From contig NZ_QAAE01000014.1 of the NCBI RefSeq assembly GCF_003046585.1, positions 1 through 64,000 of the forward strand: 64,000 nucleotides of DNA. The letters run 5' to 3'. The notes under the pieces were generated by a model. It worked only from the letters and a program-made list of their open reading frames with translations, did not search any database and was not told where the DNA came from. Every line of letters starts with the position of its first letter. Positions within the stretch are counted from its first letter, which is position 1. A program made the translations under genes and the position numbers. Positions 1 to 64,000 of this stretch are shown piece after piece. Source of the DNA: Nitrosomonas aestuarii. GTDB lineage: Bacteria > Pseudomonadota > Gammaproteobacteria > Burkholderiales > Nitrosomonadaceae.

Positions 1-51
1 TATATTAACAGTATTGCTGGCGCTGTAATTCCAGTCTTTACCAGACTCTAA
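1..51 (+). CDS. amoB: Ammonia monooxygenase subunit B, 3' end only
   Basis: Only the last 16 codons and the stop lie in the window. They read YINSIAGAVIPVFTRL, which matches from memory the C-terminus of Nitrosomonas AmoB (ends INSIAGPVIPVFTKL). AmoB is the periplasmic copper-binding subunit of ammonia monooxygenase, the membrane enzyme that oxidises ammonia to hydroxylamine. The assignment is supported by what follows: a terminator, an amoD/amoE-type gene and copCD, the usual order downstream of amoCAB. The start and the rest of the gene lie outside the window. Confidence 0.88.
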   Translation, partial: YINSIAGAVIPVFTRL

Positions 52-70
52 AAGCAGGTTAGTAACAACG

Positions 71-114
71 CCGGTACACCACTGTCGCAAGACAGCCGGT
101 GTACCGGTTTTTTT
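71..114 (+). terminator. Rho-independent terminator after amoB
   Basis: CCGGTACACC pairs with GGTGTACCGG around an inner CTGTC/GACAG stem with a GCAA tetraloop, followed by a run of seven T. It lies 20 bases after the amoB stop and before the amoD-like gene, so it probably ends most amoCAB transcripts and lets some read through into amoD. Confidence 0.9.
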
Positions 115-154
115 ATTGAGAAGGAATAAAATAAAACGCAAGGCACCGCATAAG

Positions 155-826
155 ATGCAGGAAAAGGGACAAACAAAAAGCAAGCAGAGTACAGACAAAT
201 GTAAGGAACCAGTGCTGTGCTCTGGTCAGGAGGAAACAGGTGTGTTTAGGCGAGCCAGTAAAATAGGTGCAGCAATAATAGTATTGATCGCGGCGTTATA
301 TACAGGCGCAGTATTTGCGCATGGAAAAGAGGCTTTGGAAGATGATAGCTGTATGCGCCGCATCGGTGAAAACATGATTCATTTAAGTGTATACCAGCCG
401 CAGGTAGATGAAGCAGGGCATTATTGTACTGACATACCTGCATCGGGTAATACCGTGCTGGTTGTAGATCTGGTTGATCCGCTGCTGCGGGAGGTACCGA
501 TAGGAGTGAAACTGATACGAGGCAGTAATGAAGAAGGGGATGTTATTGCGAATATACGAACAGATATATATGCTGATGGCGTCATCAATACACAACAGGT
601 ATTGGATGAAGGCAGGCATGTTTTGGTAATAACAGCCGATGGAATGCCTCCCTTAAAGTATCTATATCATTTGCGAGTTGAGATGATCAACTATGCGGAT
701 GTATTCAGGGCTACGATAGGCCCCGTGGTTGGATTGCTGTTGACCATGTTAATTGGATACAAGTTATTCAAATCCAAACGCTTTAAGAACTGGATGGCAA
801 GCCGAAGAGATAAGAAAACAGCGTAG
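155..826 (+). CDS. amoD: AmoD/AmoE-family protein of the amo operon
   Basis: Membrane-anchored periplasmic protein of the AmoD/AmoE (PmoD-related) family, found with ammonia and methane monooxygenase operons and thought to help copper handling or assembly of the monooxygenase. After a basic cytoplasmic N-terminus there is one hydrophobic segment (ALYTGAVFAHG at its end), a periplasmic domain with two conserved cysteines (DSCMRR and GHYCTDIP), and a second membrane segment (GPVVGLLLTMLIGYKLF) before a basic tail. The start is uncertain. ATG at 155 is the first standard codon; a TTG at 116 is in frame but lies against the terminator, and a GAGAAGGA motif at 118-125 sits just before an ATA codon. 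Betaproteobacterial ammonia oxidisers often carry two paralogues here (amoE, amoD); only one is present. Confidence 0.75.
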   Translation: MQEKGQTKSKQSTDKCKEPVLCSGQEETGVFRRASKIGAAIIVLIAALYTGAVFAHGKEALEDDSCMRRIGENMIHLSVYQPQVDEAGHYCTDIPASGNTVLVVDLVDPLLREVPIGVKLIRGSNEEGDVIANIRTDIYADGVINTQQVLDEGRHVLVITADGMPPLKYLYHLRVEMINYADVFRATIGPVVGLLLTMLIGYKLFKSKRFKNWMASRRDKKTA

Positions 827-1519
827 TAATAAAATCTTTAAACTGCTCTGGACAAACAGAGGCGCGTTGTTGTACTAGATAGATGTAAGTAATTAATTAA
901 GTAATTATTGTTGTATTCAAAGAAAACTCAATGCAATGCTTTTGCATTGGTGTTCCTGCCAATAAAACAGTATTCCTGCCAGGTAGGAACTGCAAAACAG
1001 TTAGTCGATGGCTGTGATTTGCTCGCAAATCACTTTTTATCATCAAACAGTGCTTAATGAAAAATTGGTTGGTCAAGTTTCGATTGAAAGTGCTATTTGA
1101 TGTGATGGATTGCGCGTTTATAATGGTAAGGTGGATGTGAAATGTTAAAAGCATTTTCCTGTATTTTAGGGTGATAATGAATTTGACGGTGACCATCACT
1201 CTTGAGTTTTGTTAAACGAAGACACACAAAGTTTAACGACGTTTCCGTTACTTTTGAGTTGCATTTAAAAGAGCCTCAATGGCATTGGAGGAACAGTCGG
1301 GTGAACCAGCCCAGGAAACCATGTCGTGATTCATTAAATATTATAATTTCAATTAGGCTAGAGCTTTAAAATTAGTGCGAGTATCTAATAGGACTATATG
1401 CAGCCATTGTGAAAATTATCTATAATCAATTTCGATAAACATCATGCGAAAGGAACTCGTTCTGTCATTTCAAATCAAAACTGTTTTCAACAAAGGCTTT
1501 TATTAAAAATGCGATAAAA
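827..1519. other. Intergenic region between amoD and copC
   Basis: About 690 bases with no convincing gene on either strand. It holds an 8-bp hairpin (CAATGCAA/TTGCATTG, about 930-951) and the terminator listed separately. The remainder is AT-rich and probably contains the copC promoter. I found no recognisable remnant of a second amoD/amoE copy. Confidence 0.6.
1014..1038 (+). terminator. Probable terminator downstream of amoD
   Basis: GTGATTTG and CAAATCAC form an 8-bp stem with a CTCG loop, followed by TTTTT. It is about 190 bases after the amoD stop and is the likely end of the amo transcription unit. Confidence 0.65.
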
Positions 1520-1939
1520 ATGGAAAATAAAATGCAAATAAAAAAATATATTGAGATAGCAATAAAAAGAACTTTGAAGCTAACAACATGTTTTTGCCTG
1601 TGCTTATTGTTAATACAAGTGCCTAACGTGTTTGCGCATGCATCTTTAGTAAAATCTGACCCGCCACGCAGAGCCTCTCTTTCCGAATCGCCATCCCAAA
1701 TACAACTGTGGTTCAGTGAGGAAATTGAAGCCGCCTATGCATCCGTAGTTGTTCTTGATTCAAATGATAACAATGTCACAAATTATGAGCCTCAAGCTGC
1801 GGAGGGTGATCTGAAATCTATCATACTAGCAGTGCCAGAATTAGAACCAGGTGGTTATAAAGTACAATTTCGTGTCTTATCGGTAGATGGACATGTTGTT
1901 GAATCAAGCTATGGTTTTAGAATAAAAAATACTCACTGA
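1520..1939 (+). CDS. copC: Copper resistance protein CopC
   Basis: Periplasmic copper carrier of the CopC/PcoC family, a small seven-stranded beta-sandwich that hands copper to CopD. The signal peptide ends at VFA, leaving His40 as the new N-terminal residue (HASLVKSDPP). Together with the late DGH motif (Asp123, His125 in SVDGHVVES) this gives the ligand set of a Cu(II) site. No methionine-rich Cu(I) loop is visible, so it looks like the Cu(II)-only type. Length (139 residues) is normal. copD starts 4 bases after the stop, so the two are cotranscribed. Its position after the amo genes suggests copper supply for ammonia monooxygenase, which is an inference from context. Confidence 0.92.
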   Translation: MENKMQIKKYIEIAIKRTLKLTTCFCLCLLLIQVPNVFAHASLVKSDPPRRASLSESPSQIQLWFSEEIEAAYASVVVLDSNDNNVTNYEPQAAEGDLKSIILAVPELEPGGYKVQFRVLSVDGHVVESSYGFRIKNTH

Positions 1940-1943
1940 TGAA

Positions 1944-3980
1944 ATGTTAGAAATTATTGCGGCTGCCGCTCGTTGGTTCCAATTGGCGGCAAATTTGATT
2001 TTATTGGGTAGTTGCGTTTTTTTAGTTGTTGCAGGTGCAGACAAAAGTACTTATACAGAGCAATGGGTTGAAAGGTTAGAAAGATTATTTCCAAAACTGG
2101 CCATAAGTATTGTTATCGGACTTATTGTTATTCTTGCTGCAACGATTGGATTAGTTACTGGTGAAATAGACAATATCCTGCAATTAGAGATTTGGATTGA
2201 TTTCATCAGTAACACCCGGACCGGTCAAATATGGGGTTTTCATGTGGCTTCTGCCATTTTGTTAACCGTAACTGTTCTTTATCTGCTAAAAAAAACCAGA
2301 ACGCGTTGGCGCTACATAGTATGCGCATTGATGGCAATGTTTCCATTAGTTGTTGGCGCCATGGTCAGCCATGTGGCTGCTGAAGGTCTAACAGTTCTTA
2401 GTTTTTTGCCTTATGCGCTACATATCATCTTGGCAGGTGTCTGGCTAGGAGGCCTACCTGCATTACTGTTGTTGAAATATACATATGTAAAGCAAGTTAA
2501 AAGTAAAAAATCAAGCCTTCAGGATGTTGGGATACTAAAACGATTTTCAGCAATGGCTCTGCCTGTTATGTCATTTATTATAATAACGGGGATTGTCGTG
2601 GGAGATCATATTTTTGACGGTGATTATGCCGCACTGGTGGCATCCCCATATGGTTGGTTACTTAACACTAAGCTGTTGTTATTGTGCATTGTTCTGATCA
2701 TTGCTTCAAGTGTGCGCTCATATTGGCTACCATTGTTTTCCAATAGCCAAAATAGCCAAGAGACACAAAAAAGTGCGATCGGAATGCGAAAATGGGTACG
2801 GATAGAATTTCTGTTTGCTATGCTATTAGTGTTGGTTGCAACGATTCTTGCAAATAATACGACTCCAGCTAAGCATGTCATCATAGAAGAGTGGCCTTTT
2901 CCCTTTCGCTTTTCAATTATCGCAACATGGGGTGCCGAAAATGTTGCATTGCAAGTATGGAGTGGAATAGCAATTGCCGTTTTAGCTGTGTGCGTCTTGT
3001 ATTTTGGTCGAGTGGCAAATTGGGGTATGAAACGGTTGGTTACGATTCCTGCAGTACTCATTATTTCTGGGATGGCAGTAGCGCTTCCGCCATTGACTAT
3101 AGAAGCGTATCCTGAAACTTATCAAAAACCGCCAGTTCCTTTTGATGCAATTTCAATTTCGTATGGCGCGGAACTTTATTCGGAATATTGTATAGACTGT
3201 CATGGACATCAGGGCAAGGGGAATGGAATCAAAGCAAGGACATTATCGACTATAGTGCCGGATATGCTAACCGAACCACATACTGTAGAGCATACACCCG
3301 GTGATTTTTATCACTGGATAACATTTGGCATGAAAAATACCGACATGCCTGGCTATGCTGATAAATTGTCAGAGGAAGAACGTTGGGATTTGGTCAATTA
3401 TGTGTATGCTTTGTCACGCGGCTATCAAGCGCGTGTTTTATCACCTGAAATCATACCTAACAGAGCAAACGTTCAACCACCCTTATTTTCCTTCTCTACA
3501 CATGATGGTACAAGAGGCATTCTCCAGGATTTCCGCGATCAGAAATCTGTGTTGCTGGTGATTTTTACATGGCCACAATCTGCAGACAGAATTGGACAAC
3601 TTAAGAAAAATTATGAAAAACTCAAGGCACAAGATATTGCAATTCTAGCTGTTCCCGCAAAGAAATTATCGTCGGAAGAGCTGGTTGAAATTTCTCAAGA
3701 TTCACCTTCACCTTTTCCTTTGGTGACACAAGGCGCTGAAGAGATAGTGCAAAGTTATGCCCTATCACGCCGCACTTTGAGTCATCCAGACTTATTAGGT
3801 CGTGGGTCAGTTCCGGATCATATGGAATTCCTAATTGATCGAAATGGTTATTTACGTGCACGATGGATTCCTTCGGCTGAGGAGTCCGGATGGAGTGATA
3901 TTGAATTACTTGTAGAACAAGTAAAATTATTGAATAAAGAAAATTTAAGTATTTCCGCTGCGCATGAGTTTATTCGATAA
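1944..3980 (+). CDS. copD: CopD copper permease fused to cytochrome c and a thioredoxin-like domain
   Basis: The first ~370 residues form a CopD-type multi-spanning membrane domain (about eight to nine segments), which takes copper from CopC across the inner membrane. It is followed by a class I cytochrome c domain with a heme site CIDCH (Cys416, Cys419, His420) and a likely axial Met468 in DMPGYADKL. The C-terminal ~150 residues (from about 525) look like a thioredoxin/SCO-fold domain (LLVIFTWPQSADRIGQL, later MEFLIDRNGYLRAR) that has no CxxC or CxxxC pair, so it should not be redox active. Family CopD proteins are usually ~300 residues, so the 678-residue length reflects fusion. The architecture suggests copper import coupled to a periplasmic electron carrier; this is inferred. 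Confidence 0.85.
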   Translation: MLEIIAAAARWFQLAANLILLGSCVFLVVAGADKSTYTEQWVERLERLFPKLAISIVIGLIVILAATIGLVTGEIDNILQLEIWIDFISNTRTGQIWGFHVASAILLTVTVLYLLKKTRTRWRYIVCALMAMFPLVVGAMVSHVAAEGLTVLSFLPYALHIILAGVWLGGLPALLLLKYTYVKQVKSKKSSLQDVGILKRFSAMALPVMSFIIITGIVVGDHIFDGDYAALVASPYGWLLNTKLLLLCIVLIIASSVRSYWLPLFSNSQNSQETQKSAIGMRKWVRIEFLFAMLLVLVATILANNTTPAKHVIIEEWPFPFRFSIIATWGAENVALQVWSGIAIAVLAVCVLYFGRVANWGMKRLVTIPAVLIISGMAVALPPLTIEAYPETYQKPPVPFDAISISYGAELYSEYCIDCHGHQGKGNGIKARTLSTIVPDMLTEPHTVEHTPGDFYHWITFGMKNTDMPGYADKLSEEERWDLVNYVYALSRGYQARVLSPEIIPNRANVQPPLFSFSTHDGTRGILQDFRDQKSVLLVIFTWPQSADRIGQLKKNYEKLKAQDIAILAVPAKKLSSEELVEISQDSPSPFPLVTQGAEEIVQSYALSRRTLSHPDLLGRGSVPDHMEFLIDRNGYLRARWIPSAEESGWSDIELLVEQVKLLNKENLSISAAHEFIR

Positions 3981-4061
3981 ATATTCGTGACATTTTGGAA
4001 GGCTTTGGAACCTATAAATCTACGGACATTATTTGAAAAATGACACTAAGTTAAACCTTTT

Positions 4062-6977
4062 TCATCGTTCCGGAAGATCACTCTGTTGGAAATAGTTGTT
4101 ATAGGGCGCTGGTTTACCGATATAGTATCCTTGTACATAGTCGATTTTCATTTTTTTGAGTTGTAAAAAGACTTGTTCGTTTTCGACAAATTCGGCAGTT
4201 ATTTTTTTGCCAAAACCGCTTGCTACATTACACAAAGCGTTAACCAGAATTCTGTCATCGCTATTTTCTGTAATATTGCGTATAAATGACCCATCAATTT
4301 TAACTGCGTCTACTGGAAGTTCTCTTAAATAATAGAAAGATGAAAAGCCAACGCCAAAATCATCCAGCACAAACCCACAGCCCAGTTCTTTAATCTCTTT
4401 CATAAGGATTCGTGCCCCTGGTAGATTTTCCAATGCAGCGGTTTCGGTAATTTCAAACATAAGTGTTTTGGGATCTACTTCGTGGCTTATCAATTCTTGC
4501 TTGATAATTGGCAATAATTCTGGATCATTAAATGCATGTGCTGATAAGTTAATCGAGAAGCTGATTTTGTGTTTTCCACTTTGATTGATTTTTGCGGCCT
4601 GAGTAATGGCTTTCCGTAAAACCAGGTGATCAATTGAATGTATTAGTCCAGTATGCTCTGCTGCTGAAATAAACCCGGCAGGAGACAAGATGGAACCGTC
4701 TGAATCAAGCATACGCAGCAGCACTTCATAGTGCTTTATTTCGTGCGTCTGAATATCCATGATTGGCTGTAAGTACAGTATAAAACTGTCATGCAAAAGT
4801 GCATATTCAATTTTTTCTTTCCAGTACACGAGGGTTTGCACGCGCTCACGACTGCGATCTTCGTTAGAAAACAAATACCATGCGTTGCGTCCGGTGTCTT
4901 TAGCCTGATACATGGCTAAATCTGCCGCAGCCAGTAAATCGTGTACATTCTCGCCATGTTCAGGAAAAATCGCAATTCCTACACTTGCTGAGACCTTATG
5001 CGTGCGGCTATTAATTGTTAACTGTGTTTCATTGAGGTGCGTAAGAATTTTTTTGGCAACCTCGATGGCGCCCCCTGTGCTTATTTCGGGTAGAATTACA
5101 GCGAATTCATCACCGCCTAAACGCCCAGATATGTCATCCGACCGAATTGTGCGCAGTAACATACCTGCGACCATCCTGAGTAGTGCATCACCGGCTTGAT
5201 GGCCACTTGTGTCGTTAATGTATTTAAAACGATCAAGGTCGAAAAAGAGTAAAGCACCTGCGTGTTGATATCGATCAGACCGACTAATTGCCTGTTCAAG
5301 TTCTTCGCTAAAGCGGCGTCGATTATAAAGATTAGTCAAAGGATCGTGGTCAGCTAACCAAGCCAGATGACCTTCAACCCGCTTATATTCGGTAACATCA
5401 AGACCTACCGATAAGATTGATGGATCGTCAGTAGAGTTCCAGGACAGGCGTGAATGCAACCAGGCAACATGACGCGTTGTGCCATCTTTGCAGTGTGTGA
5501 TGGCTTCGTGACGTAATTGATCTCTTAATCCTCTGTTTATTTCATCCAGATGCACGGATAAATCTTGAGAATCATAATCGGAAACGAGAATGTTTAAAAA
5601 CGGCGTGTCCTGCAGTTCTTTTTCAGAGTAAAAAGTTAGCATTTCACCATAGGCATTCATAGAAATAATTTTGCCATGTGCGTTTTGCGTGAGAACAATG
5701 ACCTGGGCCGTGTCAAGTAGGTTGGCAACAAAGTCTCTTTCTTTGCTGAGTGTATCCTTCTGCTCAATGAGCAGCTTAGTCCGAGAAGATACTTTATGCT
5801 CTAAGTCCTCAAGCTGTATTGATAACTTAACAGCTGCGTCGTAAAGCATATCGATTTCGTCTCTAAATAATTGTTTTTTCTTTGTCTGTGCGAGTGAAAA
5901 GCGGAAATCTTCAAAGTGTCCACTCGATAATAAAGGTAAGGTATATGAAACATCTTTTAGGCGTGAGAGTAAGCGCGTAAAAATACCAAATAATAGAAAC
6001 TCTGAAATGACAAGTCCCAGCAAACCAATCAATGCAATTGTCCAGATTGATTCATGAATATTGTTGACAACTGAAGTGACATCTGAAATGACTACCAGAT
6101 GTGCTTCATCTGCATTAACTGATTGTAATGGAAAAAGCTTAATTTGATGATAATTGTTTTTCCAATTAATCTGGATAATCTCTCTGAGAGCATCCATGGA
6201 AGAGAACATTGCTGCGGCATGTTTTAAAATTTCGTAACTTTCATTTTTATTGGTAAATGCTGCAATATAAATATCCCACGGCTCGATATATAAAGTATTT
6301 GTAGTCTGGTTAGAGTCATGCAGCAATAAACCGATTTCAGCGCCTGATATGCGTCTGAATGCCAAGAGTGCATCTGCCAGAGAGATACCAATAACGTCGA
6401 TACCTCTGGTTTTTCCTTCTATCAACAGCGGTGCCACTGTGAGCTGAATACAGCTTTTTCTACAAAGTAATGGGTTGATCGGGACTTCATCCTGATTCAC
6501 CTGTCTGACCCACTCCAGAATAATCTCGTCATCACTATGATTGGGTTCGGCAACGCCCCAATCAGCTGTTAGTTCATTTGAGGCATTGTAAAAACGAACA
6601 AATTCAACACCATTATGAAAATGCAATAAGGTCCAATGCTGCTCAAATATCTCATTGATTTTATCCTTGTCATCGGTCAACAAAGCTTCAGTCATTCCAT
6701 CCAGATAAGGAATTGTCTCGGCTTGTTGGCGGAGTCCGCGTGACAATCTTTCAATCAGGCTATTAATTTCTCGCGAATAACGTTGATATTCGATGTCGCG
6801 CTGGTTATCAAAATTAGTAATTAATCCCAAATAACTGACGGAGCAAAACAATAAAACAACCGCCAGTAAAATAAGGCTGCTTAAAGATGTAATTTTCCAT
6901 TTAAAGCTAAGGAATGTACGTTCCTTAGTGCCAGATACCTGCTCAATATTCGCTTCTTTTTTGATAACTTGTGACAT
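4062..6977 (-). CDS. Membrane-bound GGDEF-EAL signalling protein with PAS domain
   Basis: Bifunctional c-di-GMP enzyme candidate. It has an N-terminal membrane segment, a ~280-residue periplasmic sensor region, a second membrane segment, a HAMP-like linker and coiled coil, a PAS domain (VIVLTQNAHGKIISMN), then GGDEF and EAL domains. The diguanylate cyclase site is intact (GRLGGDEFAVILPE) and has the RxxD inhibitory site five residues upstream (RSDD). The EAL domain has the EVLLR variant, DDFGVGFSSF and the closing QGYYIGKPAP, so it is probably an active phosphodiesterase. The ATG at 6977 is preferred; an in-frame ATG at 7031 would overlap the upstream gene by 40 bases. It is the last gene of a three-gene set with an outer-membrane protein and a periplasmic binding-like protein. 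Confidence 0.9.
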   Translation of the reverse strand: MSQVIKKEANIEQVSGTKERTFLSFKWKITSLSSLILLAVVLLFCSVSYLGLITNFDNQRDIEYQRYSREINSLIERLSRGLRQQAETIPYLDGMTEALLTDDKDKINEIFEQHWTLLHFHNGVEFVRFYNASNELTADWGVAEPNHSDDEIILEWVRQVNQDEVPINPLLCRKSCIQLTVAPLLIEGKTRGIDVIGISLADALLAFRRISGAEIGLLLHDSNQTTNTLYIEPWDIYIAAFTNKNESYEILKHAAAMFSSMDALREIIQINWKNNYHQIKLFPLQSVNADEAHLVVISDVTSVVNNIHESIWTIALIGLLGLVISEFLLFGIFTRLLSRLKDVSYTLPLLSSGHFEDFRFSLAQTKKKQLFRDEIDMLYDAAVKLSIQLEDLEHKVSSRTKLLIEQKDTLSKERDFVANLLDTAQVIVLTQNAHGKIISMNAYGEMLTFYSEKELQDTPFLNILVSDYDSQDLSVHLDEINRGLRDQLRHEAITHCKDGTTRHVAWLHSRLSWNSTDDPSILSVGLDVTEYKRVEGHLAWLADHDPLTNLYNRRRFSEELEQAISRSDRYQHAGALLFFDLDRFKYINDTSGHQAGDALLRMVAGMLLRTIRSDDISGRLGGDEFAVILPEISTGGAIEVAKKILTHLNETQLTINSRTHKVSASVGIAIFPEHGENVHDLLAAADLAMYQAKDTGRNAWYLFSNEDRSRERVQTLVYWKEKIEYALLHDSFILYLQPIMDIQTHEIKHYEVLLRMLDSDGSILSPAGFISAAEHTGLIHSIDHLVLRKAITQAAKINQSGKHKISFSINLSAHAFNDPELLPIIKQELISHEVDPKTLMFEITETAALENLPGARILMKEIKELGCGFVLDDFGVGFSSFYYLRELPVDAVKIDGSFIRNITENSDDRILVNALCNVASGFGKKITAEFVENEQVFLQLKKMKIDYVQGYYIGKPAPYNNYFQQSDLPER

Positions 6978-6991
6978 CAGATTGCTTAGGT

Positions 6992-8329
6992 CTAGAAACG
7001 GAAGGAGAGTTGTGCTGCAAAAAGATCCCACTCTTTAACTGTTGACCCGGGAGTATTATCCAATCCTGAAAGCCAGCCTGTTCCGTTTACATGATGATAT
7101 TCCAATCGCGCCATGATCTGGGGGGTAATATTCCAACGCAGCCCGACTGTTATATCCTTGGCAAAACGGGAATGCGCCGGTGCTGAACCAAACCCGCGAT
7201 CTTGCCGCCATTGGACAAATTCGCTTCCATCTCGATCATTCCGGTCTGCGTAATAGACATCATAGCGTAAAAGCGCCTCCCATTTATGATTAAAACGATA
7301 AACACCCTGAAAATAAAAGCTTTCGCCAGTTGTATTATTGGCTTGTTCGTCAAACCTGGGGTCGCCGAAATTTTTAAAATCCAAGCGTCGAAGCGCATAC
7401 TCCGCAGTTAGACTCCAGCGTTCAGCATTGTATTGAGCGGACAGATATAGTGGTGAGAAGGAAAACGCTCCGGGTGTGAAGCGATCATTTATTCCCGGCT
7501 TGTAGTCAACATTGAGCCAGATGCCGCTGATCGCCAGGCGCAGGCGTGAATCGTGACTTTCATAAATTCCTCGTCCAATAATCGATGTTTCAGGTGTTAA
7601 TTTTCCCTCTGGCGAGTGAGCAAAAATAGCATACTCGGTTTCCCTATCTTTGACTAATGGTCGCCATACGCCAAATTGTACCGAAAAATTGCCAATTGTC
7701 GGATGCGATGTTTCACCGTAGAGCTGTACCGAATCTCCGGATAAGCCCAAGTTACGCGTTCGATCAAAATAAATAGATTGTGGCAGCAAAATGCTGGGGC
7801 GGGTAAAAGCAACATCGCGCGTATCATTATAAAAACCAAATGGATTTTTTAATCTTCCTACGCGTATGCCAAACTGATGCGTTTCATGCGAGAAAAGCCT
7901 GTAGTCCAAAAAACCGAAATCCAGGCGAGGTTCTCCGGCGGTTCCCCCTTCTCCGGCACGGCGGGATAGCATTTGTCCAGATAATTGCAATCTTGGAAGT
8001 GGCCTGAACAGCGCGTTTAATCCAACTTCCGTAAAGCCAAAGCTGCCACCCTGGTCTGTATTGCCAAAAACATCATTATCTGACGTGGCAATAAATGCTT
8101 GGCTGGCAAAACCTTGTATCTGGAAGTTATCCCACATATTTTTAACTTTGGGCCAGGTTGATGTGGCTGCATCATTGTTTTTGTAATGGATGTCCTCCTT
8201 TTTATCTTGAGCGTATGCTGATAAGTTGAATCCCAGTAAACATGCCAGAAGGGCGAGCAGAGCAAGATTAGGCGGCCCTAAAGAAACATTAATTAATCGA
8301 TTATTTAATTTTGAGCACATGGAGGTCAT
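6992..8329 (-). CDS. Outer-membrane beta-barrel (porin-like) protein
   Basis: Begins with a signal peptide (LLALLACLLGFNLSAYA, cleavage before QDKKED) and consists largely of alternating amphipathic beta strands rich in aromatic and arginine residues. It ends in AAQLSFRF, with the C-terminal phenylalanine typical of proteins inserted by the BAM machinery. I cannot name the substrate. It sits between a small periplasmic binding-like protein (28-base overlap upstream) and the GGDEF-EAL protein, so the three genes are probably one operon. Small periplasmic PstS-like protein plus outer-membrane barrel plus cyclase is a recurring arrangement in proteobacteria, but I cannot say what is sensed. Confidence 0.75.
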   Translation of the reverse strand: MTSMCSKLNNRLINVSLGPPNLALLALLACLLGFNLSAYAQDKKEDIHYKNNDAATSTWPKVKNMWDNFQIQGFASQAFIATSDNDVFGNTDQGGSFGFTEVGLNALFRPLPRLQLSGQMLSRRAGEGGTAGEPRLDFGFLDYRLFSHETHQFGIRVGRLKNPFGFYNDTRDVAFTRPSILLPQSIYFDRTRNLGLSGDSVQLYGETSHPTIGNFSVQFGVWRPLVKDRETEYAIFAHSPEGKLTPETSIIGRGIYESHDSRLRLAISGIWLNVDYKPGINDRFTPGAFSFSPLYLSAQYNAERWSLTAEYALRRLDFKNFGDPRFDEQANNTTGESFYFQGVYRFNHKWEALLRYDVYYADRNDRDGSEFVQWRQDRGFGSAPAHSRFAKDITVGLRWNITPQIMARLEYHHVNGTGWLSGLDNTPGSTVKEWDLFAAQLSFRF

Positions 8330-8729
8330 TATTTATATAAACGGTTTCTAAATATCCAATGGCGCCTGGTGTATTTGCTATTTTTTTCAGCATTTCTTCA
8401 TTTGAAGATACCCTGATCGGTGCCTGGCCAGTGCCGGAGAATACCAATCGATCCCAGGTGGAACGTAACTGATAGGGAAAAACGCTCAATTTCTCTTTTG
8501 CAAAATCATTGTGCAGAGGGTGATCATCCGGTAATACAAAAACTTTAATTAAGTGGCCATTAGGCCAGGTTTTCATACGCATGCTGAAAATGGCTCGTAG
8601 CACATTTACAGAAATTGTTTCTTGATGTATGTCTGGATGTGCTACGACCTCATAATGTCCATTTGCTTGTGCTTTACCAACCGCCAGAAGTAGCAGAATA
8701 CAATATAAAATTGATTTGACTCTAGACAT
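8301..8729 (-). CDS. Small periplasmic PstS-like (type 2 binding fold) protein
   Basis: Secreted protein of 142 residues with a signal peptide (ILLLLAVGKAQA) and a half-size region resembling phosphate-binding PstS/PBP-like proteins: an early HPDIHQETISVNVLRAIFSMRMKTWPNG stretch (a Phe-x-x-x-x-x-x-W pattern common in this group) and a late PGAIGYLE motif. At this size it is shorter than a transport binding protein, and no ABC permease or ATPase is nearby. It more likely works as a periplasmic input for the outer-membrane protein and the GGDEF-EAL sensor encoded just downstream. Function is inferred from context only. Confidence 0.7.
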   Translation of the reverse strand: MSRVKSILYCILLLLAVGKAQANGHYEVVAHPDIHQETISVNVLRAIFSMRMKTWPNGHLIKVFVLPDDHPLHNDFAKEKLSVFPYQLRSTWDRLVFSGTGQAPIRVSSNEEMLKKIANTPGAIGYLETVYINNDLHVLKIK

Positions 8730-8749
8730 GTGGTTTTTATAGATATATT

Positions 8750-9568
8750 TTATTTATTCTTGGGTGCCGAGGCTCGGGAAAGGGGGTTTTTTTCATACGA
8801 GTGTATATGAGAAGGTATATATCTGCCTTGATCAGTCAAGATTTCCCAGACATCGTGGTTGTCACTATAAATTCTGTCTAGGACGTCTATATTTTTTACG
8901 AAATAAGGTTGTCGAAGCCCATGACACTCAACAAGTGGGCCAATCGGTATAAAGTCTAATCCCGAGAAGCAGAGCAGTCTGTTTAAAGAGGGATTCATGA
9001 ATGATAACCAGTTCTTAACGTCGTGTTGAGCGCTCATTTGTACAACTGCAGCCATTAGAATCAAAGTGATATTGATCGAAGTCCGCCGCTCTTTTTTTAT
9101 GGCAGTGCCGTCCAGGTTACTGTCATGAGTATTGGCTTCATTTTGTTTTGCTTGCTGGAAATAGCAATCACCTTTACGTCGTTGAAATTCTTTGATAACG
9201 AGAAAACGTGATATTTCCACTGTGTTCTGGCGAGAAATGTTGTTTTTACTAAAAAATTCGGCGTCGAGCTGTGTATATGCTTCAACCGGGAATGGTTTAT
9301 CCGAATTCTCAGGATCCGGTAAAACCAAGCGTACAGTGCCGATAAATTTTCCAGTCGAACGATGCTTCAGTAATGCATGTGTAGAATGACTGTCATAGGT
9401 GTCTTTTTCAAGTTTGTCAGGATAAAGCGATTGATCAAATCCAGGGATACGTTCTTCCGTACATAAAACTTGATAACGTATACTATATACTTCGTTCTTT
9501 AATTCGGGCGTATCCGCTATCACAATTTCAAAAAAATTTTTATATGCATCATATAATTGGTTCATCAA
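8750..9568 (-). CDS. PEP-CTERM/exosortase-system-associated acyltransferase
   Basis: GNAT-fold protein related to autoinducer synthases and N-acyl amino acid synthases, of the family that accompanies exosortase A loci. Visible features are the N-terminal IRYQVLCTEERIPG, GKFIGTVRLVLPDPE, and EISRFLVIKEFQRR, which correspond to the conserved core of the acyl-homoserine-lactone-synthase-like fold, and a C-terminal region with GLDFIPIGPLVECHGLRQPYF. It probably transfers an acyl chain to an amino acid or peptide-like intermediate made by the neighbouring genes. It is the last gene of a minus-strand operon (ligase, decarboxylase, amidotransferase, acyltransferase), 38 bases after the amidotransferase. 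Confidence 0.82.
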   Translation of the reverse strand: MMNQLYDAYKNFFEIVIADTPELKNEVYSIRYQVLCTEERIPGFDQSLYPDKLEKDTYDSHSTHALLKHRSTGKFIGTVRLVLPDPENSDKPFPVEAYTQLDAEFFSKNNISRQNTVEISRFLVIKEFQRRKGDCYFQQAKQNEANTHDSNLDGTAIKKERRTSINITLILMAAVVQMSAQHDVKNWLSFMNPSLNRLLCFSGLDFIPIGPLVECHGLRQPYFVKNIDVLDRIYSDNHDVWEILTDQGRYIPSHIHSYEKNPLSRASAPKNK

Positions 9569-9606
9569 TGCGCTAACCTCAAATTTTGTTTTGGAGTGCG
9601 TGGCAT

Positions 9607-11451
9607 TTACTTATATCTTGATTTATGCCATTGTTCCAGCATCATTAATATCCAGATCATGGTGCCATGATATCCTGCGTGCTCACTTAAGTGCTGCTCA
9701 AGTAATTTGTCAATAAAGTCCGTCCGGATTATATTACGTGACTTTAGATCTGTAAGGCTGTCAGCTGCCAATGCTTTAAGCTGTGGATGCGTCTGTAACC
9801 AAACCCCAAAGGGCAGACCGAATCCATGCTTTTGTTTGATGATGATCTCATGAGGCAAAAAGTCCTTTAATGCTTCTTTAAAAAAAAATCGTAACTTAGT
9901 TCCCTTGACTTTGTAATCCGGTCTGAGTTGGGAAGAAAAGGCTACCATCTCATCACTAATCAGTGGAAACGCGACATCGATTTGCGCAAGCTCACATGCT
10001 TTAACGACTTTAGGTAGATCATTGTCAGCAAGTGTGAATTGCCAGTCATATGCCAACATACGGTTAATTAGGTTATTGGTGTGAGCCTGATGATAGATTT
10101 CATTGTTTAATGATTCAGGAAAGGTGGTGTCAACATGTGCAAGAAATTCAGTTGTGAAAACAGAAGCGAAACCATGACGTATAAGTAGGTTATAAGTATC
10201 CATGCGTGCAGGCATAGGTATTGCTGCCTGTTCTATATAACGGTATGATTTTCGGATGAATGGTGGCAGTTTTTTCCCTGAGGCACTTTTTGCCCAGGGT
10301 TCTAGGATTCTTTTTTGTAAAAAAGAAGGCAGGTATTCATATAGTGAAAACAAATATTGTTTTGCGTAGCGTTCGTTTCCGCCAAACAGTTCATCACCGC
10401 CATCGCCTCCCAGGATTCTACTGAGCCCATCTTCTTTTGCCATGTGCGCACAAAAATAAGCAGGTATGGCAGAGGCATTGCCAAAAGGCTGATCAAAAAT
10501 AGCGGCTATTTCGGGTATTGCCGTTACTACATCGTCGGGCGTTACATAGTATTCATGATGCCGGGTTGAGAAATGGCGCGCTGCAATGCGTGCATATTCC
10601 ATTTCATCATATCCATTGGCTTCAAAGCCAATGGAATAGGTTGATGCAGGTTCTCCTGTGACTTCGCTGAGAATACCCGCTATCGTTGAGCTATCAGTTC
10701 CTCCGCTCAAGAAAGCGCCAACTGTTTCGTTGCCTATAGCATCGCGTACGCTGGACCGTAATATAGTATGCAGTTCAAATTTGAGTTCTTCAAAAGAACG
10801 TCCTTTGAGTTCGTTAAAACTTGGTTTCCAGTATTTATTTGTCTTAATCTCATTGTGTTGAAAAGTAAGATATTCTCCCGGTAATAAACGGCGCAGGTTT
10901 TTATAGATGGTTCCCGGACTCGGAATCATATGAAAGTGTATGTAATTAAACATATTCTGAGCATCGATCTCGGATTCGGTGTATGGGTGCCGAATGATAG
11001 CATCTAACGACGAAGAAAAAATTAAGTGCCCTCCACTTGCCTGGTAAGCCAGTGATCTTGTGCCCATACGATCAACTGCGAGAATAAACTGGTTCTTATT
11101 TTCATCCAAAACACATACCGTAAATTCACCGGCAATCTCGGTTAACACTTTTTCGCCATTAATTCTCCAGTTTTCCAAAAAGGATTTGGCGATATTCTGT
11201 GAGTCAGAATCTTGACCGAATTGGGTATTTATAAATCTAATTTGCCCCCATAAACCAACGATAATGCCCTGGTCCTGACAAGTATGTACGCTGTTAGGCC
11301 GCCCTATCACAGCAAGCGCAGATCTTTTACCGAAAAGCATTTGAACCGAGTGGCTGTCATGCTGCACAATTGGTTTAGTCATTTCCTCAAGAAGAGCGCG
11401 TCTCTCAATGATCGTCATATTGCAGCCTGTCCAACCGCATATACCCCCCAT
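9607..11451 (-). CDS. Exosortase A-associated asparagine synthase-like amidotransferase, lacking the N-terminal Cys
   Basis: Asparagine synthase (AsnB) family protein of 614 residues, of the type linked to XrtA/PEP-CTERM loci. It has an N-terminal glutamine amidotransferase (Ntn hydrolase) domain and a C-terminal ATP-pyrophosphatase domain with the PP-loop FLSGGTDSSTIAG, so AMP activation of a carboxylate is expected. The start is firm: AGGAGAT lies just upstream of the ATG. The protein then begins MGGICGWTG instead of MCGI, so the catalytic Cys2 of the glutaminase is replaced by Gly, as in beta-lactam synthetase. Cys5 is a different position. It may use free ammonia or an amine substrate rather than glutamine. 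The probable product is an exopolysaccharide or lipid precursor, which I cannot name. Confidence 0.85.
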   Translation of the reverse strand: MGGICGWTGCNMTIIERRALLEEMTKPIVQHDSHSVQMLFGKRSALAVIGRPNSVHTCQDQGIIVGLWGQIRFINTQFGQDSDSQNIAKSFLENWRINGEKVLTEIAGEFTVCVLDENKNQFILAVDRMGTRSLAYQASGGHLIFSSSLDAIIRHPYTESEIDAQNMFNYIHFHMIPSPGTIYKNLRRLLPGEYLTFQHNEIKTNKYWKPSFNELKGRSFEELKFELHTILRSSVRDAIGNETVGAFLSGGTDSSTIAGILSEVTGEPASTYSIGFEANGYDEMEYARIAARHFSTRHHEYYVTPDDVVTAIPEIAAIFDQPFGNASAIPAYFCAHMAKEDGLSRILGGDGGDELFGGNERYAKQYLFSLYEYLPSFLQKRILEPWAKSASGKKLPPFIRKSYRYIEQAAIPMPARMDTYNLLIRHGFASVFTTEFLAHVDTTFPESLNNEIYHQAHTNNLINRMLAYDWQFTLADNDLPKVVKACELAQIDVAFPLISDEMVAFSSQLRPDYKVKGTKLRFFFKEALKDFLPHEIIIKQKHGFGLPFGVWLQTHPQLKALAADSLTDLKSRNIIRTDFIDKLLEQHLSEHAGYHGTMIWILMMLEQWHKSRYK

Positions 11452-11578
11452 GCTGATCTCCTAATATTTTATTTTTTATTAATTTGGCTCATTATAGATT
11501 GACTATTCGTTTTAATTATAATCAATTGTTTGATGGCGTTACGATTAATGAAAATGAGCGTGATTTTTTATTTAATGA

Positions 11579-12814
11579 CTAAACCATGATTTCTATTGGT
11601 ACAGGATGGCCGAGAAATGCTGTAGGACTTGCTGTGAGTCCGTAAGCACCTGACTGTAAAACAACAACAAGATCATTTTCCTCTGCCTGTGTCATTTCCA
11701 TTTGATCAGCCAGTAAATCTAAAGGTGTACATAATGGACCCACGACAGTAACAATTTCTTTTTGGGCGTCTTGTACTTTGTTACCAATCATAACCGGATA
11801 ATTTTTACGAATGACCTGGCCAAAATTACCTGTCGCAGCCAGATGATGATGCAAGCCACCATCAGTGACTAAAAAAGTTCTCCCTCTGGATTGCTTGCGC
11901 TCAATAACACGGCACACATAAATACCTGCCTCAGCGACCATGTATCGGCCAAGTTCAATAACAATTTGCGCCTCGGGCAATTGTTGTCTGACTGCTGGCA
12001 AAAGATTATGTAGATGCTTGCCAATAGATTGAATGTCCAAGGGTTCTTCACCTGAGAAGTAGGGTATGCCAAATCCACCGCCTATGTTTAATAAACGAAC
12101 CGGTGCAGGTGCATTTTCAGCCAGTCTCATGCTCAATTGCAATGTTTTTTCGTGTGTTTCCTTAATAGCTTCTGCCTTCAGGTTCTGTGAACCGCTGAAA
12201 ATATGGTAACCTACAAAATTCAAACCAAGCTGGCCAATTTGTGTCTGCATGGTTGATGCAAGCTCAGCATCTACACCAAATTGCTTGGGGCCGCCACCCA
12301 TTTTCATGCCCGATGATTTGAGTTCAAAGTCAGGATTAATGCGGATTGCAACATTAGGGCGAATACCGAGTCGTTCTCCCAGTTTTGCAATCAGAAGCAT
12401 TTCCCTTTCTGATTCCATGTTCAAAACAATACCAGCTGCAATTGCACAAGATAGTTCATGTTCTGTTTTTCCAGGTCCTGCAAAGCTGATTCGTTCTGCC
12501 GGCATGGTGGTGTCTAACGCAACGTGCATTTCACCAACAGAAGCTACATCAATACCATCAACTAAGCCTGCTAAATGTTGTACGACTGCCGGCATAGGAT
12601 TGGCTTTCATCGCATAATGCAAATGAACTTCATCGGGGAGTGATTGCCGCAGCAGTCGAATACGTTCTGTGATTTTTTGCCGGTCATAAGCATAAAAAGG
12701 CGTTTTGCCGACCCGTTGCGCCAAGCGTGTAAGGGGCATGCCACCTATCATCATGCAGTTGTCATTTACAGTAAATTGAGTAAGCGCTGTATGCTTCGGT
12801 TGAGAGCGTGTCAT
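11579..12814 (-). CDS. PLP-dependent decarboxylase, exosortase A system-associated
   Basis: Fold-type III pyridoxal-phosphate enzyme related to diaminopimelate and ornithine decarboxylases. The PLP lysine is Lys70 in HYAMKANP, and the phosphate-binding glycine loop is NIGGGFGIPYF. Other conserved segments are FAGPGKTEHEL, GYHIFSGSQNL and the late LCTPLD (active-site Cys of the second domain). The substrate is unknown; the family travels with the AMP-forming ligase and amidotransferase of PEP-CTERM loci. The start overlaps the stop of the ligase gene by 4 bases (ATGA), so the two are translationally coupled. Confidence 0.88.
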   Translation of the reverse strand: MTRSQPKHTALTQFTVNDNCMMIGGMPLTRLAQRVGKTPFYAYDRQKITERIRLLRQSLPDEVHLHYAMKANPMPAVVQHLAGLVDGIDVASVGEMHVALDTTMPAERISFAGPGKTEHELSCAIAAGIVLNMESEREMLLIAKLGERLGIRPNVAIRINPDFELKSSGMKMGGGPKQFGVDAELASTMQTQIGQLGLNFVGYHIFSGSQNLKAEAIKETHEKTLQLSMRLAENAPAPVRLLNIGGGFGIPYFSGEEPLDIQSIGKHLHNLLPAVRQQLPEAQIVIELGRYMVAEAGIYVCRVIERKQSRGRTFLVTDGGLHHHLAATGNFGQVIRKNYPVMIGNKVQDAQKEIVTVVGPLCTPLDLLADQMEMTQAEENDLVVVLQSGAYGLTASPTAFLGHPVPIEIMV

Positions 12815-14397
12815 GAGTTGTTTTCTATAAATATATTTTGCATTTCCTGAAACAGGGATTTTCTGTCAATCTTGCCGTTTGGGCTTCTAGGTAAATTGTT
12901 TTCGCGAATTTCGATATGACTGGGCAGCATAAAGGCTGGCAGGCGGTGTTTGCAGGCGGTCAGTAAATCTTCTGCTTCCAGTTGCTCACCCTCACGTGGT
13001 GTTGCAATAACCAAAATGGCCTGTCCAAGTACTGGATGTGGCACACCAACCGCAACTGCTTCTCCTACAGTCTCGGTTGCGTAGATGACTTCTTCAATTT
13101 CAGTTGGACTTACTCGATACCCCGAAGTCTTAATCATTTCATCACGGCGGCCTATGAAGTAAAAAAAACCTTCATCATCCACGCGCACAGTATCACCCGA
13201 CCAAACTGCAAGTTCTGGGATAGTTAAGCCATTTTGGCGCGAGATAATGGGTTTGAAACAGGCGGCTGTTTTTTCGGCATCGTTCCAATATCCCATGGAA
13301 ACAAGAGCGCCGCGGTGTACCAGTTCTCCCGGTTCTCCCGGTACACAATGTGAACCATCTTCTCTTAAGATCAGTATTTCAGCATTGGGAATTGCCTTAC
13401 CAATTGAATCGGGATGCCGATCAATTTCTTCAGGTGGAAGATACGTTGAACGAAAAGCCTCTGTAAGACCGTACATTAGAAAAACCTGGGTTTTGGGCAA
13501 AGCGTTACGAAGCTGGTCGAGCGTGGTACGCGGCATTGCGCCGCCAGAATTTGTAATGTAGCGTAACGATTTGACTTTGTCCCAATTCAATTGGGCTAAT
13601 TGAATCCAAAGCGGCGGAACTGCTGCAAGACCGCTGATATTTTCTTTTTCGACAGTCCGGATAATATCTCTCGGCAGTAAGTAATTCATCAAAACGCTGG
13701 TCGCACCGACATGAAATGCAGTTGTCAGTTGGCTAAGCCCGTAGTCAAAGCTGAGCGGCAATACAGACAAGATTCGGTCATCTGGCCGGTTCTCAAGGTA
13801 TTCTGCAACGCTTTTTGCGCCGGCAACAATATTGCGGTGTGATAGTACGACACCCTTGGGTTTTCCAGTACTGCCCGAAGTATAAAGAATGGCGGCCATA
13901 TCGCCATCAATGACGCGGCTGGGTTTGAGTAACGAGTGAGCAGAAAGCATATCTGCCCAAGATACAATGTTGAGCCCGGCGATTTTTGCAAGATCTTCTT
14001 TGTCATCGACAATGATAACTGTGTGAAGATCATGACAGGATGGCAGAACTTCAGTCAACAGCTTTAATCTTTCTGCCGAAGTAACTAAAATGCGTACATT
14101 GCAGTCTGCCAGGATATAACTGACCTGCGCGGGCTTTAAAAGTGGGTTGACCGGTACGAAAACGCCCCCTGCAGCATTTGCTGCGAATAAAGTGCTGACG
14201 GACTCTAAACGTTTTTCCAGATATACTGCAAGGCGTTCATTGCGGCCTAATCCCACGCTCAGGAAGCCAGTTGCTAATTGTTCTATTTCATCGGCAAGGA
14301 CTTCATAATTCTTTTTCTGACCCTGGAATGATAACGCTTCAGCATCTGGCGTATGATTTGCAGATTGATAAATCAAGTGATGAACTAAATTAACCAT
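12811..14397 (-). CDS. AMP-forming acyl-CoA ligase, exosortase A system-associated
   Basis: ANL superfamily adenylating enzyme of 528 residues. The AMP-binding loop YTSGSTGKPKGVVLSH is intact, as are the YGLTEAFRSTYLPPEE motif, SGDTVRVDDEGFFYFIGRRDEMIKTSGYRVSP hinge region and the catalytic lysine near the C-terminus (RSPNGKIDRK). It activates a fatty or amino acid as adenylate and loads it on CoA or a carrier protein. No acyl carrier protein gene is visible in the window, although such a gene often accompanies this family. It is the first gene of the four-gene operon running down to 8750, and starts 79 bases after the prsR stop, with a terminator hairpin between. Confidence 0.9.
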   Translation of the reverse strand: MVNLVHHLIYQSANHTPDAEALSFQGQKKNYEVLADEIEQLATGFLSVGLGRNERLAVYLEKRLESVSTLFAANAAGGVFVPVNPLLKPAQVSYILADCNVRILVTSAERLKLLTEVLPSCHDLHTVIIVDDKEDLAKIAGLNIVSWADMLSAHSLLKPSRVIDGDMAAILYTSGSTGKPKGVVLSHRNIVAGAKSVAEYLENRPDDRILSVLPLSFDYGLSQLTTAFHVGATSVLMNYLLPRDIIRTVEKENISGLAAVPPLWIQLAQLNWDKVKSLRYITNSGGAMPRTTLDQLRNALPKTQVFLMYGLTEAFRSTYLPPEEIDRHPDSIGKAIPNAEILILREDGSHCVPGEPGELVHRGALVSMGYWNDAEKTAACFKPIISRQNGLTIPELAVWSGDTVRVDDEGFFYFIGRRDEMIKTSGYRVSPTEIEEVIYATETVGEAVAVGVPHPVLGQAILVIATPREGEQLEAEDLLTACKHRLPAFMLPSHIEIRENNLPRSPNGKIDRKSLFQEMQNIFIENNS

Positions 14398-14440
14398 CTT
14401 GGTTCTCTTTGAAAACGTTTAAGAATGCTGTGATGTTTAA

Positions 14441-14460
14441 AAACTGCGTTATCGTAACGC
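14441..14460 (-). terminator. Probable terminator of prsR
   Basis: On the minus strand GCGTTA-CGA-TAACGC forms a 6-bp hairpin followed by AGTTTTTA. It lies in the 79-base gap between prsR and the acyl-CoA ligase, and so separates regulator from biosynthetic operon at least partly. Confidence 0.5.
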
Positions 14461-14476
14461 TATATGTGTGTTACGT

Positions 14477-15835
14477 CTATCTAAGACCGCATCGACTCAT
14501 TAAGTCATAAATCGTAGGACGGCTAACACCAAGTAATTTGGCTGCTTGGGCAACATTTCCATCGGCTCTTGCCAATGCTTTGACGAGTGCTCTACATTCC
14601 TCTTGTTCGCGTATCGTTTTGAGATTCAGCGGTTCTACTGAAGAATCAGTTGTTTTGAGACCCAAATCTTGTGCTGTGATACTCGAATCTTCAGCCATAA
14701 TAACAGCGCGTCTGACGCAGTTTTCGACTTCACGTACATTCCCGATCCACTGATGCTTTTCAATTGCAGCTAATGCTTCTTGACTGAAGTTTAGTGTTGC
14801 TTTTCTTTCTTTGGCGCAGAACTTGTTTTTAAAATGGTGCGCAAGCAGTAACGCATCGCCAACTCTGTCTCTTAGTGGCGGAATTGTAATTACAATTTCG
14901 CTGAGGCGATAATAAAGATCCTCGCGAAACCGTCCTTCTTCCATTAATTTGGTAAGATCCTGGTGTGTGGCGCAAACAATCCTGACATCTACTGGCACTT
15001 CTTCACGTCCCCCAATGCGTTCAATGACTCTTTCCTGAAGGAAACGCAAAAGCTTTGCTTGCAGTTGAAAGGGCAGGTCGCCCACTTCATCAAGGAAAAA
15101 AGTTCCGCTGTCTGCCAGCTCAATTTTACCGAGTGTCTGTTTTGAAGCACCTGTAAACGCACCTTTTTCATAGCCAAATAACTCGCTTTCTAACAGCGAT
15201 TCAGGAATGGCTGCACAATTTATGGCAATAAAGCGATTGTCTTTTCTCGCGCTCAACGTATGTAAAGCTCTAGCCAATACTTCCTTGCCCGTACCACTTT
15301 CACCCAGAAGCATTACTGTTACATCGGATGAAGCCATCTTTTCAATGTTACGACATGCCTTTAAAAGTTCGGGATCGCGAGTTATCAGGCCTTCAATTGG
15401 GGAATTACTTTGGGTTAGGCTTAAACGACGGTTTTCCTGTTGTATGGTATGTAAATAGAATGCCCGTTCTACTACCAGTTTTAACATCTCTGGATCAAAT
15501 GGTTTCTGGTGAAAGTCATATGCACCCATTTCGATGGCCTTCAATGCATTGGCATGATTCTGGTTGCCTGTCAGAACGATTATTTTTGTGTCTGGCGCCA
15601 TAGCGAGGATTTGTTGCAGTGTGGCAAGTCCTTCGGAAGCACCATCCGGATCGGGAGGTAATCCTAAATCCATGGTAATTACCGCAGGCTCGTGTCGTCT
15701 AACCTTGGTTAATGCGCTTTCCCGGTCAGATGCTGCGCTCACTTCATAATTATCAAAATTCCAACGTAGTTGTTTTTGTAAACCGAGGTCATCTTCAATA
15801 ATCAATAGTTTCTTTTTTTCCCGATTTCCTGACAT
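14477..15835 (-). CDS. prsR: PEP-CTERM-box response regulator PrsR (sigma-54 activator)
   Basis: NtrC-type response regulator. Residues 1-125 are a receiver domain with phosphoacceptor Asp56 in VITMDLGLP and the conserved Lys in QKPFDPE. Residues ~145-370 are an AAA+ sigma-54 interaction domain with Walker A GESGTGKE, the GAFTGA loop that contacts sigma-54, and the R-finger region FREDLYYRLSEI. The C-terminus is a Fis-type helix-turn-helix (AQAAKLLGVSRPTIYDLMSR). This is the PrsR family that activates PEP-CTERM genes with RpoN. A matching sigma-54 promoter lies upstream of the PEP-CTERM gene at 62403. Its partner kinase PrsK is encoded 500 bases upstream. Confidence 0.93.
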   Translation of the reverse strand: MSGNREKKKLLIIEDDLGLQKQLRWNFDNYEVSAASDRESALTKVRRHEPAVITMDLGLPPDPDGASEGLATLQQILAMAPDTKIIVLTGNQNHANALKAIEMGAYDFHQKPFDPEMLKLVVERAFYLHTIQQENRRLSLTQSNSPIEGLITRDPELLKACRNIEKMASSDVTVMLLGESGTGKEVLARALHTLSARKDNRFIAINCAAIPESLLESELFGYEKGAFTGASKQTLGKIELADSGTFFLDEVGDLPFQLQAKLLRFLQERVIERIGGREEVPVDVRIVCATHQDLTKLMEEGRFREDLYYRLSEIVITIPPLRDRVGDALLLAHHFKNKFCAKERKATLNFSQEALAAIEKHQWIGNVREVENCVRRAVIMAEDSSITAQDLGLKTTDSSVEPLNLKTIREQEECRALVKALARADGNVAQAAKLLGVSRPTIYDLMSRCGLR

Positions 15836-16337
15836 ACTTTTACCTGTTTGTGATTTCTGAACTGTAGTTTGATAAATGTATTGCTTTATATATGTTGTAT
15901 GTAGATTATTCCTGCAGTATCAAGGTAAAATATTTGCCGATCTTCTTTTTTGAAAATTTGAATTCGGACTAGCAAGTTGTTGATACACACCAAGTTTGCG
16001 AATATGACGTTAACATTAATTTAACAGGTTGTTATACTATTTACGTTGCCTTTCAATTTAAAACAAGCAAGTGTAAGGCGCTGATTTATTATGTATGAGG
16101 TCAGATTTGCCTGCCTGGAAAACATTTTTCAATGACCAGCTAAATGCTGGCGACTTATGCAAATATAGTTTTTAGCCAGTTTCAGTGCGATATTCCGTTC
16201 TTGTGAAAAATTCCAACAACATGCTCAATATTTTCTGTAACTCTAAACACTACGTTTAGTATTCTACAGTTGACCGCTTAGATTCTTTTATTCGAACAAG
16301 CATGTTAGTTGACTTTTAATTGATAGTTTAAGTGATT
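15836..16337. other. Gap between prsK and prsR
   Basis: About 500 bases with no supportable gene. A short hairpin CTAAAC-ACTAC-GTTTAG lies at about 16243-16259. The region must contain the prsR promoter, but I could not pick a convincing -35/-10 pair or a sigma-54 site. Confidence 0.5.
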
Positions 16338-18419
16338 TTATGCGCAGTTGCTTGTGTGGGTCGGGTCAAGCAATTTTAAAGTAATATAAAATGTGGTACC
16401 TATTGATTCCTGAGTCGATACATCCATTTTTCCGCCTAGTTCCTGTATATATTCTCTACTTTCAAAAACACCGATACCCATACCTGCCGATTTTGTAGAC
16501 TCAAATGGTATAAAAAGACGATCCTGAACAAATTTCTCACTCATTCCATGCCCTGTATCCTGTACTTCGATAGTCGCTTCGGAGTTTTGGCAGTATAAAC
16601 GGATTTTAACAGAGCCTTTTTTTGGTGTGGCTTCAATCGCATTTTGCACGATGTGGCTAATGACACGTTTCAAACGTGACCGATCTGCAGAAATATAGAG
16701 TTCAGTCGAAGTGGTTTCAAATACCGGTTTTGGTTCGAAAATGGATTTACTCTCAACAATTTCTTGTAATAATTGATTCAGGGGAATTTGATCTGGCTTA
16801 TCCTGAGAACTGCCGTTACTCAGCTTTTCGAGTAGTCGCTTCATTTTGCCAATTGATAGATTAACCGTTTGAATCATGTCTTCCTGAAATTCAGGGTTGT
16901 TTTTATGTTTCTGTGCATTCGACAATAAAAGCGAGAGTTGAAAAATCAGGTTTTTTAAATCATGTACCACAAAAGTTGACATGCGATTAAAAGATTCAAA
17001 TTGACGTGCGATCATGAGCGCCTGTGATGCCGATTCTTGTGCAAGGTAGCTAGTGGCCTGCTTACCCGCAACCTTGAGCAGATCTCTGATTTCCCAATTA
17101 AGTTTGATTTTGCTTCTTGGCTTCATTAATACAACAAAACCAAATAAATTGCTGTGCTGTATTAATGGAATAACAAACCAGGCATCCGTTATATTAAGAA
17201 GCCAATGCGGGGTGACCAAGGGTGCGTATTTTAAGGGATTTGCTTGATATTCTTTCAAATCAATGACCCAATCCCTTTGTTCCAGGAACTCACACAGCGA
17301 ACTGTCGGCTTCTTCCGTTTCCTTGATTAAGCACATATTCCATTGCTGGACTGGAATAAACTGACCTGCATCATGCCTCAGCCATAATCCGCCTCCAGGG
17401 CTTTCGACTAATTGGGCCAGCGATTGAATGACACGTTCTTTGAGTGCTCCTTTTTCTTCTGATAAGGTGTGAGTAAATCGTAACCATTCTTCCCTATAAT
17501 CATAGTTATAGCTATAAAAATGTTTGCTGATGAAAACTTTTAACCATGAGCGGATAGTGCCAGAAAATAAGATACCTACGAGCAGGATGATGGCGCCGAA
17601 CAAAAAGCTCATTTGCAATACAATGCCCCATTTACCTCCCGAGAACCGAAGATAATAACCAGCGCCGGCCATAATGAGCAGGTAAATGGCCGTGCCAAAT
17701 AAGGCAGCTGTATAAAAGATCATTTGACGGGAAACAGCAATACCAACTGTCCATTTTGGATTACGTGCTGCCGACACAGCAATTAGTGGTACTGCCAGGG
17801 CGTTGATAATACCCCTTGCAGTCCAGATATCAAAATTAACGCTTCTAAATAACAGCGCATCACTGAACAGATAGAAGTCATATATAAATATCGCTCCAAT
17901 ACCCAGACAGATAAATTTGATTCCCCAGCGTTTTTCAGGCGGTGTATTTCGGTAGAATTGCTCTATAAGAATGATGCCGATAATAGCCGTTACCACGCAA
18001 CCTATGATCCCGGTAAGCGCCTGGATAGGCATGCCTGGTACAAAAGACCCGTCTTGATAGGTGTATAGTGCGTAACAAATAAAAAAAAGATACGCTAAAG
18101 CAATGAATAATACCGAGCTTCTGATTCGTGGCGTTGACGAATTGATAGTTGTTTGCTGAAAGGGGCCTATTAATACTATGAGAAATGTTGACCAGCCGGC
18201 ATTTCTCAGCAATTCCAGCATGTTGGTTAAAGCCGTAAAAGAATAGCCCCATGTAATGTTAACAACAACCGCTGTCGCCCATGTTGCTGATAGCAAACAA
18301 GCGATGGCCAGCATCATGCCGTACAATCGGCCACGCCAGCTTGTCAATAACAGCGTGGATATGAAAAAAAAAGCGATTGCTGCCGCTGAATAACTGATGG
18401 TTGCAATATTAGTCAACAT
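16338..18419 (-). CDS. prsK: XrtA/PEP-CTERM system histidine kinase PrsK
   Basis: Membrane sensor kinase of 693 residues. The N-terminal ~290 residues contain eight or more membrane segments, followed by a GAF-like region (about 320-460), a phosphoacceptor helix with His486 in VVHDLKNL, and a HATPase domain with the N box (VQNAIEATPKKG), DTGHGMSE and MGIGVFESREYIQELGG. The N-terminal multi-spanning region and the HDLKN box are typical of PrsK, the partner of PrsR. It follows the sugar transferase gene by 21 bases, so both are probably one transcription unit. The signal it detects is not known. Confidence 0.92.
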   Translation of the reverse strand: MLTNIATISYSAAAIAFFFISTLLLTSWRGRLYGMMLAIACLLSATWATAVVVNITWGYSFTALTNMLELLRNAGWSTFLIVLIGPFQQTTINSSTPRIRSSVLFIALAYLFFICYALYTYQDGSFVPGMPIQALTGIIGCVVTAIIGIILIEQFYRNTPPEKRWGIKFICLGIGAIFIYDFYLFSDALLFRSVNFDIWTARGIINALAVPLIAVSAARNPKWTVGIAVSRQMIFYTAALFGTAIYLLIMAGAGYYLRFSGGKWGIVLQMSFLFGAIILLVGILFSGTIRSWLKVFISKHFYSYNYDYREEWLRFTHTLSEEKGALKERVIQSLAQLVESPGGGLWLRHDAGQFIPVQQWNMCLIKETEEADSSLCEFLEQRDWVIDLKEYQANPLKYAPLVTPHWLLNITDAWFVIPLIQHSNLFGFVVLMKPRSKIKLNWEIRDLLKVAGKQATSYLAQESASQALMIARQFESFNRMSTFVVHDLKNLIFQLSLLLSNAQKHKNNPEFQEDMIQTVNLSIGKMKRLLEKLSNGSSQDKPDQIPLNQLLQEIVESKSIFEPKPVFETTSTELYISADRSRLKRVISHIVQNAIEATPKKGSVKIRLYCQNSEATIEVQDTGHGMSEKFVQDRLFIPFESTKSAGMGIGVFESREYIQELGGKMDVSTQESIGTTFYITLKLLDPTHTSNCA

Positions 18420-18440
18420 AGTCTTTTTGCAGGAAGGTGA

Positions 18441-19838
18441 TTATCTGCTGCCTTTGCCCAGCAATACGACTTCAACGGTAAGAATGAGGATGAGTACGTC
18501 AAGAAACAGACTATGATTTTTGACATAATATAAATCATATTGTAGTTTCTCAATCGCATCTTCAACAGAGGATCCATAAGGGTATCGAACCTGTGCCCAG
18601 CCTGTAATGCCGGGTTTGACGCTGTGTCGTACGTTATAGTAAGGTACTTGCGCGCTAAGCATGTCGACAAAATAAGGGCGTTCAGGGCGCGGTCCAACAA
18701 AACTCATTTCGTTCTTTAATACGTTGACTATTTGGGGTAACTCATCAATACGTAATTTGCGGATAACATTACCTGTTTTGGTAATGCGGGGATCATCAGT
18801 GGTGGCCCATTGCGGTTTTTTATTCTTTTCAGCATTCTTGCGCATACTGCGGAATTTCAGCACCATAAAAGTCTCCCCATTCTTTCCAACTCTTTCTTGC
18901 CGATAAAAAATAGGAAAACCATCTTCCAATAGAATCAACAATGCTGTAATCAGCATAATAGGTAAAGTGACAGCGAGCAGGGTGAGGCTGGATATCAAAT
19001 CAAAAATTCTTTTAATGGTTGATCGTAGGAGGCTTTGGTCAAATCCGCCACCCAGAACCAGCCAGCTAGGATATAAGGAATCCATTCGAATGTGACCGTA
19101 TTCTCTTTCAAAGTATGTTGCGATATCCATGACTCTGATACCGTGCATTTTACACTCCAGTAATTCTTGAATGGGAAAGTAACCACCTCTTCTTTCCTGG
19201 GGAGCGATAATGATTTCCTCAGCTTTATATTGTTCAACCAGAGATACCAGGGAATGCTTACCGGTAATGACTAAAGAAGCTGGAACCCGACGTTCTTCAC
19301 CAGGGAACGGAACAAACCCGACAATTTTCTGCCGACGGTATTCTGAGCTCTCTCCATTATGGGTAATGAGATCGTTTGCATTTTTTCCAATTCCCAGCAC
19401 TAACGTACGAGGCCTCAAAATGCTAATGTTTAGCCATCTATATAAAATTGCTCTAGCGAGTAGAATTTCAAAAAAAGACAGCACCATGACGAGGAGTAAT
19501 GTGCCGCGACTTAAATATGTTTCCGGGAAAATATAAAATGTCAACGTCATTAATCCAAAACACAGCACTGTGGAAGGCATGAGCCGGAAAAGAATTGTAT
19601 TGATACTGCGTTGTGTTTCCAGGAGATACATGCCCATGGCCGCCATACTGATTATCATGACAGACACATAAATCAATGCTTCTGAGCGTGAGGCGTTATA
19701 AAAATCAAAATTAAGCGCGTCCCATTCTGCCTGCCGAAGAATAATTCCACCAAAAAAAGCGGTCAACAAAAGTAATAAATCAATACTGATGATTAAAACA
19801 GAAAATTTAGGAATATATATGTTACTGATTTTGTACAA
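18441..19838 (-). CDS. XrtA/PEP-CTERM system polyprenyl-phosphate sugar transferase
   Basis: Polyprenyl glycosylphosphotransferase of the WcaJ/EpsB type, which starts a lipid-linked exopolysaccharide repeat by moving a sugar-1-phosphate to undecaprenyl phosphate at the inner membrane. Four N-terminal membrane segments, a CoA-binding-like middle region (LVLGIGKNANDLI), a fifth segment (SSLTLLAVTLPIMLITALLIL), then the catalytic domain with FYRQERVGKNG, LKFRSMRKNAE, DPRITKTGNVIRKLRIDELPQ and MSFVGPRPERP. Family members sit in exosortase A loci, linking PEP-CTERM sorting to exopolysaccharide. No other glycosyltransferase, polymerase or flippase gene of that pathway is in the window. Confidence 0.9.
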   Translation of the reverse strand: MYKISNIYIPKFSVLIISIDLLLLLTAFFGGIILRQAEWDALNFDFYNASRSEALIYVSVMIISMAAMGMYLLETQRSINTILFRLMPSTVLCFGLMTLTFYIFPETYLSRGTLLLVMVLSFFEILLARAILYRWLNISILRPRTLVLGIGKNANDLITHNGESSEYRRQKIVGFVPFPGEERRVPASLVITGKHSLVSLVEQYKAEEIIIAPQERRGGYFPIQELLECKMHGIRVMDIATYFEREYGHIRMDSLYPSWLVLGGGFDQSLLRSTIKRIFDLISSLTLLAVTLPIMLITALLILLEDGFPIFYRQERVGKNGETFMVLKFRSMRKNAEKNKKPQWATTDDPRITKTGNVIRKLRIDELPQIVNVLKNEMSFVGPRPERPYFVDMLSAQVPYYNVRHSVKPGITGWAQVRYPYGSSVEDAIEKLQYDLYYVKNHSLFLDVLILILTVEVVLLGKGSR

Positions 19839-20325
19839 CTTTACTCTCCAGCTCTATGTAAAAATATGGTTTCAATCTTTAAGGCGGTGTTAGCCCCAAT
19901 ATTGCACAAAGAATAACGGCAATTCTTTATAATTCAGTTGTTTTAATTATTGTGATTGCGATTGAAAACGATAAAGTGTACCCAAGAATGATTTAATTTT
20001 CTAGGATGCCTTTCGACAATAGATTGTTTTGTATAAAGTATGTCAATCGGCGCAAATTAGGGAGGTAGTGTGTACCAAATAATTGAAAATGTTACTTTTG
20101 ACTGGTTTTCTTGCCATAATCATGGTTTTCGTCCGTATTTTTGTGATTCCGAGTGTTATTGAGTAATAATAGCAATTAATGAAACCTGAATCATACCTGA
20201 ATGTTATTCAAACAACGCATTGCTTGATGCGATTTCGATATGGCTCAGAGAATTCCTGTATTGCTGGGTTTGTATTTGATATTGGCCAGCTTTCGTATTA
20301 AACCAGAATCTGGTCTAGGTAATTT
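19839..20325. other. Divergent intergenic region
   Basis: 487 AT-rich bases between the minus-strand sugar transferase and the plus-strand ABC transporter. It must hold promoters for both directions. I found no clear sigma-54 element, repeat or small gene. Confidence 0.5.
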
Positions 20326-20991
20326 ATGCTTGAACTACGATATATCAATAAAGCCTATGCCGAAAATCGGCAAGTACTTTGCAATCTGTCTTTTGCCTTG
20401 AAATCAGGTGAATATGTTGCGATTATGGGTGAATCCGGTGTGGGTAAGTCGACTTTGCTGAACCTTGTCGCGGGTCTGGATAAGCCAGATTCGGGGGAAG
20501 TGCTGATTGAGGGAATTGAAATTTCAAGACTCGACGATGAGGCTGTCACGCTGTTGCGACGTCAAGTATTCGGTTTTATATTCCAGGCGTTTCACGTTTT
20601 GCCGCACTTGACGCTCAGTCAAAATATTGCATTGCCTCTGTTGTTGAATCATATCTCCGATGATCGTGTAAATAAAATGCTGGCTGAAGTCGGTTTGCAA
20701 GGCCGAGGTGATCATTTTCCACGTCAATTGTCGGGCGGTGAGTTGCAGCGGGTGGCCATAGCGCGTGCATTGGTTCATCGTCCCAAACTTGTACTGGCTG
20801 ATGAACCAACGGGTAATCTTGATCCTGATACGGCTCATGATGTTCTTCAACTGATGCGTGATGAAATTAAGAGAAATGGTGCTTCCGGTATACTCGTTAC
20901 CCATTCGCATGCCGCTGCGGCTACAGCCGATCGTGTTTTGATTTTGACCAAACAAGGCTTGCAACCAGCTGAAAAAGTCAAATCTATATGA
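20326..20991 (+). CDS. ABC transporter ATP-binding protein (LolD/MacB type)
   Basis: Cytoplasmic ATPase of a type VII (MacB/LolCDE-like) ABC system. Walker A is GESGVGKS, the signature is LSGGELQRV, Walker B is LVLADEPTGNLDP, and the H-loop lies in VTHSH. The 221-residue length is normal for this class. It overlaps the permease gene by 4 bases and a CrtC/AttH-like gene follows, so the three form one operon, with the same composition as attEFGH-type export loci. Substrate is unknown; a lipid or lipoprotein is likely for this transporter class. Confidence 0.9.
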   Translation: MLELRYINKAYAENRQVLCNLSFALKSGEYVAIMGESGVGKSTLLNLVAGLDKPDSGEVLIEGIEISRLDDEAVTLLRRQVFGFIFQAFHVLPHLTLSQNIALPLLLNHISDDRVNKMLAEVGLQGRGDHFPRQLSGGELQRVAIARALVHRPKLVLADEPTGNLDPDTAHDVLQLMRDEIKRNGASGILVTHSHAAAATADRVLILTKQGLQPAEKVKSI

Positions 20992-23549
20992 AAGCCGCAT
21001 CTTTGACCACTTGGCTTTTACTGAGTGAATGGCGGGCACGCTTTGTGCAGTTGATTGTTGCGGTTATGGCGATTGCGCTTGGGGTGGCCCTGGGATTTTC
21101 GATTCACCTGATCAATACCGCGGCTTTTAATGAATTTTCTGCTGCCAGTAAAAGTCTTTCGGGTCAGTCGGATTTGCAAGTTTATGGTACACGAGGCCTG
21201 TTTGACGAGTCGCTTTACCCCAGACTGGCACAATACGAAGGTGTCAAGCTGGCCAATCCGGTGCTTGAATTCACTGCGATTGTGCCGGATAAACTGGAAA
21301 GCAGAAATAATCATAAGCTGAGAATACTCGGAATAGACATGTTCAGGGCGGCAAACATGTCGCCCGATTTGCTGGGTGTGCCGGCTGAAGATAAATTGAT
21401 GGATGGTCTGGCTGATGATGCAATTTTTTTATCGCCCGCTGCTAAGGAATGGCTACAGGTTAGACAGGGCGATATCCTGCGTCTAAATGTGGGCATGCAG
21501 TCCATAGCATTACGCGTTGCAGGTGGATTGACGCGTGCGCGTGCCGGTCAACGAGTTGCAATCATGGATATTGGCGCGGCGCAATGGCATTTCCAATACC
21601 TGGGACTCCTTTCCCGGATTGAACTTAAACTCGATGCAGGTGTTCGACACGCAATCTTTAAAGAAAAATTGCAGAAAGAATTGGGGGCGCAATTCTTTGT
21701 AGCTGAAATTGTTGATCAGGAGGCGCGTGTTGCCAATATGTCGCGCGCCTATCGTGTCAATTTGAACATGCTGGCACTGGTGGCGTTGTTTACGGGGGCA
21801 TTTCTGGTTTTCTCCACACAGGCATTGTCGGTCATTCGACGTCGTAGTCAGTTTGCGCTGTTACGGGTACTCGGCTTCACGCAGCGACAATTATTGCGAC
21901 AAATGGTGATGGAAGGTTTTGTCCTGGGGGCCATAGGTTCTCTAGCAGGGTTAGCTGTAGGATACAGTTTTGCAGCGCTAGCAATCAAATTGTTAGGTGG
22001 AGATCTCGGCAGTGGTTTCTTTCCTGGGATACAACCAAGCCTTTATTTGAGCCCGATAGCAGCTTTAGTATATTTTTTTGTGGGGTTAGGCGTTACTTTA
22101 CTGGGGAGCATTTTGCCAGTATTGGAAGCAGTGCGGGCCAGGCCCGCTGTGGTACTTAAACCTGGCAGTCAAGACAGCGCCATGGAGCGTCTGTCAACAC
22201 CCTGGCCAGCAATGATTTGCTTGTCTGCCGGAATTCTATCGACACAATTGCCACCGATTCATGAATTACCGGTGTTCGGTTATCTGGCGATTGCTTTATT
22301 ACTGATTGGTGGTATTTCATTAATGCCACGTTTTGCTGTCTGGGCTTTTTCATTTTGGATGCGTATTGTGAACGGCTTCATCAGTCGTGGCCGATTGAAT
22401 GCGGTATCACTCATGATATTTGCACGTTTGGCCAATGCACCCAATCAGGCCTCAATTGCGTTGAGTGGTGTGCTGGCCAGTTTCAGTTTGATGGTGGCAA
22501 TGGCGATCATGGTATTGAGTTTTCGAGTGTCGGTTGATAACTGGCTTGAATATGTATTGCCGGCGGACCTCTATGTGCGCGCAGCTGACAGTGGTAATCA
22601 AGGTGGTTTTCAAAGTGTTGAGCAACAAATCATGACAGCCTTGCCGGGATTTGCACGCATTGATTTTTTTCGTGTGCAGCAACTGGTTCTGGATCCGAAT
22701 CGACCGGAAATTACTTTATTTGCACGCCCAATTGATAATGCGAATCCTGGTAATACCTTACCCTTAATAGGGGAGATGATGGAGCAGACTCAATGGCCCA
22801 AAGACAGCAGACCCTTATGGGTATCTGAAGCGATGGTTGATTTGTATGGCTATACAGTCGGTAAACAGGTAATGATACCGATCGGTAATATGTTGCGTGA
22901 GTTCACTGTTGTCGGTATCTGGCGTGATTATGGACGACAGTTTGGTGCTGTACAAATGCAGTTGTCGGATTATCAGATGCTGTCTAATGATTTGAGTATC
23001 AATACAGTCGCCTTATGGTTGCAATCGCAAACCACGATGACCGATGCCTATGCGACATTACAACAGTTACCGTTCAGTGATGCACTGGAAATTACTCAAT
23101 CACAAGCGATACGCGCCAAAAGCCTGGAAATTTTCGATCGCAGCTTTGCCGTTACTTATTTGCTGGAAGTGATTGCTGTAGTGATCGGCTTGTTAGGTGT
23201 GGCGGCTAGTTTTTCTGCGCAGACACTTGCGAGGAAAAATGAATTTGGCATGTTGCGCCATATCGGCGTTACCCGTCGGCAGATTTTGGCCATGTTGGCC
23301 GCTGAAGGCACCCTGTTGACATTGCTGGGGGTTGCGATCGGATTTATGCTGGGATGGGCCATTAGTCTGATACTGATTTTTATCGTCAATCCGCAATCTT
23401 TCCATTGGACCATGCAGCTTCACATGCCATGGAGCTGGTTAATACTGATAGCAGGTATTTTGCTGGTTTCGGCATCAATGACGGCTCTGACTGCAGGACG
23501 GCGCGCTGTTTCAGCAAATGTTATCCGTGCCGTGAAGGAGGATTGGTAA
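20988..23549 (+). CDS. ABC transporter permease with two FtsX domains
   Basis: 853-residue permease made of two FtsX/MacB-like units in tandem. Each unit has a membrane helix, a large periplasmic domain and three further helices (first unit: helix near 20-45, cluster 260-400; second unit: helix near 475-505, cluster 710-850). This corresponds to two half-permeases (AttF and AttG type) joined in one protein. The family moves substrates by mechanotransmission between the inner membrane and the periplasm rather than by a channel. Start overlaps the ATPase stop (ATGA), and the last base of the stop overlaps the next ATG, so all three genes are translationally coupled. Confidence 0.9.
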   Translation: MKAASLTTWLLLSEWRARFVQLIVAVMAIALGVALGFSIHLINTAAFNEFSAASKSLSGQSDLQVYGTRGLFDESLYPRLAQYEGVKLANPVLEFTAIVPDKLESRNNHKLRILGIDMFRAANMSPDLLGVPAEDKLMDGLADDAIFLSPAAKEWLQVRQGDILRLNVGMQSIALRVAGGLTRARAGQRVAIMDIGAAQWHFQYLGLLSRIELKLDAGVRHAIFKEKLQKELGAQFFVAEIVDQEARVANMSRAYRVNLNMLALVALFTGAFLVFSTQALSVIRRRSQFALLRVLGFTQRQLLRQMVMEGFVLGAIGSLAGLAVGYSFAALAIKLLGGDLGSGFFPGIQPSLYLSPIAALVYFFVGLGVTLLGSILPVLEAVRARPAVVLKPGSQDSAMERLSTPWPAMICLSAGILSTQLPPIHELPVFGYLAIALLLIGGISLMPRFAVWAFSFWMRIVNGFISRGRLNAVSLMIFARLANAPNQASIALSGVLASFSLMVAMAIMVLSFRVSVDNWLEYVLPADLYVRAADSGNQGGFQSVEQQIMTALPGFARIDFFRVQQLVLDPNRPEITLFARPIDNANPGNTLPLIGEMMEQTQWPKDSRPLWVSEAMVDLYGYTVGKQVMIPIGNMLREFTVVGIWRDYGRQFGAVQMQLSDYQMLSNDLSINTVALWLQSQTTMTDAYATLQQLPFSDALEITQSQAIRAKSLEIFDRSFAVTYLLEVIAVVIGLLGVAASFSAQTLARKNEFGMLRHIGVTRRQILAMLAAEGTLLTLLGVAIGFMLGWAISLILIFIVNPQSFHWTMQLHMPWSWLILIAGILLVSASMTALTAGRRAVSANVIRAVKEDW

Positions 23550-24652
23550 TGCAAAATGACAGATACAAGCAGTATATTTTTATAGCGCTGATTTTGTTGG
23601 CAGCCTGGCTTGCGTTCCCAGTTTCGCAGCTATTGGCAGAGGGCCCGCGCTATAAACAAGTTGTTCCTCACTATGATCTTACATTTCCGCAAGATTATGG
23701 CGCACATCCCGACTTTCGCATTGAGTGGTGGTATGTGACGGGTTGGTTGGAAACAAGCGAAAAAAAACCGCTGGGGTTCCAGATAACATTCTTTCGTCCA
23801 TCTACTGGCCATAATCCAGAGAATCCGAGTCAGTTCGCGCCAAAACAACTGATCATCGGACATGCGGCCTTGTCTGACCCTGCTGTGGGTCGTCTGATTT
23901 ATGATGAAAAAACAGCGCGCGCAGGTTTTGGTTTGGCTTATGCCCGTGAAGGAGATACTGATGTGAAACTGGATGACTGGTATTTCGTTCGTAGTCCGGA
24001 TGGAAGTTATACAACAGAGGTACAGGCAGATAAATTTGGGCTGCATTTGACGCTTAAACCGTCACAATCACTTATGTTACAAGGCAAAAAAGGATTTTCA
24101 CGTAAAGGACCTGATATAGAACAGGCCAGCTATTATTACAGTAAGCCTCATTTGCAAGTATCTGGCATCATCAGACATCAAGGGCAAACATTAACCGTGA
24201 AAGGTCATGCCTGGCTTGATCATGAATGGTCATCAGAACTCTTGGACTCCCGAGCAGATGGATGGGACTGGGTAAGTGTTAATTTAGATGATGGTTCTGC
24301 ATTGATGGCTTTTCAGATACGCGGGAAAAATGATAAGAAACTGTGGGCTTACGCTAAGTTGCGAGATGCTAATGGTCATGAAATCCTTTTTGCTCCAGAG
24401 CAAGTAGAATTTATACCGGTGCGCACCTGGCAGTCTCCACATACCAATGCAACATATCCAGTCGAGATGCGTATTCGTACGGACAAAACTGAATGGCGAT
24501 TGATGCCATTGTTTGATGATCAGGAGCTGGATTCTCGTAGTTCAACAGGTGCCGTTTATTGGGAAGGTGCCGTAACTGTTTTTCGTGATGAGCAAAAAGT
24601 GGGACGGGGCTATTTGGAATTAACCGGTTATGTGGAGTCTTTAGATTTGTAA
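23549..24652 (+). CDS. CrtC/AttH-like lipocalin-domain protein
   Basis: 367-residue secreted protein starting at the ATG in TAATG, preceded by a strong AAGGAGGA site. The signal peptide ends near VSQLLAEG. The mature part starts with PQDYGAHPDFRIEWWYVTGWL and contains HAWLDHEWSSELL and GWDWVSVNLDDGSALMAFQIR, the hallmarks of the AttH/CrtC (hydroxyneurosporene dehydrogenase-like) two-lipocalin fold. Carotenoid hydratase activity is known for some relatives, but those linked to ABC exporters such as AttH probably bind or deliver a lipid. Here the ABC context makes the export role likelier. Confidence 0.85.
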   Translation: MQNDRYKQYIFIALILLAAWLAFPVSQLLAEGPRYKQVVPHYDLTFPQDYGAHPDFRIEWWYVTGWLETSEKKPLGFQITFFRPSTGHNPENPSQFAPKQLIIGHAALSDPAVGRLIYDEKTARAGFGLAYAREGDTDVKLDDWYFVRSPDGSYTTEVQADKFGLHLTLKPSQSLMLQGKKGFSRKGPDIEQASYYYSKPHLQVSGIIRHQGQTLTVKGHAWLDHEWSSELLDSRADGWDWVSVNLDDGSALMAFQIRGKNDKKLWAYAKLRDANGHEILFAPEQVEFIPVRTWQSPHTNATYPVEMRIRTDKTEWRLMPLFDDQELDSRSSTGAVYWEGAVTVFRDEQKVGRGYLELTGYVESLDL

Positions 24653-25008
24653 AATTATTTGTTTAGTTTATAATCATTGCATTACAATCCAAACTTAAAA
24701 AAAATATTAATATGGTTTTGATTTTTGTAAACTATAAAAAAGCATCATAATCAATGGTTTTTTTAAGGAATGCAAAGCGATCAGAACAAATAAAATGTCA
24801 TATCGTGAATTGATGGAAGTATATTCTGTGTAGGGCATTAATATAGTGTGGCAGCATATTGCAAAATCCGTATTTTGAACATCAGTGTTTATTTATAACA
24901 TAAACAGTGTTAACGAAATAAAGTGATTTTATTTTGTTATACAGAATGTGCTTTTGGAACGTCGCGCTAAATATGTACAGTATCTAACGTTTAGAGAGGA
25001 TTGGCTCC
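24653..25008. other. Intergenic region before the D,D-carboxypeptidase gene
   Basis: 356 very AT-rich bases with no open frame of note. Probably holds the promoter of the following gene; I could not resolve elements. Confidence 0.5.
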
Positions 25009-26268
25009 ATGTTTGACAAATTTACTAGAAGAAAATACGGTCTTGTCCTGATTGTATTATTGTTATTAACCTTGGCAAGCCAGGTTCAAGCAAATCCCCG
25101 TTATGCTTCTATCGTAATCAATGCGGATACGGGTGTCGTACTCCATGAATCTAATGCTGATGCCAGCCGTTACCCGGCTTCTTTGACAAAAATGATGACG
25201 CTTTACATGCTGTTCGAAGCAATGAAGCAAGGTAAAATAACGCTCAATACTCAAATGCCTGTGTCGGCATATGCTGCGTCTAAGCCACAAACTAACATTG
25301 GCCTGCGAGCAGGGGACTACATACGCGTTCGTGATGCAATACCTGCTTTGATTGTGCGTTCCGCGAATGATGTGGCTGCGGTGATAGCCGAAGCACTGGG
25401 TACTTCCGAAGCTAATTTTGGTCGCATGATGACTGATAAAGCGCGTAATTTTGGTATGCGTTCAACCACTTTCCGCAATGCTTCAGGCCTTCCTGATAAT
25501 GAACAGAAAACTACAGCGCGTGATATGGCGACGTTATCCGTGCGATTAATGAAAGATTTTCCTCAGCATTATCATTACTTTTCTACAAGATCTTTTGCTT
25601 ACAAAGGTATTACTTATAATAGTCACAACCGCATGGTTCGTAACACTCAGGGTGTTGATGGCTTGAAAACCGGTTTTATTCGTGCTTCTGGGTTTAATGT
25701 GGCGACTTCCGCGAAACGTGGTGATCGCCGAGTGATTGCCGTGGTTATGGGTGGGCAAACTGCAGCATCCCGTGATCAACACATGGCGCAGCTATTAGAT
25801 CGCAGTTTTAAACAGTTCTCGACAACGCAAATGGCTGGCACGAATGCTAATAAAGGTGATAGAAAAGACAGTCAGCATGGTAATCCAACAAGCTTAATAA
25901 CAACCGAGGCTCCCATTCCCGTCGTTAAGCCAAACAATATCGTCGCAGGTGATGGCCCCGACCCGGCTGCAATATTGCGGGGTGAATTGTCAGTGGTTAC
26001 TGCAGCGCAACACCAACCTGTCCGGGCGAGTAACGATACCTGGGGGGTGCAGATTGGCTCATATTATGAGCATGATCGTGCACAGGCCCAGGCTAAGGCG
26101 GCGACTCGTTGGGTTGCAGGAGAAGTGGCGGTCGTCGAGGTGGAAATTAGCAACCGTAGATTGTATCGAGCAAGGTTAATTGGGTTGCAGCGGAACCAGG
26201 CGCATAATGCCTGTCAAAGCTTATCGCGACATGGAATGGATTGTATGGTTGTCCGGTCGCATGGTTAG
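25009..26268 (+). CDS. D-alanyl-D-alanine carboxypeptidase (S11) with SPOR domain
   Basis: Penicillin-binding serine peptidase that removes the terminal D-Ala from peptidoglycan stem peptides in the periplasm. The signal peptide ends near QVQA. The three catalytic motifs are present: S58-L-T-K61, S118-A-N120 and KTG (in DGLKTGFIRASG). Instead of the usual membrane-binding amphipathic tail, the C-terminal ~75 residues form a SPOR domain (TWGVQIGSYYEHDRAQAQ onward), which binds denuded glycan at the division site. A ~70-residue Pro/Thr/Asn-rich linker joins the two. AGAGAGGA precedes the ATG. This suggests a septal role. Confidence 0.93.
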   Translation: MFDKFTRRKYGLVLIVLLLLTLASQVQANPRYASIVINADTGVVLHESNADASRYPASLTKMMTLYMLFEAMKQGKITLNTQMPVSAYAASKPQTNIGLRAGDYIRVRDAIPALIVRSANDVAAVIAEALGTSEANFGRMMTDKARNFGMRSTTFRNASGLPDNEQKTTARDMATLSVRLMKDFPQHYHYFSTRSFAYKGITYNSHNRMVRNTQGVDGLKTGFIRASGFNVATSAKRGDRRVIAVVMGGQTAASRDQHMAQLLDRSFKQFSTTQMAGTNANKGDRKDSQHGNPTSLITTEAPIPVVKPNNIVAGDGPDPAAILRGELSVVTAAQHQPVRASNDTWGVQIGSYYEHDRAQAQAKAATRWVAGEVAVVEVEISNRRLYRARLIGLQRNQAHNACQSLSRHGMDCMVVRSHG

Positions 26269-26603
26269 TTAAGCTGGCAACGATATTATTTCCTTAACCG
26301 AAACGACTGCATAGATAAAATGTGCATTCGATAATTTTCGGCCGGTATCGTTATCTTTCATGGCGCCTTCTTACGATATGTTTCATTTGAGCGCGATCAC
26401 TACTTTTTTTAAACAAAGTGCGACAATGAATGTGGGTCGCATGCATTTCGTGTGATGCTATTTTACCGCAAATACTTTTTTTAAATTTGCCCATATCTTA
26501 TTTGATCTTGCTGACTTCGATGGGTGGGGTCAGGTTAACACCCCAGTAAAATGCCTGGTTGTGGTCAGTCATATTTTTTAATATTCCATTTTCAACATCA
26601 GCC
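26269..26603. other. Intergenic region before the hydrolase gene
   Basis: 335 bases with no supportable gene, repeat or hairpin terminator. Confidence 0.5.
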
Positions 26604-27491
26604 ATGAATCAATTTGTTAAGAAGCTACTCGTTCCGACGCTTACTTCGAACGGGGCTTTAAAAAAACCGCATCATATTGCTTACATGGATTGGGGTGATG
26701 CATGCAATCCACATATTGTTTTCTGCGTTCATGGCTTGACACGTAATTGCCGGGATTTTGACTACTTGGCGTCCGCGCTGTCTTCGCGGTGTCGTATCAT
26801 TTGTCCTGATGTGGTTGGACGTGGCCAAAGTGATTGGCTTGAGGATGAAAAAGACTATGATTATCATCCTGTGTATCTCTCTGACGCGACTTCGCTAATT
26901 ATGCATATCCAGAGCCAATATAGTGTTCCTATAACAATCGACTGGGTAGGGGTATCTATGGGTGGATTAATTGGCATGATGGTAGCCATAGAGCCGGAGA
27001 TTACTATCAATAGACTGGTTATCAGCGATATCGGGCCGTTGATTCCGGCTGCGGCGTTAAAGAGAATGTCGGAATATGTCGGTAAAGATGTTCATTTCCA
27101 GAGTCTTGAGGAATTTGAAGCTTATATCAGGAAGATTTCAGCTCCTTTTGGTCCATTGACTGATGAACAATGGCGTCATCTTACGATTCACAGTGCGCGT
27201 TTTAGAAGTGATCATACCTATAGCTTCTACTATGATCCTAAGATTTCTGCAAGCTTTAAAGAACACGCACTCATGGAGGATATTGACTTATGGAGATACT
27301 GGGACATGTTATGCACATCAACATTGGTAATTCGCGGAGCCGAGTCCGATGTTTTGCTTGCAGAAACAGCGGTAGAAATGCAAAAAAGAGGTCCTAAAGC
27401 AAAAATTGTTGAGCTGCCTGGTATAGGGCATGCGCCGATTTTGCTTGATAATGCTCAGATTTCGATGGTAAAAGATTTTTTGTTAATGTGA
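26604..27491 (+). CDS. Alpha/beta hydrolase
   Basis: Alpha/beta-hydrolase-fold protein. The oxyanion-hole motif FCVHGLTRN comes early, the nucleophile elbow is GVSMGG (Ser118), and the catalytic His is in GIGHAP (about residue 274). An acid in the strand before it (ESDVLL) completes the triad. No signal peptide, so cytoplasmic. The substrate cannot be told from sequence. The ATG at 26604 is chosen; a TTG 45 bases upstream would add a hydrophobic extension unlike family members. Confidence 0.85.
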   Translation: MNQFVKKLLVPTLTSNGALKKPHHIAYMDWGDACNPHIVFCVHGLTRNCRDFDYLASALSSRCRIICPDVVGRGQSDWLEDEKDYDYHPVYLSDATSLIMHIQSQYSVPITIDWVGVSMGGLIGMMVAIEPEITINRLVISDIGPLIPAAALKRMSEYVGKDVHFQSLEEFEAYIRKISAPFGPLTDEQWRHLTIHSARFRSDHTYSFYYDPKISASFKEHALMEDIDLWRYWDMLCTSTLVIRGAESDVLLAETAVEMQKRGPKAKIVELPGIGHAPILLDNAQISMVKDFLLM

Positions 27492-27721
27492 AACATAATA
27501 TGACTGTCTTGTGCTTTTTGTACCGTATCTTTGCATGATTTTTTAATAGAAAATTTCTCTCAATAAATACACAAAAGCGTCCGATGTAATTAATGTCTGA
27601 ATGCTCGGCGAAGCACCTGTCTGGCAGGAAGGCAAATTTACATTCATAAACAGACGAAAGTAGCATTGGATTGATTAAAACAAGTTTTTTCCAGCTTTTG
27701 TCATTCTTAAAAGGAGTATTT

Positions 27722-28015
27722 ATGAAAGGACTGTTAATTTATGCAGTTTTGTTACTGGTATTTTCAGGACCCGCTTTTGCGGTTGTCAATATCAATACGG
27801 CAACGCACGCTGAGCTTGAAGCGCTTCAAGGTATCGGGCCGGCTAAGGCAAAAGCAATTGTAGAACATCGCGAAAAGAATGGCATGTTTGCTTCAACAGA
27901 AAGTTTGATTGAGGTTGATGGCATTGGTCAAGGTACCATGAAACAACTCGAAAGCAGTATAACAGTTGGTAATATAGTAGATACTGAAACGACTGCAGCC
28001 ATGACAAAACAATAA
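27722..28015 (+). CDS. comEA: ComEA-like secreted helix-hairpin-helix protein
   Basis: Small periplasmic DNA-binding protein with a signal peptide (LLIYAVLLLVFSGPAFA) and a single double helix-hairpin-helix domain (VNINTATHAELEALQGIGPAKAKAIVEHREKNG, then VDGIGQGTMKQL). The family binds double-stranded DNA without sequence preference and pulls it into the periplasm during natural transformation. ATG at 27722 follows an AAAAGGAG site. A strong terminator follows, so it is probably monocistronic. No other competence gene is in the window. Confidence 0.88.
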   Translation: MKGLLIYAVLLLVFSGPAFAVVNINTATHAELEALQGIGPAKAKAIVEHREKNGMFASTESLIEVDGIGQGTMKQLESSITVGNIVDTETTAAMTKQ

Positions 28016-28033
28016 GATTAAATTAATAATCAA

Positions 28034-28078
28034 CCATAAAAAAAGCCCTCCGTATATGTCGGAGGGCTTTTTTTATGG
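28034..28078 (+). terminator. Strong, probably bidirectional terminator after comEA
   Basis: Perfect 19-bp stem CCATAAAAAAAGCCCTCCG with its complement around a 7-base loop (TATATGT), with a GC-rich core and A7/T7 flanks. It can work in both directions. Confidence 0.95.
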
Positions 28079-28153
28079 TTACTGGCTTTTCTAATTGATA
28101 GCATGTGCGATAATCCATGACTACCCATCTTAGATTATTTATTCATTTTGCTC

Positions 28154-29041
28154 ATGTTCAAAACGATAGAAGATTTTGTCGGCAATACGCCACTTGTGAA
28201 ATTGAAGCGTCTACCCGGAATAACAAATAATACTATTCTTGCCAAGCTTGAAGGGAATAATCCGGCGGGTTCAGTTAAAGACCGCCCGGCACTTTCAATG
28301 ATTAAGCACGCGCAACAGCGTGGTGATATTAAACCAGGTGACACTTTGATTGAGGCTACAAGTGGTAATACAGGCATTGCGCTGGCTATGGCCGCTGCCA
28401 TCATGGGTTACCGCATGGTGCTGATTATGCCTGAAAATCTAAGCATAGAACGGCGTCAGTCGATGAATGCCTATGGTGCTGAGATTATATTAACACCGAA
28501 GGAAGGCAGTATGGAGTATGCAAGGGACATGGCCGAAAAAATGCGAGCGGAAGGTCGTGGTGTAATCCTTGATCAATTCGCGAACCCGGATAATCCCTTT
28601 GCCCATTATGAGGGCACAGCACCTGAAATTTGGCGTGATACGAAAGGTACCATAACGCACTTTGTCAGTAGCATGGGAACAACTGGTACGATCATGGGCT
28701 GTTCTCGTTTTTTTAAGGAACAGCGACCGGCAATAAAAATTGTTGGTGTTCAACCTGAAGAGGGTGCGCAGATTCCAGGTATACGTAAATGGCCGTCAGC
28801 ATATCTTCCAAAGATTTATGACGCGAAACAAGTGGATGACATGATTTATGTTTCTCAGTCCGAAGCGGAAGATATGACGCGGCGATTGGCGCGGGAAGAG
28901 GGTATTTTTGCTGGTATTTCATCTGGCGGCGCATTGGCTGCTGCACTTAGGCTCTCGGCTGAAGTGGATAATGCGGTGATTGTTTTTATTGTCTGTGACC
29001 GGGGCGATCGTTATTTGTCTACGGGTGTATTTCCTGCATAG
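28154..29041 (+). CDS. cysM: Cysteine synthase B (O-acetylserine sulfhydrylase)
   Basis: PLP enzyme that joins O-acetylserine with sulfide or thiosulfate to make cysteine or S-sulfocysteine. It begins MFKTIEDFVGNTPLVKL, the CysM-type N-terminus, with the PLP lysine in GSVKDRPAL, the substrate loop TSGNTGIAL, the phosphate cradle MGTTGTIMG, and a late EGIFAGISSGGALAAA. Length (295 residues) is normal. CysM rather than CysK is indicated by the MPENLSIERRQSM segment and the KDRPA (not KDR-I) context. No sulfate assimilation genes are adjacent. Confidence 0.93.
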   Translation: MFKTIEDFVGNTPLVKLKRLPGITNNTILAKLEGNNPAGSVKDRPALSMIKHAQQRGDIKPGDTLIEATSGNTGIALAMAAAIMGYRMVLIMPENLSIERRQSMNAYGAEIILTPKEGSMEYARDMAEKMRAEGRGVILDQFANPDNPFAHYEGTAPEIWRDTKGTITHFVSSMGTTGTIMGCSRFFKEQRPAIKIVGVQPEEGAQIPGIRKWPSAYLPKIYDAKQVDDMIYVSQSEAEDMTRRLAREEGIFAGISSGGALAAALRLSAEVDNAVIVFIVCDRGDRYLSTGVFPA

Positions 29042-29071
29042 CTACACTATTTAGTATTGTTTTTATCACTA

Positions 29072-31102
29072 ATGTGTAATCGGTTAATTATTATTATATT
29101 TGCTGCGCTCGTTTTAACGCTCTATGTACTGATGTTATCCGCTTCAGCAGCCGATTTCCGGTTTGCGCTGGTGTTGGATGATATCAAGAATCCTGTTTTT
29201 GAAGCACAACAGATTCAAGTTCAACTGACTCATGGCTCTTCTGGAGCCGGACGGCTGGATATCAATATTGCAGAAATTAAAGTGCAGCATGATGTCTGGA
29301 AAAACGTCAATGTTTCATGTCGTACATTCCATCTGGAACAAAAAAATATTAATTGTACCAGTGGGTACTTAAATATTCCGGGGTTGTTATCATATCCGGT
29401 TTCATTGCATTTGGATTCTGATTCCTCGCTTCTGAAAATCAAAGTATATCCAACAAAAAGTGAAGACTGGCAATTCACATTACAGTGGAGTCATACATCT
29501 TGGCAAGGCGTTGTTGCGATCAATAATGGTCAGTTGAGCCAGATTGTCGCATGGTGGCCGAGCTATGAACAAATGCCTAAGCTCAGTAGCGGTAAAATCA
29601 ATGGGGTAGCACGATTGCAGGGTGATTGGTCGGGTCTAAAGATTGCGTCTATTGATATGTCGGTTGATGCACTCACATTTGCGGATCAGTCCGGTTTGCA
29701 TGCGGGAGAAGATATATCGTTTGCGCTGAAATCAAATATTGCGCGCTCAATGCAGCCTAACCAATGGGACTGGCAAAGTGATTTGTACTGGCAAGACGGG
29801 GAGGTTTTCTGGCAACCTGTTTATATGACGGGTGACGGTCATCATCTAAGCTTGCAGGGTGTTTGGGACGATACAAATGTGCGACTGCTCGATAGTAGCT
29901 TGATACTTGCCGGCATCGGTACTTTTAATTTTTCCGGTTTGATGAGTAGAACAGGCAATCAAATAAGTGCATTCAAACTAGTAGCGGATAAAGTTGAATC
30001 ATCGACCTTATTTAGTCAAATTCTTAAACCGTTTCTGAGAGATACTTCGTTTGCGGAAATGGAAGTTACTGGGCATTTTGACCTGTCTTTGCGTTTGCAG
30101 GAAGGCGAACTGCAATCCATAAGCCTTGATTGGGACGATGGGAGCATTATCGATTCGCGCGATCGGTTTGCTTTTCATCGTATTCATGCACATATTCCTT
30201 GGCGTGCGGGCAGTACTACAATTGCCGATATCAGTATGTTGAAGGGGCATGTGTTAAATATTCCGCTGGGGGCGGTGCGTGTACCGCTTGAAATAAACAA
30301 TTTTAATTTGTTCCTGCCACAATTGGTATTACCAGTGCTGGATGGCGTGCTAAAACTGGAAGATTTCAGTGCTGCTTATACTGAAAATGGTTGGCAATGG
30401 AAATTTAATGGTGAGCTTTTGCCGGTATCAATGGAAACTTTAACAACGGCACTGCAAATACAACAGATGCATGGCACACTGTCGGGCTATATCCCGGAAG
30501 TGAGTTACGATGGCAACAATGTGTCTGTGAATGGCGTGCTGCAAATTAATGTTTTTGATGGAAGTGTGGTTGTTCACAAATTGATGTTGATTGAACCAAT
30601 GGGATTAACGCCGCATTTGAAAGCAGATATTGCCATGCGCGATTTGGATCTTGAGTTGTTAACAAGAACTTTTTCATTTGGAAAAATGGAAGGGCGAGTT
30701 GATGTTGATCTTCGTAATCTTGAACTCGCAAATTGGAGACCTATTCATTTCGATGCACGATTGTTCAGCAGTCCTGGCGATTACCCCCGCCGTATCAGTC
30801 AGGCGGCAATCAGAAATATATCTGCTTTGGGGGGTGAAGGCGCGGTTGTAGCCATTCAGCGTAGTTTTTTGCGTTTTTTTGAAGAATTTCGATATTCAGA
30901 GATTGGTTGGCGCTGCGCTTTACGTTTAAACATATGTTTTATGGGCGGTATAGAACCTGAACTTCAATCCAGCTACATGCTGGTTAAGGGGGGGGGGATA
31001 CCAGCAATTACGGTGATGGGCTATAATCAAGAAGTGGGATGGCAAGAGCTGGTCAATCGTCTGCAACGGATTACTCAGGAAAATGAACCCATTATTCAAT
31101 AG
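29072..31102 (+). CDS. ydbH: YdbH-like AsmA/TamB-family envelope protein
   Basis: Large secreted or membrane-anchored protein of mostly beta structure (~676 residues), related to YdbH, a member of the AsmA-like bridge family that carries phospholipid between inner and outer membranes. An N-terminal hydrophobic anchor (LIIIIFAALVLTLYVLMLSASAA) is followed by long repeating beta strands and a conserved C-terminal block (SALGGEGAVVAIQRSFLRFFEEFRYSEIGWRCAL). It is shorter than the ~880-residue E. coli protein. The next two genes encode YnbE- and YdbL-like partners, which makes the assignment firm. ATG at 29072 is preferred to an upstream TTG. Confidence 0.82.
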   Translation: MCNRLIIIIFAALVLTLYVLMLSASAADFRFALVLDDIKNPVFEAQQIQVQLTHGSSGAGRLDINIAEIKVQHDVWKNVNVSCRTFHLEQKNINCTSGYLNIPGLLSYPVSLHLDSDSSLLKIKVYPTKSEDWQFTLQWSHTSWQGVVAINNGQLSQIVAWWPSYEQMPKLSSGKINGVARLQGDWSGLKIASIDMSVDALTFADQSGLHAGEDISFALKSNIARSMQPNQWDWQSDLYWQDGEVFWQPVYMTGDGHHLSLQGVWDDTNVRLLDSSLILAGIGTFNFSGLMSRTGNQISAFKLVADKVESSTLFSQILKPFLRDTSFAEMEVTGHFDLSLRLQEGELQSISLDWDDGSIIDSRDRFAFHRIHAHIPWRAGSTTIADISMLKGHVLNIPLGAVRVPLEINNFNLFLPQLVLPVLDGVLKLEDFSAAYTENGWQWKFNGELLPVSMETLTTALQIQQMHGTLSGYIPEVSYDGNNVSVNGVLQINVFDGSVVVHKLMLIEPMGLTPHLKADIAMRDLDLELLTRTFSFGKMEGRVDVDLRNLELANWRPIHFDARLFSSPGDYPRRISQAAIRNISALGGEGAVVAIQRSFLRFFEEFRYSEIGWRCALRLNICFMGGIEPELQSSYMLVKGGGIPAITVMGYNQEVGWQELVNRLQRITQENEPIIQ

Positions 31103-31126
31103 ACGAGTAAAGAAAATAGGGTAAAT

Positions 31127-31300
31127 ATGAAAAAAAATTTATTTTATGCAAATCTGCTTGTGGCTTTTGTGATGTTTTTGTCAGCGTGCGTTACCATTAA
31201 TATCTATTTTCCGGCAGCCGCAGCAGAAAAGGCGGCGGATAAGATTATTGAAGAAGTTTGGCAGCTGGAAAATGAAAAGAAAGAAAAAAAGAGTGATTAG
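31127..31300 (+). CDS. ynbE: YnbE-like small outer-membrane lipoprotein
   Basis: 57-residue lipoprotein with a signal peptide and lipobox LSAC. The mature part has the conserved CVTINIYFPAAAAEKAADK stretch followed by IIEEVWQ and a lysine/glutamate-rich tail. In E. coli YnbE stacks onto YdbH by beta-strand addition and ties it to the outer membrane. It follows ydbH by 24 bases and precedes ydbL. Confidence 0.82.
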   Translation: MKKNLFYANLLVAFVMFLSACVTINIYFPAAAAEKAADKIIEEVWQLENEKKEKKSD

Positions 31301-31366
31301 TTTTTTTAAGTTACGCATTTTTGGATCGGCTTAACTCAGTCAATTATCCTTTTATTCGAGGTAATC

Positions 31367-31801
31367 ATGATCAAACGGACAATATATTGCTCGTTGTTAT
31401 TGTTATTTTTAATGTTTGCTTCAATACTGTTAATCAGTCGCGTACAAGCAGCAAATCTTGAAATTAATACGCCGGCAATAACCAGCATCAAGCAAAGTAT
31501 GCAAAGTAGACATGCACAGCTTGTTGAACATTATGATAGTGGGGCCGTGGGATTAACCATGGACGGCATGATTACGATGCGCGATGCGAATGCTGTACCA
31601 CTGGCTAAGCGACAGTCGGTCAATTCGCTCGTATCAGCTGAAAACCAGGACAGGAATGCACTGTATCGTGAAATCGCCCGCGCGAACAATCACCCTGAGT
31701 GGGAATCCCAAATACGATCAACATTTGGTCAGCGTTGGATTAATATGGCAAGACCTGGCTGGTGGTATCAAACCAACCACAATAGCTGGGCACAAAAATA
31801 A
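31367..31801 (+). CDS. ydbL: YdbL-like periplasmic protein (DUF1318)
   Basis: 144-residue secreted protein with a signal peptide (SILLISRVQAA) and the DUF1318 domain: INTPAITSIKQSMQSRHAQL, DSGAVGLTMDG, DANAVPLAKRQSVNSLVSAENQDR, ARANNHPEWESQIRSTF. In E. coli YdbL works as a chaperone that limits YnbE multimerisation during assembly of the YdbH-YnbE bridge. Gene order ydbH-ynbE-ydbL is the same as in E. coli. Confidence 0.88.
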   Translation: MIKRTIYCSLLLLFLMFASILLISRVQAANLEINTPAITSIKQSMQSRHAQLVEHYDSGAVGLTMDGMITMRDANAVPLAKRQSVNSLVSAENQDRNALYREIARANNHPEWESQIRSTFGQRWINMARPGWWYQTNHNSWAQK

Positions 31802-32015
31802 ATAAACATAAGAATTTGCAGCTTTCTGAATGGTAATCGTCTTTCAGTATTGTATTTTTTTACAACTCTATTTTAACGTGCAATAAGATTTATCTTATAC
31901 TTGCACTGGCATCATGGTTTTTCGTGATGTGCTTGAACTAAAGATATTGTTTGTTAGTCTCATTTACTTGGTAGAATAGTTTGGTATTTAATTGTCAATA
32001 GGAGGTTGTTTAATA

Positions 32016-32687
32016 ATGAATCAAAACTACTCAACAATTGGTCGAAAAGCACGATCAGGAATTGAAATAAACAAAGTATTGCGTAATACATATATGCTGT
32101 TATCGCTCACATTGGTGTTTAGCGGTTTTACTGCTGCAATTTCCATGGCGATGAACATGCCACCGATGACTTATTTAATATCAGTGATTGGCGGCATGGT
32201 GATTGCTATGTTTGTACTGCCACGTTTTGCGCACTCAACAGCCGGTATTGGGATAGTTTTCCTCATTACCGGTCTTTTGGGGTTTGGACTGGGTCCAATA
32301 TTGAGCATGTATGCATCGCTCCCTAATGGCGGTAATATCATTATGCTGTCGTTGGGTGGTACGGGTGTAATTTTTATGGGTTTATCAGCATACGTACTGA
32401 CTACACGTAAGGATTTTAGCTTCCTCGGTGGGTTTCTAATGGTGGGTTTTCTGTTGGTATTGCTTGCTGCAGTTGCCAATATCTTCCTGGCAATTCCAGC
32501 GATGTCATTGATGATTTCTGCTGTAGTAATCATGCTGATGAGCGGTTTCATTTTGCATGATACGAGCCGTATCATCCATGGTGGTGAAACCAATTATATT
32601 CTGGCGACCATCGGGTTGTATATGACTATCTTTAATATCTTTATCAGCTTGTTGCAGATTCTGGGTATTATGGGTGGAGATGATTAA
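32016..32687 (+). CDS. Bax inhibitor-1/YccA family membrane protein
   Basis: 223-residue inner-membrane protein with seven hydrophobic segments, of the BI-1 family (YccA/YbhL). The ATG at 32016 follows a good AGGAGGTTG site. The family includes calcium-leak channels and modulators of the FtsH protease; which applies here cannot be told. The C-terminal FNIFISLLQILGIMGGDD, with paired aspartates, is typical. A terminator follows. Confidence 0.9.
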   Translation: MNQNYSTIGRKARSGIEINKVLRNTYMLLSLTLVFSGFTAAISMAMNMPPMTYLISVIGGMVIAMFVLPRFAHSTAGIGIVFLITGLLGFGLGPILSMYASLPNGGNIIMLSLGGTGVIFMGLSAYVLTTRKDFSFLGGFLMVGFLLVLLAAVANIFLAIPAMSLMISAVVIMLMSGFILHDTSRIIHGGETNYILATIGLYMTIFNIFISLLQILGIMGGDD

Positions 32688-32713
32688 TTTTTGCATGTAC
32701 TTTGATTAGTGAG

Positions 32714-32738
32714 CAAACCCCGGCTAGTCCGGGGTTTT
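32714..32738 (+). terminator. Terminator after the BI-1 gene
   Basis: AAACCCCGG/CCGGGGTTT stem with a CTAGT loop and TTTT tail, 27 bases after the stop. Confidence 0.88.
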
Positions 32739-32794
32739 GTATTTATGGGTGCATGCATGATATTGAATAATTCGAGTAAAGGGTTTATAAGCAT

Positions 32795-32974
32795 ATGGAC
32801 TGGATGAAAATAGTCGCCGCTATGGCTTTGATAATGTTCATAATATTTCTCTTCCCAAGAGCCCGCCACATGATGGAAAACAGCCCTAAAGGCTCATCGT
32901 CAGATTGGATGAGTTTTGTGATTCCTATTGTGATGATTGTCTTATTTATTATGCTTTTAATTCAATTAGTATAG
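32795..32974 (+). CDS. Small two-segment membrane protein
   Basis: 59-residue frame starting MDWMKIVAAMALIMFIIFLFPRARHMM and ending in a second hydrophobic stretch (FVIPIVMIVLFIMLLIQLV), with a short polar loop (ENSPKGSSSDW) between. The hairpin topology and lack of stop codons support it, but the ribosome site is weak (AAAGGG about 14 bases upstream). It lies between the BI-1 terminator and the glnS stop. I do not recognise a named family. Confidence 0.6.
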   Translation: MDWMKIVAAMALIMFIIFLFPRARHMMENSPKGSSSDWMSFVIPIVMIVLFIMLLIQLV

Positions 32975-33015
32975 CTGTTAGTTGGATATACACAGCAAAA
33001 TCAGGCGAACACTAT

Positions 33016-34812
33016 TCAGGCGCCGGCAATTTTTCCCCATGAATCGCGTAATGTCACTGCGCGGTTGAATACGGGTTTCCCAGATTTGCTGTCAATGCGG
33101 TCGGCGATGAAATAACCATTGCGTTCGAACTGAAAGCATTGTTCCGGATCGGCTTTACATAGAATTGGTTCAACGTAAGCATAAATAATTTTTTTAGAAT
33201 CCGGGTTGAGGGAAGTTTTGTAATCCTTACCTCCGCTATCAGGGTAGGGATCGGTAAACAGGCGGTCATACAGGCGAACTTCTGCTTTTTTTGCATGTTT
33301 TGCCGAAAGCCAGTGTATGTTTCCTTTTATTTTGCGTTTCGCTGAGCCATCTGTGCCGCTTTTGGTGTCCGGGTCATAGGTGCAATGTATGGCTTCTATT
33401 TCGCCCTGTGCATTTTTGTCTACCTGGATACATTTCACAATATAGGCATAGCGCAGACGGACTTCTTCACCGGGTGCAAGGCGAAAATAACCTTTAACAG
33501 GCTGTTCCATAAAATCATCCTGTTCGACGTATACTATTTTGGAAAACGGTACAATGCGTTTTCCCCATTCCGGTTTTTGTGGGTGATTGGGTGCAAAGCA
33601 GTCTTCTTCCTGTTCTTCGGGATAATTATCAATAATCAGTTTCAAAGGTTTCAAAATAGCGATTCTGCGTGGTGCAGATTCATTCAGATCTTCACGCAGA
33701 CAATCCTCCAATACCCCCATGTCTATCCAGGAATCAGCTTTACTGACGCCAATTCGTTCGGTAAACATGTGAATTGAACGGGCTGTATAACCACGTCGAC
33801 GCACACCTGCAAGGGTACTAAGACGTGGATCATCCCAGCCGTCGACAAGTTTGCACTCCACCAGTTCAATGAGCTTGCGTTTGCTCATGACAGTAAAGGT
33901 TAGATTCAAGCGAGCGAACTCGATTTGTTGTGGATGGCAGGGTATTTTTTGCTGCAGTTGATCCAGTACCCAGTCATAAAGCGGGCGGTGATCTTCGAAT
34001 TCGAGCGTGCATAACGAGTGGGTGATGTTTTCCAGTGCATCCGAAATGCAATGGGTATAATCGTACATGGGATAAATACACCATTTGTCTCCCGTGCGTT
34101 GGTGGTGTACGTAGCGAATGCGGTAGATGACCGGATCACGCATATTGATATTAGGTGATTCCATATCTATTTTTGCGCGCAATACATGTGTACCTTCGGC
34201 AAATTCACCCGCTTTCATGCGCCGAAACAAATCCAGGTTCTCAGCAGTGGAACGTTCGCGGTATGGGCTATTCTGACCAGGGTTGGTTAAGGTGCCGCGT
34301 TGCTCGCGTATTTCATCAGCCAACTGGCTGTCAACATATGCTTTGCCCTGATTAATCAGATATTCTGCAAAAGAATACAATTGTTCGAAGTAATCAGAGG
34401 AATAATATAGGTGTTTTCCCCAGTCAAAACCCAGCCATAGCACATTATCGCAAATAGCATCGACGTATTCCTGTGCTTCCTTCGCGGGATTGGTATCATC
34501 AAAGCGTAGATGACAGATACCGTTATATTCCTGTGCGATACCAAAATTCAAACAAATACTTTTTGCATGTCCAATGTGCAGATAGCCATTAGGTTCTGGT
34601 GGAAAACGAGTTTCTACGCGTCCCTGCCATTTGCCGGTACGATTATCTTCATTAATGATACTGCGAATAAAATTGGAAACAGCGGGTTCAGTGGATGCGT
34701 GTGTCGGGAAATTCTTTTTGGATTTGTCTTTCAAGTGTTGCCCCTCGTCATTAACGACAATAGTTTTGGAGTCCGGCTGGCGTTGATGTTGTAAAAATCT
34801 AATTATAACCAT
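33016..34812 (-). CDS. glnS: Glutaminyl-tRNA synthetase
   Basis: Class I aminoacyl-tRNA synthetase charging tRNA-Gln. The HIGH motif appears as FPPEPNGYLHIGHAKS and KMSKS as VMSKRKL; the PEPNGYLHIGH form separates GlnRS from GltX. C-terminal anticodon-binding beta barrels are present (IVPFSKIVYVEQDDF, ENVEPI-type segment). At 598 residues it is a little longer than E. coli GlnRS (554) because of an N-terminal extension that has no other ATG before the conserved FIRSIINEDNRTGKW. Direct charging implies the Gat amidotransferase route is not needed for Gln. Confidence 0.96.
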   Translation of the reverse strand: MVIIRFLQHQRQPDSKTIVVNDEGQHLKDKSKKNFPTHASTEPAVSNFIRSIINEDNRTGKWQGRVETRFPPEPNGYLHIGHAKSICLNFGIAQEYNGICHLRFDDTNPAKEAQEYVDAICDNVLWLGFDWGKHLYYSSDYFEQLYSFAEYLINQGKAYVDSQLADEIREQRGTLTNPGQNSPYRERSTAENLDLFRRMKAGEFAEGTHVLRAKIDMESPNINMRDPVIYRIRYVHHQRTGDKWCIYPMYDYTHCISDALENITHSLCTLEFEDHRPLYDWVLDQLQQKIPCHPQQIEFARLNLTFTVMSKRKLIELVECKLVDGWDDPRLSTLAGVRRRGYTARSIHMFTERIGVSKADSWIDMGVLEDCLREDLNESAPRRIAILKPLKLIIDNYPEEQEEDCFAPNHPQKPEWGKRIVPFSKIVYVEQDDFMEQPVKGYFRLAPGEEVRLRYAYIVKCIQVDKNAQGEIEAIHCTYDPDTKSGTDGSAKRKIKGNIHWLSAKHAKKAEVRLYDRLFTDPYPDSGGKDYKTSLNPDSKKIIYAYVEPILCKADPEQCFQFERNGYFIADRIDSKSGKPVFNRAVTLRDSWGKIAGA

Positions 34813-34868
34813 GAATGCCCTGGAATCTATACACCAGTCGATATATGTTTAGTCAGTTATTACTTTGT

Positions 34869-34897
34869 TTGACTTTTTGCTTCGAGTGAAATAGAAT
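34869..34897 (+). promoter_or_regulatory. Probable sigma-70 promoter of rplM-rpsI
   Basis: TTGACT (34869-34874) and TAGAAT (34892-34897) are separated by 17 bases, and lie about 40 bases before the rplM start. Confidence 0.65.
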
Positions 34898-34935
34898 TGC
34901 CGCCTCTTTTTGAATTTGCAGGATATAGGTTTTTC

Positions 34936-35370
34936 GTGAAAACATTCTCAGCTAAGCCACATGAAGTAAAGCATGACTGGTTTGTAATTGATGCGACTGA
35001 TAAAGTATTGGGGCGACTTGCTTCGGCGATTGCACATCGTTTGCGGGGCAAACATAAAGCCATTTATACACCTCATGTTGATACCGGTGATTATATTATC
35101 GTGATTAATGTTGATAAGCTTCGCGTTACCGGTAATAAGGCGGAAGACAAAAAATATTATAGGCATACAGGCTATCCCGGTGGATTGTATGAAACCAACT
35201 TCAAGAAATTGCAAGTACGTTTTCCTGGAAAGCCATTGGAAAAGGCAGTCAAAGGCATGTTGCCAAAAGGACCGCTCGGATATGCTATGATTAAGAAACT
35301 TAAATTGTATATAGGTGATACACATCCACATGCAGCGCAACAGCCACAACTCCTTGAAGTCAAGGGTTAA
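34936..35370 (+). CDS. rplM: 50S ribosomal protein L13
   Basis: Ribosomal protein L13. The GTG start gives the family N-terminus [20 protein letters not shown]; an upstream ATG would add a non-conserved 13-residue extension. Conserved blocks [31 protein letters not shown] and the [15 protein letters not shown] region are intact. Length 144 is normal. It is followed by rpsI after 3 bases, the usual L13-S9 operon. Confidence 0.97.
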
Positions 35371-35373
35371 ACT

Positions 35374-35766
35374 ATGAGTTCACAATATAATTACGGAACC
35401 GGTCGACGAAAAAGTGCAGTAGCGCGTGTATTTATCAAGCCTGGCACAGGAACGATTGTTGTTAATAGCAAACCTGTAGATGAGTTTTTTTCACGCGAAA
35501 CAGGACGTATGATTGTTCGACAACCACTTGAACTGACGGATAATCTGACGAAGTTTGATATTTTGGTGAATATTCACGGTGGGGGTGAGTCGGGACAGGC
35601 AGGAGCTGTGCGTCATGGGATTACGCGTGCACTTATTGACTATGACGATGAACTAAAGCCGGTATTAAGTAAAGCCGGTCTTGTTACGCGTGATGCACGT
35701 GAGGTTGAAAGAAAAAAAGTTGGCTTGCGTAAAGCAAGGCGGCGCAAACAATTTTCTAAACGTTAG
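35374..35766 (+). CDS. rpsI: 30S ribosomal protein S9
   Basis: Ribosomal protein S9 of 130 residues. Starts [21 protein letters not shown] and ends in the basic tail [18 protein letters not shown], whose last Lys-Arg reaches the decoding P site. Cotranscribed with rplM. Confidence 0.98.
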
Positions 35767-35804
35767 TGCTTTACTGCTGATATTAATAAGAGTACACGAA
35801 GCAT

Positions 35805-35838
35805 CAAAAAAGCCGCCGATGTTATGGCGGCTTTTTTT
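35805..35838 (+). terminator. Terminator of the rplM-rpsI operon
   Basis: AAAAAAGCCGCC/GGCGGCTTTTTT stem with an 8-base loop, 40 bases after rpsI. Confidence 0.93.
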
Positions 35839-35934
35839 ATTTGAAGCTTGTTTTTTTTGTTTGCTTTTTGTTTTTAACCTGTCATTATATTTCTTGGAAG
35901 TAAAGACTGATTAAACCAGAAATTAGAATTGAAT

Positions 35935-36972
35935 ATGATTAATGTCGGTATCGTAGGCGGAACAGGTTACACAGGTGTGGAGTTGCTGCGTTTCCTGGCG
36001 CAGCATCCTAAAGTAAATATTAAGACCATAACGTCTCGAAGTGAGGCGGGGATGGAAGTCGCTGAGCTTTTTACCAGCTTAAGGGGCTATGTTGATCTAA
36101 AATTTATTGATCCGGCTGAATCAAAGCTGACTGAATGCGATCTTGTTTTTTTTGCGACGCCAAATGGTATTGCAATGCAACAAGCAGAAGCGCTGATTAA
36201 TTCAGGTGTGAGAATAATTGACCTGGCTGCAGACTTTCGCATAAAAGATATTACTGAGTGGGAAAAGTGGTACGGTATGCAGCATGCTTGTCCTGAACTG
36301 GTAGCGGAAGCCGTTTATGGGTTGCCTGAAATAATAAGCCGTGACCAGATTAAAACAGCGCGTCTGATTGCCAATCCTGGGTGTTATCCGACTGCTGTGC
36401 AACTGGGTTTTTTACCGTTGATAGAATCGGGATTAGTCGATATCAAACAGCTAATCGCAGATGTCAAATCAGGTGTTTCAGGTGCTGGCAGAAAAGCGGA
36501 AGTACATACGTTGCATGCAGAAGCTTCCGATAACTTCAAGGCCTATGGTGTTCCGGGCCATCGTCATCTTCCTGAAATCAAGCAGGGATTATCCAAGGTG
36601 GCCGGAGAACAGGTCGGGCTTACATTCGTACCTCACTTGGTGCCCATGATTCGTGGCATACATGCGACGCTCTATGCCAGATTAAGCAGTAATAAACAAA
36701 TTAATTTGCAGGATTTATACGAAAAACGCTATGCTGGTGAAGCATTTGTGGACGTATTGCCAGCAGGGAGGCACCCCGAAACGCGCTCGGTGCGCGGTTC
36801 GAATATTTGTCGCATAGCAGTTCATCGGCCGCAAAATTGCGATACAGTTGTAATTCTCTCAGTTACCGATAATCTGGTTAAAGGTGCTGCCGGTCAAGCA
36901 GTGCAGAACATGAACATAATGTTCGGTTTGCCAGAAACGTTGGGCATCACTCAGATTCCGCTGCTGCCTTAG
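35935..36972 (+). CDS. argC: N-acetyl-gamma-glutamyl-phosphate reductase
   Basis: NADPH-dependent reductase of arginine biosynthesis, making N-acetylglutamate semialdehyde. NAD-binding motif [11 protein letters not shown] at the start, and the catalytic Cys in [17 protein letters not shown]. Also LAADFRIKD and [18 protein letters not shown]. Length 345 is normal. ATG at 35935 is two codons inside the longest frame and gives the family start [11 protein letters not shown]. Confidence 0.97.
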
Positions 36973-37038
36973 TCATTTGCTGATTAACAATAAGTAATTT
37001 TTCACAGGTTTGCTAATTTAATTTGTTGAGTTTTGCGC

Positions 37039-37779
37039 GTGAAAAAACTATTCAAGAAAAAATCTGAAATATTGTCTTCACGTGTTGTGGTGCGTCCACA
37101 TGTATCATGGCAGTCACGTTTGCTGGCCATTATTGTTGTTTGCTTACTCTTGTTGCTGCTTTCTTGGGGAATGTATGAAGTGGGCAGAAGTTCAGCGGGT
37201 GAGATGAGCGCCGTACCGCATAACAAATTGGGCGGGTCTTATAATATGGCGACTTGTTTACAGAAGAAACGCGCGGCTTTATGCACGCAACTGGCCGAAT
37301 TAACGAGACAATTTCAGATGATACAAGCAGCCAACGATAATCTGGCTAAACAAACCAAGCTGCTCAGTAAAGAAAATAATCGTTTGAAAGAAGAGCTCGA
37401 TTTTTTTGAACATGTCATGGCCGGCAATACAAAAATTAATAGCGGAATTTCCATACATCATTTCAGTCTGAAGAAAGATATTAATCCTGGTGTATATCGA
37501 TACACGGTATCGTTAGTGCAAGGTGGTCAGCGGCCTAAAGACTTTAACGGAAGTCTGAAGTTCTTTGTAAATTTGCGGCAAAATGATCAAACAAAAACAG
37601 TATTGTTGGCCAATAAAAATACAAAACAAAATTTTAATGTCAATTTTAAGTTTTATCATAGAATAGAAGAGTCTTTTAAAGTGCCTCCTGATAGCGTCGT
37701 TGAGAGTATGAAGGTGCAGGTTTTTGAACAAAATGATGCTCAAGCAAAATTGACTCAAACTGTCGAACTATCTTTGTAA
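37039..37779 (+). CDS. Membrane-anchored coiled-coil protein (DUF6776-like)
   Basis: About 246 residues: a basic N-terminus, one membrane segment (LLAIIVVCLLLLLLSWGMYEVG), a coiled-coil stretch (residues ~75-125, QLAELTRQFQMIQAANDNLAKQ onward) and a C-terminal beta-rich domain (HHFSLKKDINPGVYRYTVSLVQGGQ) facing the periplasm. It resembles uncharacterised proteins, possibly DUF6776, that sit next to bactofilin and erpA genes in betaproteobacteria. The bactofilin gene follows after 8 bases, so a shared role in envelope or cytoskeletal organisation is likely but unproven. A GTG start is chosen; TTG at 37033 is equally possible. Confidence 0.7.
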   Translation: MKKLFKKKSEILSSRVVVRPHVSWQSRLLAIIVVCLLLLLLSWGMYEVGRSSAGEMSAVPHNKLGGSYNMATCLQKKRAALCTQLAELTRQFQMIQAANDNLAKQTKLLSKENNRLKEELDFFEHVMAGNTKINSGISIHHFSLKKDINPGVYRYTVSLVQGGQRPKDFNGSLKFFVNLRQNDQTKTVLLANKNTKQNFNVNFKFYHRIEESFKVPPDSVVESMKVQVFEQNDAQAKLTQTVELSL

Positions 37780-37787
37780 GGGAGATA

Positions 37788-38201
37788 ATGATGTTTGGAA
37801 AAAAGAAAAAGACAAAAATGCATAATCATATAGATACCCTGATTGGGGCAAATACAAATATCACGGGTGATATTAATTTTAGTGGCGGTCTGCGCATTGA
37901 TGGTCATATTAATGGTAATGTTATTGCTGAGGATGAAGAACAGAGCACATTGGTGCTCAGTGATGCAGGCCATATAGAAGGAAAAATTCAAGTGGCCAAC
38001 GTTATCATTAATGGAACGGTAACAGGGCCGATTCATGCATTCAAATATCTGGAGTTACAGGGGAACGCCCAGATTCATGGAGATGTGCATTATGGTGCAA
38101 TAGAAATCAAACTGGGCGCTTCTGTCGATGGAAAAATGATTCATCAGGATAAACTTCAATCGGAAAAAATGGTCACACTAATACCGGTTGCTCCTGAATA
38201 A
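37788..38201 (+). CDS. Bactofilin (polymer-forming cytoskeletal protein)
   Basis: 137-residue bactofilin. The central ~100 residues form the right-handed beta-helix of the family with regularly spaced glycines and hydrophobics (TNITGDINFSGGLRIDGHING, IEGKIQVANVIINGTVTGPI, GNAQIHGDVHYGAIEIKLGA). Bactofilins polymerise without nucleotide, bind the inner membrane, and often scaffold peptidoglycan-modifying enzymes. The N-terminal MMFGKKKKTK is a typical membrane-targeting basic patch. GGGAGAT precedes the ATG. Confidence 0.93.
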   Translation: MMFGKKKKTKMHNHIDTLIGANTNITGDINFSGGLRIDGHINGNVIAEDEEQSTLVLSDAGHIEGKIQVANVIINGTVTGPIHAFKYLELQGNAQIHGDVHYGAIEIKLGASVDGKMIHQDKLQSEKMVTLIPVAPE

Positions 38202-38282
38202 GATACTTGAGTATTTTACAATCGTTTATCAATCTAAATTGAATCAATTTAAATCCACTAGCAATTTAATATATTAATAAAT

Positions 38283-38630
38283 ATGTCAATCGAAGATCCC
38301 AATACTCCTATCCTGTTTACCGAGAATGCGGCAAACAAAGTCAAAGAACTGATTATGGAGGAAGGTAACCAGGCCCTTAAACTTAGAGTCTTCGTGAGTG
38401 GTGGAGGCTGCTCCGGTTTCCAATATGGATTTACATTTGATGAATTGATTAACGATGATGATATGGTACTGGAAAAAAACGGTGTTCAGTTATTAGTTGA
38501 TTCCATGAGTTTTCAGTATCTGGTTGGCGCTGAAATCGATTATCAGGAAAACATACAAGGCGCGCAGTTTATAATCAAAAACCCGGGTGCTTCTAGCACA
38601 TGCGGTTGCGGCTCTTCATTTTCGGTATGA
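38283..38630 (+). CDS. erpA: Iron-sulfur cluster insertion protein ErpA
   Basis: A-type Fe-S carrier that delivers [4Fe-4S] clusters to target enzymes. The three cysteines are present: [11 protein letters not shown] and the C-terminal STCGCGSSF. Length 115 and the order downstream of argC and bactofilin are as in other betaproteobacteria. Convergent with anmK. Confidence 0.95.
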
Positions 38631-38688
38631 CTGAAAAGGCAAGCATGGAGAAGAGTGTGTGTAAATATTCGCTTGTTTTTTATAGCAC

Positions 38689-39792
38689 TCAAGCTGAATA
38701 GATGGCGCCCAGTATTCTCTCTCCTTTGGCGCCAGTAACTGAAGGAATATTTCCCGGTTGTTTCAAGATCGCCTGACGCGCTAACCAAGCAAAAGCACAG
38801 GCCTCAACCCAGTCAGCTTGTACTCCCAGTTCATCAGTTACGGCTACCTTTTTATCGGAAAGAGCGTTTTTCAAATGACGCATCATTTGTAAATTATGCG
38901 CACCTCCGCCACATACATACACTGCTTCAGTTGCTGGATAAAATTGCTCGATTGATTGCGTAATTGACGTAATGGTTAGCTGCATTAAAGTCGCTTGAAC
39001 ATCTTCCGGCGATTCATGTCCCTGCAAATGACTTCTCAGCCATTTAATATTAAACAAGTCTCTGCCGGTACTTTTGGGCGGTGTACAGGCAAAATAATCT
39101 GCCGATATAAAACTATCAAGCAAAGCAGGAATCACCTGGCCGGTGGCGGCCCATTGGCCGTTCTTATCATAGGATTGGCCAGTGTGCTGTAAACACCAGG
39201 CGTCCATTAATAAATTGCCGGGGCCACAATCAAATCCACTTACCGGTATTCTTGGATCTAGGTATGTCAGATTAGCAATGCCACCAATATTGATAATAGT
39301 ACGACGACTGTTTGAATCCATGAACATGGCCTTGTGAAAAGCGGGTACCAGTGGTGCACCCTGACCGCCTGCGGCAATATCACGGTTTCTGAAATCAGCG
39401 ATTACAGTGATCTCAGTGAGTTCGGCCAATAGTGCAGCATTAACAAGCTGGATCGTATAGCTTTTATCGGTTTCGGGGCAATGGCGAATTGTCTGGCCGT
39501 GACATCCAATTGCAATAACATTTCGGGGCGCAAGCGCGCTTCTTTCCAGGAGGCTGGCTACCGCATGTGCATATTGATGGGATAATTGATTGCTTATCAG
39601 CGCTGCTTTGTTTAATTCATCGCCACCTGAATGATGCAGGGCAAGTAGTCTTGATCTAAGTGTATTATCAAAAGAGGAAAAAAAAGTCTCAATACATGAG
39701 GCGCGTTGGTTATGATCAAAATCAACTAATACAGCATCGACACCATCAAGACTTGTTCCGGACATGATGCCGATATAGCGTCCCGATTCCAC
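38689..39792 (-). CDS. anmK: Anhydro-N-acetylmuramic acid kinase
   Basis: Recycles peptidoglycan by cleaving and phosphorylating 1,6-anhydro-MurNAc to MurNAc-6-phosphate. Starts YIGIMSGTSLDGVDAVLVDF; ASKHA-fold segments FRNRDIAAGGQGAPLVPAFHKAMF, NIGGIANLTYL, and VCGGGAHNLQMM are intact. Length 367 is normal. It follows the M23 peptidase gene by 33 bases on the same strand, and both act on cell wall. Confidence 0.96.
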   Translation of the reverse strand: MESGRYIGIMSGTSLDGVDAVLVDFDHNQRASCIETFFSSFDNTLRSRLLALHHSGGDELNKAALISNQLSHQYAHAVASLLERSALAPRNVIAIGCHGQTIRHCPETDKSYTIQLVNAALLAELTEITVIADFRNRDIAAGGQGAPLVPAFHKAMFMDSNSRRTIINIGGIANLTYLDPRIPVSGFDCGPGNLLMDAWCLQHTGQSYDKNGQWAATGQVIPALLDSFISADYFACTPPKSTGRDLFNIKWLRSHLQGHESPEDVQATLMQLTITSITQSIEQFYPATEAVYVCGGGAHNLQMMRHLKNALSDKKVAVTDELGVQADWVEACAFAWLARQAILKQPGNIPSVTGAKGERILGAIYSA

Positions 39793-39825
39793 AAAGCTTT
39801 AATCCTGCTTGCTGTAAATCAACTT

Positions 39826-41166
39826 CTAGTTCAATGCGGCAAAATGGAGACTGCGCATAATATCGAGACGCGAAACCAGTGATTCTGTTTCGTTTTGAAA
39901 AATCGGCATATCTTTTTTAGCAATTGGCGGCGCTGTCGGCAGGATTACTTTTGATGGATCGCGCTGTACACCATTGACACGCAATTCATAGTGCAAGTGT
40001 GGTCCGGTCGCCATACCTGTCATGCCGACATACCCGATGATATCGCCTTGTTTGATACGCTTGCCATTGGTTAATCCTTTGGTAAAACCGGAAAGATGGC
40101 CATAGGCTGTTTCATATTGATCACTATGTTTAAGAATAATAAGCTTGCCATAACCTCTTTGTGTGCCTGCAAAAGAAACAGTTCCATTAGCAGTTGCTTT
40201 GACTGGTGTACCTGTCGGCGCCGCATAATCAATGCCTTTATGTGCGCGCCACTTTTTGAGTACAGGATGGAAGCGCGCGTTGGTGAAACCAGAACTGATA
40301 CGTGAAAAATCAAGCGGTGCCCTCAAAAATGCTTTGCGTAAGCTTTCTCCCTCGGGCGTATAATAACCAAAATCGCCGTTAGAAGACTGAAAATAAATCG
40401 CTTGATATGCTTTGCTGTTATTGACGAATTCAACCGCCAAGACTTTTCCAGTTTTGGCATGTTCGCCATTGGTATCCAACAGCGTTTCATAGACGACTGT
40501 AAAGCGGTCTCCTTTGCGCAAGTCTCGATGAAAATCGATTTCAGATGCCAGTATTTCAATCATCTGGGCAGCAACATTATTAGGGATTCCAGCACTATCA
40601 GTGGCGGCAAACAATGAGCTATTCACAACCCCTGATTTCATCTGAACTTGAGACTCAAGCTCAATTTGTTGTTCAGACATTTTGAATGCCTGATCCGTTT
40701 TCTCCATTAGAAATAATTCTCCATTTCCAAAGAAATAGCGGAGTGTTAACAAGCTGCCGTCTGCGGTAGTTTGTGCGTGTACTGTTTTTCCTGGCTTCAA
40801 CTGACGCATTGCGCGGCTGTCACGTGCGGTACGTAGAAAGTCCAGTTTGTCCTGTTGGTTGACGTCCAGTCGATCAAGAATGGCTGATATCGTGTCCCCG
40901 CGGCGAATACTTTCTTGCCGCCAGAACGATTGATCTGATGCTGATTCGGGGTCCGGTAAAACTTCGGGCAGGTATAAGTCGCGAACAACTTCTTCTATAG
41001 GGACGTCTTGAAGGGAAGGTGTATTGGGTGCAATACCAAATGCAGTAACAAATCCAAATAAGGGTATAGTCGATAATACAATTAGCCAGCGTAGCGTTTT
41101 TTTAGTCAGTCTATGTGATTTTTGAGCTAAAATTCTTGATTTACTGCGTATTGGCATAAATCGCAT
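39826..41166 (-). CDS. M23 family metallopeptidase with OapA/LysM-like domain
   Basis: Membrane-anchored peptidoglycan endopeptidase of 446 residues. An N-terminal membrane segment (LRWLIVLSTIPLFGFVTAFG), an OapA-like region with a LysM-type segment (IRRGDTISAILDRLDVNQQDK), and a C-terminal LytM domain with zinc ligands in HKGIDYAAPTGTPV and HLHYELRVNG, plus catalytic YGHLSG. The active-site set is complete, so it should be an enzyme, not an activator like EnvC. Divergent from tyrS and upstream of anmK, an arrangement common in betaproteobacteria. Confidence 0.92.
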   Translation of the reverse strand: MRFMPIRSKSRILAQKSHRLTKKTLRWLIVLSTIPLFGFVTAFGIAPNTPSLQDVPIEEVVRDLYLPEVLPDPESASDQSFWRQESIRRGDTISAILDRLDVNQQDKLDFLRTARDSRAMRQLKPGKTVHAQTTADGSLLTLRYFFGNGELFLMEKTDQAFKMSEQQIELESQVQMKSGVVNSSLFAATDSAGIPNNVAAQMIEILASEIDFHRDLRKGDRFTVVYETLLDTNGEHAKTGKVLAVEFVNNSKAYQAIYFQSSNGDFGYYTPEGESLRKAFLRAPLDFSRISSGFTNARFHPVLKKWRAHKGIDYAAPTGTPVKATANGTVSFAGTQRGYGKLIILKHSDQYETAYGHLSGFTKGLTNGKRIKQGDIIGYVGMTGMATGPHLHYELRVNGVQRDPSKVILPTAPPIAKKDMPIFQNETESLVSRLDIMRSLHFAALN

Positions 41167-41342
41167 ACAGGATATTCCTCTTTTTTAATGTTAATTCAAT
41201 TCATGTCAGGCTACAGAAATGAACTGATTCTAACATGAAAAATTGAAAACATTACACTAAAGTACAATTTACAATGTGTATGTGCAGCATAGAAAACTTC
41301 TGGCCGGATTAATCCGGTCGAAACAACTTGAAAAAATTTATT

Positions 41343-42545
41343 GTGAACAAAACAGTCAGTCAGCATATAGAAATCATCAAATATGGTAGTCATGAGCTAC
41401 TAATTGAGCAAGAGTTAAAAACTAAGCTTAACTCAGGTAAGTCATTACGGGTAAAAGCCGGGTTTGATCCGACAGCACCCGATTTGCATTTGGGTCATGC
41501 CGTTTTGCTGAACAAGTTGCGGCAGCTTCAGGATTTGGGTCACCATGTTCTTTTTTTGATCGGTGATTTTACCGGCATGATCGGCGATCCAAGCGGTAAA
41601 AACGCTACGCGTCCACCTTTGACACAAGAGCAGGTGGCTGAAAACGCTCAGTCATACACAACTCAGGTATTTAAAATTCTGCACCCCGATCAGACTGAAA
41701 TTGTCTTTAATTCATCGTGGATGGATAAACTCAAAGCAGCGGACTTGATAAGGCTGGCATCGACCTATACAGTTGCACGCATGCTGGAGCGCGATGATTT
41801 TGAAAAACGTTACCGCGGCAAACAACCTATCGCAATACATGAGTTTTTATATCCTCTGGTTCAAGGTTATGATTCGGTCGCACTGAAAGCCGATCTGGAA
41901 TTAGGCGGTACTGACCAGAAATTTAATCTTCTGATGGGAAGAGAATTACAAAGGCATTTTGGGCAGCCACAACAATGTATTCTGACCATGCCTTTGCTGG
42001 AGGGATTGGATGGTGTCAATAAGATGTCCAAATCGCTCAATAATTATGTGGGTATTACTGAAAGCCCCACAGAAATATTCGGTAAATTGATGTCGGTTTC
42101 GGATCAACTGATGTGGCGTTATATTGAACTACTGTCTTTTGAGTCCATTGAAACCATCCAAAAATGGCAACAGGAAGTCAAGCAGGGACGGAACCCGCGT
42201 GACGTCAAGGTTATTTTTGCACAGGAAATTGTTACCCGCTTTTATAATCGAAAAGAAGCCGAAGCTGCTTTGACTGATTTTGAGGCGCGTTTCAAACGCG
42301 GCATGTTGCCGGATGATATGCCGGAAAAATCCATACAAATCCCTGACGATACGGTGTTATTGACTCAGTTGTTAAAGCAGGCTGGATTAACAGCCAGCAC
42401 AAGTGAAGCGCAACGCATGATAGATCAGGGTGCGGTCAAATTGAACGGACAAAAAATTGAAGACAAATCCATGAAAATTGCGCGTAATGAAACGGTTGTA
42501 GTGCAAGTGGGTAAGCGAAAATTTGCAAAGGTAGCTGTTATTTGA
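41343..42545 (+). CDS. tyrS: Tyrosyl-tRNA synthetase
   Basis: Class I synthetase charging tRNA-Tyr. The HIGH motif is [17 protein letters not shown] appears as [13 protein letters not shown], and the C-terminal S4 RNA-binding domain runs from about residue 335 ([21 protein letters not shown]). It belongs to the TyrZ-like group by the [12 protein letters not shown] form. The start is uncertain: GTG at 41343 gives [13 protein letters not shown] at 41328 adds five residues. Neither has a strong ribosome site. Confidence 0.95.
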
Positions 42546-42785
42546 ACGGATGAATCTATCCATGATTACATGGCGCCAGTTGACCAAAAGTGACATTACA
42601 GACGGGAATCAGCGTATTTGCAGGTCTTGTTTTTCGCTTGAATGACTGTAACTTTTTCAATTTTCAAGTGCCTAACTGCTTTTATGATTATTGGTTTCAT
42701 TCAGTTAAACTGTGTATCCTGATACGTATTTCTCAATAATATCAGAGCGTTTAACCGGCATTTTTTAAAGTTTAAAGGAAAAAAT

Positions 42786-43286
42786 ATGATCCGTAATCCA
42801 ATTGATGTGGCTACACGCGTGAGTCCCAGTTTGTCAGCACTGATTGAAAGCCGACTGAATCATTCGGAGCCTGAAGAATATATAACATTATTGATAATAC
42901 GTGATTACGTTACCGGCTTGCTATCAGCGGAGTTTACTGAAGCAGAACAAATACATCACTTTGATATCAATGAATCATTACTTGACGAACTAAACGCGCT
43001 CATTGAAGAATTCGGAGAAACGGCATTAGCGCATGATTTTGTACAAAACAGCGCCAGCGAATCAATGTCCCGGGTGATTGATGCCGTGATTAGCAACAGA
43101 GAGTATGATAATCCTCCTACGCTTGAGATCATCAAACAAGCAATCGTTATGGGATTGCCCGCTAGTTTAGTGGGTGATGGTGTTCTGGATGAAGATGAAG
43201 ACGATGGTTTGCTTGCAGAAATCGATGCATTGATTAACCGGCACGGTGCCGACGCAATTGCAGAAGAATTTTTACGCTATGAGTAA
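42786..43286 (+). CDS. Uncharacterised acidic protein with an internal repeat
   Basis: 166-residue, acidic, mostly helical protein without signal peptide. A motif occurs twice: LLDELNALIEEFGETALAHDFV (split here as LLDELNALIEEFGE and ALAHDFV, residues ~62-83) and LLAEIDALINRHGADAIAEEF (C-terminus), each after an aspartate/glutamate-rich stretch. It starts after an AAAGGAAA site. I do not recognise the family. It sits between tyrS and another unknown gene on the same strand; nothing suggests a function. Confidence 0.75.
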   Translation: MIRNPIDVATRVSPSLSALIESRLNHSEPEEYITLLIIRDYVTGLLSAEFTEAEQIHHFDINESLLDELNALIEEFGETALAHDFVQNSASESMSRVIDAVISNREYDNPPTLEIIKQAIVMGLPASLVGDGVLDEDEDDGLLAEIDALINRHGADAIAEEFLRYE

Positions 43287-43393
43287 CGTCAGGGGCGATT
43301 GTTGGTTGTGTGGCGAGGGTAAAAAATTGCGGAAAATGAACCTTGGCAGTATTTGAAGATCGAATCAATCATTTAATTGACTAATTCGAAAAA

Positions 43394-43843
43394 ATGGCTC
43401 TTGACAAAATTCACACATTGCAAACAGGCGTCAGTCTGGAAATTTCTACAGTGACTTTACAGGAACTGATTGCCAAGATTTTAACCGGACGGGAATTGCC
43501 TGAGCTTGGACAAATACACTGCGCGAATGATTTATATGAGTATTTGTCTGTCATTGTTTATAAAGGTGCTGCCGATCTGATAAAACGGCGGCAACAATGG
43601 GTGAGTCAAAAAAACAAAGCGGACCTGGTTGCTGCGCGTCCCATTCCGTTCCGGGAATTCTGTGATTTCTTCTGGCGAAATCTGGACGAACATGATCCTG
43701 ATGGCGATGAATGGGTCCGACTAATAGCCGATGACAGTTTTTTTACTCAGCTAAGCGAATTTTTGAATAAAATACGCACCGCTGAGCGCAAACTGCACCA
43801 GGAAAAAGATTTGATGATTGATCTTAATCTCGGCTCGGTGTAG
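43394..43843 (+). CDS. Uncharacterised cytoplasmic protein
   Basis: 149-residue protein, no signal peptide or membrane segment. Predicted mostly helical, with a conserved-looking core RPIPFREFCDFFWRNLDEHD followed by DGDEWVRLIADDSFFTQL and a charged coiled-coil C-terminus. I do not recognise it. It follows the repeat-containing unknown by 107 bases and is followed by a terminator. Confidence 0.7.
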   Translation: MALDKIHTLQTGVSLEISTVTLQELIAKILTGRELPELGQIHCANDLYEYLSVIVYKGAADLIKRRQQWVSQKNKADLVAARPIPFREFCDFFWRNLDEHDPDGDEWVRLIADDSFFTQLSEFLNKIRTAERKLHQEKDLMIDLNLGSV

Positions 43844-43896
43844 CCGCTTCTGGAAGATGTGGTATGTCGAGCAGTATTAGGCTTTTTAAGTGGATA

Positions 43897-43941
43897 AAAC
43901 AACCACCTGCCGGAATATGAATTCATGCAGGTGGTTTGTTT
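43897..43941. terminator. Bidirectional terminator
   Basis: AAACAACCACCTGC pairs with GCAGGTGGTTTGTTT (one bulged T) around a 16-base loop. It lies between two convergent genes (43843 and 44007) and has A- and T-tracts on both sides. Confidence 0.85.
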
Positions 43942-44006
43942 ATTCAGAAATGATTTTTCTTTACTGAAAACGAAAACAGATGTAGCTTCAGCTGCAAGCT
44001 GACAGA

Positions 44007-46784
44007 TTATGGCACTGGATTTCTCTGTGCTTCTGTCAATCCGGCTTGCCATTCGGGAGGTAGCTGTTGTACCCACCCATTGTACACGTTGGGGATGGCC
44101 AGAACGCCTTGGCCTCCCATACCTGCCAGACTCACCACTGCGTCATCGGTAGTGGCGCTATTGTCAGCCATGGCTATAGTGCCAGCGATCGCTGCGTCAG
44201 AAAAATCACCATCATCATTTGGATCTGGATCCACCACGATCAGTCGATTGGAAAATTTGCTGGTTATATAGGCATAGTAGCCACCACCTGCCTTGGCGCC
44301 AAAGTTGGCGCCATGGCAACCAGGGTCGCATGGTAATACAGCCACAACAGTATTGGTGCTAGTGTCGACAATGGTAATGCTGCCACCTGTATTGGCGGTT
44401 ACGACCACCCTCCCGGTGGGATCAACAGGTGTCTGAATTGGTAAAATGCCGGAATTTGCCGCACCATCGCCTGACACAGGATCGTAGGATGCGATCAGGT
44501 TGATATAAGGCTTGCCGCCATTTGCTGTAACCGGTACCGGATTGCCGTCAAAATCATAAACATTCAAAGAATGATCCAGCAGGTTGGCTGCGTAAATTCT
44601 GTTGTTACCGACACCGATTGCGATCGGATGCGGGCCATGCGAGAAGTTTCCGCCCGCGGCGGGCCGCGCAATAATTTGTCCGGAATGGCCGTCATAAAAA
44701 CCGGTATCGGATGAGTTGATATTGGGTGTGACAATCTTGCCTTCCGGTGTAATCCAGTGACCGTGGGGATTTGCAGGAACCTGTCCAGGCAGTTGTGTGG
44801 GAATGCTGGATACCGGTGTTGTTGTGCCTGCCGGTATGGTTACAATTCTGTTCTCGCCATTAATGGCCACGGTAATATCGTCACTGTCCGGCATTGTCAT
44901 GACATGCGAAGGCGAATCGCCAATTTGAATATTATCAATCATCTGACCGTTGGATTGATTAATAAACGTTAGTTTGTTATCAAACCATTGTGTTTGAAAA
45001 ACGGTTGCCTGATTACGATCCACCCACATATTATGTGGATGATTCATATTGATTCCCGGCAAGGCAATTTTACGTTTAACTGTCCAGTTCGTTGTGTCCA
45101 GCACAGTAATGGTGCCAGGTTTTGTTTTGCTGGCTGTTTTTTCAAACTGGGTATTTATCCATACCTCACCGATCCCCGGCGTTACAGGCTTTGACAGTGG
45201 GCCCAGCACAATATCCTGACCGTATCTGCTTTCCAGCACGGCTTGCAGATTCAGTACCGCTCCGCCGCTTAAACGTACATTAACATCAGGGTAGTCAGCA
45301 TGCCAGGGTGCAGGTGAGGTGTAATCCTGCCAGTTTTCTTGGGTGGTGGCGACAAAAAAGGTTCTGAGCAAACGGGTAGCCAGGTCACTCGTGGTTGGCA
45401 GGTCATGAATCCCGGTTACCAGATCAATGGCTTCGCCCAGGTCCAATCCCTCGGTGCTGGGATCGTCAACGATAACAGCGCCAAACATATAGGGATGGAT
45501 TTTACACGTGAACACATACAGTCCGGGCGTGTTGAGTTGCACGATGCCGCCGCCACGATATGCTTTGGTCTGATCGAACGGTATGTCGTGCTTGTTTTCC
45601 GAATCAGCATCGCTTGGCCAGATTAAGGTGGTAATAGTATGCACTGCACGGGTGTCGGACATAATGAAATGTGCACTGCTACCCGGTGCCATTACTTCTA
45701 GTGATCGGGTCTTGATATTAAGCGCGCCAAGAGGCCCGGCAGGGTCAACTATTGCATCACTGCGTGCGCTTCTGAACCAGCTGCCCGGCTCGTCTGAAAT
45801 TTCGAAGGTCACTAATCCAGGATCGCTTTGATTGGAACTCAGCAATATTGCGCCGTACGGCGTTGCGCCCGCTACGCTGACACCGGATGCTGCACCGGGT
45901 TCATCCACGCGGAATCGTGCGGCCATATTGGATTCCATATGCGATACAACGTGACAGTGCAAATGCCACATGCCTGCGCCGACGCCCGTGCCTGCTTTGA
46001 CGGTAAATGCATGGCTGTCTGCTTTGCCGGTCAATATTTTGACGTCGATAATGTGGGGTGAAAAGCCTTGATGAACGGGATCGACTTCGTCGAGCCAGCG
46101 GTGTGCATGCAGATGGAACGTATGATCGTGTTCGAGTGACAATACATGAAAGCGCACCACTTCATTCAATGTGGCGCCCAGTACAGGATTGGTCCAAAGT
46201 GGTGTTTGTGTGCCGCTGGCTATTTCGGCGCCCCAGAATGTTGATCCCACCATGAACATGATATATTCCTTGTCCAGATCAGCAGCGTCAGTCGGAATAA
46301 TACTGCCGTCACCATCAATATAGCTCTGTACCGAGCCGTCGACAGCATTTACGATCAGAGCGCCAAACAATCCGAGTAACCCGGAACCGTCATCATAATA
46401 AGGATAGGTGCCTGCCTGGTTAGCGGTGAACGAATAATTTTGCGAGCCGCCCCCTGCGGCAGCTTCGGCTGCATTTTCCAGTATGCCCGGAATATTGAGC
46501 CCAACTGGCACACCAGTGTTGTTGGTGAGTGTAATGTTGATTGTGTCACCAAGTTGTGCAAACAATGTCGGACCGGGAATAATTGCTTCTGCAGGATAAT
46601 TCTGGGTTGAACCGTCATGGCTGATCATTTTGTAGCCCAATTGGCCATTAGGCAGTGTTTCAGCTGTAATGTTGATGGTATGCGTGGTGGCCGCCAGTGC
46701 GATACTTGAGAAAAGCATTGCCGTCATGAAAGCCATCAGCGCCGTCATCGTTTTTTTATTCAACCAAAAAATAATCGATTTCAT
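44007..46784 (-). CDS. Secreted multicopper-oxidase-like protein with three cupredoxin domains and a beta-propeller
   Basis: 925-residue exported protein (signal peptide ends LAATTH). Cupredoxin 1 (~33-150) keeps the fold (AIIPGPTLFAQLGDTINITL) but lacks both T2/T3 motifs: the HxHG place reads VGLNIPG and the HxH place reads YPYYDDG. Cupredoxin 2 (~170-295) keeps HxxHxH (His221, 224, 226) and the full HCHxxxHxxxxM motif (His276, Cys277, His278, His282, Met287), so it has a type-1 site and half a trinuclear site. A third cupredoxin (~360-440) has a plastocyanin-like set His382, Cys427, His430, Met433. Residues ~540-925 form a YVTN-type propeller, with CDPGCHG near 810. Second gene of an operon with the protein at 46818; substrate unknown. 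Confidence 0.85.
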   Translation of the reverse strand: MKSIIFWLNKKTMTALMAFMTAMLFSSIALAATTHTINITAETLPNGQLGYKMISHDGSTQNYPAEAIIPGPTLFAQLGDTINITLTNNTGVPVGLNIPGILENAAEAAAGGGSQNYSFTANQAGTYPYYDDGSGLLGLFGALIVNAVDGSVQSYIDGDGSIIPTDAADLDKEYIMFMVGSTFWGAEIASGTQTPLWTNPVLGATLNEVVRFHVLSLEHDHTFHLHAHRWLDEVDPVHQGFSPHIIDVKILTGKADSHAFTVKAGTGVGAGMWHLHCHVVSHMESNMAARFRVDEPGAASGVSVAGATPYGAILLSSNQSDPGLVTFEISDEPGSWFRSARSDAIVDPAGPLGALNIKTRSLEVMAPGSSAHFIMSDTRAVHTITTLIWPSDADSENKHDIPFDQTKAYRGGGIVQLNTPGLYVFTCKIHPYMFGAVIVDDPSTEGLDLGEAIDLVTGIHDLPTTSDLATRLLRTFFVATTQENWQDYTSPAPWHADYPDVNVRLSGGAVLNLQAVLESRYGQDIVLGPLSKPVTPGIGEVWINTQFEKTASKTKPGTITVLDTTNWTVKRKIALPGINMNHPHNMWVDRNQATVFQTQWFDNKLTFINQSNGQMIDNIQIGDSPSHVMTMPDSDDITVAINGENRIVTIPAGTTTPVSSIPTQLPGQVPANPHGHWITPEGKIVTPNINSSDTGFYDGHSGQIIARPAAGGNFSHGPHPIAIGVGNNRIYAANLLDHSLNVYDFDGNPVPVTANGGKPYINLIASYDPVSGDGAANSGILPIQTPVDPTGRVVVTANTGGSITIVDTSTNTVVAVLPCDPGCHGANFGAKAGGGYYAYITSKFSNRLIVVDPDPNDDGDFSDAAIAGTIAMADNSATTDDAVVSLAGMGGQGVLAIPNVYNGWVQQLPPEWQAGLTEAQRNPVP

Positions 46785-46817
46785 TTTTCTGTCCTTTTTT
46801 GAGAAGTATTTTGTTGA

Positions 46818-47897
46818 TTAGGGAATAACGTTGAAGTCGCCTTTCATGTTCAGCGAATTGCCGATGAAAGTGTCATCCCAATACTGCGAATCCCCTCTTG
46901 CCTGAACAACAAAAACATGTTTCTCGAGCGGACCTATTATTTTCTCACTGATGACTAAATTGGTGCCTGGGTCAGTCCATTCATAGTGATTCAATTTAAA
47001 ATTATGCGTATTGTTCCCCAAGGCAATCAAATGAAAGCGGACGAAGCTTTTTTCCTGTGCAAGAAGCGTCGGATTTTCCCAAAGCGGCGTGTGCCGTCTG
47101 TTTTTGTTATTGATCTCGGTTCCCCAGAACGCATCATCGCCAATAAACAAAACATATTCTTTTTGGATTCTGGATAAAGGCACTCTTTGTAATTTGCCTG
47201 CTTTATTCAAGGCAAGAATTTTTGATTTTTTGTCGTTTACGATTACAGCGCCGTAAAGCCCCCTGTCTTCCGCGCCATTCAGTGTAATCATATTGTGATC
47301 ATGATAGGGCCATGTACCCGCTGTGCCCGGTGCGGCAACCCAGTGATAGGTATAACTCATGGTCGGCGTGGCACTTTCGTCTGCAACCAGATTGATATAC
47401 TCGATGGTGCCATCACTGTGAATATCGTAGTGGACGCCATGTACATGAACGCTGACTTGCTCAAGCGTAGCCGAATTACCCGGATCAAATACATGTTTCA
47501 GTGTAAGCCTTACTTCGTCTCCCTCATCAATGATAATTGTGGGTCCCGGAATAGTCGGTTGCATCGAATATCGGGAGGTGATATCAGTTTCGTTGTTACG
47601 CTTTTTAATGACGTGGCTGGCCATGCGATAGGCAAACAAATCATTCCCGCCCTCGATGCCCGCCGGTATTTTCTCGGCCCATAATTCGATTAAATGTAGT
47701 TTTCCCTGTTTCGATTTTGTATCCAGTCTGTCCTCAGCCTCTCTCGCAAGAACTGTACTGGTTCCTGACAAAAAAATAGATACTATTAATATCCAAATAG
47801 ACAGCAGCCGTTTTGACTTACTTTTGTGATCAGAGATGACCGCCTTTGGGACATGTTGCGGACAATTTGAATCCACTGAATAGAATATGTATTTCAT
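46818..47897 (-). CDS. Secreted multicopper-oxidase-like protein with only the N-terminal copper motifs
   Basis: 359-residue two-cupredoxin protein with a late signal peptide (LLSIWILIVSIFLSGTSTVLA). Domain 1 has QPTIPGPTIIIDEGDEVRLTL and both T2/T3 motifs: HVHG (His151, His153) and HDH (His199, His201). Domain 2 keeps the fold, but the HxxHxH place reads HNFKLN and the HCHxxxHxxxxM place contains no Cys or His (YWDDTFIGNSLNM), so there is no type-1 copper. Alone it cannot be a complete oxidase. It holds exactly the motifs missing from the next gene (44007-46784), 33 bases downstream. An AraC regulator gene lies upstream, with four phased repeats in between (47971-48045). Confidence 0.85.
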   Translation of the reverse strand: MKYIFYSVDSNCPQHVPKAVISDHKSKSKRLLSIWILIVSIFLSGTSTVLAREAEDRLDTKSKQGKLHLIELWAEKIPAGIEGGNDLFAYRMASHVIKKRNNETDITSRYSMQPTIPGPTIIIDEGDEVRLTLKHVFDPGNSATLEQVSVHVHGVHYDIHSDGTIEYINLVADESATPTMSYTYHWVAAPGTAGTWPYHDHNMITLNGAEDRGLYGAVIVNDKKSKILALNKAGKLQRVPLSRIQKEYVLFIGDDAFWGTEINNKNRRHTPLWENPTLLAQEKSFVRFHLIALGNNTHNFKLNHYEWTDPGTNLVISEKIIGPLEKHVFVVQARGDSQYWDDTFIGNSLNMKGDFNVIP

Positions 47898-47970
47898 TTA
47901 ATTAGCCCTCTGTGATTTGTGCTTAACTTTTTGAGCGCTGATAATGAATGGATTAATTGGATTCTTCTAC

Positions 47971-48045
47971 TACTGAATGCTAATTAACTGATACTGAACG
48001 TTGCCAGAGATAGTACTGAATGCGATCAGGGTTAATACTGAACGC
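47971..48045 (-). promoter_or_regulatory. Four phased direct repeats, probable AraC-type operator
   Basis: The motif TACTGAAYG(C) (plus strand) starts at 47971, 47992, 48014 and 48036, so at 21-, 22- and 22-base steps, two turns of the helix. The array ends 74 bases before the start of the minus-strand oxidase operon and is just after the 3' end of an AraC-family gene. The same-face direct-repeat layout is typical of AraC-family binding sites. On the minus strand a CATTAT element lies between the array and the gene start and may be the -10 box. Confidence 0.72.
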
Positions 48046-48155
48046 AACTGCGTTAATCAGCCATAAACACTACGTACAAAGTATTGAGCTGAGAAATGAT
48101 GGTGTGGCGCTTATTCAGCGTCACATTATGGAAAATGTTGCTGCAAATGGTTGTG

Positions 48156-49121
48156 CTATGGTGTAAATTTATTTCGTAATTCTGTGGGCGTCATTCCAAA
48201 GTGAGTTTTGAAAGCGCGGTTGAACCAGGAAAGGTTGTTGAAACCCATATCAAACGCCAGTGCGCTGATGCTGTAGCGGGTATACAGCGGATTGTGCAGC
48301 TGACAACATATCCGTTGCAGGCGCAATTTGGTGACATATTCACTAAAAGTAGTTTTCTCGGTGCGAAACAGTGCCCGTATATACTGTGCAGATACACCTT
48401 GACGTATGGCTACCTGATTGATTGTGAGATCGCTATCGGCAATATGCGTTTCTATATCGTTCTTGATTGTTTTGAGTCGTGCGAGACGTGTATTGCGTCC
48501 GTTCGCGATTTCGAGTACTTCGCGTTTTGCATTGAGCAGTAGTGCGGTCATGTCCTGTATCTGCGAAGAAGCCAATGAAACAATGCCAGCAGGCAAGCCA
48601 TTTTCTCCCAGCTTTATCAGCATGTTAAGATAACCTGTGAGCAGGCCTAATCCTGGCGTGGTTGACATGGTTATTTTTTTTATCAATGGCGTAATCAAAT
48701 TCGAGATTCCTGATGTAATGAGTACTTTGGATACATCGATGACTGCAAGAAATATTGTGCCAGCCGTATGTATGTGAAGAACCGGATTACTCGACATCAG
48801 TAAGGCATCTCCGGGAAGGCAATATAGAGGATCGTCACATCCGGATCTGATAACAGAAGGGCCGTTAACAGATATCAGCAGCGACAAATCTTCCGGATTG
48901 CGATCAATTGTAATATGAGGGCGCGGGTGGTGTCGGTATGGCGTAGTTGCGATTTCATAAATTTTCAAATTTGGCAATAATTGTGCAATCAGCTTTACAC
49001 TGGAAGATTGGCCAAAGTTGAATTCATGGGCCAATTGAATAATGGGGGCGCACGCTTTAGGTGGCAAATGCAAGCGCTTCTTGCCGGGGAAATCCAAATA
49101 GGTATTTTTGAATAAATCCAT
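48156..49121 (-). CDS. AraC-family transcriptional regulator
   Basis: 321-residue regulator. The C-terminal ~100 residues hold the two helix-turn-helix motifs of the family (LTINQVAIRQGVSAQYIRALF and SISALAFDMGFNNLSWFNRAFKTHFGMTPTELR). The N-terminal domain resembles the AraC_binding_2 type (NFGQSSSVKLIAQLLPNLKIYEI, PRPHITIDRNPEDLSLLISVNG). The second HTH is orthodox, so it should bind direct repeats with helical phasing, and four such repeats lie right downstream of its gene, before the oxidase operon. Inducer unknown; copper or an oxidase substrate are possibilities from context. Confidence 0.9.
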   Translation of the reverse strand: MDLFKNTYLDFPGKKRLHLPPKACAPIIQLAHEFNFGQSSSVKLIAQLLPNLKIYEIATTPYRHHPRPHITIDRNPEDLSLLISVNGPSVIRSGCDDPLYCLPGDALLMSSNPVLHIHTAGTIFLAVIDVSKVLITSGISNLITPLIKKITMSTTPGLGLLTGYLNMLIKLGENGLPAGIVSLASSQIQDMTALLLNAKREVLEIANGRNTRLARLKTIKNDIETHIADSDLTINQVAIRQGVSAQYIRALFRTEKTTFSEYVTKLRLQRICCQLHNPLYTRYSISALAFDMGFNNLSWFNRAFKTHFGMTPTELRNKFTP

Positions 49122-49662
49122 TAATTATTGTCAGCTTACCGAAAAGTGTAAAAATTATTCTTGAATACTGAGCCTGTAGCGTTTTTGTTAACTAGAATAG
49201 CGCTTGTCAATCAAGGTAAAGTTTTTTTCTGTGTATCGCGAACAGGTCGGCCAGGGCATGGTGTGTGCAATACTCGCCAGCTTGCAGATATGTCGCAATT
49301 TGTATCAGTATGTGGCGTTGGATTTTTTTGTGTGTGTATTTGCGAGCCTTGTATTAAATGTTTTTGATATGTATTTCGACAAAATTAAAAATAGATTTGA
49401 TAAAATTGGCTTATGTTAAAAGACAAGCAATTTTTATGCCATTTTTCATGGTCGTTACAGGAAACCAAGTGCTGACAATGAACAGGATCAAAAAAAAATC
49501 TTGAAAGGCTGGGTAGATCGAATAATTGTTACAGTAATGTGTCAATAATTAAAAATTTCGACACTTTTTCACTCTTAATTACACCGATTAACATGGGGTA
49601 AGCAGCATGTATTGTTTCAAAAGTTAATTCATGACATTGAAACATATGAATTTTATAACATC

Positions 49663-49687
49663 CAGCTGCGACAAATTGTCGCAGCTG
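49663..49687. repeat. Palindrome with 12-base arms
   Basis: CAGCTGCGACAA and TTGTCGCAGCTG separated by one base. No T-tract on either strand, so an operator or a transcript-end stem are both possible. Confidence 0.6.
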
Positions 49688-49814
49688 ATCAAAATGAATT
49701 GTGTAAAATTTCTCGACAAATATGAAGTTTGAGTTTGAAAACGAATGACATATCTTTTTTAGAAATCAAATTTATATTTATCAGTTGGTTGAAAGACGAT
49801 CTGCGTGACCGCTG

Positions 49815-49858
49815 CGGCGTTAAAAACATGCTAAAAATGTGCATAAACGCCGTTTTTT
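49815..49858 (+). terminator. Terminator-like hairpin without an upstream gene
   Basis: CGGCGTT (49815-49821) and AACGCCG (49846-49852) followed by TTTTTT, with a 24-base loop. There is no plus-strand gene upstream for more than 1 kb, so it may end a small RNA or be left from a lost gene. Confidence 0.45.
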
Positions 49859-50189
49859 GTTCGGTACATACTGTGCTTTCGCCCTCCAGGCCGGCTTCCA
49901 GCCGTTCAAAATCCATTTCCAGCAATTTTCTCACTTGTTTCTGTTTTGCATCGGTTGATTCGAAAACGTCAACGCCCTGTCGTACTCAGTAACAGGCTTT
50001 GTATGGCGCAGAAAAAACATGATGACTTTGCGATTATGTGATCTTTGCAAAGCTGGTCATTACATCAATTTTTCACAAAACATTAAAATAACTTTCATTG
50101 TTTAGACATAAACAATGAGTAAAGTATGCCCCTGTATCATCATTGGTCTTTTATAGAGACTTATCTTTAATACATACGAGGTATATATT

Positions 50190-50444
50190 ATGAAATACGG
50201 TAAAACTTCAGGGATTATTGCAATTTTTACAGTGTTGGTTTTGATGACAAGTGGCGTGTCATTCGCAAAAGGCGATACTGTGGCTAAGGAAAATCTTCGA
50301 CAAAATGCGGTTGGAATAGCAACGAGTTCTAATGGCATGCAAAATATAAAGAACAAACTTATAAAGCTGCAAAGAGATTCTCAATCATTCTTCCCAATAG
50401 ATAATATAGCAAACAAATACAAAAATAAGTTGGGCGCAAAGTAA
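50190..50444 (+). CDS. Small secreted protein of unknown function
   Basis: 84-residue protein with a clear signal peptide (IIAIFTVLVLMTSGVSFA, cleavage before KGDTVAK) and a 58-residue lysine- and asparagine-rich mature part (QNIKNKLIKLQRDSQSFF) with no cysteine. ACGAGG lies about nine bases before the ATG. I know no family for it. It stands alone between the gene-poor stretch and a porin gene. Confidence 0.7.
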   Translation: MKYGKTSGIIAIFTVLVLMTSGVSFAKGDTVAKENLRQNAVGIATSSNGMQNIKNKLIKLQRDSQSFFPIDNIANKYKNKLGAK

Positions 50445-50546
50445 ATATCATTTAAATCTATAAAATAATAATTGACTGAGGTTTCTATGCACTAACTTCT
50501 GATAATTGTATTTTTGTTATCTTTTATTTGCATTTTTTACTCTAAA

Positions 50547-50584
50547 ATGATGGAGAGAAGCTTCCGCCTCCTTCATTTTTTTTG
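50547..50584 (+). terminator. Possible terminator of the small secreted protein gene
   Basis: ATGATGGAG and CTCCTTCAT can pair with one mismatch around a 12-base loop, followed by eight T. Confidence 0.45.
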
Positions 50585-50981
50585 CCCAGATTTTCATTCG
50601 GAAATAATCTCTGATTGAAGGTCTGGTTTTTTTTTTGCAATGCATCATTGGCTGTTTTTTTCTGAAGCTAATTTTAAAAGGCTTAACAGTCATTCTCAGT
50701 TTCCAGGCAGTCTGATCATGTGCAAATATTGAGATGAACGCAAAGGGACTTTCCATGTGACTGCTTTCTGCAGTCAGCGAATTACTGTCAGTTCGAGATT
50801 GAGTGTGTATTGATCGAATAGCCCCGTGACATACACTGTTTTCAAAGCAACAGTAAGCGGATGACTTTTCTCGATGGCATATATATAGCCAGTTGCAAGT
50901 ATGTTTTTATTGACCCAATAAATTTTTTCTTATCCTTTCTTTAAGAGTTAATTTGTTACGTTTGATTCCGCGGCAGTCAAT

Positions 50982-51001
50982 TACCCCCTGCACAGGGGGT
51001 A
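50982..51001 (-). terminator. Hairpin at the 3' end of the porin gene
   Basis: TACCCCC/GGGGGTA stem with a TGCACA loop, 11 bases after the porin stop on the minus strand. No U-run follows, so termination would be imperfect; it may instead protect the mRNA end. Confidence 0.5.
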
Positions 51002-51012
51002 TTTGAACCCGG

Positions 51013-52206
51013 CTAAAAAAGATGGCGCAATCCAACTGTCCAGGTATTGCGGTCGCGGTCTACTGTTTCATTATGATTGATGACATTTACCCGTTGGTAA
51101 CCGCCGAACAAATTCGTTCGTTTGCTCAAGTGGTAAAGTCCTCCAATTGTATAGCTTTTAGCTGCACGACGCTTAAAGACGCTGGTGCCATGTGCATCAG
51201 TCATGCCTCCTTGCGCTACAAGCGTTGCATTGCCCATTTTATATTGACCGCCAACATACCAGATGTTGCCGTCACCGCCTGCGTTCATTGCAGAGTTGCA
51301 TTGTCTGGTTGCAACTTGACCGATCGCACCTAAAGCGGCGGCATCCGAACAGGTAGCGGCACCTATTGCATCGCTGATAAAGTCATATTGACCCTGGATC
51401 TGGACGTTTTTGTAAGACCAGACGCCGCCGATACGGCCGACTTCTTCTGTTTTTAAATTAACGGCCGTGATTCTTTTTTGCGCGGTACTGACATTGTCTC
51501 TGGAATATCCGCCGAACACCTCAAATTTATGCTCATGAAAATCCCAAACATATTTTGCAGCAAACTGAACATCCCACTCGCCGTCTTCACCGCCTGTTTC
51601 ACCAATATTGCCGCCATGGCCACCGAGCACGCCGCCAAGATTGGCTTCCAGTTTTTCTGAATCGCCGGGCATCAGCAAGGCGGCAAACGAAAAACCGTTG
51701 AATTCAGCCGATGTAAAACGAACAACGCTATTGACGGCCGAATATGCGCCTGCGCCCAGTCCATTTGCGCTGGCAATCATTGTGCCGCCGCTACCGGCAG
51801 CCTGCAGGGTCGTATAGACCAGGGGATCAATTGTCCAGCCGCCGGCAAAATCGGCAAATGGTGAGTGCGTGCGGCCAATTTTTAAGGTGCCTATAGCATC
51901 GTTATTGATTCCGACAAAGATTTCACGGCTGCCCTGTGCCGAGCCATTTGTATCGAAACCGAAATCAATCATTGCCATTGCCTGAAAACCATTGCCCAGG
52001 TTCTCGAATATACGAAAACCCCATGACGAAAAAAAGGTCGGGTCGTTAATTAAGGATTGACTTGAATAGCCTTCGATATTGATGTGGCTGTATTCGGACT
52101 GAATTCGGCCGACTAGAGACATTTTTGTTGTCGTTGCAAATGCAGATCCCGCGGTCGTCAATGCAAAAATGCCGGTTAATGCCGCAGATATCAACGTCTT
52201 ACTCAT
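51013..52206 (-). CDS. Gram-negative porin (OmpC/Porin_4 type)
   Basis: 397-residue outer-membrane general porin. The signal peptide runs to GSAFA, from the ATG at 52206 which follows AAGGGA. The mature protein starts with TTKMSLVGRIQSEYSH and has the neisserial/betaproteobacterial porin pattern: GNGFQAMAMIDFGFD, FVGINNDAIGTLKIGRTHSPF (loop-3 region), KYVWDFHEHKFEVFGGYSRD, and a C-terminal TWTVGLRHLF ending in Phe. Divergent from the beta-propeller gene at 52602. Confidence 0.93.
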   Translation of the reverse strand: MSKTLISAALTGIFALTTAGSAFATTTKMSLVGRIQSEYSHINIEGYSSQSLINDPTFFSSWGFRIFENLGNGFQAMAMIDFGFDTNGSAQGSREIFVGINNDAIGTLKIGRTHSPFADFAGGWTIDPLVYTTLQAAGSGGTMIASANGLGAGAYSAVNSVVRFTSAEFNGFSFAALLMPGDSEKLEANLGGVLGGHGGNIGETGGEDGEWDVQFAAKYVWDFHEHKFEVFGGYSRDNVSTAQKRITAVNLKTEEVGRIGGVWSYKNVQIQGQYDFISDAIGAATCSDAAALGAIGQVATRQCNSAMNAGGDGNIWYVGGQYKMGNATLVAQGGMTDAHGTSVFKRRAAKSYTIGGLYHLSKRTNLFGGYQRVNVINHNETVDRDRNTWTVGLRHLF

Positions 52207-52601
52207 AATAAATCCCTTTGTATATAAATATTTAATCAATATGAAACTTAAGTGTTATGAACATGTAATAAAGCGCTTCTACAATCTTGCCGTGTCTGTG
52301 CAGGTAAGAAGGTATATCTCAATCGTTTCATTTTCATGAAAGCAGGGGGTGGCACGATAAAACATTGAGGTTTTAAGTGATGTGAGAAATCTCACAGCGA
52401 TAAAGCGCCCGGTCTCATTAACATGCGGGCTTTCAATGCTGTGTATTTGCCTGGAATTGATCTGGATGCATCAGATCAATATCGGGTTGTTGTAAATCGG
52501 AAGGTGCGGCATACGCTTCTTTCGATCTGGTTTCTTGACGCATTGAAGCTCATACATTTCAATGTGTTAAGAATTTAATATTAATCTTGGAGGAAAATTT
52601 A
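52207..52601. other. Divergent promoter region, porin / beta-propeller gene
   Basis: About 395 bases containing control regions for both genes. An inverted repeat ATTGATCTG-N7-CAGATCAAT (52456-52480) lies about 120 bases before the beta-propeller start and may be an operator. No small gene seen. Confidence 0.55.
52456..52480. repeat. Inverted repeat, possible operator
   Basis: Nine-base arms ATTGATCTG and CAGATCAAT with a 7-base spacer. Not followed by a T-tract, so it is more like a protein-binding site than a terminator. Confidence 0.5.
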
Positions 52602-53987
52602 ATGGTTTCAACAATGAAACGCAGACGTATGGTTTCAATAACAGTTGCATGCGTACTGGCGTTATCAGCAGGTTCTGTAAGCGCTGAAAATTTTGATGAT
52701 GACGAAGGTGAAACACATTTTCGGAGTGCACAATATCCAAACTATCAATATCCGAATGTTTATAACAATTACCTGCAGCCTGTCGTAACCGCCATTGACT
52801 ATCACACTCGCGTGCTCTATCTGTTTAACTATGAGACTGATAAGTTGATTATTGTCGATCCAGCCAGTATTGCCGGCTGGCCAGGGGATTTGCCGTTACA
52901 ACATACAGGCATATTGCCGGGAGCAGATGTCATCTATGTCACTACCGATAATACCGAATTGCATTCGTCCTACATCATTGCATTGAAAGTAGATCATATC
53001 GACTGGGACGCAGGTTCAGCTTCGCTTTCGCTGGAATCGGTGTTGGCGGCGGACAGCCCGAATACGCCAGCCGAGCTGCCATTTGTCGAGCCGGTGAATG
53101 ATGTTCAAGACGTGCCCAACTGGATTGTGGGCAGAGGAACCCAGCTGCATGGCTTTACACTGTTGCCTTTCACAAAATATGCTTATCTGGCTGAATGGAC
53201 TGCGGACAGAATGCGCGTCATTGATCTTGAGACGAATGATTTTGCAAGCGCAGACCCTATCACTATTCCAGGTTATACCGAACAAACACATGGTGTTACC
53301 TTTAATAAATCAGGCACTATCGGTCTTGGTACGGGATATTTTTTTGATAACAGTGTGATCGATGTTTATGAGCCCAACAGAGCAACCGGCGATCTGCAGG
53401 TGGTCGGTCAGATCCAGCTGGGTAATGAAAAAAGACATGCGGCGTTTACCCATTATGTGTACTGGCTGGATGAACGGTTTGCGCTGACTGCTTCAATGCA
53501 ACTGGACAAAACTTCGTTGACACCATCCACTACTAAAAGAATTATTCCACCAAGTGTGTGGTTATTGGATACGCTGGAGGGAACCGCGACGAAAATTATC
53601 AGACACACTAAACGTGTTAATGGTCAGGGTGTTTTCCGTTCACCTTCCGACCTGGCTGTTATCAATGGCAAACTTTATCTTGCCGAGGAAGATTCGATTG
53701 ATCCCACATTTGGCGAAGATGGCTATATTTCAATTTGGGATTTAACCGATCGTTATAATCCGCGTTTTATCAAGCGCATGAAACCCGGGCGCGATCTGCC
53801 GGAGGGTTACGCTGTTGCGCATACCATCAGCCCAACGCCTGATAATCGCCATTTGATAATAGGAAGCTGGGTTTCCGGCTATGTGCTTAAGCTCGATACA
53901 TGGACCGATACCATTGTTAAGGTCTGGGGTCCTGCAGACGGCCTTGTGCAACCCCACGGCCTCTTTTCAGCAGGCGGTGACCGTTAA
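52602..53987 (+). CDS. Secreted beta-propeller protein with conserved-looking histidines
   Basis: 461-residue exported protein. The ATG at 52602 follows TTGGAGGAAA; the signal peptide ends VSA or ENF (SAGSVSAENF). The rest is built of propeller-type repeats, with WDL-like motifs near the end (YISIWDLTDRYNPRFIK, then LPEGYAVAHTISPTPDNRHLIIG and DGLVQPHGL). The latter resemble selenium-binding-protein 56/methanethiol-oxidase-type propellers, but I cannot assign it to that family. Several histidines lie in HG or H-turn contexts (QLHGF, QTHGV, HAAFTH, AHTISP, QPHGL), a pattern seen in copper-binding propellers. A Sco copper chaperone follows downstream on the same strand, which supports a metal site. 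Confidence 0.72.
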   Translation: MVSTMKRRRMVSITVACVLALSAGSVSAENFDDDEGETHFRSAQYPNYQYPNVYNNYLQPVVTAIDYHTRVLYLFNYETDKLIIVDPASIAGWPGDLPLQHTGILPGADVIYVTTDNTELHSSYIIALKVDHIDWDAGSASLSLESVLAADSPNTPAELPFVEPVNDVQDVPNWIVGRGTQLHGFTLLPFTKYAYLAEWTADRMRVIDLETNDFASADPITIPGYTEQTHGVTFNKSGTIGLGTGYFFDNSVIDVYEPNRATGDLQVVGQIQLGNEKRHAAFTHYVYWLDERFALTASMQLDKTSLTPSTTKRIIPPSVWLLDTLEGTATKIIRHTKRVNGQGVFRSPSDLAVINGKLYLAEEDSIDPTFGEDGYISIWDLTDRYNPRFIKRMKPGRDLPEGYAVAHTISPTPDNRHLIIGSWVSGYVLKLDTWTDTIVKVWGPADGLVQPHGLFSAGGDR

Positions 53988-54009
53988 TCATTTTTATTAA
54001 TTAACTGTT

Positions 54010-54062
54010 CGGCCCATCTGCGCTTGCCTGTGTACATTTGCAGGCAAGTCCAAGGTGGGCCG
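54010..54062 (+). terminator. Nested hairpin between the propeller gene and sco
   Basis: Outer stem CGGCCCA/TGGGCCG encloses an inner stem CTTGCCTG/CAGGCAAG. Only TTTAG follows, so termination would be partial. Probably lowers expression of the sco gene relative to the propeller gene or protects the upstream mRNA. Confidence 0.5.
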
Positions 54063-54115
54063 TTTAGACGATACAACAGAATGACTGCCAAAATGAACAA
54101 TAAGGAGAAATTAAC

Positions 54116-54706
54116 TTGAAAAGATACGTTTTAGATAAGCACAGTACCGGGGTAGTGGTTATGATATTTTTATTTTTTATTCAGATCGATATCATGGCTG
54201 CACCGCTTGTTCTGCCCCGACCTGTTCCGCTTCAGGCGGAAACATTTGCGCACCTGCAGCAAGCGCATGCGAATGAAAACAGCCAATGGCAATTGGTGGT
54301 TTTTGGATTTACCCGCTGCAAGGATATTTGTCCCATGTCGCTTGCTAACCTGGCTATGCTTATTCAAGCCGCCGAAGATGAAAAAATCAAATTGAACGGT
54401 ACATTCGTATCCATTGATCCTGACAGGGACTCCGTCGGCGCACTATCGAGTTATACAGAAAGATTCGGAACCGATATCGCTTATTTACGTTTTGAAGATG
54501 AAGAGCTGGCGAAATTTAAAACTGCGTTTGGTGTCGAAGTTGCCTTCTATACAAAAAATGCGGGCAATCAACAGAATTATCAGGTCGATCACAGTACCAC
54601 CGCCTTCTTAATTGACCCGCAAGGCAGAATAAAAATAATGTTTGACGCCGTAAAGGATGCCACCAGCGTGGCAAAATTATTTCATGACAAAAGGGAGTTA
54701 TTTTGA
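54116..54706 (+). CDS. sco: Sco1/SenC-family copper chaperone
   Basis: 196-residue thioredoxin-fold copper chaperone with an N-terminal membrane anchor or signal (VVVMIFLFFIQIDIMA). The copper ligands are complete: Cys and Cys in TRCKDICPMS (CxxxC) and the His in VDHSTTAFLID. Usually inserts Cu into CuA of cytochrome oxidase; next to a secreted propeller protein it may serve that protein instead. The start is TTG, fixed by an AAGGAGAAA site seven bases upstream. The next gene begins at the stop codon. Confidence 0.92.
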   Translation: MKRYVLDKHSTGVVVMIFLFFIQIDIMAAPLVLPRPVPLQAETFAHLQQAHANENSQWQLVVFGFTRCKDICPMSLANLAMLIQAAEDEKIKLNGTFVSIDPDRDSVGALSSYTERFGTDIAYLRFEDEELAKFKTAFGVEVAFYTKNAGNQQNYQVDHSTTAFLIDPQGRIKIMFDAVKDATSVAKLFHDKRELF

Positions 54707-54708
54707 GA

Positions 54709-55320
54709 ATGAATTGGATTGCCATGTTATTCATGCAATTGCTTTTGATGGCCGGACCGGTGTCTGCCATGCAGATCGAAGCGGATCCGCGCACCATCAT
54801 TTCTTTTATGGATAAATCTTTGTCGCCAGAATTGGATATTCTACGTGTGACAACGGACATTACGCCGGATAATCACCTCGTGTTCCAGGTAAAAACCAAA
54901 GACGAAAGAATAGAAGGGGAGGGTAGCGATTATTTGCTTTTAAACATTCAGCACGAGAAAAATTACGTGCTTCTAATTCCATTGAGCAAGGCAAAAGGCG
55001 ACAATATCCGGGTGTATGAAGGCGCGCCTCAACCGGGAACTGAGTTGACATCGATTAAATTCGAAGAGTCCAGTATAAACAAATTGCACGAAGGCTTTGA
55101 TGCAAGACATATATCCCGGGGGGCAGAATTTATAGTACCGCTCGAGTGGATTAATTTCGGTGCTGATTTTGGTTTTGATGCGTATACTGTTCGAGCTGAG
55201 ATCGTAGACAATGCATTGTTAATCAGTAAAGTATACGACCAGGCAAGAAAAGGGCGCGCTGCAGTAAAACAGATATCTGCAATTACATTGCTAAATAACA
55301 TTTGTTCGCCAAAGAAATAA
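54709..55320 (+). CDS. Secreted protein of unknown function
   Basis: 203-residue exported protein, signal peptide to PVSA (LLLMAGPVSAMQIEA). The mature part is beta-rich (ISFMDKSLSPELDILRVTTDI, HLVFQVKTKDERIEGEGSDYLLLNI) and has a single Cys near the C-terminus. I do not recognise a family. It begins two bases after the sco stop, so it is translated with sco, and a role in the same copper or redox process is likely. Confidence 0.75.
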   Translation: MNWIAMLFMQLLLMAGPVSAMQIEADPRTIISFMDKSLSPELDILRVTTDITPDNHLVFQVKTKDERIEGEGSDYLLLNIQHEKNYVLLIPLSKAKGDNIRVYEGAPQPGTELTSIKFEESSINKLHEGFDARHISRGAEFIVPLEWINFGADFGFDAYTVRAEIVDNALLISKVYDQARKGRAAVKQISAITLLNNICSPKK

Positions 55321-55414
55321 TGGATATATGGTGCTTGCCTGAAAAAATGGGGGATGTGTGATGGCTATACAGGCGAAACGTATAGATCCTGTTCAGAAAT
55401 ACCTGGTTCGTGCG

Positions 55415-56743
55415 TCAATTCAGCTTTAGGAATTTATCGTGTATGCGGCGCGTTATGTACCATACAGCCCAGAGTACAACCGGAATCATGACACCGGCAA
55501 CCATCTCTGGATAAATCGGCAAACCAGCAGCCTTGCCCGCCTTGGCTAAATATAACACCAGGCTGACCACGTAATATGAGATAGCCGCGATTGATAAGCC
55601 TTCCACTGTGCTTTGCAGTCGTAACTGCAATTCCTGTCCGCGCGTGAGCTTTGCAAGCAATTGTTGATTTTGTGCCTCGGTGATGATGTCAACACGTGTG
55701 CGCAGCAGGTCGCTGGTTCGTGAAATACGCTCAGAGAGAGAGACCATGCGCTGCGCAGTAGCTTCAACTGTGGCTATAGCAGGCGAAAGACGACGCCCCA
55801 TAAATTCACCAATCGTTTGCGTACCGGGTATAGCTTTCTCTCTTAATTCGCTAATGCGTTGCGTCACCAGTTTGTCATAGGCACGGGTGGCTGCAAAGCG
55901 ATACATATGCTCGACAGTTGCCCGCTCAATACGGACAGCCAGTGAAATCAGCTTGTCGAGCAATTCCTGTTCGGAGACGGCTTTGTTTTCTAACTGGGCC
56001 GTAATATTCGCTAGTTGTTGTTCGGCATTACTGAGCTCTGGAATCAGCTGCTTCGCAATGGGTAAGCCCCGCAGCGCCATCAGCCGGTAAGTTTCTATTT
56101 CGAGCAGGCGTTGGGCAGCGCGTCCCGCCCGTGACTCGGAGGTCTCGATTGGTGCAACCACCAGCATACGTTCAAAACCACTGTCACGCAGCATGAAATC
56201 TGTTACTGCGAGTGAGTGACTGTTTCTGCCGGCGAGGGAAGCCACCACGGGGCGTTCCCCAAACCAGCTGCGTGCCAGCGTCAGTACTTCCTCTAAGCGA
56301 TCAAGGTCACCATGTACCATAGCCAGTTTAATGGCGGCAAAGGTCCGGCCCGGAATGCCCCCTAACCATCCCTCTGGTAAGGACAGGGATGAGAGTAATT
56401 CAGGGTCTGTGGCGCCCAGTTGCGCGTTCTCGGGTAACTGTTGCACAAGCGTGTAACGTGTGAACTCGGTATGGCGTTCCCACCGTACGGTATAGTTCTG
56501 CAGTTTCAGCCGCAGAAAGTTGTTCTGTAAGTGATCGATCGTCAGCGTTTCCTGGCCGGGAAGGCGGCGCAGGTGTTCCCACTCTTGCTCAAAGGTGACA
56601 TCACCGTTGAATACCGCCGCGTAAACTACCAGTGCAGGCAAGTGGATGCGTTGACTTGGGCGGGCGTGCACATGGTTGTGCAACACAATACGTTGCTGAT
56701 CGTCAGGAGGTAACCAGTTGTGCGGAACAATATTAAAGTTCAT
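55415..56743 (-). CDS. DUF3422 family membrane protein
   Basis: 442-residue protein of DUF3422. Begins NIVPHNWLPPDDQQRIVLHNHVHARP, the family's N-terminal signature, with a long central helical region (LSNAEQQLANITAQLENKAVSEQELLDKLISLAVRIERATVEHMYRF is split across the coiled coil, about residues 220-330) and two C-terminal membrane segments (IAAISYYVVSLVLYLAKA and MVAGVMIPVVLWAVWYI). Function is unknown. Stand-alone gene, opposite strand to its neighbours. Confidence 0.9.
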   Translation of the reverse strand: MNFNIVPHNWLPPDDQQRIVLHNHVHARPSQRIHLPALVVYAAVFNGDVTFEQEWEHLRRLPGQETLTIDHLQNNFLRLKLQNYTVRWERHTEFTRYTLVQQLPENAQLGATDPELLSSLSLPEGWLGGIPGRTFAAIKLAMVHGDLDRLEEVLTLARSWFGERPVVASLAGRNSHSLAVTDFMLRDSGFERMLVVAPIETSESRAGRAAQRLLEIETYRLMALRGLPIAKQLIPELSNAEQQLANITAQLENKAVSEQELLDKLISLAVRIERATVEHMYRFAATRAYDKLVTQRISELREKAIPGTQTIGEFMGRRLSPAIATVEATAQRMVSLSERISRTSDLLRTRVDIITEAQNQQLLAKLTRGQELQLRLQSTVEGLSIAAISYYVVSLVLYLAKAGKAAGLPIYPEMVAGVMIPVVLWAVWYITRRIHDKFLKLN

Positions 56744-57076
56744 GCGTAATGAAGAACAATAGTCCAGTTCAAATGTCTTGAATGTACCAAGTATGCGGCA
56801 TCAGGTCAAAAATAAGTCGCTGGCAGTACATGCTATGCTGATACCTGGAAGTTATCCGGTGCGTAGCAATGCTACCATCAGTTCATTCCAGCTCATTAAT
56901 GATTTTTGATTGTCTGCACAAACCATTGCGGCCATCCATAAGCAGGTCGAGTTATGCTCCAGCATTGATCTTGACAACGAATTTATGACTATTATCGATT
57001 GGCTGCTATTTATATCTGCATCAGATTTGGCTTATGTATAGTACACTCTAAAAAAACCATTAGCATATGAGATACA
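56744..57076. other. Divergent intergenic region
   Basis: 333 bases between the DUF3422 gene and the CIA30 gene. A TTGACA box is present at about 56970, but spacing to a TATTAT box is too short for a standard promoter. Nothing else seen. Confidence 0.45.
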
Positions 57077-57691
57077 ATGATTTTACATCTGCGAAACACG
57101 CGCCTTATACTGATAAACCTGTTTATAGCTATAGGTTTGTTGATGTGCATTTCAACCTGGAATATCGTTTTGGCAAAAGATTTAATTATTGATGACCGAA
57201 CCAGTGGCAATTTAAGTTCCAGCCTGGGCACATCATGGCGGCTGGTCACCGATCAGGTCATGGGTGGCGTATCCAGTGGTAATTTGTCGCTGGATAATTA
57301 TAAAGGCAGGGATTGTCTGCACCTGCACGGTGATGTCTCTACTGACAACAATGGTGGTTTTGTCCAAATAGCACTGAACCTGGCGGAAAATGGATCGTTT
57401 GATGCCTCTGCCTATGCAGGTATCGAACTCAGCGTTTCCGGTAACAATGAGCATTATAATGTTCACTTTCGTACAACTGAACTCTGGCTGCCGTGGCAAT
57501 CATACCGCTTCAGCTTTAAAGCCACGCCAGAGTGGCAAACAATTCGTATCCCCTTTGCGAATATGGAAGCCTACAGAACAACAACAAAATTCCATCAAGA
57601 CAAGCTCAGGCGCATAGGTCTGGTCGCTATAGGTAGAGCTTTTGAGGCTAATTTATGTGTGGCGTCGTTAAAATTTTATGTTGTGGATTGA
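57077..57691 (+). CDS. CIA30-domain secreted protein
   Basis: 204-residue protein with a signal or anchor sequence (LINLFIAIGLLMCISTWNIVLA) and a CIA30 (NDUFAF1-like) beta-sandwich: WRLVTDQVMGGVSSGNLSL, GDVSTDNNGGFVQIAL, DASAYAGIELSVSGN, YRFSFKATPEWQTIRIPFANM, RRIGLVAIGR. In mitochondria the family assists complex I assembly; bacterial secreted members are uncharacterised, and the domain is also carbohydrate-binding-like. Convergent with the exosortase fusion gene, 25 bases apart. Confidence 0.88.
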   Translation: MILHLRNTRLILINLFIAIGLLMCISTWNIVLAKDLIIDDRTSGNLSSSLGTSWRLVTDQVMGGVSSGNLSLDNYKGRDCLHLHGDVSTDNNGGFVQIALNLAENGSFDASAYAGIELSVSGNNEHYNVHFRTTELWLPWQSYRFSFKATPEWQTIRIPFANMEAYRTTTKFHQDKLRRIGLVAIGRAFEANLCVASLKFYVVD

Positions 57692-57716
57692 GTCTGATAA
57701 ATCATATTTAACACAG

Positions 57717-60050
57717 TTAAATATCTCTTGATTCGATCAGCCATTTATCCCAATTATTTTGACGATGAGCAGTTTGAATCTGCATGTAAGCATCGACAAG
57801 CTTCTCGAGAGCGGGCGGTTTGCCGGCAAAGAAGAAACTGATCAGCCCCGCTTTCTGATTGGCGCCTGTCAGTCGATTCCAGCCAGTTGCCACGCGATAA
57901 ATTAATTTGGAGTCCGTGATATAGTTTCCGACATGATAAGCATAAAAGATGTGCTGAACATCGTCGCTACCGCTCCGATTCCAGGTTGTGTGCATGAAAT
58001 TAATACAGTGTTCTTGCAAGCAGGCTAATCGGCTTGCAATATTGGCCTCACGCCAGTCATGGTTTCCTTTTGGAACAAGGCCGGACTCAGATAGTTTCTT
58101 ATTACCCGGCAGAGCCTGCACAATCATTACCTCCAAATCGCTATCTAAAACCAAATTCAGTGTGCTGGTTTTGGTTTTTTCATCCACAACCCAGTTTATA
58201 TTTGATTGAGCAGCAGAAAAGTTATCAGTGCTTACGAAAGCGAGTTCGGCGGAAGATGAGGGTGATTCCGCCTCCGAAATGCTCATTATTAACTGTGCCA
58301 GCCCAACTGTGCACACTACTAGCAAGCCCGCAACAAGCGGCATATAGCCTTTCATGCTCTGCCCTGAAAGCTGAGTTTTATCGCTGCAGGGTCTGTTACC
58401 TGTTTTAACCTCTGGTTGCAGGCGATAAACGGTCAGGAATAAAGCACCGAGTAGAAAAATCAGCGCGATTAACTGCATATCACCATGTTCTGCCAAACTC
58501 ATTTGGGTACCGTTAATCCAATCCAGCCAGATAATCATATTAACGCGTAACACATTGGCGGCAATACCCAGCAAACCGCCAAGCAGAGCAAGGCCTATTA
58601 CCTTTGACATGGAATGGTATAGCAAGGTGCCCCAACTGTAGGCGAGAAACATTGCCAGCATTACGAAAGTTAAACCAGAGCATGCCTCGATAACTACATA
58701 ACGATTAGCGCCAATGTAAATTACGAAGCCGTCAATGCTATGAGGAAGGTTGGTGATATTGGCAAACCAGTCTATGGCCATAACTGTCAGGATTCGTAGC
58801 GGTAATTGCAGTACATCTCCTGAAGGAATCATAAAAAACAGCAGTGCGAATAAAGGAAATAACTGCCACCAAATGTGTCGGCCTACGACTGATATTAGAA
58901 TGCCTTGTAATACCAATACGAAAGCAGCGTACATTCCCAGATTGATCTGTACTACAGCGGCGATCAGCCATAATATGATTGCGCCGGCAGTAACGGCGAT
59001 CCCTAATGGATCAGCTTGCGGAGACAGGGCTAATAGCTCATCACGATAATGCCAGCCCAGTGCGTAAATTAGAAAAGGCAAAACCAGCCAGGCATATTGG
59101 TAGGGTTCTGAGGACGACCAGAGCGATACCAGGCTGACAAAGGTCGGCCACATGGTCAGGCTGGCTAATACCAAACCCATGCCACCATATAGTAATGCCT
59201 GCTGCCATTCGTAACTGAGCGCTGTGGTTTTTATCGATGGCAGTTCGGGCTGTATTTCGCGCACAGAAGAGGGCATGTTCTTTCTGTACAATACCGGTTG
59301 TAAGAGCGTTCTCAATAATGTCGTATCCCGTTTTTTGTGAAAGTATTCCAGCCCGAAATACGGAATATGTACATTGGCAGGATCAATATATGTGCCAAAC
59401 AGTCGGTCCCATACAGTCAATATCGAGCCATAGTTACTGTCTGTTTGCTGCTGTGTGCTGGAGTGATGTATCAGGTGGACCGCAGGCGTAACCACCAGTA
59501 TCCGAAGTGCTGAATCAAATACACTGGGAAACCGCAAGTTGGAATGGACCCATAGTGAGCTTGCTATTGCTGCAAGCAGATAGATGCCAACGCCTTCAGC
59601 TGGAAGACCTAGGGCAAACACCAGCATTAACGCCAGTGGTGTTGTTATCAGAGCTTCAAAGGGGTGATGCCTTTCTGCGGTGGTTACATCGATAAAAGTA
59701 TCACTATGGTGAACAAGGTGTGCTCGCCAAAGCAGTGATACCTTGTGAAAGATGCGATGCTCCCAGTAGCGCCAGAAATCCAAGAGTAAAAACACCAACA
59801 CAAACTGGCCTCCCAGTGGTATCTCCATGGAAGATAAAAAGCCATGCGGCTGCATTTCAGCTATGGCATAGGGGCCAACAGGAAAGCACAGCGCAAGCAC
59901 AATACTCCCAATAACCAGGATCCCCAGATTAGTAGTCCAGCGACCGTTGCGCTTAATTCTTTGCCGTTGACATAATGGCACTCGCTCTAGCAGAAAAATG
60001 CCACCGCCAATGGAGAACAGCGTCACTACAAGTAGATTCTCGAAGACCAT
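57717..60050 (-). CDS. Fatty-acid hydroxylase/sterol desaturase-exosortase fusion with EpsI-like tail
   Basis: 777-residue polytopic protein with three parts. Residues ~1-250 are a fatty acid hydroxylase superfamily domain with the histidine boxes HRIFH (His98, His102), HLVHH (111, 114, 115) and HLIHH (192, 195, 196), which bind a di-iron centre. Residues ~280-545 are an exosortase domain with several membrane segments and the catalytic triad: Cys457 in EACSGL, Arg502 in ANVLRVN and His522 in EHGD. Residues ~575-777 start with a membrane segment and resemble the EpsI-type periplasmic domain. Stand-alone exosortases are ~180-300 residues or carry only an EpsI domain. All active-site residues are in place, so both activities are plausible. 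In an operon with the 82-residue protein 46 bases upstream. Not exosortase A, whose genes lack a desaturase domain. Confidence 0.9.
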   Translation of the reverse strand: MVFENLLVVTLFSIGGGIFLLERVPLCQRQRIKRNGRWTTNLGILVIGSIVLALCFPVGPYAIAEMQPHGFLSSMEIPLGGQFVLVFLLLDFWRYWEHRIFHKVSLLWRAHLVHHSDTFIDVTTAERHHPFEALITTPLALMLVFALGLPAEGVGIYLLAAIASSLWVHSNLRFPSVFDSALRILVVTPAVHLIHHSSTQQQTDSNYGSILTVWDRLFGTYIDPANVHIPYFGLEYFHKKRDTTLLRTLLQPVLYRKNMPSSVREIQPELPSIKTTALSYEWQQALLYGGMGLVLASLTMWPTFVSLVSLWSSSEPYQYAWLVLPFLIYALGWHYRDELLALSPQADPLGIAVTAGAIILWLIAAVVQINLGMYAAFVLVLQGILISVVGRHIWWQLFPLFALLFFMIPSGDVLQLPLRILTVMAIDWFANITNLPHSIDGFVIYIGANRYVVIEACSGLTFVMLAMFLAYSWGTLLYHSMSKVIGLALLGGLLGIAANVLRVNMIIWLDWINGTQMSLAEHGDMQLIALIFLLGALFLTVYRLQPEVKTGNRPCSDKTQLSGQSMKGYMPLVAGLLVVCTVGLAQLIMSISEAESPSSSAELAFVSTDNFSAAQSNINWVVDEKTKTSTLNLVLDSDLEVMIVQALPGNKKLSESGLVPKGNHDWREANIASRLACLQEHCINFMHTTWNRSGSDDVQHIFYAYHVGNYITDSKLIYRVATGWNRLTGANQKAGLISFFFAGKPPALEKLVDAYMQIQTAHRQNNWDKWLIESRDI

Positions 60051-60096
60051 AGAGGTTGTACTTATGTATGTATAACAGTACGCCAGACTGTGAAAA

Positions 60097-60345
60097 TTAG
60101 AGCTTTTTCTTGCGTTTTACCAAGTGAATGCCAACTGCCAGGCTGACAGCACCTATCCCCAATACGCCACCAATGGTGACCGGCAAAGCACTTCCCAATG
60201 CAATAGGAAGTATATTGCCCAATGTCTGTCCTAGCTGGATTCCTACTGGAATACCTACCGGCGTACCCAGTGCGCCACCGGCTATTGCGTGCCCCGATAT
60301 CAATAGCAATATCGAGCTGATAAAAAGATTTCTACTCATATTCAT
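60097..60345 (-). CDS. Small secreted protein with C-terminal sorting-like tail
   Basis: 82-residue protein with a signal peptide (LFISSILLLISGHAIA, cleavage before GGALG), a short Gly/Pro/Ile-rich mature region (GTPVGIPVGIQLGQ), a motif SALPVT at 52-57, a hydrophobic segment (~57-75) and a basic end KRKKKL. The motif-helix-basic pattern is what exosortases recognise, although it is not a PEP-CTERM. AGGAGGATC precedes the start, and the exosortase fusion gene follows after 46 bases on the same strand. I infer it is the dedicated substrate. It may relate to the small 'midcut' proteins reported next to exosortase H in nitrifiers, but I could not check this. Confidence 0.75.
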   Translation of the reverse strand: MNMSRNLFISSILLLISGHAIAGGALGTPVGIPVGIQLGQTLGNILPIALGSALPVTIGGVLGIGAVSLAVGIHLVKRKKKL

Positions 60346-60948
60346 ACCTTAGATCCTCCTGATTTCGTTGCAGTTTAGTTCGATTTTTAAAAGCTTTTAA
60401 AGCACATTTCTTGTACAATGAAATCGTTTTGCTGACAGATCCTGACCGAAATGTACTTAATGGCCGTTCATTGACCAATGCAATAAACAACCCGGATACC
60501 AGTTTATTTGTGGCCTGTTGTCATGTCAAAATCCGACCGGATATGCAGTGAATTGACTGGCAAAACATCAGTCACATCACCCTCACCCATACTATTTAAG
60601 TAGCAATTAATAAATAAGTATCCTGAATGAACTAGACGCAATATTTATGCCAGATTAATATCTTATTGTTTATTAAGTTTTTTTATATCTTATTGATGTC
60701 GTTGAAAGAAAATTGTGTCAGAATTTTCGACAGTATTGAAATTCAACCGGTGAAGTTGGCAATGCATGTTCAATTAAATAGGATCTGTTAAGAGTGGATA
60801 AAAGTGCGCCAGCCAAGTTAACAAAGTAACAAAATCCGGAAATGATCGTGCCTGAATCCGCGACAGAAGAATGGCATCGAATTGATAGAAGATATCGTCA
60901 TAAAAATGACTATGTGAATTTGCGTCGCAACGTATGTGACATACCTGT
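60346..60948. other. Intergenic region upstream of the sorting operon
   Basis: About 600 AT-rich bases with no supportable gene. It should contain the promoter of the minus-strand operon (60345 to 57717). An AAAAGCTTTT palindrome occurs near 60388. No sigma-54 element found on the minus strand. Confidence 0.5.
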
Positions 60949-61434
60949 TCAATAGGGTCTTTTACGCACCCCGAGTTTAAATAGTAACCTGGACACGGTA
61001 AGCTCCAGAATAACAAAGAGCGAAACAAGATACAAAATATTTAGTGCAGTTAAATCAAATACCTGCATGACAAGCAAGGCTGGAAATAAAGATTCGGGAA
61101 TCTGGTCGAGAAAAGGCGCCATGGAGCTCGGCCGCATGTCTAGCCGCCGTTTGATGAAGCTGGACAACAGATCGCCGGACATGGCGCCCGATGCGATCAG
61201 CAACCCTGTTTCTATGCTGTAACCCAGTAATAATGCAAACAGGGATGTGGTCACTATCGCGCCGATCAGCCCGCGCCATGTTTTGGAATTTCCCAGTAAA
61301 CGCTTGTTATCAAAAAAAACATATCCGAAATCAACAGGGTAAATCATCCTGTTGCGTACCAGAAAGCGTAGCATTATGGGCGCGCCATTTGCAGTGATTA
61401 TCAGTAACAGTAACTGTGGGAATTGCCAGTCCAT
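60949..61434 (-). CDS. CDP-archaeol synthase-like (CarS/DUF46) membrane protein
   Basis: 161-residue protein with four to five membrane segments. It has the motifs of the CTP-transferase CarS family: GNSKTWRGLIGA, SGAMSGDLLSSFIKRRL with the metal-binding Asp, and PFLDQIPESLFPAL. In archaea the enzyme activates unsaturated archaetidic acid with CTP; CdsA of bacteria is a distant relative. Bacterial members are known, but their lipid substrate is not. It lies 600 bases upstream of the hydroxylase-exosortase operon on the same strand, next to other lipid-related chemistry, which may be chance. Confidence 0.8.
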   Translation of the reverse strand: MDWQFPQLLLLIITANGAPIMLRFLVRNRMIYPVDFGYVFFDNKRLLGNSKTWRGLIGAIVTTSLFALLLGYSIETGLLIASGAMSGDLLSSFIKRRLDMRPSSMAPFLDQIPESLFPALLVMQVFDLTALNILYLVSLFVILELTVSRLLFKLGVRKRPY

Positions 61435-62315
61435 GGAGAATGTTTAAGTGGGTTCGAAATTGATGTCGATCAGTTAATTATGACAATGTTTCGATCAAAT
61501 GGAACATGTACGATAGAAATCATTTAAGCAGCATAGTCAAGATCCAACAAATACAAATGATTGAATAACAGCGTGCGACTGAAAAAAGGCTTGTGCACCC
61601 TGATTTCCGGCTGATTCAGATTCTTGTCTGAGAATTATAGGGGTATATTAAATATATATGTATATATGCGAGGTATTCGATCGCGCTATAAAAGTAATGT
61701 CGGTGAAGTTTACATGGTTACTGTCTTGTGTTTGACTTACTGGCCGGGTTTGTTAAATAATGATATCAGTCGGCTGTATATAAAATGTAATCAAAAAGAA
61801 AAGAATGGGTATTTTTTATGATCTGGGATACCTGTGGGTGTAGGTGTAGAAAATGCGATACGGGACGATCAACGGGCGCTGATAAAGCATGATACTGCGG
61901 ATGACTTAATCTGCTGGCACCTGAATACCTGCTTAAGCAAAATGTTGTGCGCTTAAATATGTTTTTTGCCCAGGCAGAATGAATGTAGCTTAAGATTAAT
62001 CTGGAAAAGCGGAAAAGTAGGTTTTGCTTTGTGTTGATTTGTCGGATATTTTGTTGTAACTGCATGATAAAAAGTTATTTCCTGTCGCCTGTGAAGCGCC
62101 ACGTGTTTTATGGTTTTCTTGGGGATGACATCATTCGAAGGTGCTCATTTTCGCAGTTTGGGTACTACCGTAATGCTGGAACACGGAATAATAACAGGCA
62201 TTTTGTCGAATTTTTTTACAGATTGGTTGTATTGAAAGAACAAGCATCGCTGCCAGGTTTTTCTTGTTGTTAATTTATTAATAATAAACATTGGGTTATG
62301 TGTGATTTTATTTTC
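61435..62315. other. Gene-free region upstream of the PEP-CTERM gene
   Basis: About 880 bases with only short, low-quality frames on both strands. Composition is AT-rich. It probably includes upstream binding sites for the PrsR activator, but I could not identify them by eye. Confidence 0.5.
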
Positions 62316-62332
62316 TGGCACGGATCGTGCTT
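62316..62332 (+). promoter_or_regulatory. Sigma-54 promoter of the PEP-CTERM gene
   Basis: TGGCAC GGATC GTGCTT matches the -24/-12 consensus TGGCAC-N5-TTGCW with one mismatch; GG and GC are exactly 10 bases apart. It is 70 bases before the ATG of the PEP-CTERM gene. This fits control by the RpoN-dependent activator PrsR encoded at 14477-15835. Confidence 0.8.
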
Positions 62333-62402
62333 AAGTAATAGTGAGTAATTAAGATTTATACTTCTGGTAGACTTTATTCATATATTTAAATGGAGACATA
62401 TT

Positions 62403-63185
62403 ATGATTACCAATAAATGTAAAACAATGATGACAGTTCTCGGTGCAAGCTTTGCACTTCTTTACGGCGCTTCAGCAATAAGCGCGCCTGTACTTTTCTT
62501 TCCACAAACCTCTTTCGAGGATGACGATCTGGATTATGTTATCGATAACGATAACGATGGAAAAATCAGTGTCGGAGATGATCTGGTCGCTTATTTTAAA
62601 ATAAACAGTACTTTTGACCCCAATATCAATAACTTCACACCTATACCGGGTGGTGAGTTAACGGGTATCGCCGAAATAACGGTAACTGGGTTTGCTGGCG
62701 GCGTCTTTACTTTTGGAGCGATGGCAGGTGGTGTGTTGGCAGGTAACGAAGTCATTAAATTATGGTTCGATAACGGTGTTGACACCTTTGCCCTGAATTG
62801 TGCAAATCAAGTAGCATGTGCCTCTGCCGCAACGAGTGGCGCGCACTACCTGACTGCATCCTTGGAAGCGGGTGACAGCTGGACCGCGATCGCTTTCCCA
62901 GGCGGAGATGATATCGCTACCGTAGCAGGAGGCGGATCGACTACGACATACGCAGTTGCCAATTTCAGCACAACAATTACGGCCAATCCATTTAATCTTC
63001 CGTTGCTAAGCAATAGCTTTATAGGTTCAGGCAATATTTTGGGAGGATCAGGTTTGACCAATGGCGCGACTGCAAGAAGCGACTTTGACTTTACTATAAA
63101 TGTTCCAGAGCCTGGTATGCTGGCATTATTTGCAGTCGGTTTGTTGGGATTTGGTTTCGCAAACAATAAAAAGCGTCAAGCTTAA
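62403..63185 (+). CDS. PEP-CTERM sorting domain protein with an EF-hand-like loop
   Basis: 260-residue exported protein. Signal peptide to SAIS or ISA (YGASAISAPV). Near the start is a calcium-type loop, Asp48-Asn-Asp50-Asn-Asp52-Gly through Asp59 (DNDNDGKISVGD). The middle is Gly/Ala/Thr-rich. The C-terminus is a canonical exosortase A signal: VPEP (about 234-237), a membrane segment (GMLALFAVGLLGFGFA) and a basic end NNKKRQA. GGAGA precedes the ATG. The family attaches to surface or exopolysaccharide after cleavage. XrtA itself is not in the window. Sigma-54 promoter upstream and terminator downstream, so monocistronic. Confidence 0.93.
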   Translation: MITNKCKTMMTVLGASFALLYGASAISAPVLFFPQTSFEDDDLDYVIDNDNDGKISVGDDLVAYFKINSTFDPNINNFTPIPGGELTGIAEITVTGFAGGVFTFGAMAGGVLAGNEVIKLWFDNGVDTFALNCANQVACASAATSGAHYLTASLEAGDSWTAIAFPGGDDIATVAGGGSTTTYAVANFSTTITANPFNLPLLSNSFIGSGNILGGSGLTNGATARSDFDFTINVPEPGMLALFAVGLLGFGFANNKKRQA

Positions 63186-63232
63186 GCTGTATTGCTTCAA
63201 GTTCGCTAATATAATAAAAAGAATAGTAAATT

Positions 63233-63270
63233 AAAAAACCCGCGTAGACTTGGTCTACGCGGGTTTTTTT
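63233..63270 (+). terminator. Strong terminator after the PEP-CTERM gene
   Basis: AAAAAACCCGCGTAGAC and its exact complement around a TTG loop: 17-bp stem with A6/T7 flanks, usable in both directions. It lies between convergent genes. Confidence 0.95.
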
Positions 63271-63326
63271 ACTGCTATTGATGGTTGGTTGTGAGTTCTG
63301 CCGGTTTTTAAGCTGTGCGCGTTTCG

Positions 63327-64000
63327 TTATTTGGTGCCTACGATCAACCCATGATCCAGCGATAGATTGTGACGCTGTGTTTTTTGAAACCCGGCGTCCC
63401 GCATCCAGGATTCATATTCGTTCCATGTATAAAGCATGCCTAGCCCGGTTGCAATGGCAAGAAAATAGGGTGAGCCTATGGCAGCAGTCAGCGGGCCGGT
63501 CTCGTCGTCATGTTGCATCATATTAAAAATAGCGACCTTGCCATTCGGTGGCAGTGATTCATAACATTTCCTGAACAATTCTCTGTCTTTCTCTTCGCTC
63601 CAGATAGTGAAGAAGTGACAAAACATCAGGTAGTCAGCATCTTTGGGAAATGAATCATTAAAACAATTGCCGGCAACTGCATCGAGACGATCAGACAGGC
63701 CGTGCGCGGCGATATTTTCTTTGGCGATTTCGCATACGGTGGGTGAATCAAAAACCGTTGCTTTGAGATGCGGCCATCGCTTGGCCAGCGCAATAATATT
63801 CGTGCCATCACCACCGCCAACGTCTACCAGATGTTTCACATCGCTTAAATCCATAAATTGGACCATCTCGGCATTGGTTTGCACTGATAATTCCTGCATG
63901 GCTTCCTGAAATATCTTTTCCAGTTCAGGTTCATGTGCCAGCCGCTGGTAGAGCGTAGGTTCGTCTCCCGAAAATTCTTTTAAGCCAACATTCTTGTTTT
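63327..64000 (-). CDS. SAM-dependent O-methyltransferase, 5' end outside the window
   Basis: Class I methyltransferase of the O-methyltransferase family 2 type (CrtF/BchU, COMT-like). SAM motif I is LVDVGGGDGTNIIALAK, acidic loop VFDSPTVCEIAKENI, then CHFFTIWSEEKDRELFRKCYESLPPNGKVAIFNM (split over the core, catalytic His in CHFFTIW). The reading frame stays open to the edge (KNVGLKEFSGDEPTLYQRLAHEPELEK region before the ATG at 63899), so the gene extends past base 64000 and lacks its N-terminal dimerisation domain here. Substrate unknown; secondary metabolite or carotenoid-like compounds are usual for the family. Confidence 0.87.
   Translation of the reverse strand, partial: NKNVGLKEFSGDEPTLYQRLAHEPELEKIFQEAMQELSVQTNAEMVQFMDLSDVKHLVDVGGGDGTNIIALAKRWPHLKATVFDSPTVCEIAKENIAAHGLSDRLDAVAGNCFNDSFPKDADYLMFCHFFTIWSEEKDRELFRKCYESLPPNGKVAIFNMMQHDDETGPLTAAIGSPYFLAIATGLGMLYTWNEYESWMRDAGFQKTQRHNLSLDHGLIVGTK

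Follow-up and report, generated by a model that had tools for sequence, protein, structure and literature searches.

The window analysed here, a stretch of 64,000 nucleotides from Nitrosomonas aestuarii, carries two adjacent genes that encode multicopper oxidase (MCO)-like proteins; all features of the pair given below lie on the minus strand. Gene A (46818..47897) is an open reading frame for a two-domain protein of 359 amino acids, and gene B (44007..46784) encodes a 925-residue protein composed of a two-domain MCO-like part, a further cupredoxin and a propeller. Signal peptides were recognised by eye in both. The genes are in frame with each other and separated by a 33-nt spacer (46785..46817), in which a purine-rich AAAGGA stretch ahead of the B start was read by eye as a ribosome-binding site. 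The spacers measured in the genus span -11 to 44 nt, taking the first Met of each open frame as the start, and A and B probably form one operon. Just past B, a 10-bp inverted repeat with a T-rich run behind it was noted by eye (43901..43936); it is a possible terminator, absent from the output of the terminator scan, whose length limit its loop exceeds. An SCO1/SenC gene lies in the same window at 54116-54706. The AraC gene that adjoins the pair in the window was not recognised by eye at the N. marina locus L075, where an SCO1-like gene was seen near the pair, also by eye. Response regulators of one LuxR-type family are found in 30 of the 79 loci compared, all of which belong to ammonia oxidisers as judged from record title or neighbours, and a SufR-like regulator adjoins a complete form of the oxidase in 5 loci. 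None of the AraC, LuxR-type and SufR-like neighbours points to a function.

Classical multicopper oxidases carry four copper-binding motifs, namely L1 (HxHG), L2 (HxH), L3 (HxxHxH) and L4 (HCHxxxHxxxxM). The earlier note had claimed that A has L1 and L2 without L3 and L4 and that B shows the reverse, and both the motifs and the ORF lengths are as claimed and kept in homologues. Protein A contains L1 as HVHG (residues 151-154; 47436..47447) and L2 as HDH (residues 199-201; 47295..47303), with both His of each motif present in 63/63 A homologues of the wider scan described below. On the basis of these motifs and their conservation, A holds only that half of the trinuclear copper site which domain 1 contributes. 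Its second cupredoxin domain (residues 240-359; 46821..47180) is without L3 and L4, and one T1-type His (H298) and a Met remain; the trinuclear-site His of L3 are found in 0/63 A homologues, and the T1 Cys of this domain is absent from all 63. In B, the first cupredoxin domain (residues 33-150; 46335..46688) has lost L1 and L2, with VGLNIPG at 94 and YPYYDDG at 127 standing at these positions, and among B homologues the L1 His are found in 0/58, as is the second L2 His. The second domain of B retains L3 as HTFHLH (residues 221-226; 46107..46124) and L4 as HCHVVSHMESNM (residues 276-287; 45924..45959), the latter with T1 copper ligands, and both are kept in 58/58 B homologues.

The third cupredoxin and the propeller that had been ascribed to the larger protein were likewise found. 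The third cupredoxin (residues 320-442; 45459..45827) shows weak matches to amicyanin and pseudoazurin and has a full T1 set (H382, C427, H430 and M433) that is invariant in 58 B proteins and in 15 cupredoxin-propeller proteins encoded by genes of their own. Together with domain 2, this gives B two complete T1 sites. The YVTN-type propeller (residues 530-925; 44010..45197), with conserved His 584, 627, 674, 676 and 824, has a seven-bladed fold of the YVTN/YncE type, matching 1l0q_A at a VIA Z of 35.0 (291 residues, 2.2 Å) and YncE 3vgz_A at 28.8. Against the Pfam YNCE cut-off of 27.1 bits, the corresponding propeller protein of methanotrophs scores over (41.6) and B under (13.1).

Within the genus, 49 genomes were searched and A was counted at E below 1e-40, which gave 40 places (34 distinct sequences and six more places, one of these a split gene). 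L1 and L2 are present in 40/40 of these and L3 or L4 in 0/40; all 35 near-full-length B places, checked as 30 plus five, carry L3 and L4, and none carries L1 or L2. The co-occurrence on which the earlier note had staked its proposal is borne out, with both genes in 35/49 genomes and a full copy of one alone in 0/49. Four of the 35 pair-bearing genomes have a broken or partial B. The pair is missing from 14/49 genomes, some of them nearly complete, which indicates that it is not essential to the genus. A third complete partner, named in the same note as a possible explanation of the losses, was not found adjacent to the pair, and the 40 strong A places include no complete oxidase of this clade; the source genome has other, distant MCOs.

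Beyond the genus, 84,980 species were scanned and the best 80 of 99 matches retained. Among these, all four domain-1 copper-cluster His occur in 63/63 A homologues, a count to be read knowing that the scan patterns include the L1 and L2 His, so that A homologues without these would escape. The four domain-2 cluster His and the T1 site occur in 58/58 intact B proteins. A full ligand set was found in none of the 63 A and 58 B proteins, where A was told from complete relatives by the absent HCHxxxH and the loss of L4 in A is therefore by definition. This definition does not presuppose that A lacks L3 or that B lacks L1/L2, and the genus search is free of both biases. In 61/63 cases of the named set, A is followed by B or parts of it, the remaining two A genes lying at a contig end; exceptions are an additional lone A copy in G027 (L174) and two genomes, G015 and G046, that have fragments resembling B but no A. 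Of the matches to the A profile in 369 class genomes, seven were weak and four strong, the latter in G000 and G006 and, as the complete form, in G102 and G329; a viral scan gave 22 pattern matches and 0 relatives. The dN/dS ratio was 0.081 for A domain 2 and 0.041 for B domain 1, with dS saturated, and dN of these broken halves was 2.2x (A domain 2) and 1.6x (B domain 1) that of the live halves. Judged by these substitution rates, purifying selection continues to act on the broken halves.

Relatives in methanotrophs and in Nitrosopumilus-type MAGs consist of one complete two-domain oxidase. Within the best 80 of 99 matches, 18/18 complete relatives have 12/12 ligands in one chain, L4 being present by definition. 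The closest relatives among the matches listed are the complete oxidase and the separate cupredoxin-propeller gene of methanotrophs (L130-L153), and this separate gene lies just downstream of the complete oxidase in 15/16 non-archaeal cases. The complete oxidase shares 41-45% identity with A in non-archaeal loci and 48% in two archaeal loci, and the separate cupredoxin-propeller gene shares 41-44% with B residues 300-921 (48% in one partial piece). The A and B profiles align with each other over 254 columns (E 2.9e-42). In a tree of 73 rows, A forms one clade (100/100) and B another (100/100), and the complete forms of methanotrophs fall outside the two; support for grouping A and B with the archaeal complete forms is only 90/72, and the root is unsure. 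The tree fits a duplication followed by complementary loss.

Duplication, fusion and reciprocal half-site loss thus seem, as far as sequence comparison goes, to have taken place in a group of nitrifying bacteria. The starting point would have been a complete oxidase gene beside a separate cupredoxin-propeller gene, an arrangement that methanotrophs still have. The oxidase gene would then have been duplicated and one copy fused to the neighbouring cupredoxin-propeller, after which each copy would have dropped the half-site retained by the other.

A and B quite likely make up a hetero-oligomeric type B two-domain MCO of the periplasm, with a shared cluster, that arose in the manner proposed. The earlier note had read the pair as a hetero-oligomer with a shared site, and complementary motifs, co-occurrence, complete relatives and the tree, all drawn from sequence, argue for this reading. 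The contact between domain 1 of A and domain 2 of B would be the sole interface with all eight His, so one cluster would be expected per such contact. Two kinds of subunit cannot alternate evenly around a ring of three, and the stoichiometry therefore calls for explanation; possibly, there is one working cluster per trimer. The shared cluster would be fed by B's own T1 copper, and the cupredoxin and His-bearing propeller of B may serve as an electron-donating or substrate module. Electrons would pass from the substrate, perhaps through the propeller, to the cupredoxin T1, the MCO T1, the shared cluster and finally O2. We infer the complex, its stoichiometry, copper loading, the direction of electron flow and the inactivity of lone subunits, as we do the labels 'obligate' and 'oxidase' for A and B.

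Two proposals concern the substrate, and both are nested in this shared-site explanation. The first, possible though doubtful, is a copper-handling or tolerance oxidase (CueO/CopA-like) with no nitrogen link. It would fit the weak CopA and CueO profile matches, the nearby SCO1/SenC gene and its by-eye counterpart in N. marina, and the copper monooxygenase of most carriers. The scores, however, are far under the curated cut-offs: the CopA profile gives A 29.1 and B 32.3 bits against an NCBIfam cut-off of 478.95, and the CueO profile gives A 19.1 against 525. Membership of the CopA/CueO copper-resistance oxidases was rejected for both proteins on these grounds, and none of the neighbour clusters listed around the 79 loci is an SCO1-like family.

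The second proposal, somewhat less likely than the first, is that the shared enzyme acts on N oxides or hydroxylamine arising from ammonia/methane monooxygenase, as a detoxification or auxiliary oxidase; any function in N-oxide metabolism is conjectural. AmoC/PmoC is over the cut-off in 59/74 named genomes holding the 79 loci (21/30 plus 38/44) compared with 9/274 in the class sample, although the carriers are related and AmoC matches are often contig-end fragments, so that these counts are not independent draws. AmoC was not found in 15/74 carriers, nor in G102, a 100% complete genome whose complete form is identical to that of L153, and the absence of the pair from part of the genus also speaks against this role. 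An NsrR-like Rrf2 gene stands beside the complete form in L132 (NsrR 149 bits with a cut-off of 182; RirA 140), and L137 has an Rrf2 gene 92% identical to it, but this regulator link covers only 2/18 complete-form loci and lies under the NsrR cut-off.

The propeller bears on the same proposal. Several conserved His plus a cupredoxin are a likeness to NosZ and lactonase-type NosZ, and thiocyanate dehydrogenase also combines a propeller bearing several conserved His with a cupredoxin. The methanotroph propeller protein matches the L-NosZ profile at E 2.3e-15 (56.1 bits) and B at 19.5 bits, both far under the cut-off of 700, and hhalign of the propeller with NosZ gives a probability of 31%. The cupredoxin, with its T1 set, is N-terminal in B and in the separate propeller proteins and C-terminal in two L-NosZ rows. 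Assignment of the propeller to lactonase-type (clade III) NosZ was rejected on the sub-threshold score, the lack of a C-terminal CuA-type cupredoxin and the hhalign result. No thiocyanate dehydrogenase is among the 50 fold matches listed for the propeller, which excludes nothing. The methanotroph propeller protein and the family profile also gave weak profile matches to hydrazine synthase beta, taken as a wider YVTN resemblance.

A more daring version, for which the chances are slim, is a self-contained copper relay, in which a His-ringed propeller with its own copper centre would draw electrons from nitric oxide or another nitrogen intermediate and send them by way of two blue-copper sites to the split O2-reducing cluster. 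If true, this would offer a candidate for a NO oxidation step or for NO detoxification among its ammonia- and methane-oxidising carriers. According to PMC10472526, the nitric oxide-oxidising enzyme of ammonia-oxidising bacteria is still only proposed. PMC13356812 reports two multicopper oxidase genes of N. europaea up under phage infection (LFC 6.16 and 6.14), and PMC9600857 describes plasmid-borne multicopper oxidases of Methylocystis SC2 that rise under high ammonium. No SC2 plasmid is among the matches listed, and both expression results were set aside as evidence for A and B, as they could not be tied to these genes.

It is unlikely that no site is shared at all, with B a T1-only electron-transfer or cuprous-oxidase-like protein and A a copper chaperone or structural partner. 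The two complete T1 sites of B would suffice for electron transfer, and the predicted fold did not reproduce the classical MCO arrangement. This prediction was made for one chain in which A, starting at residue 62, runs through the natural spacer into the first 300 residues of B, using an alignment of 16 read-through rows from other genomes, from which unpaired A and B rows were left out (MAFFT put A on B). The resulting model, of fair confidence (pTM 0.73, mean pLDDT 77.0; five models 67.0-77.0), differs from six-domain ceruloplasmin-type chains by 17-21 Å rmsd and so gives the classical arrangement no support. Yet the trinuclear His kept throughout the A and B homologues would be needless in a T1-only protein or scaffold, and the lost positions are exactly those that the partner retains. 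Mere divergence of two decaying MCO paralogues without a functional link, in which decay alone could give the motif loss, is scarcely credible given dN/dS well under 1 in all domains tested, complementary conservation across genera and the fixed gene pairing.

If the shared-site reading is right, the pair would be a clean natural case of duplication-degeneration-complementation on one metal cluster, in which relatives still have complete forms and the ligands missing from one derived copy are exactly those kept by the other. It would also provide a system in which to study the passage from a homomeric to an obligate heteromeric active site and to ask whether a trimeric oxidase runs on one cluster. 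Nitrifiers and methanotrophs would gain a putative copper oxidase with an extra cupredoxin and a His-bearing propeller.

Among two-domain laccases of the PDB, A matches domain 1 (phmmer best 2.3e-13), and the best match of B is with domain 2 (8.8e-21). Residues 1-300 of B have the two-domain MCO fold (VIA Z 23.8 to 8aip; 225 residues, 2.5 Å), and this fold is assigned to A by profile alignment to B and phmmer, from sequence only. Only B shows the type B pattern of T1 ligands in domain 2 with none in domain 1, and neither A nor B has all four motifs in one polypeptide. As described in PMC13151041, type B two-domain MCOs have T1 in domain 2, and their trinuclear site lies where domain 1 of one subunit meets domain 2 of its neighbour. 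Like A and B, the type B enzymes SLAC, Ssl1 and CjMCO have two cupredoxin domains per subunit, and they are the best sequence and fold matches. They are homotrimers with four motifs in each subunit, whereas A and B hold complementary half-sites and B bears a cupredoxin and a propeller. The methanotroph system differs in that the oxidase is complete in one gene, the propeller is unfused and no reciprocal loss has occurred. No description of a split A/B pair was found among the papers listed by the literature searches, mostly outside subscription journals, which is not proof of absence. The mcoN/NcgA-type enzyme of N. europaea, which we take to be a two-domain oxidase in the same genus, was left out of the tree; its motifs are complete in one chain, with other L1 and L3 surroundings than in A and B. 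Complete two-domain paralogues occur in the source genome (L003/L011) and also at L168. In ceruloplasmin-type oxidases, the trinuclear cluster is present at one interface only. PMC3600357 describes these six-domain enzymes as repeated two-domain units in which copper sites were lost after duplication. Their units lie in one chain, whereas in A and B the labour would be divided across two genes.

Genes A (47897-46818, 359 aa) and B (46784-44007, 925 aa) occupy the minus strand of the 3.44-Mb Nitrosomonas aestuarii genome in a common reading frame, with 33 nt between them. By eye, a purine-rich AAAGGA stands ahead of B, and a 10-bp inverted repeat with a T-rich stretch, absent from the scan output, lies downstream of it, both on the minus strand. 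Protein A carries the multicopper oxidase motifs L1 (HVHG at 151) and L2 (HDH at 199) and is without L3 and L4. Protein B carries L3 (HTFHLH at 221) and L4 (HCHVVSHMESNM at 276), with VGLNIPG and YPYYDDG at the positions of L1 and L2, and this reading of both proteins bears out the motif split described in an earlier note. The two are homologous in profile-profile comparison; two-domain laccases match A via domain 1 (about 114-226), whereas for B the best match is via domain 2 (about 194-298). Beyond its oxidase part, B continues into a cupredoxin with a full set of type 1 (T1) copper ligands and then a YVTN-type propeller; the earlier note had likewise assigned B a third cupredoxin and a propeller.

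The reciprocal motif loss is a conserved property of this gene pair. Searching the genus placed A (E < 1e-40) at 40 sites, all with L1 and L2 and without L3 and L4 (34 distinct sequences and six other places), and in all 35 near-full-length B places (30 plus five read) L3 and L4 are kept and both L1 and L2 are missing. Across 84,980 species, a scan with alignment A1 retained the best 80 of 99 relatives. These lie in 79 loci, which carry A (63), intact B (58) and complete single-chain proteins (18). Within this best 80 of 99, the four L1/L2 histidines are present in 63/63 A, a retention that is not independent because the scan patterns include these residues. The second and third L3 histidines occur in 0/63; for L4, the counts are 0/63 for the first histidine, 0/63 for the cysteine, 1/63 for the second histidine and 0/63 for the third, and the absence of HCHxxxH is likewise not independent, since it separated A from complete proteins. 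The genus search is free of both biases. Remnants persist in A at the first L3 histidine (56/63) and the methionine (61/63). All L3, L4 and T1 ligands are present in 58/58 B, with L1 in 0/58, the second L2 histidine in 0/58 and a histidine at the first L2 position in 31/58; complete proteins have 12/12 ligands in 18/18.

The closest named relative is Nitrosomonas marina Nm22 (A 80% identical, B 88%). Between the two species, dN/dS is 0.048 and 0.081 for domains 1 and 2 of A and 0.041 and 0.033 for those of B, with dS saturated (1.7-2.2), and dN in the broken versus the other half is 0.180 versus 0.082 for A and 0.091 versus 0.057 for B. By these values, the broken halves are retained rather than decaying, yet less constrained.

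Homologues of A and B are mostly found together, in line with the obligate partnership that had been suggested. The search covered 81 genomes, 49 from the genus (the window's own included) and 32 from other families of the order. A occurs at E < 1e-40 in 35 of them, and the B oxidase part in those same 35; in G008, G011, G017 and G038, B is broken or partial. The 32 genomes outside the genus gave weak matches only, at best 2.9e-4 with A and 9.7e-8 with B. A is absent from 14 of the 49 genus genomes, including nearly complete ones such as G035 and G044. Pieces resembling B occur without A in two of these 14, at a contig end in G015 and with stops in G046. Genome G027 has an additional lone A copy (L174:2044-3393, minus strand), a 450-codon open frame that keeps L1 and L2, with response-regulator-like ORFs upstream and no adjoining B. 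Across the named best 80 of 99, B follows A in 61/63 loci (broken or partial in L088, L107 and L110), and the remaining two A genes (L076, L121) reach a contig edge. Tandem double pairs occur in two Nitrosomonas MAGs (L082, L085).

Other features of the window and its genome were also recorded. Genes at window positions 51013-55320 code in turn for a porin, a 466-aa product that matches no Pfam family, SCO1/SenC and a 205-aa protein. By eye, similar genes in matching order adjoin the pair in N. marina (L075), and locus L103 has genes comparable in size and order. At 57717-60050 (minus strand), one 777-aa chain has a fatty acid hydroxylase domain (83-220) fused to an exosortase domain (294-538). 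In the window's own genome, a 978-aa ORF (L009, C5) is a multicopper oxidase whose single chain holds L1-L4, a cupredoxin-like insertion and, by eye, a galactose-oxidase-like C-terminal part.

Among the best 80 of 99 relatives, a single complete oxidase takes the place of the pair in methanotrophs (Methylomicrobium, Methylocaldum, Methylothermaceae, Methyloglobulus, Methylocystis), a Methyloversatilis MAG, a few unassigned gammaproteobacterial MAGs and two Nitrosopumilus-type MAGs. In 15/16 non-archaeal complete loci of that set, a separate gene matching the cupredoxin-propeller part of B lies directly downstream (identity 41-44%, or 48% for a piece ended by the contig; open frames mostly 608-640 aa; L145 has a short piece only). 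The two archaeal MAGs showed no such gene within the available stretch beside the oxidase, which in both (L133, L140) stands among archaeal-looking genes and groups nearest B. In a 73-row tree from careful IQ-TREE analysis, whose root is unsure because the outgroup is long-branched, A and B each form a single clade (both 100/100) with non-archaeal complete forms outside; archaeal complete forms fall next to B with weaker support (93/80), and A, B and the archaeal forms group at 90/72.

In Methylocystis (L149-L152, L164), the complete pair lies between a sigma-70-family gene and folE, and in Methylocystis rosea it is plasmid-borne. The gammaproteobacterial MAG locus L153 has the same gene order, and its complete form, shared with genome G102 (L157), is 85% identical to that of L149, reflecting either transfer or misbinning. 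Also within the genus, a cupredoxin-propeller protein that stands alone (L168:3237-6416) has upstream of it a complete two-domain oxidase of a different kind; the association of such proteins with oxidases thus recurs.

The cupredoxin T1 ligands are invariant in 15/15 separate cupredoxin-propeller proteins and 58/58 B, as are propeller histidines 584, 627, 674, 676 and 824 (one gap at 584). Histidines 719 (56/58) and 738 (57/58) are specific to B, and 584, 627, 674, 719 and 824 appear by eye to stand at blade starts. Judged from this conservation, the propeller histidines possibly form a candidate metal site.

A role of the enzyme in copper handling is no less likely than one in nitrogen-oxide chemistry. 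The latter draws on AmoC/PmoC, over cut-off in 59/74 named genomes carrying the 79 loci of the best 80 of 99 (21/30 plus 38/44 further genomes; a raw 39/46 also counts the repeat G740 and G102), often as fragments ending at contig edges, versus 9/274 in a class sample. It also draws on an NsrR-like regulator adjoining the complete form in L132, with a 92% identical relative upstream in L137. However, this regulator scores under the NsrR cut-off, and the complete form is identical in G102 (100% complete) and L153, neither of which gave an AmoC match, so the nitrogen-oxide role is a lead. In all, 15/74 carriers were below cut-off or unmatched. They include Nitrosospira and Nitrosovibrio isolates (L096, L105), where lost repeats are suspected, an archaeal MAG, possibly with an AmoC so divergent that the model misses it, and Nitrospirae, Pseudomonadales and Chromatiales MAGs that may be misassigned or truly without AmoC.

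Comparative evidence supports the hetero-oligomeric oxidase put forward in the earlier note. PMC13151041 describes type B two-domain oxidases as trimers in which domain 1 of one subunit and domain 2 of the next contribute the histidines of the trinuclear cluster. Because of the ligands present, only the contact of A domain 1 with B domain 2 would be competent to form the cluster, and the remaining trimer contacts would be blank. A fused A-B model (pTM 0.73) gave no superposition on six-domain oxidases and no usable interface read-out. In ceruloplasmin, the cluster is kept at one of three interfaces, and the blank contacts of an A/B trimer would resemble its two cluster-free interfaces.
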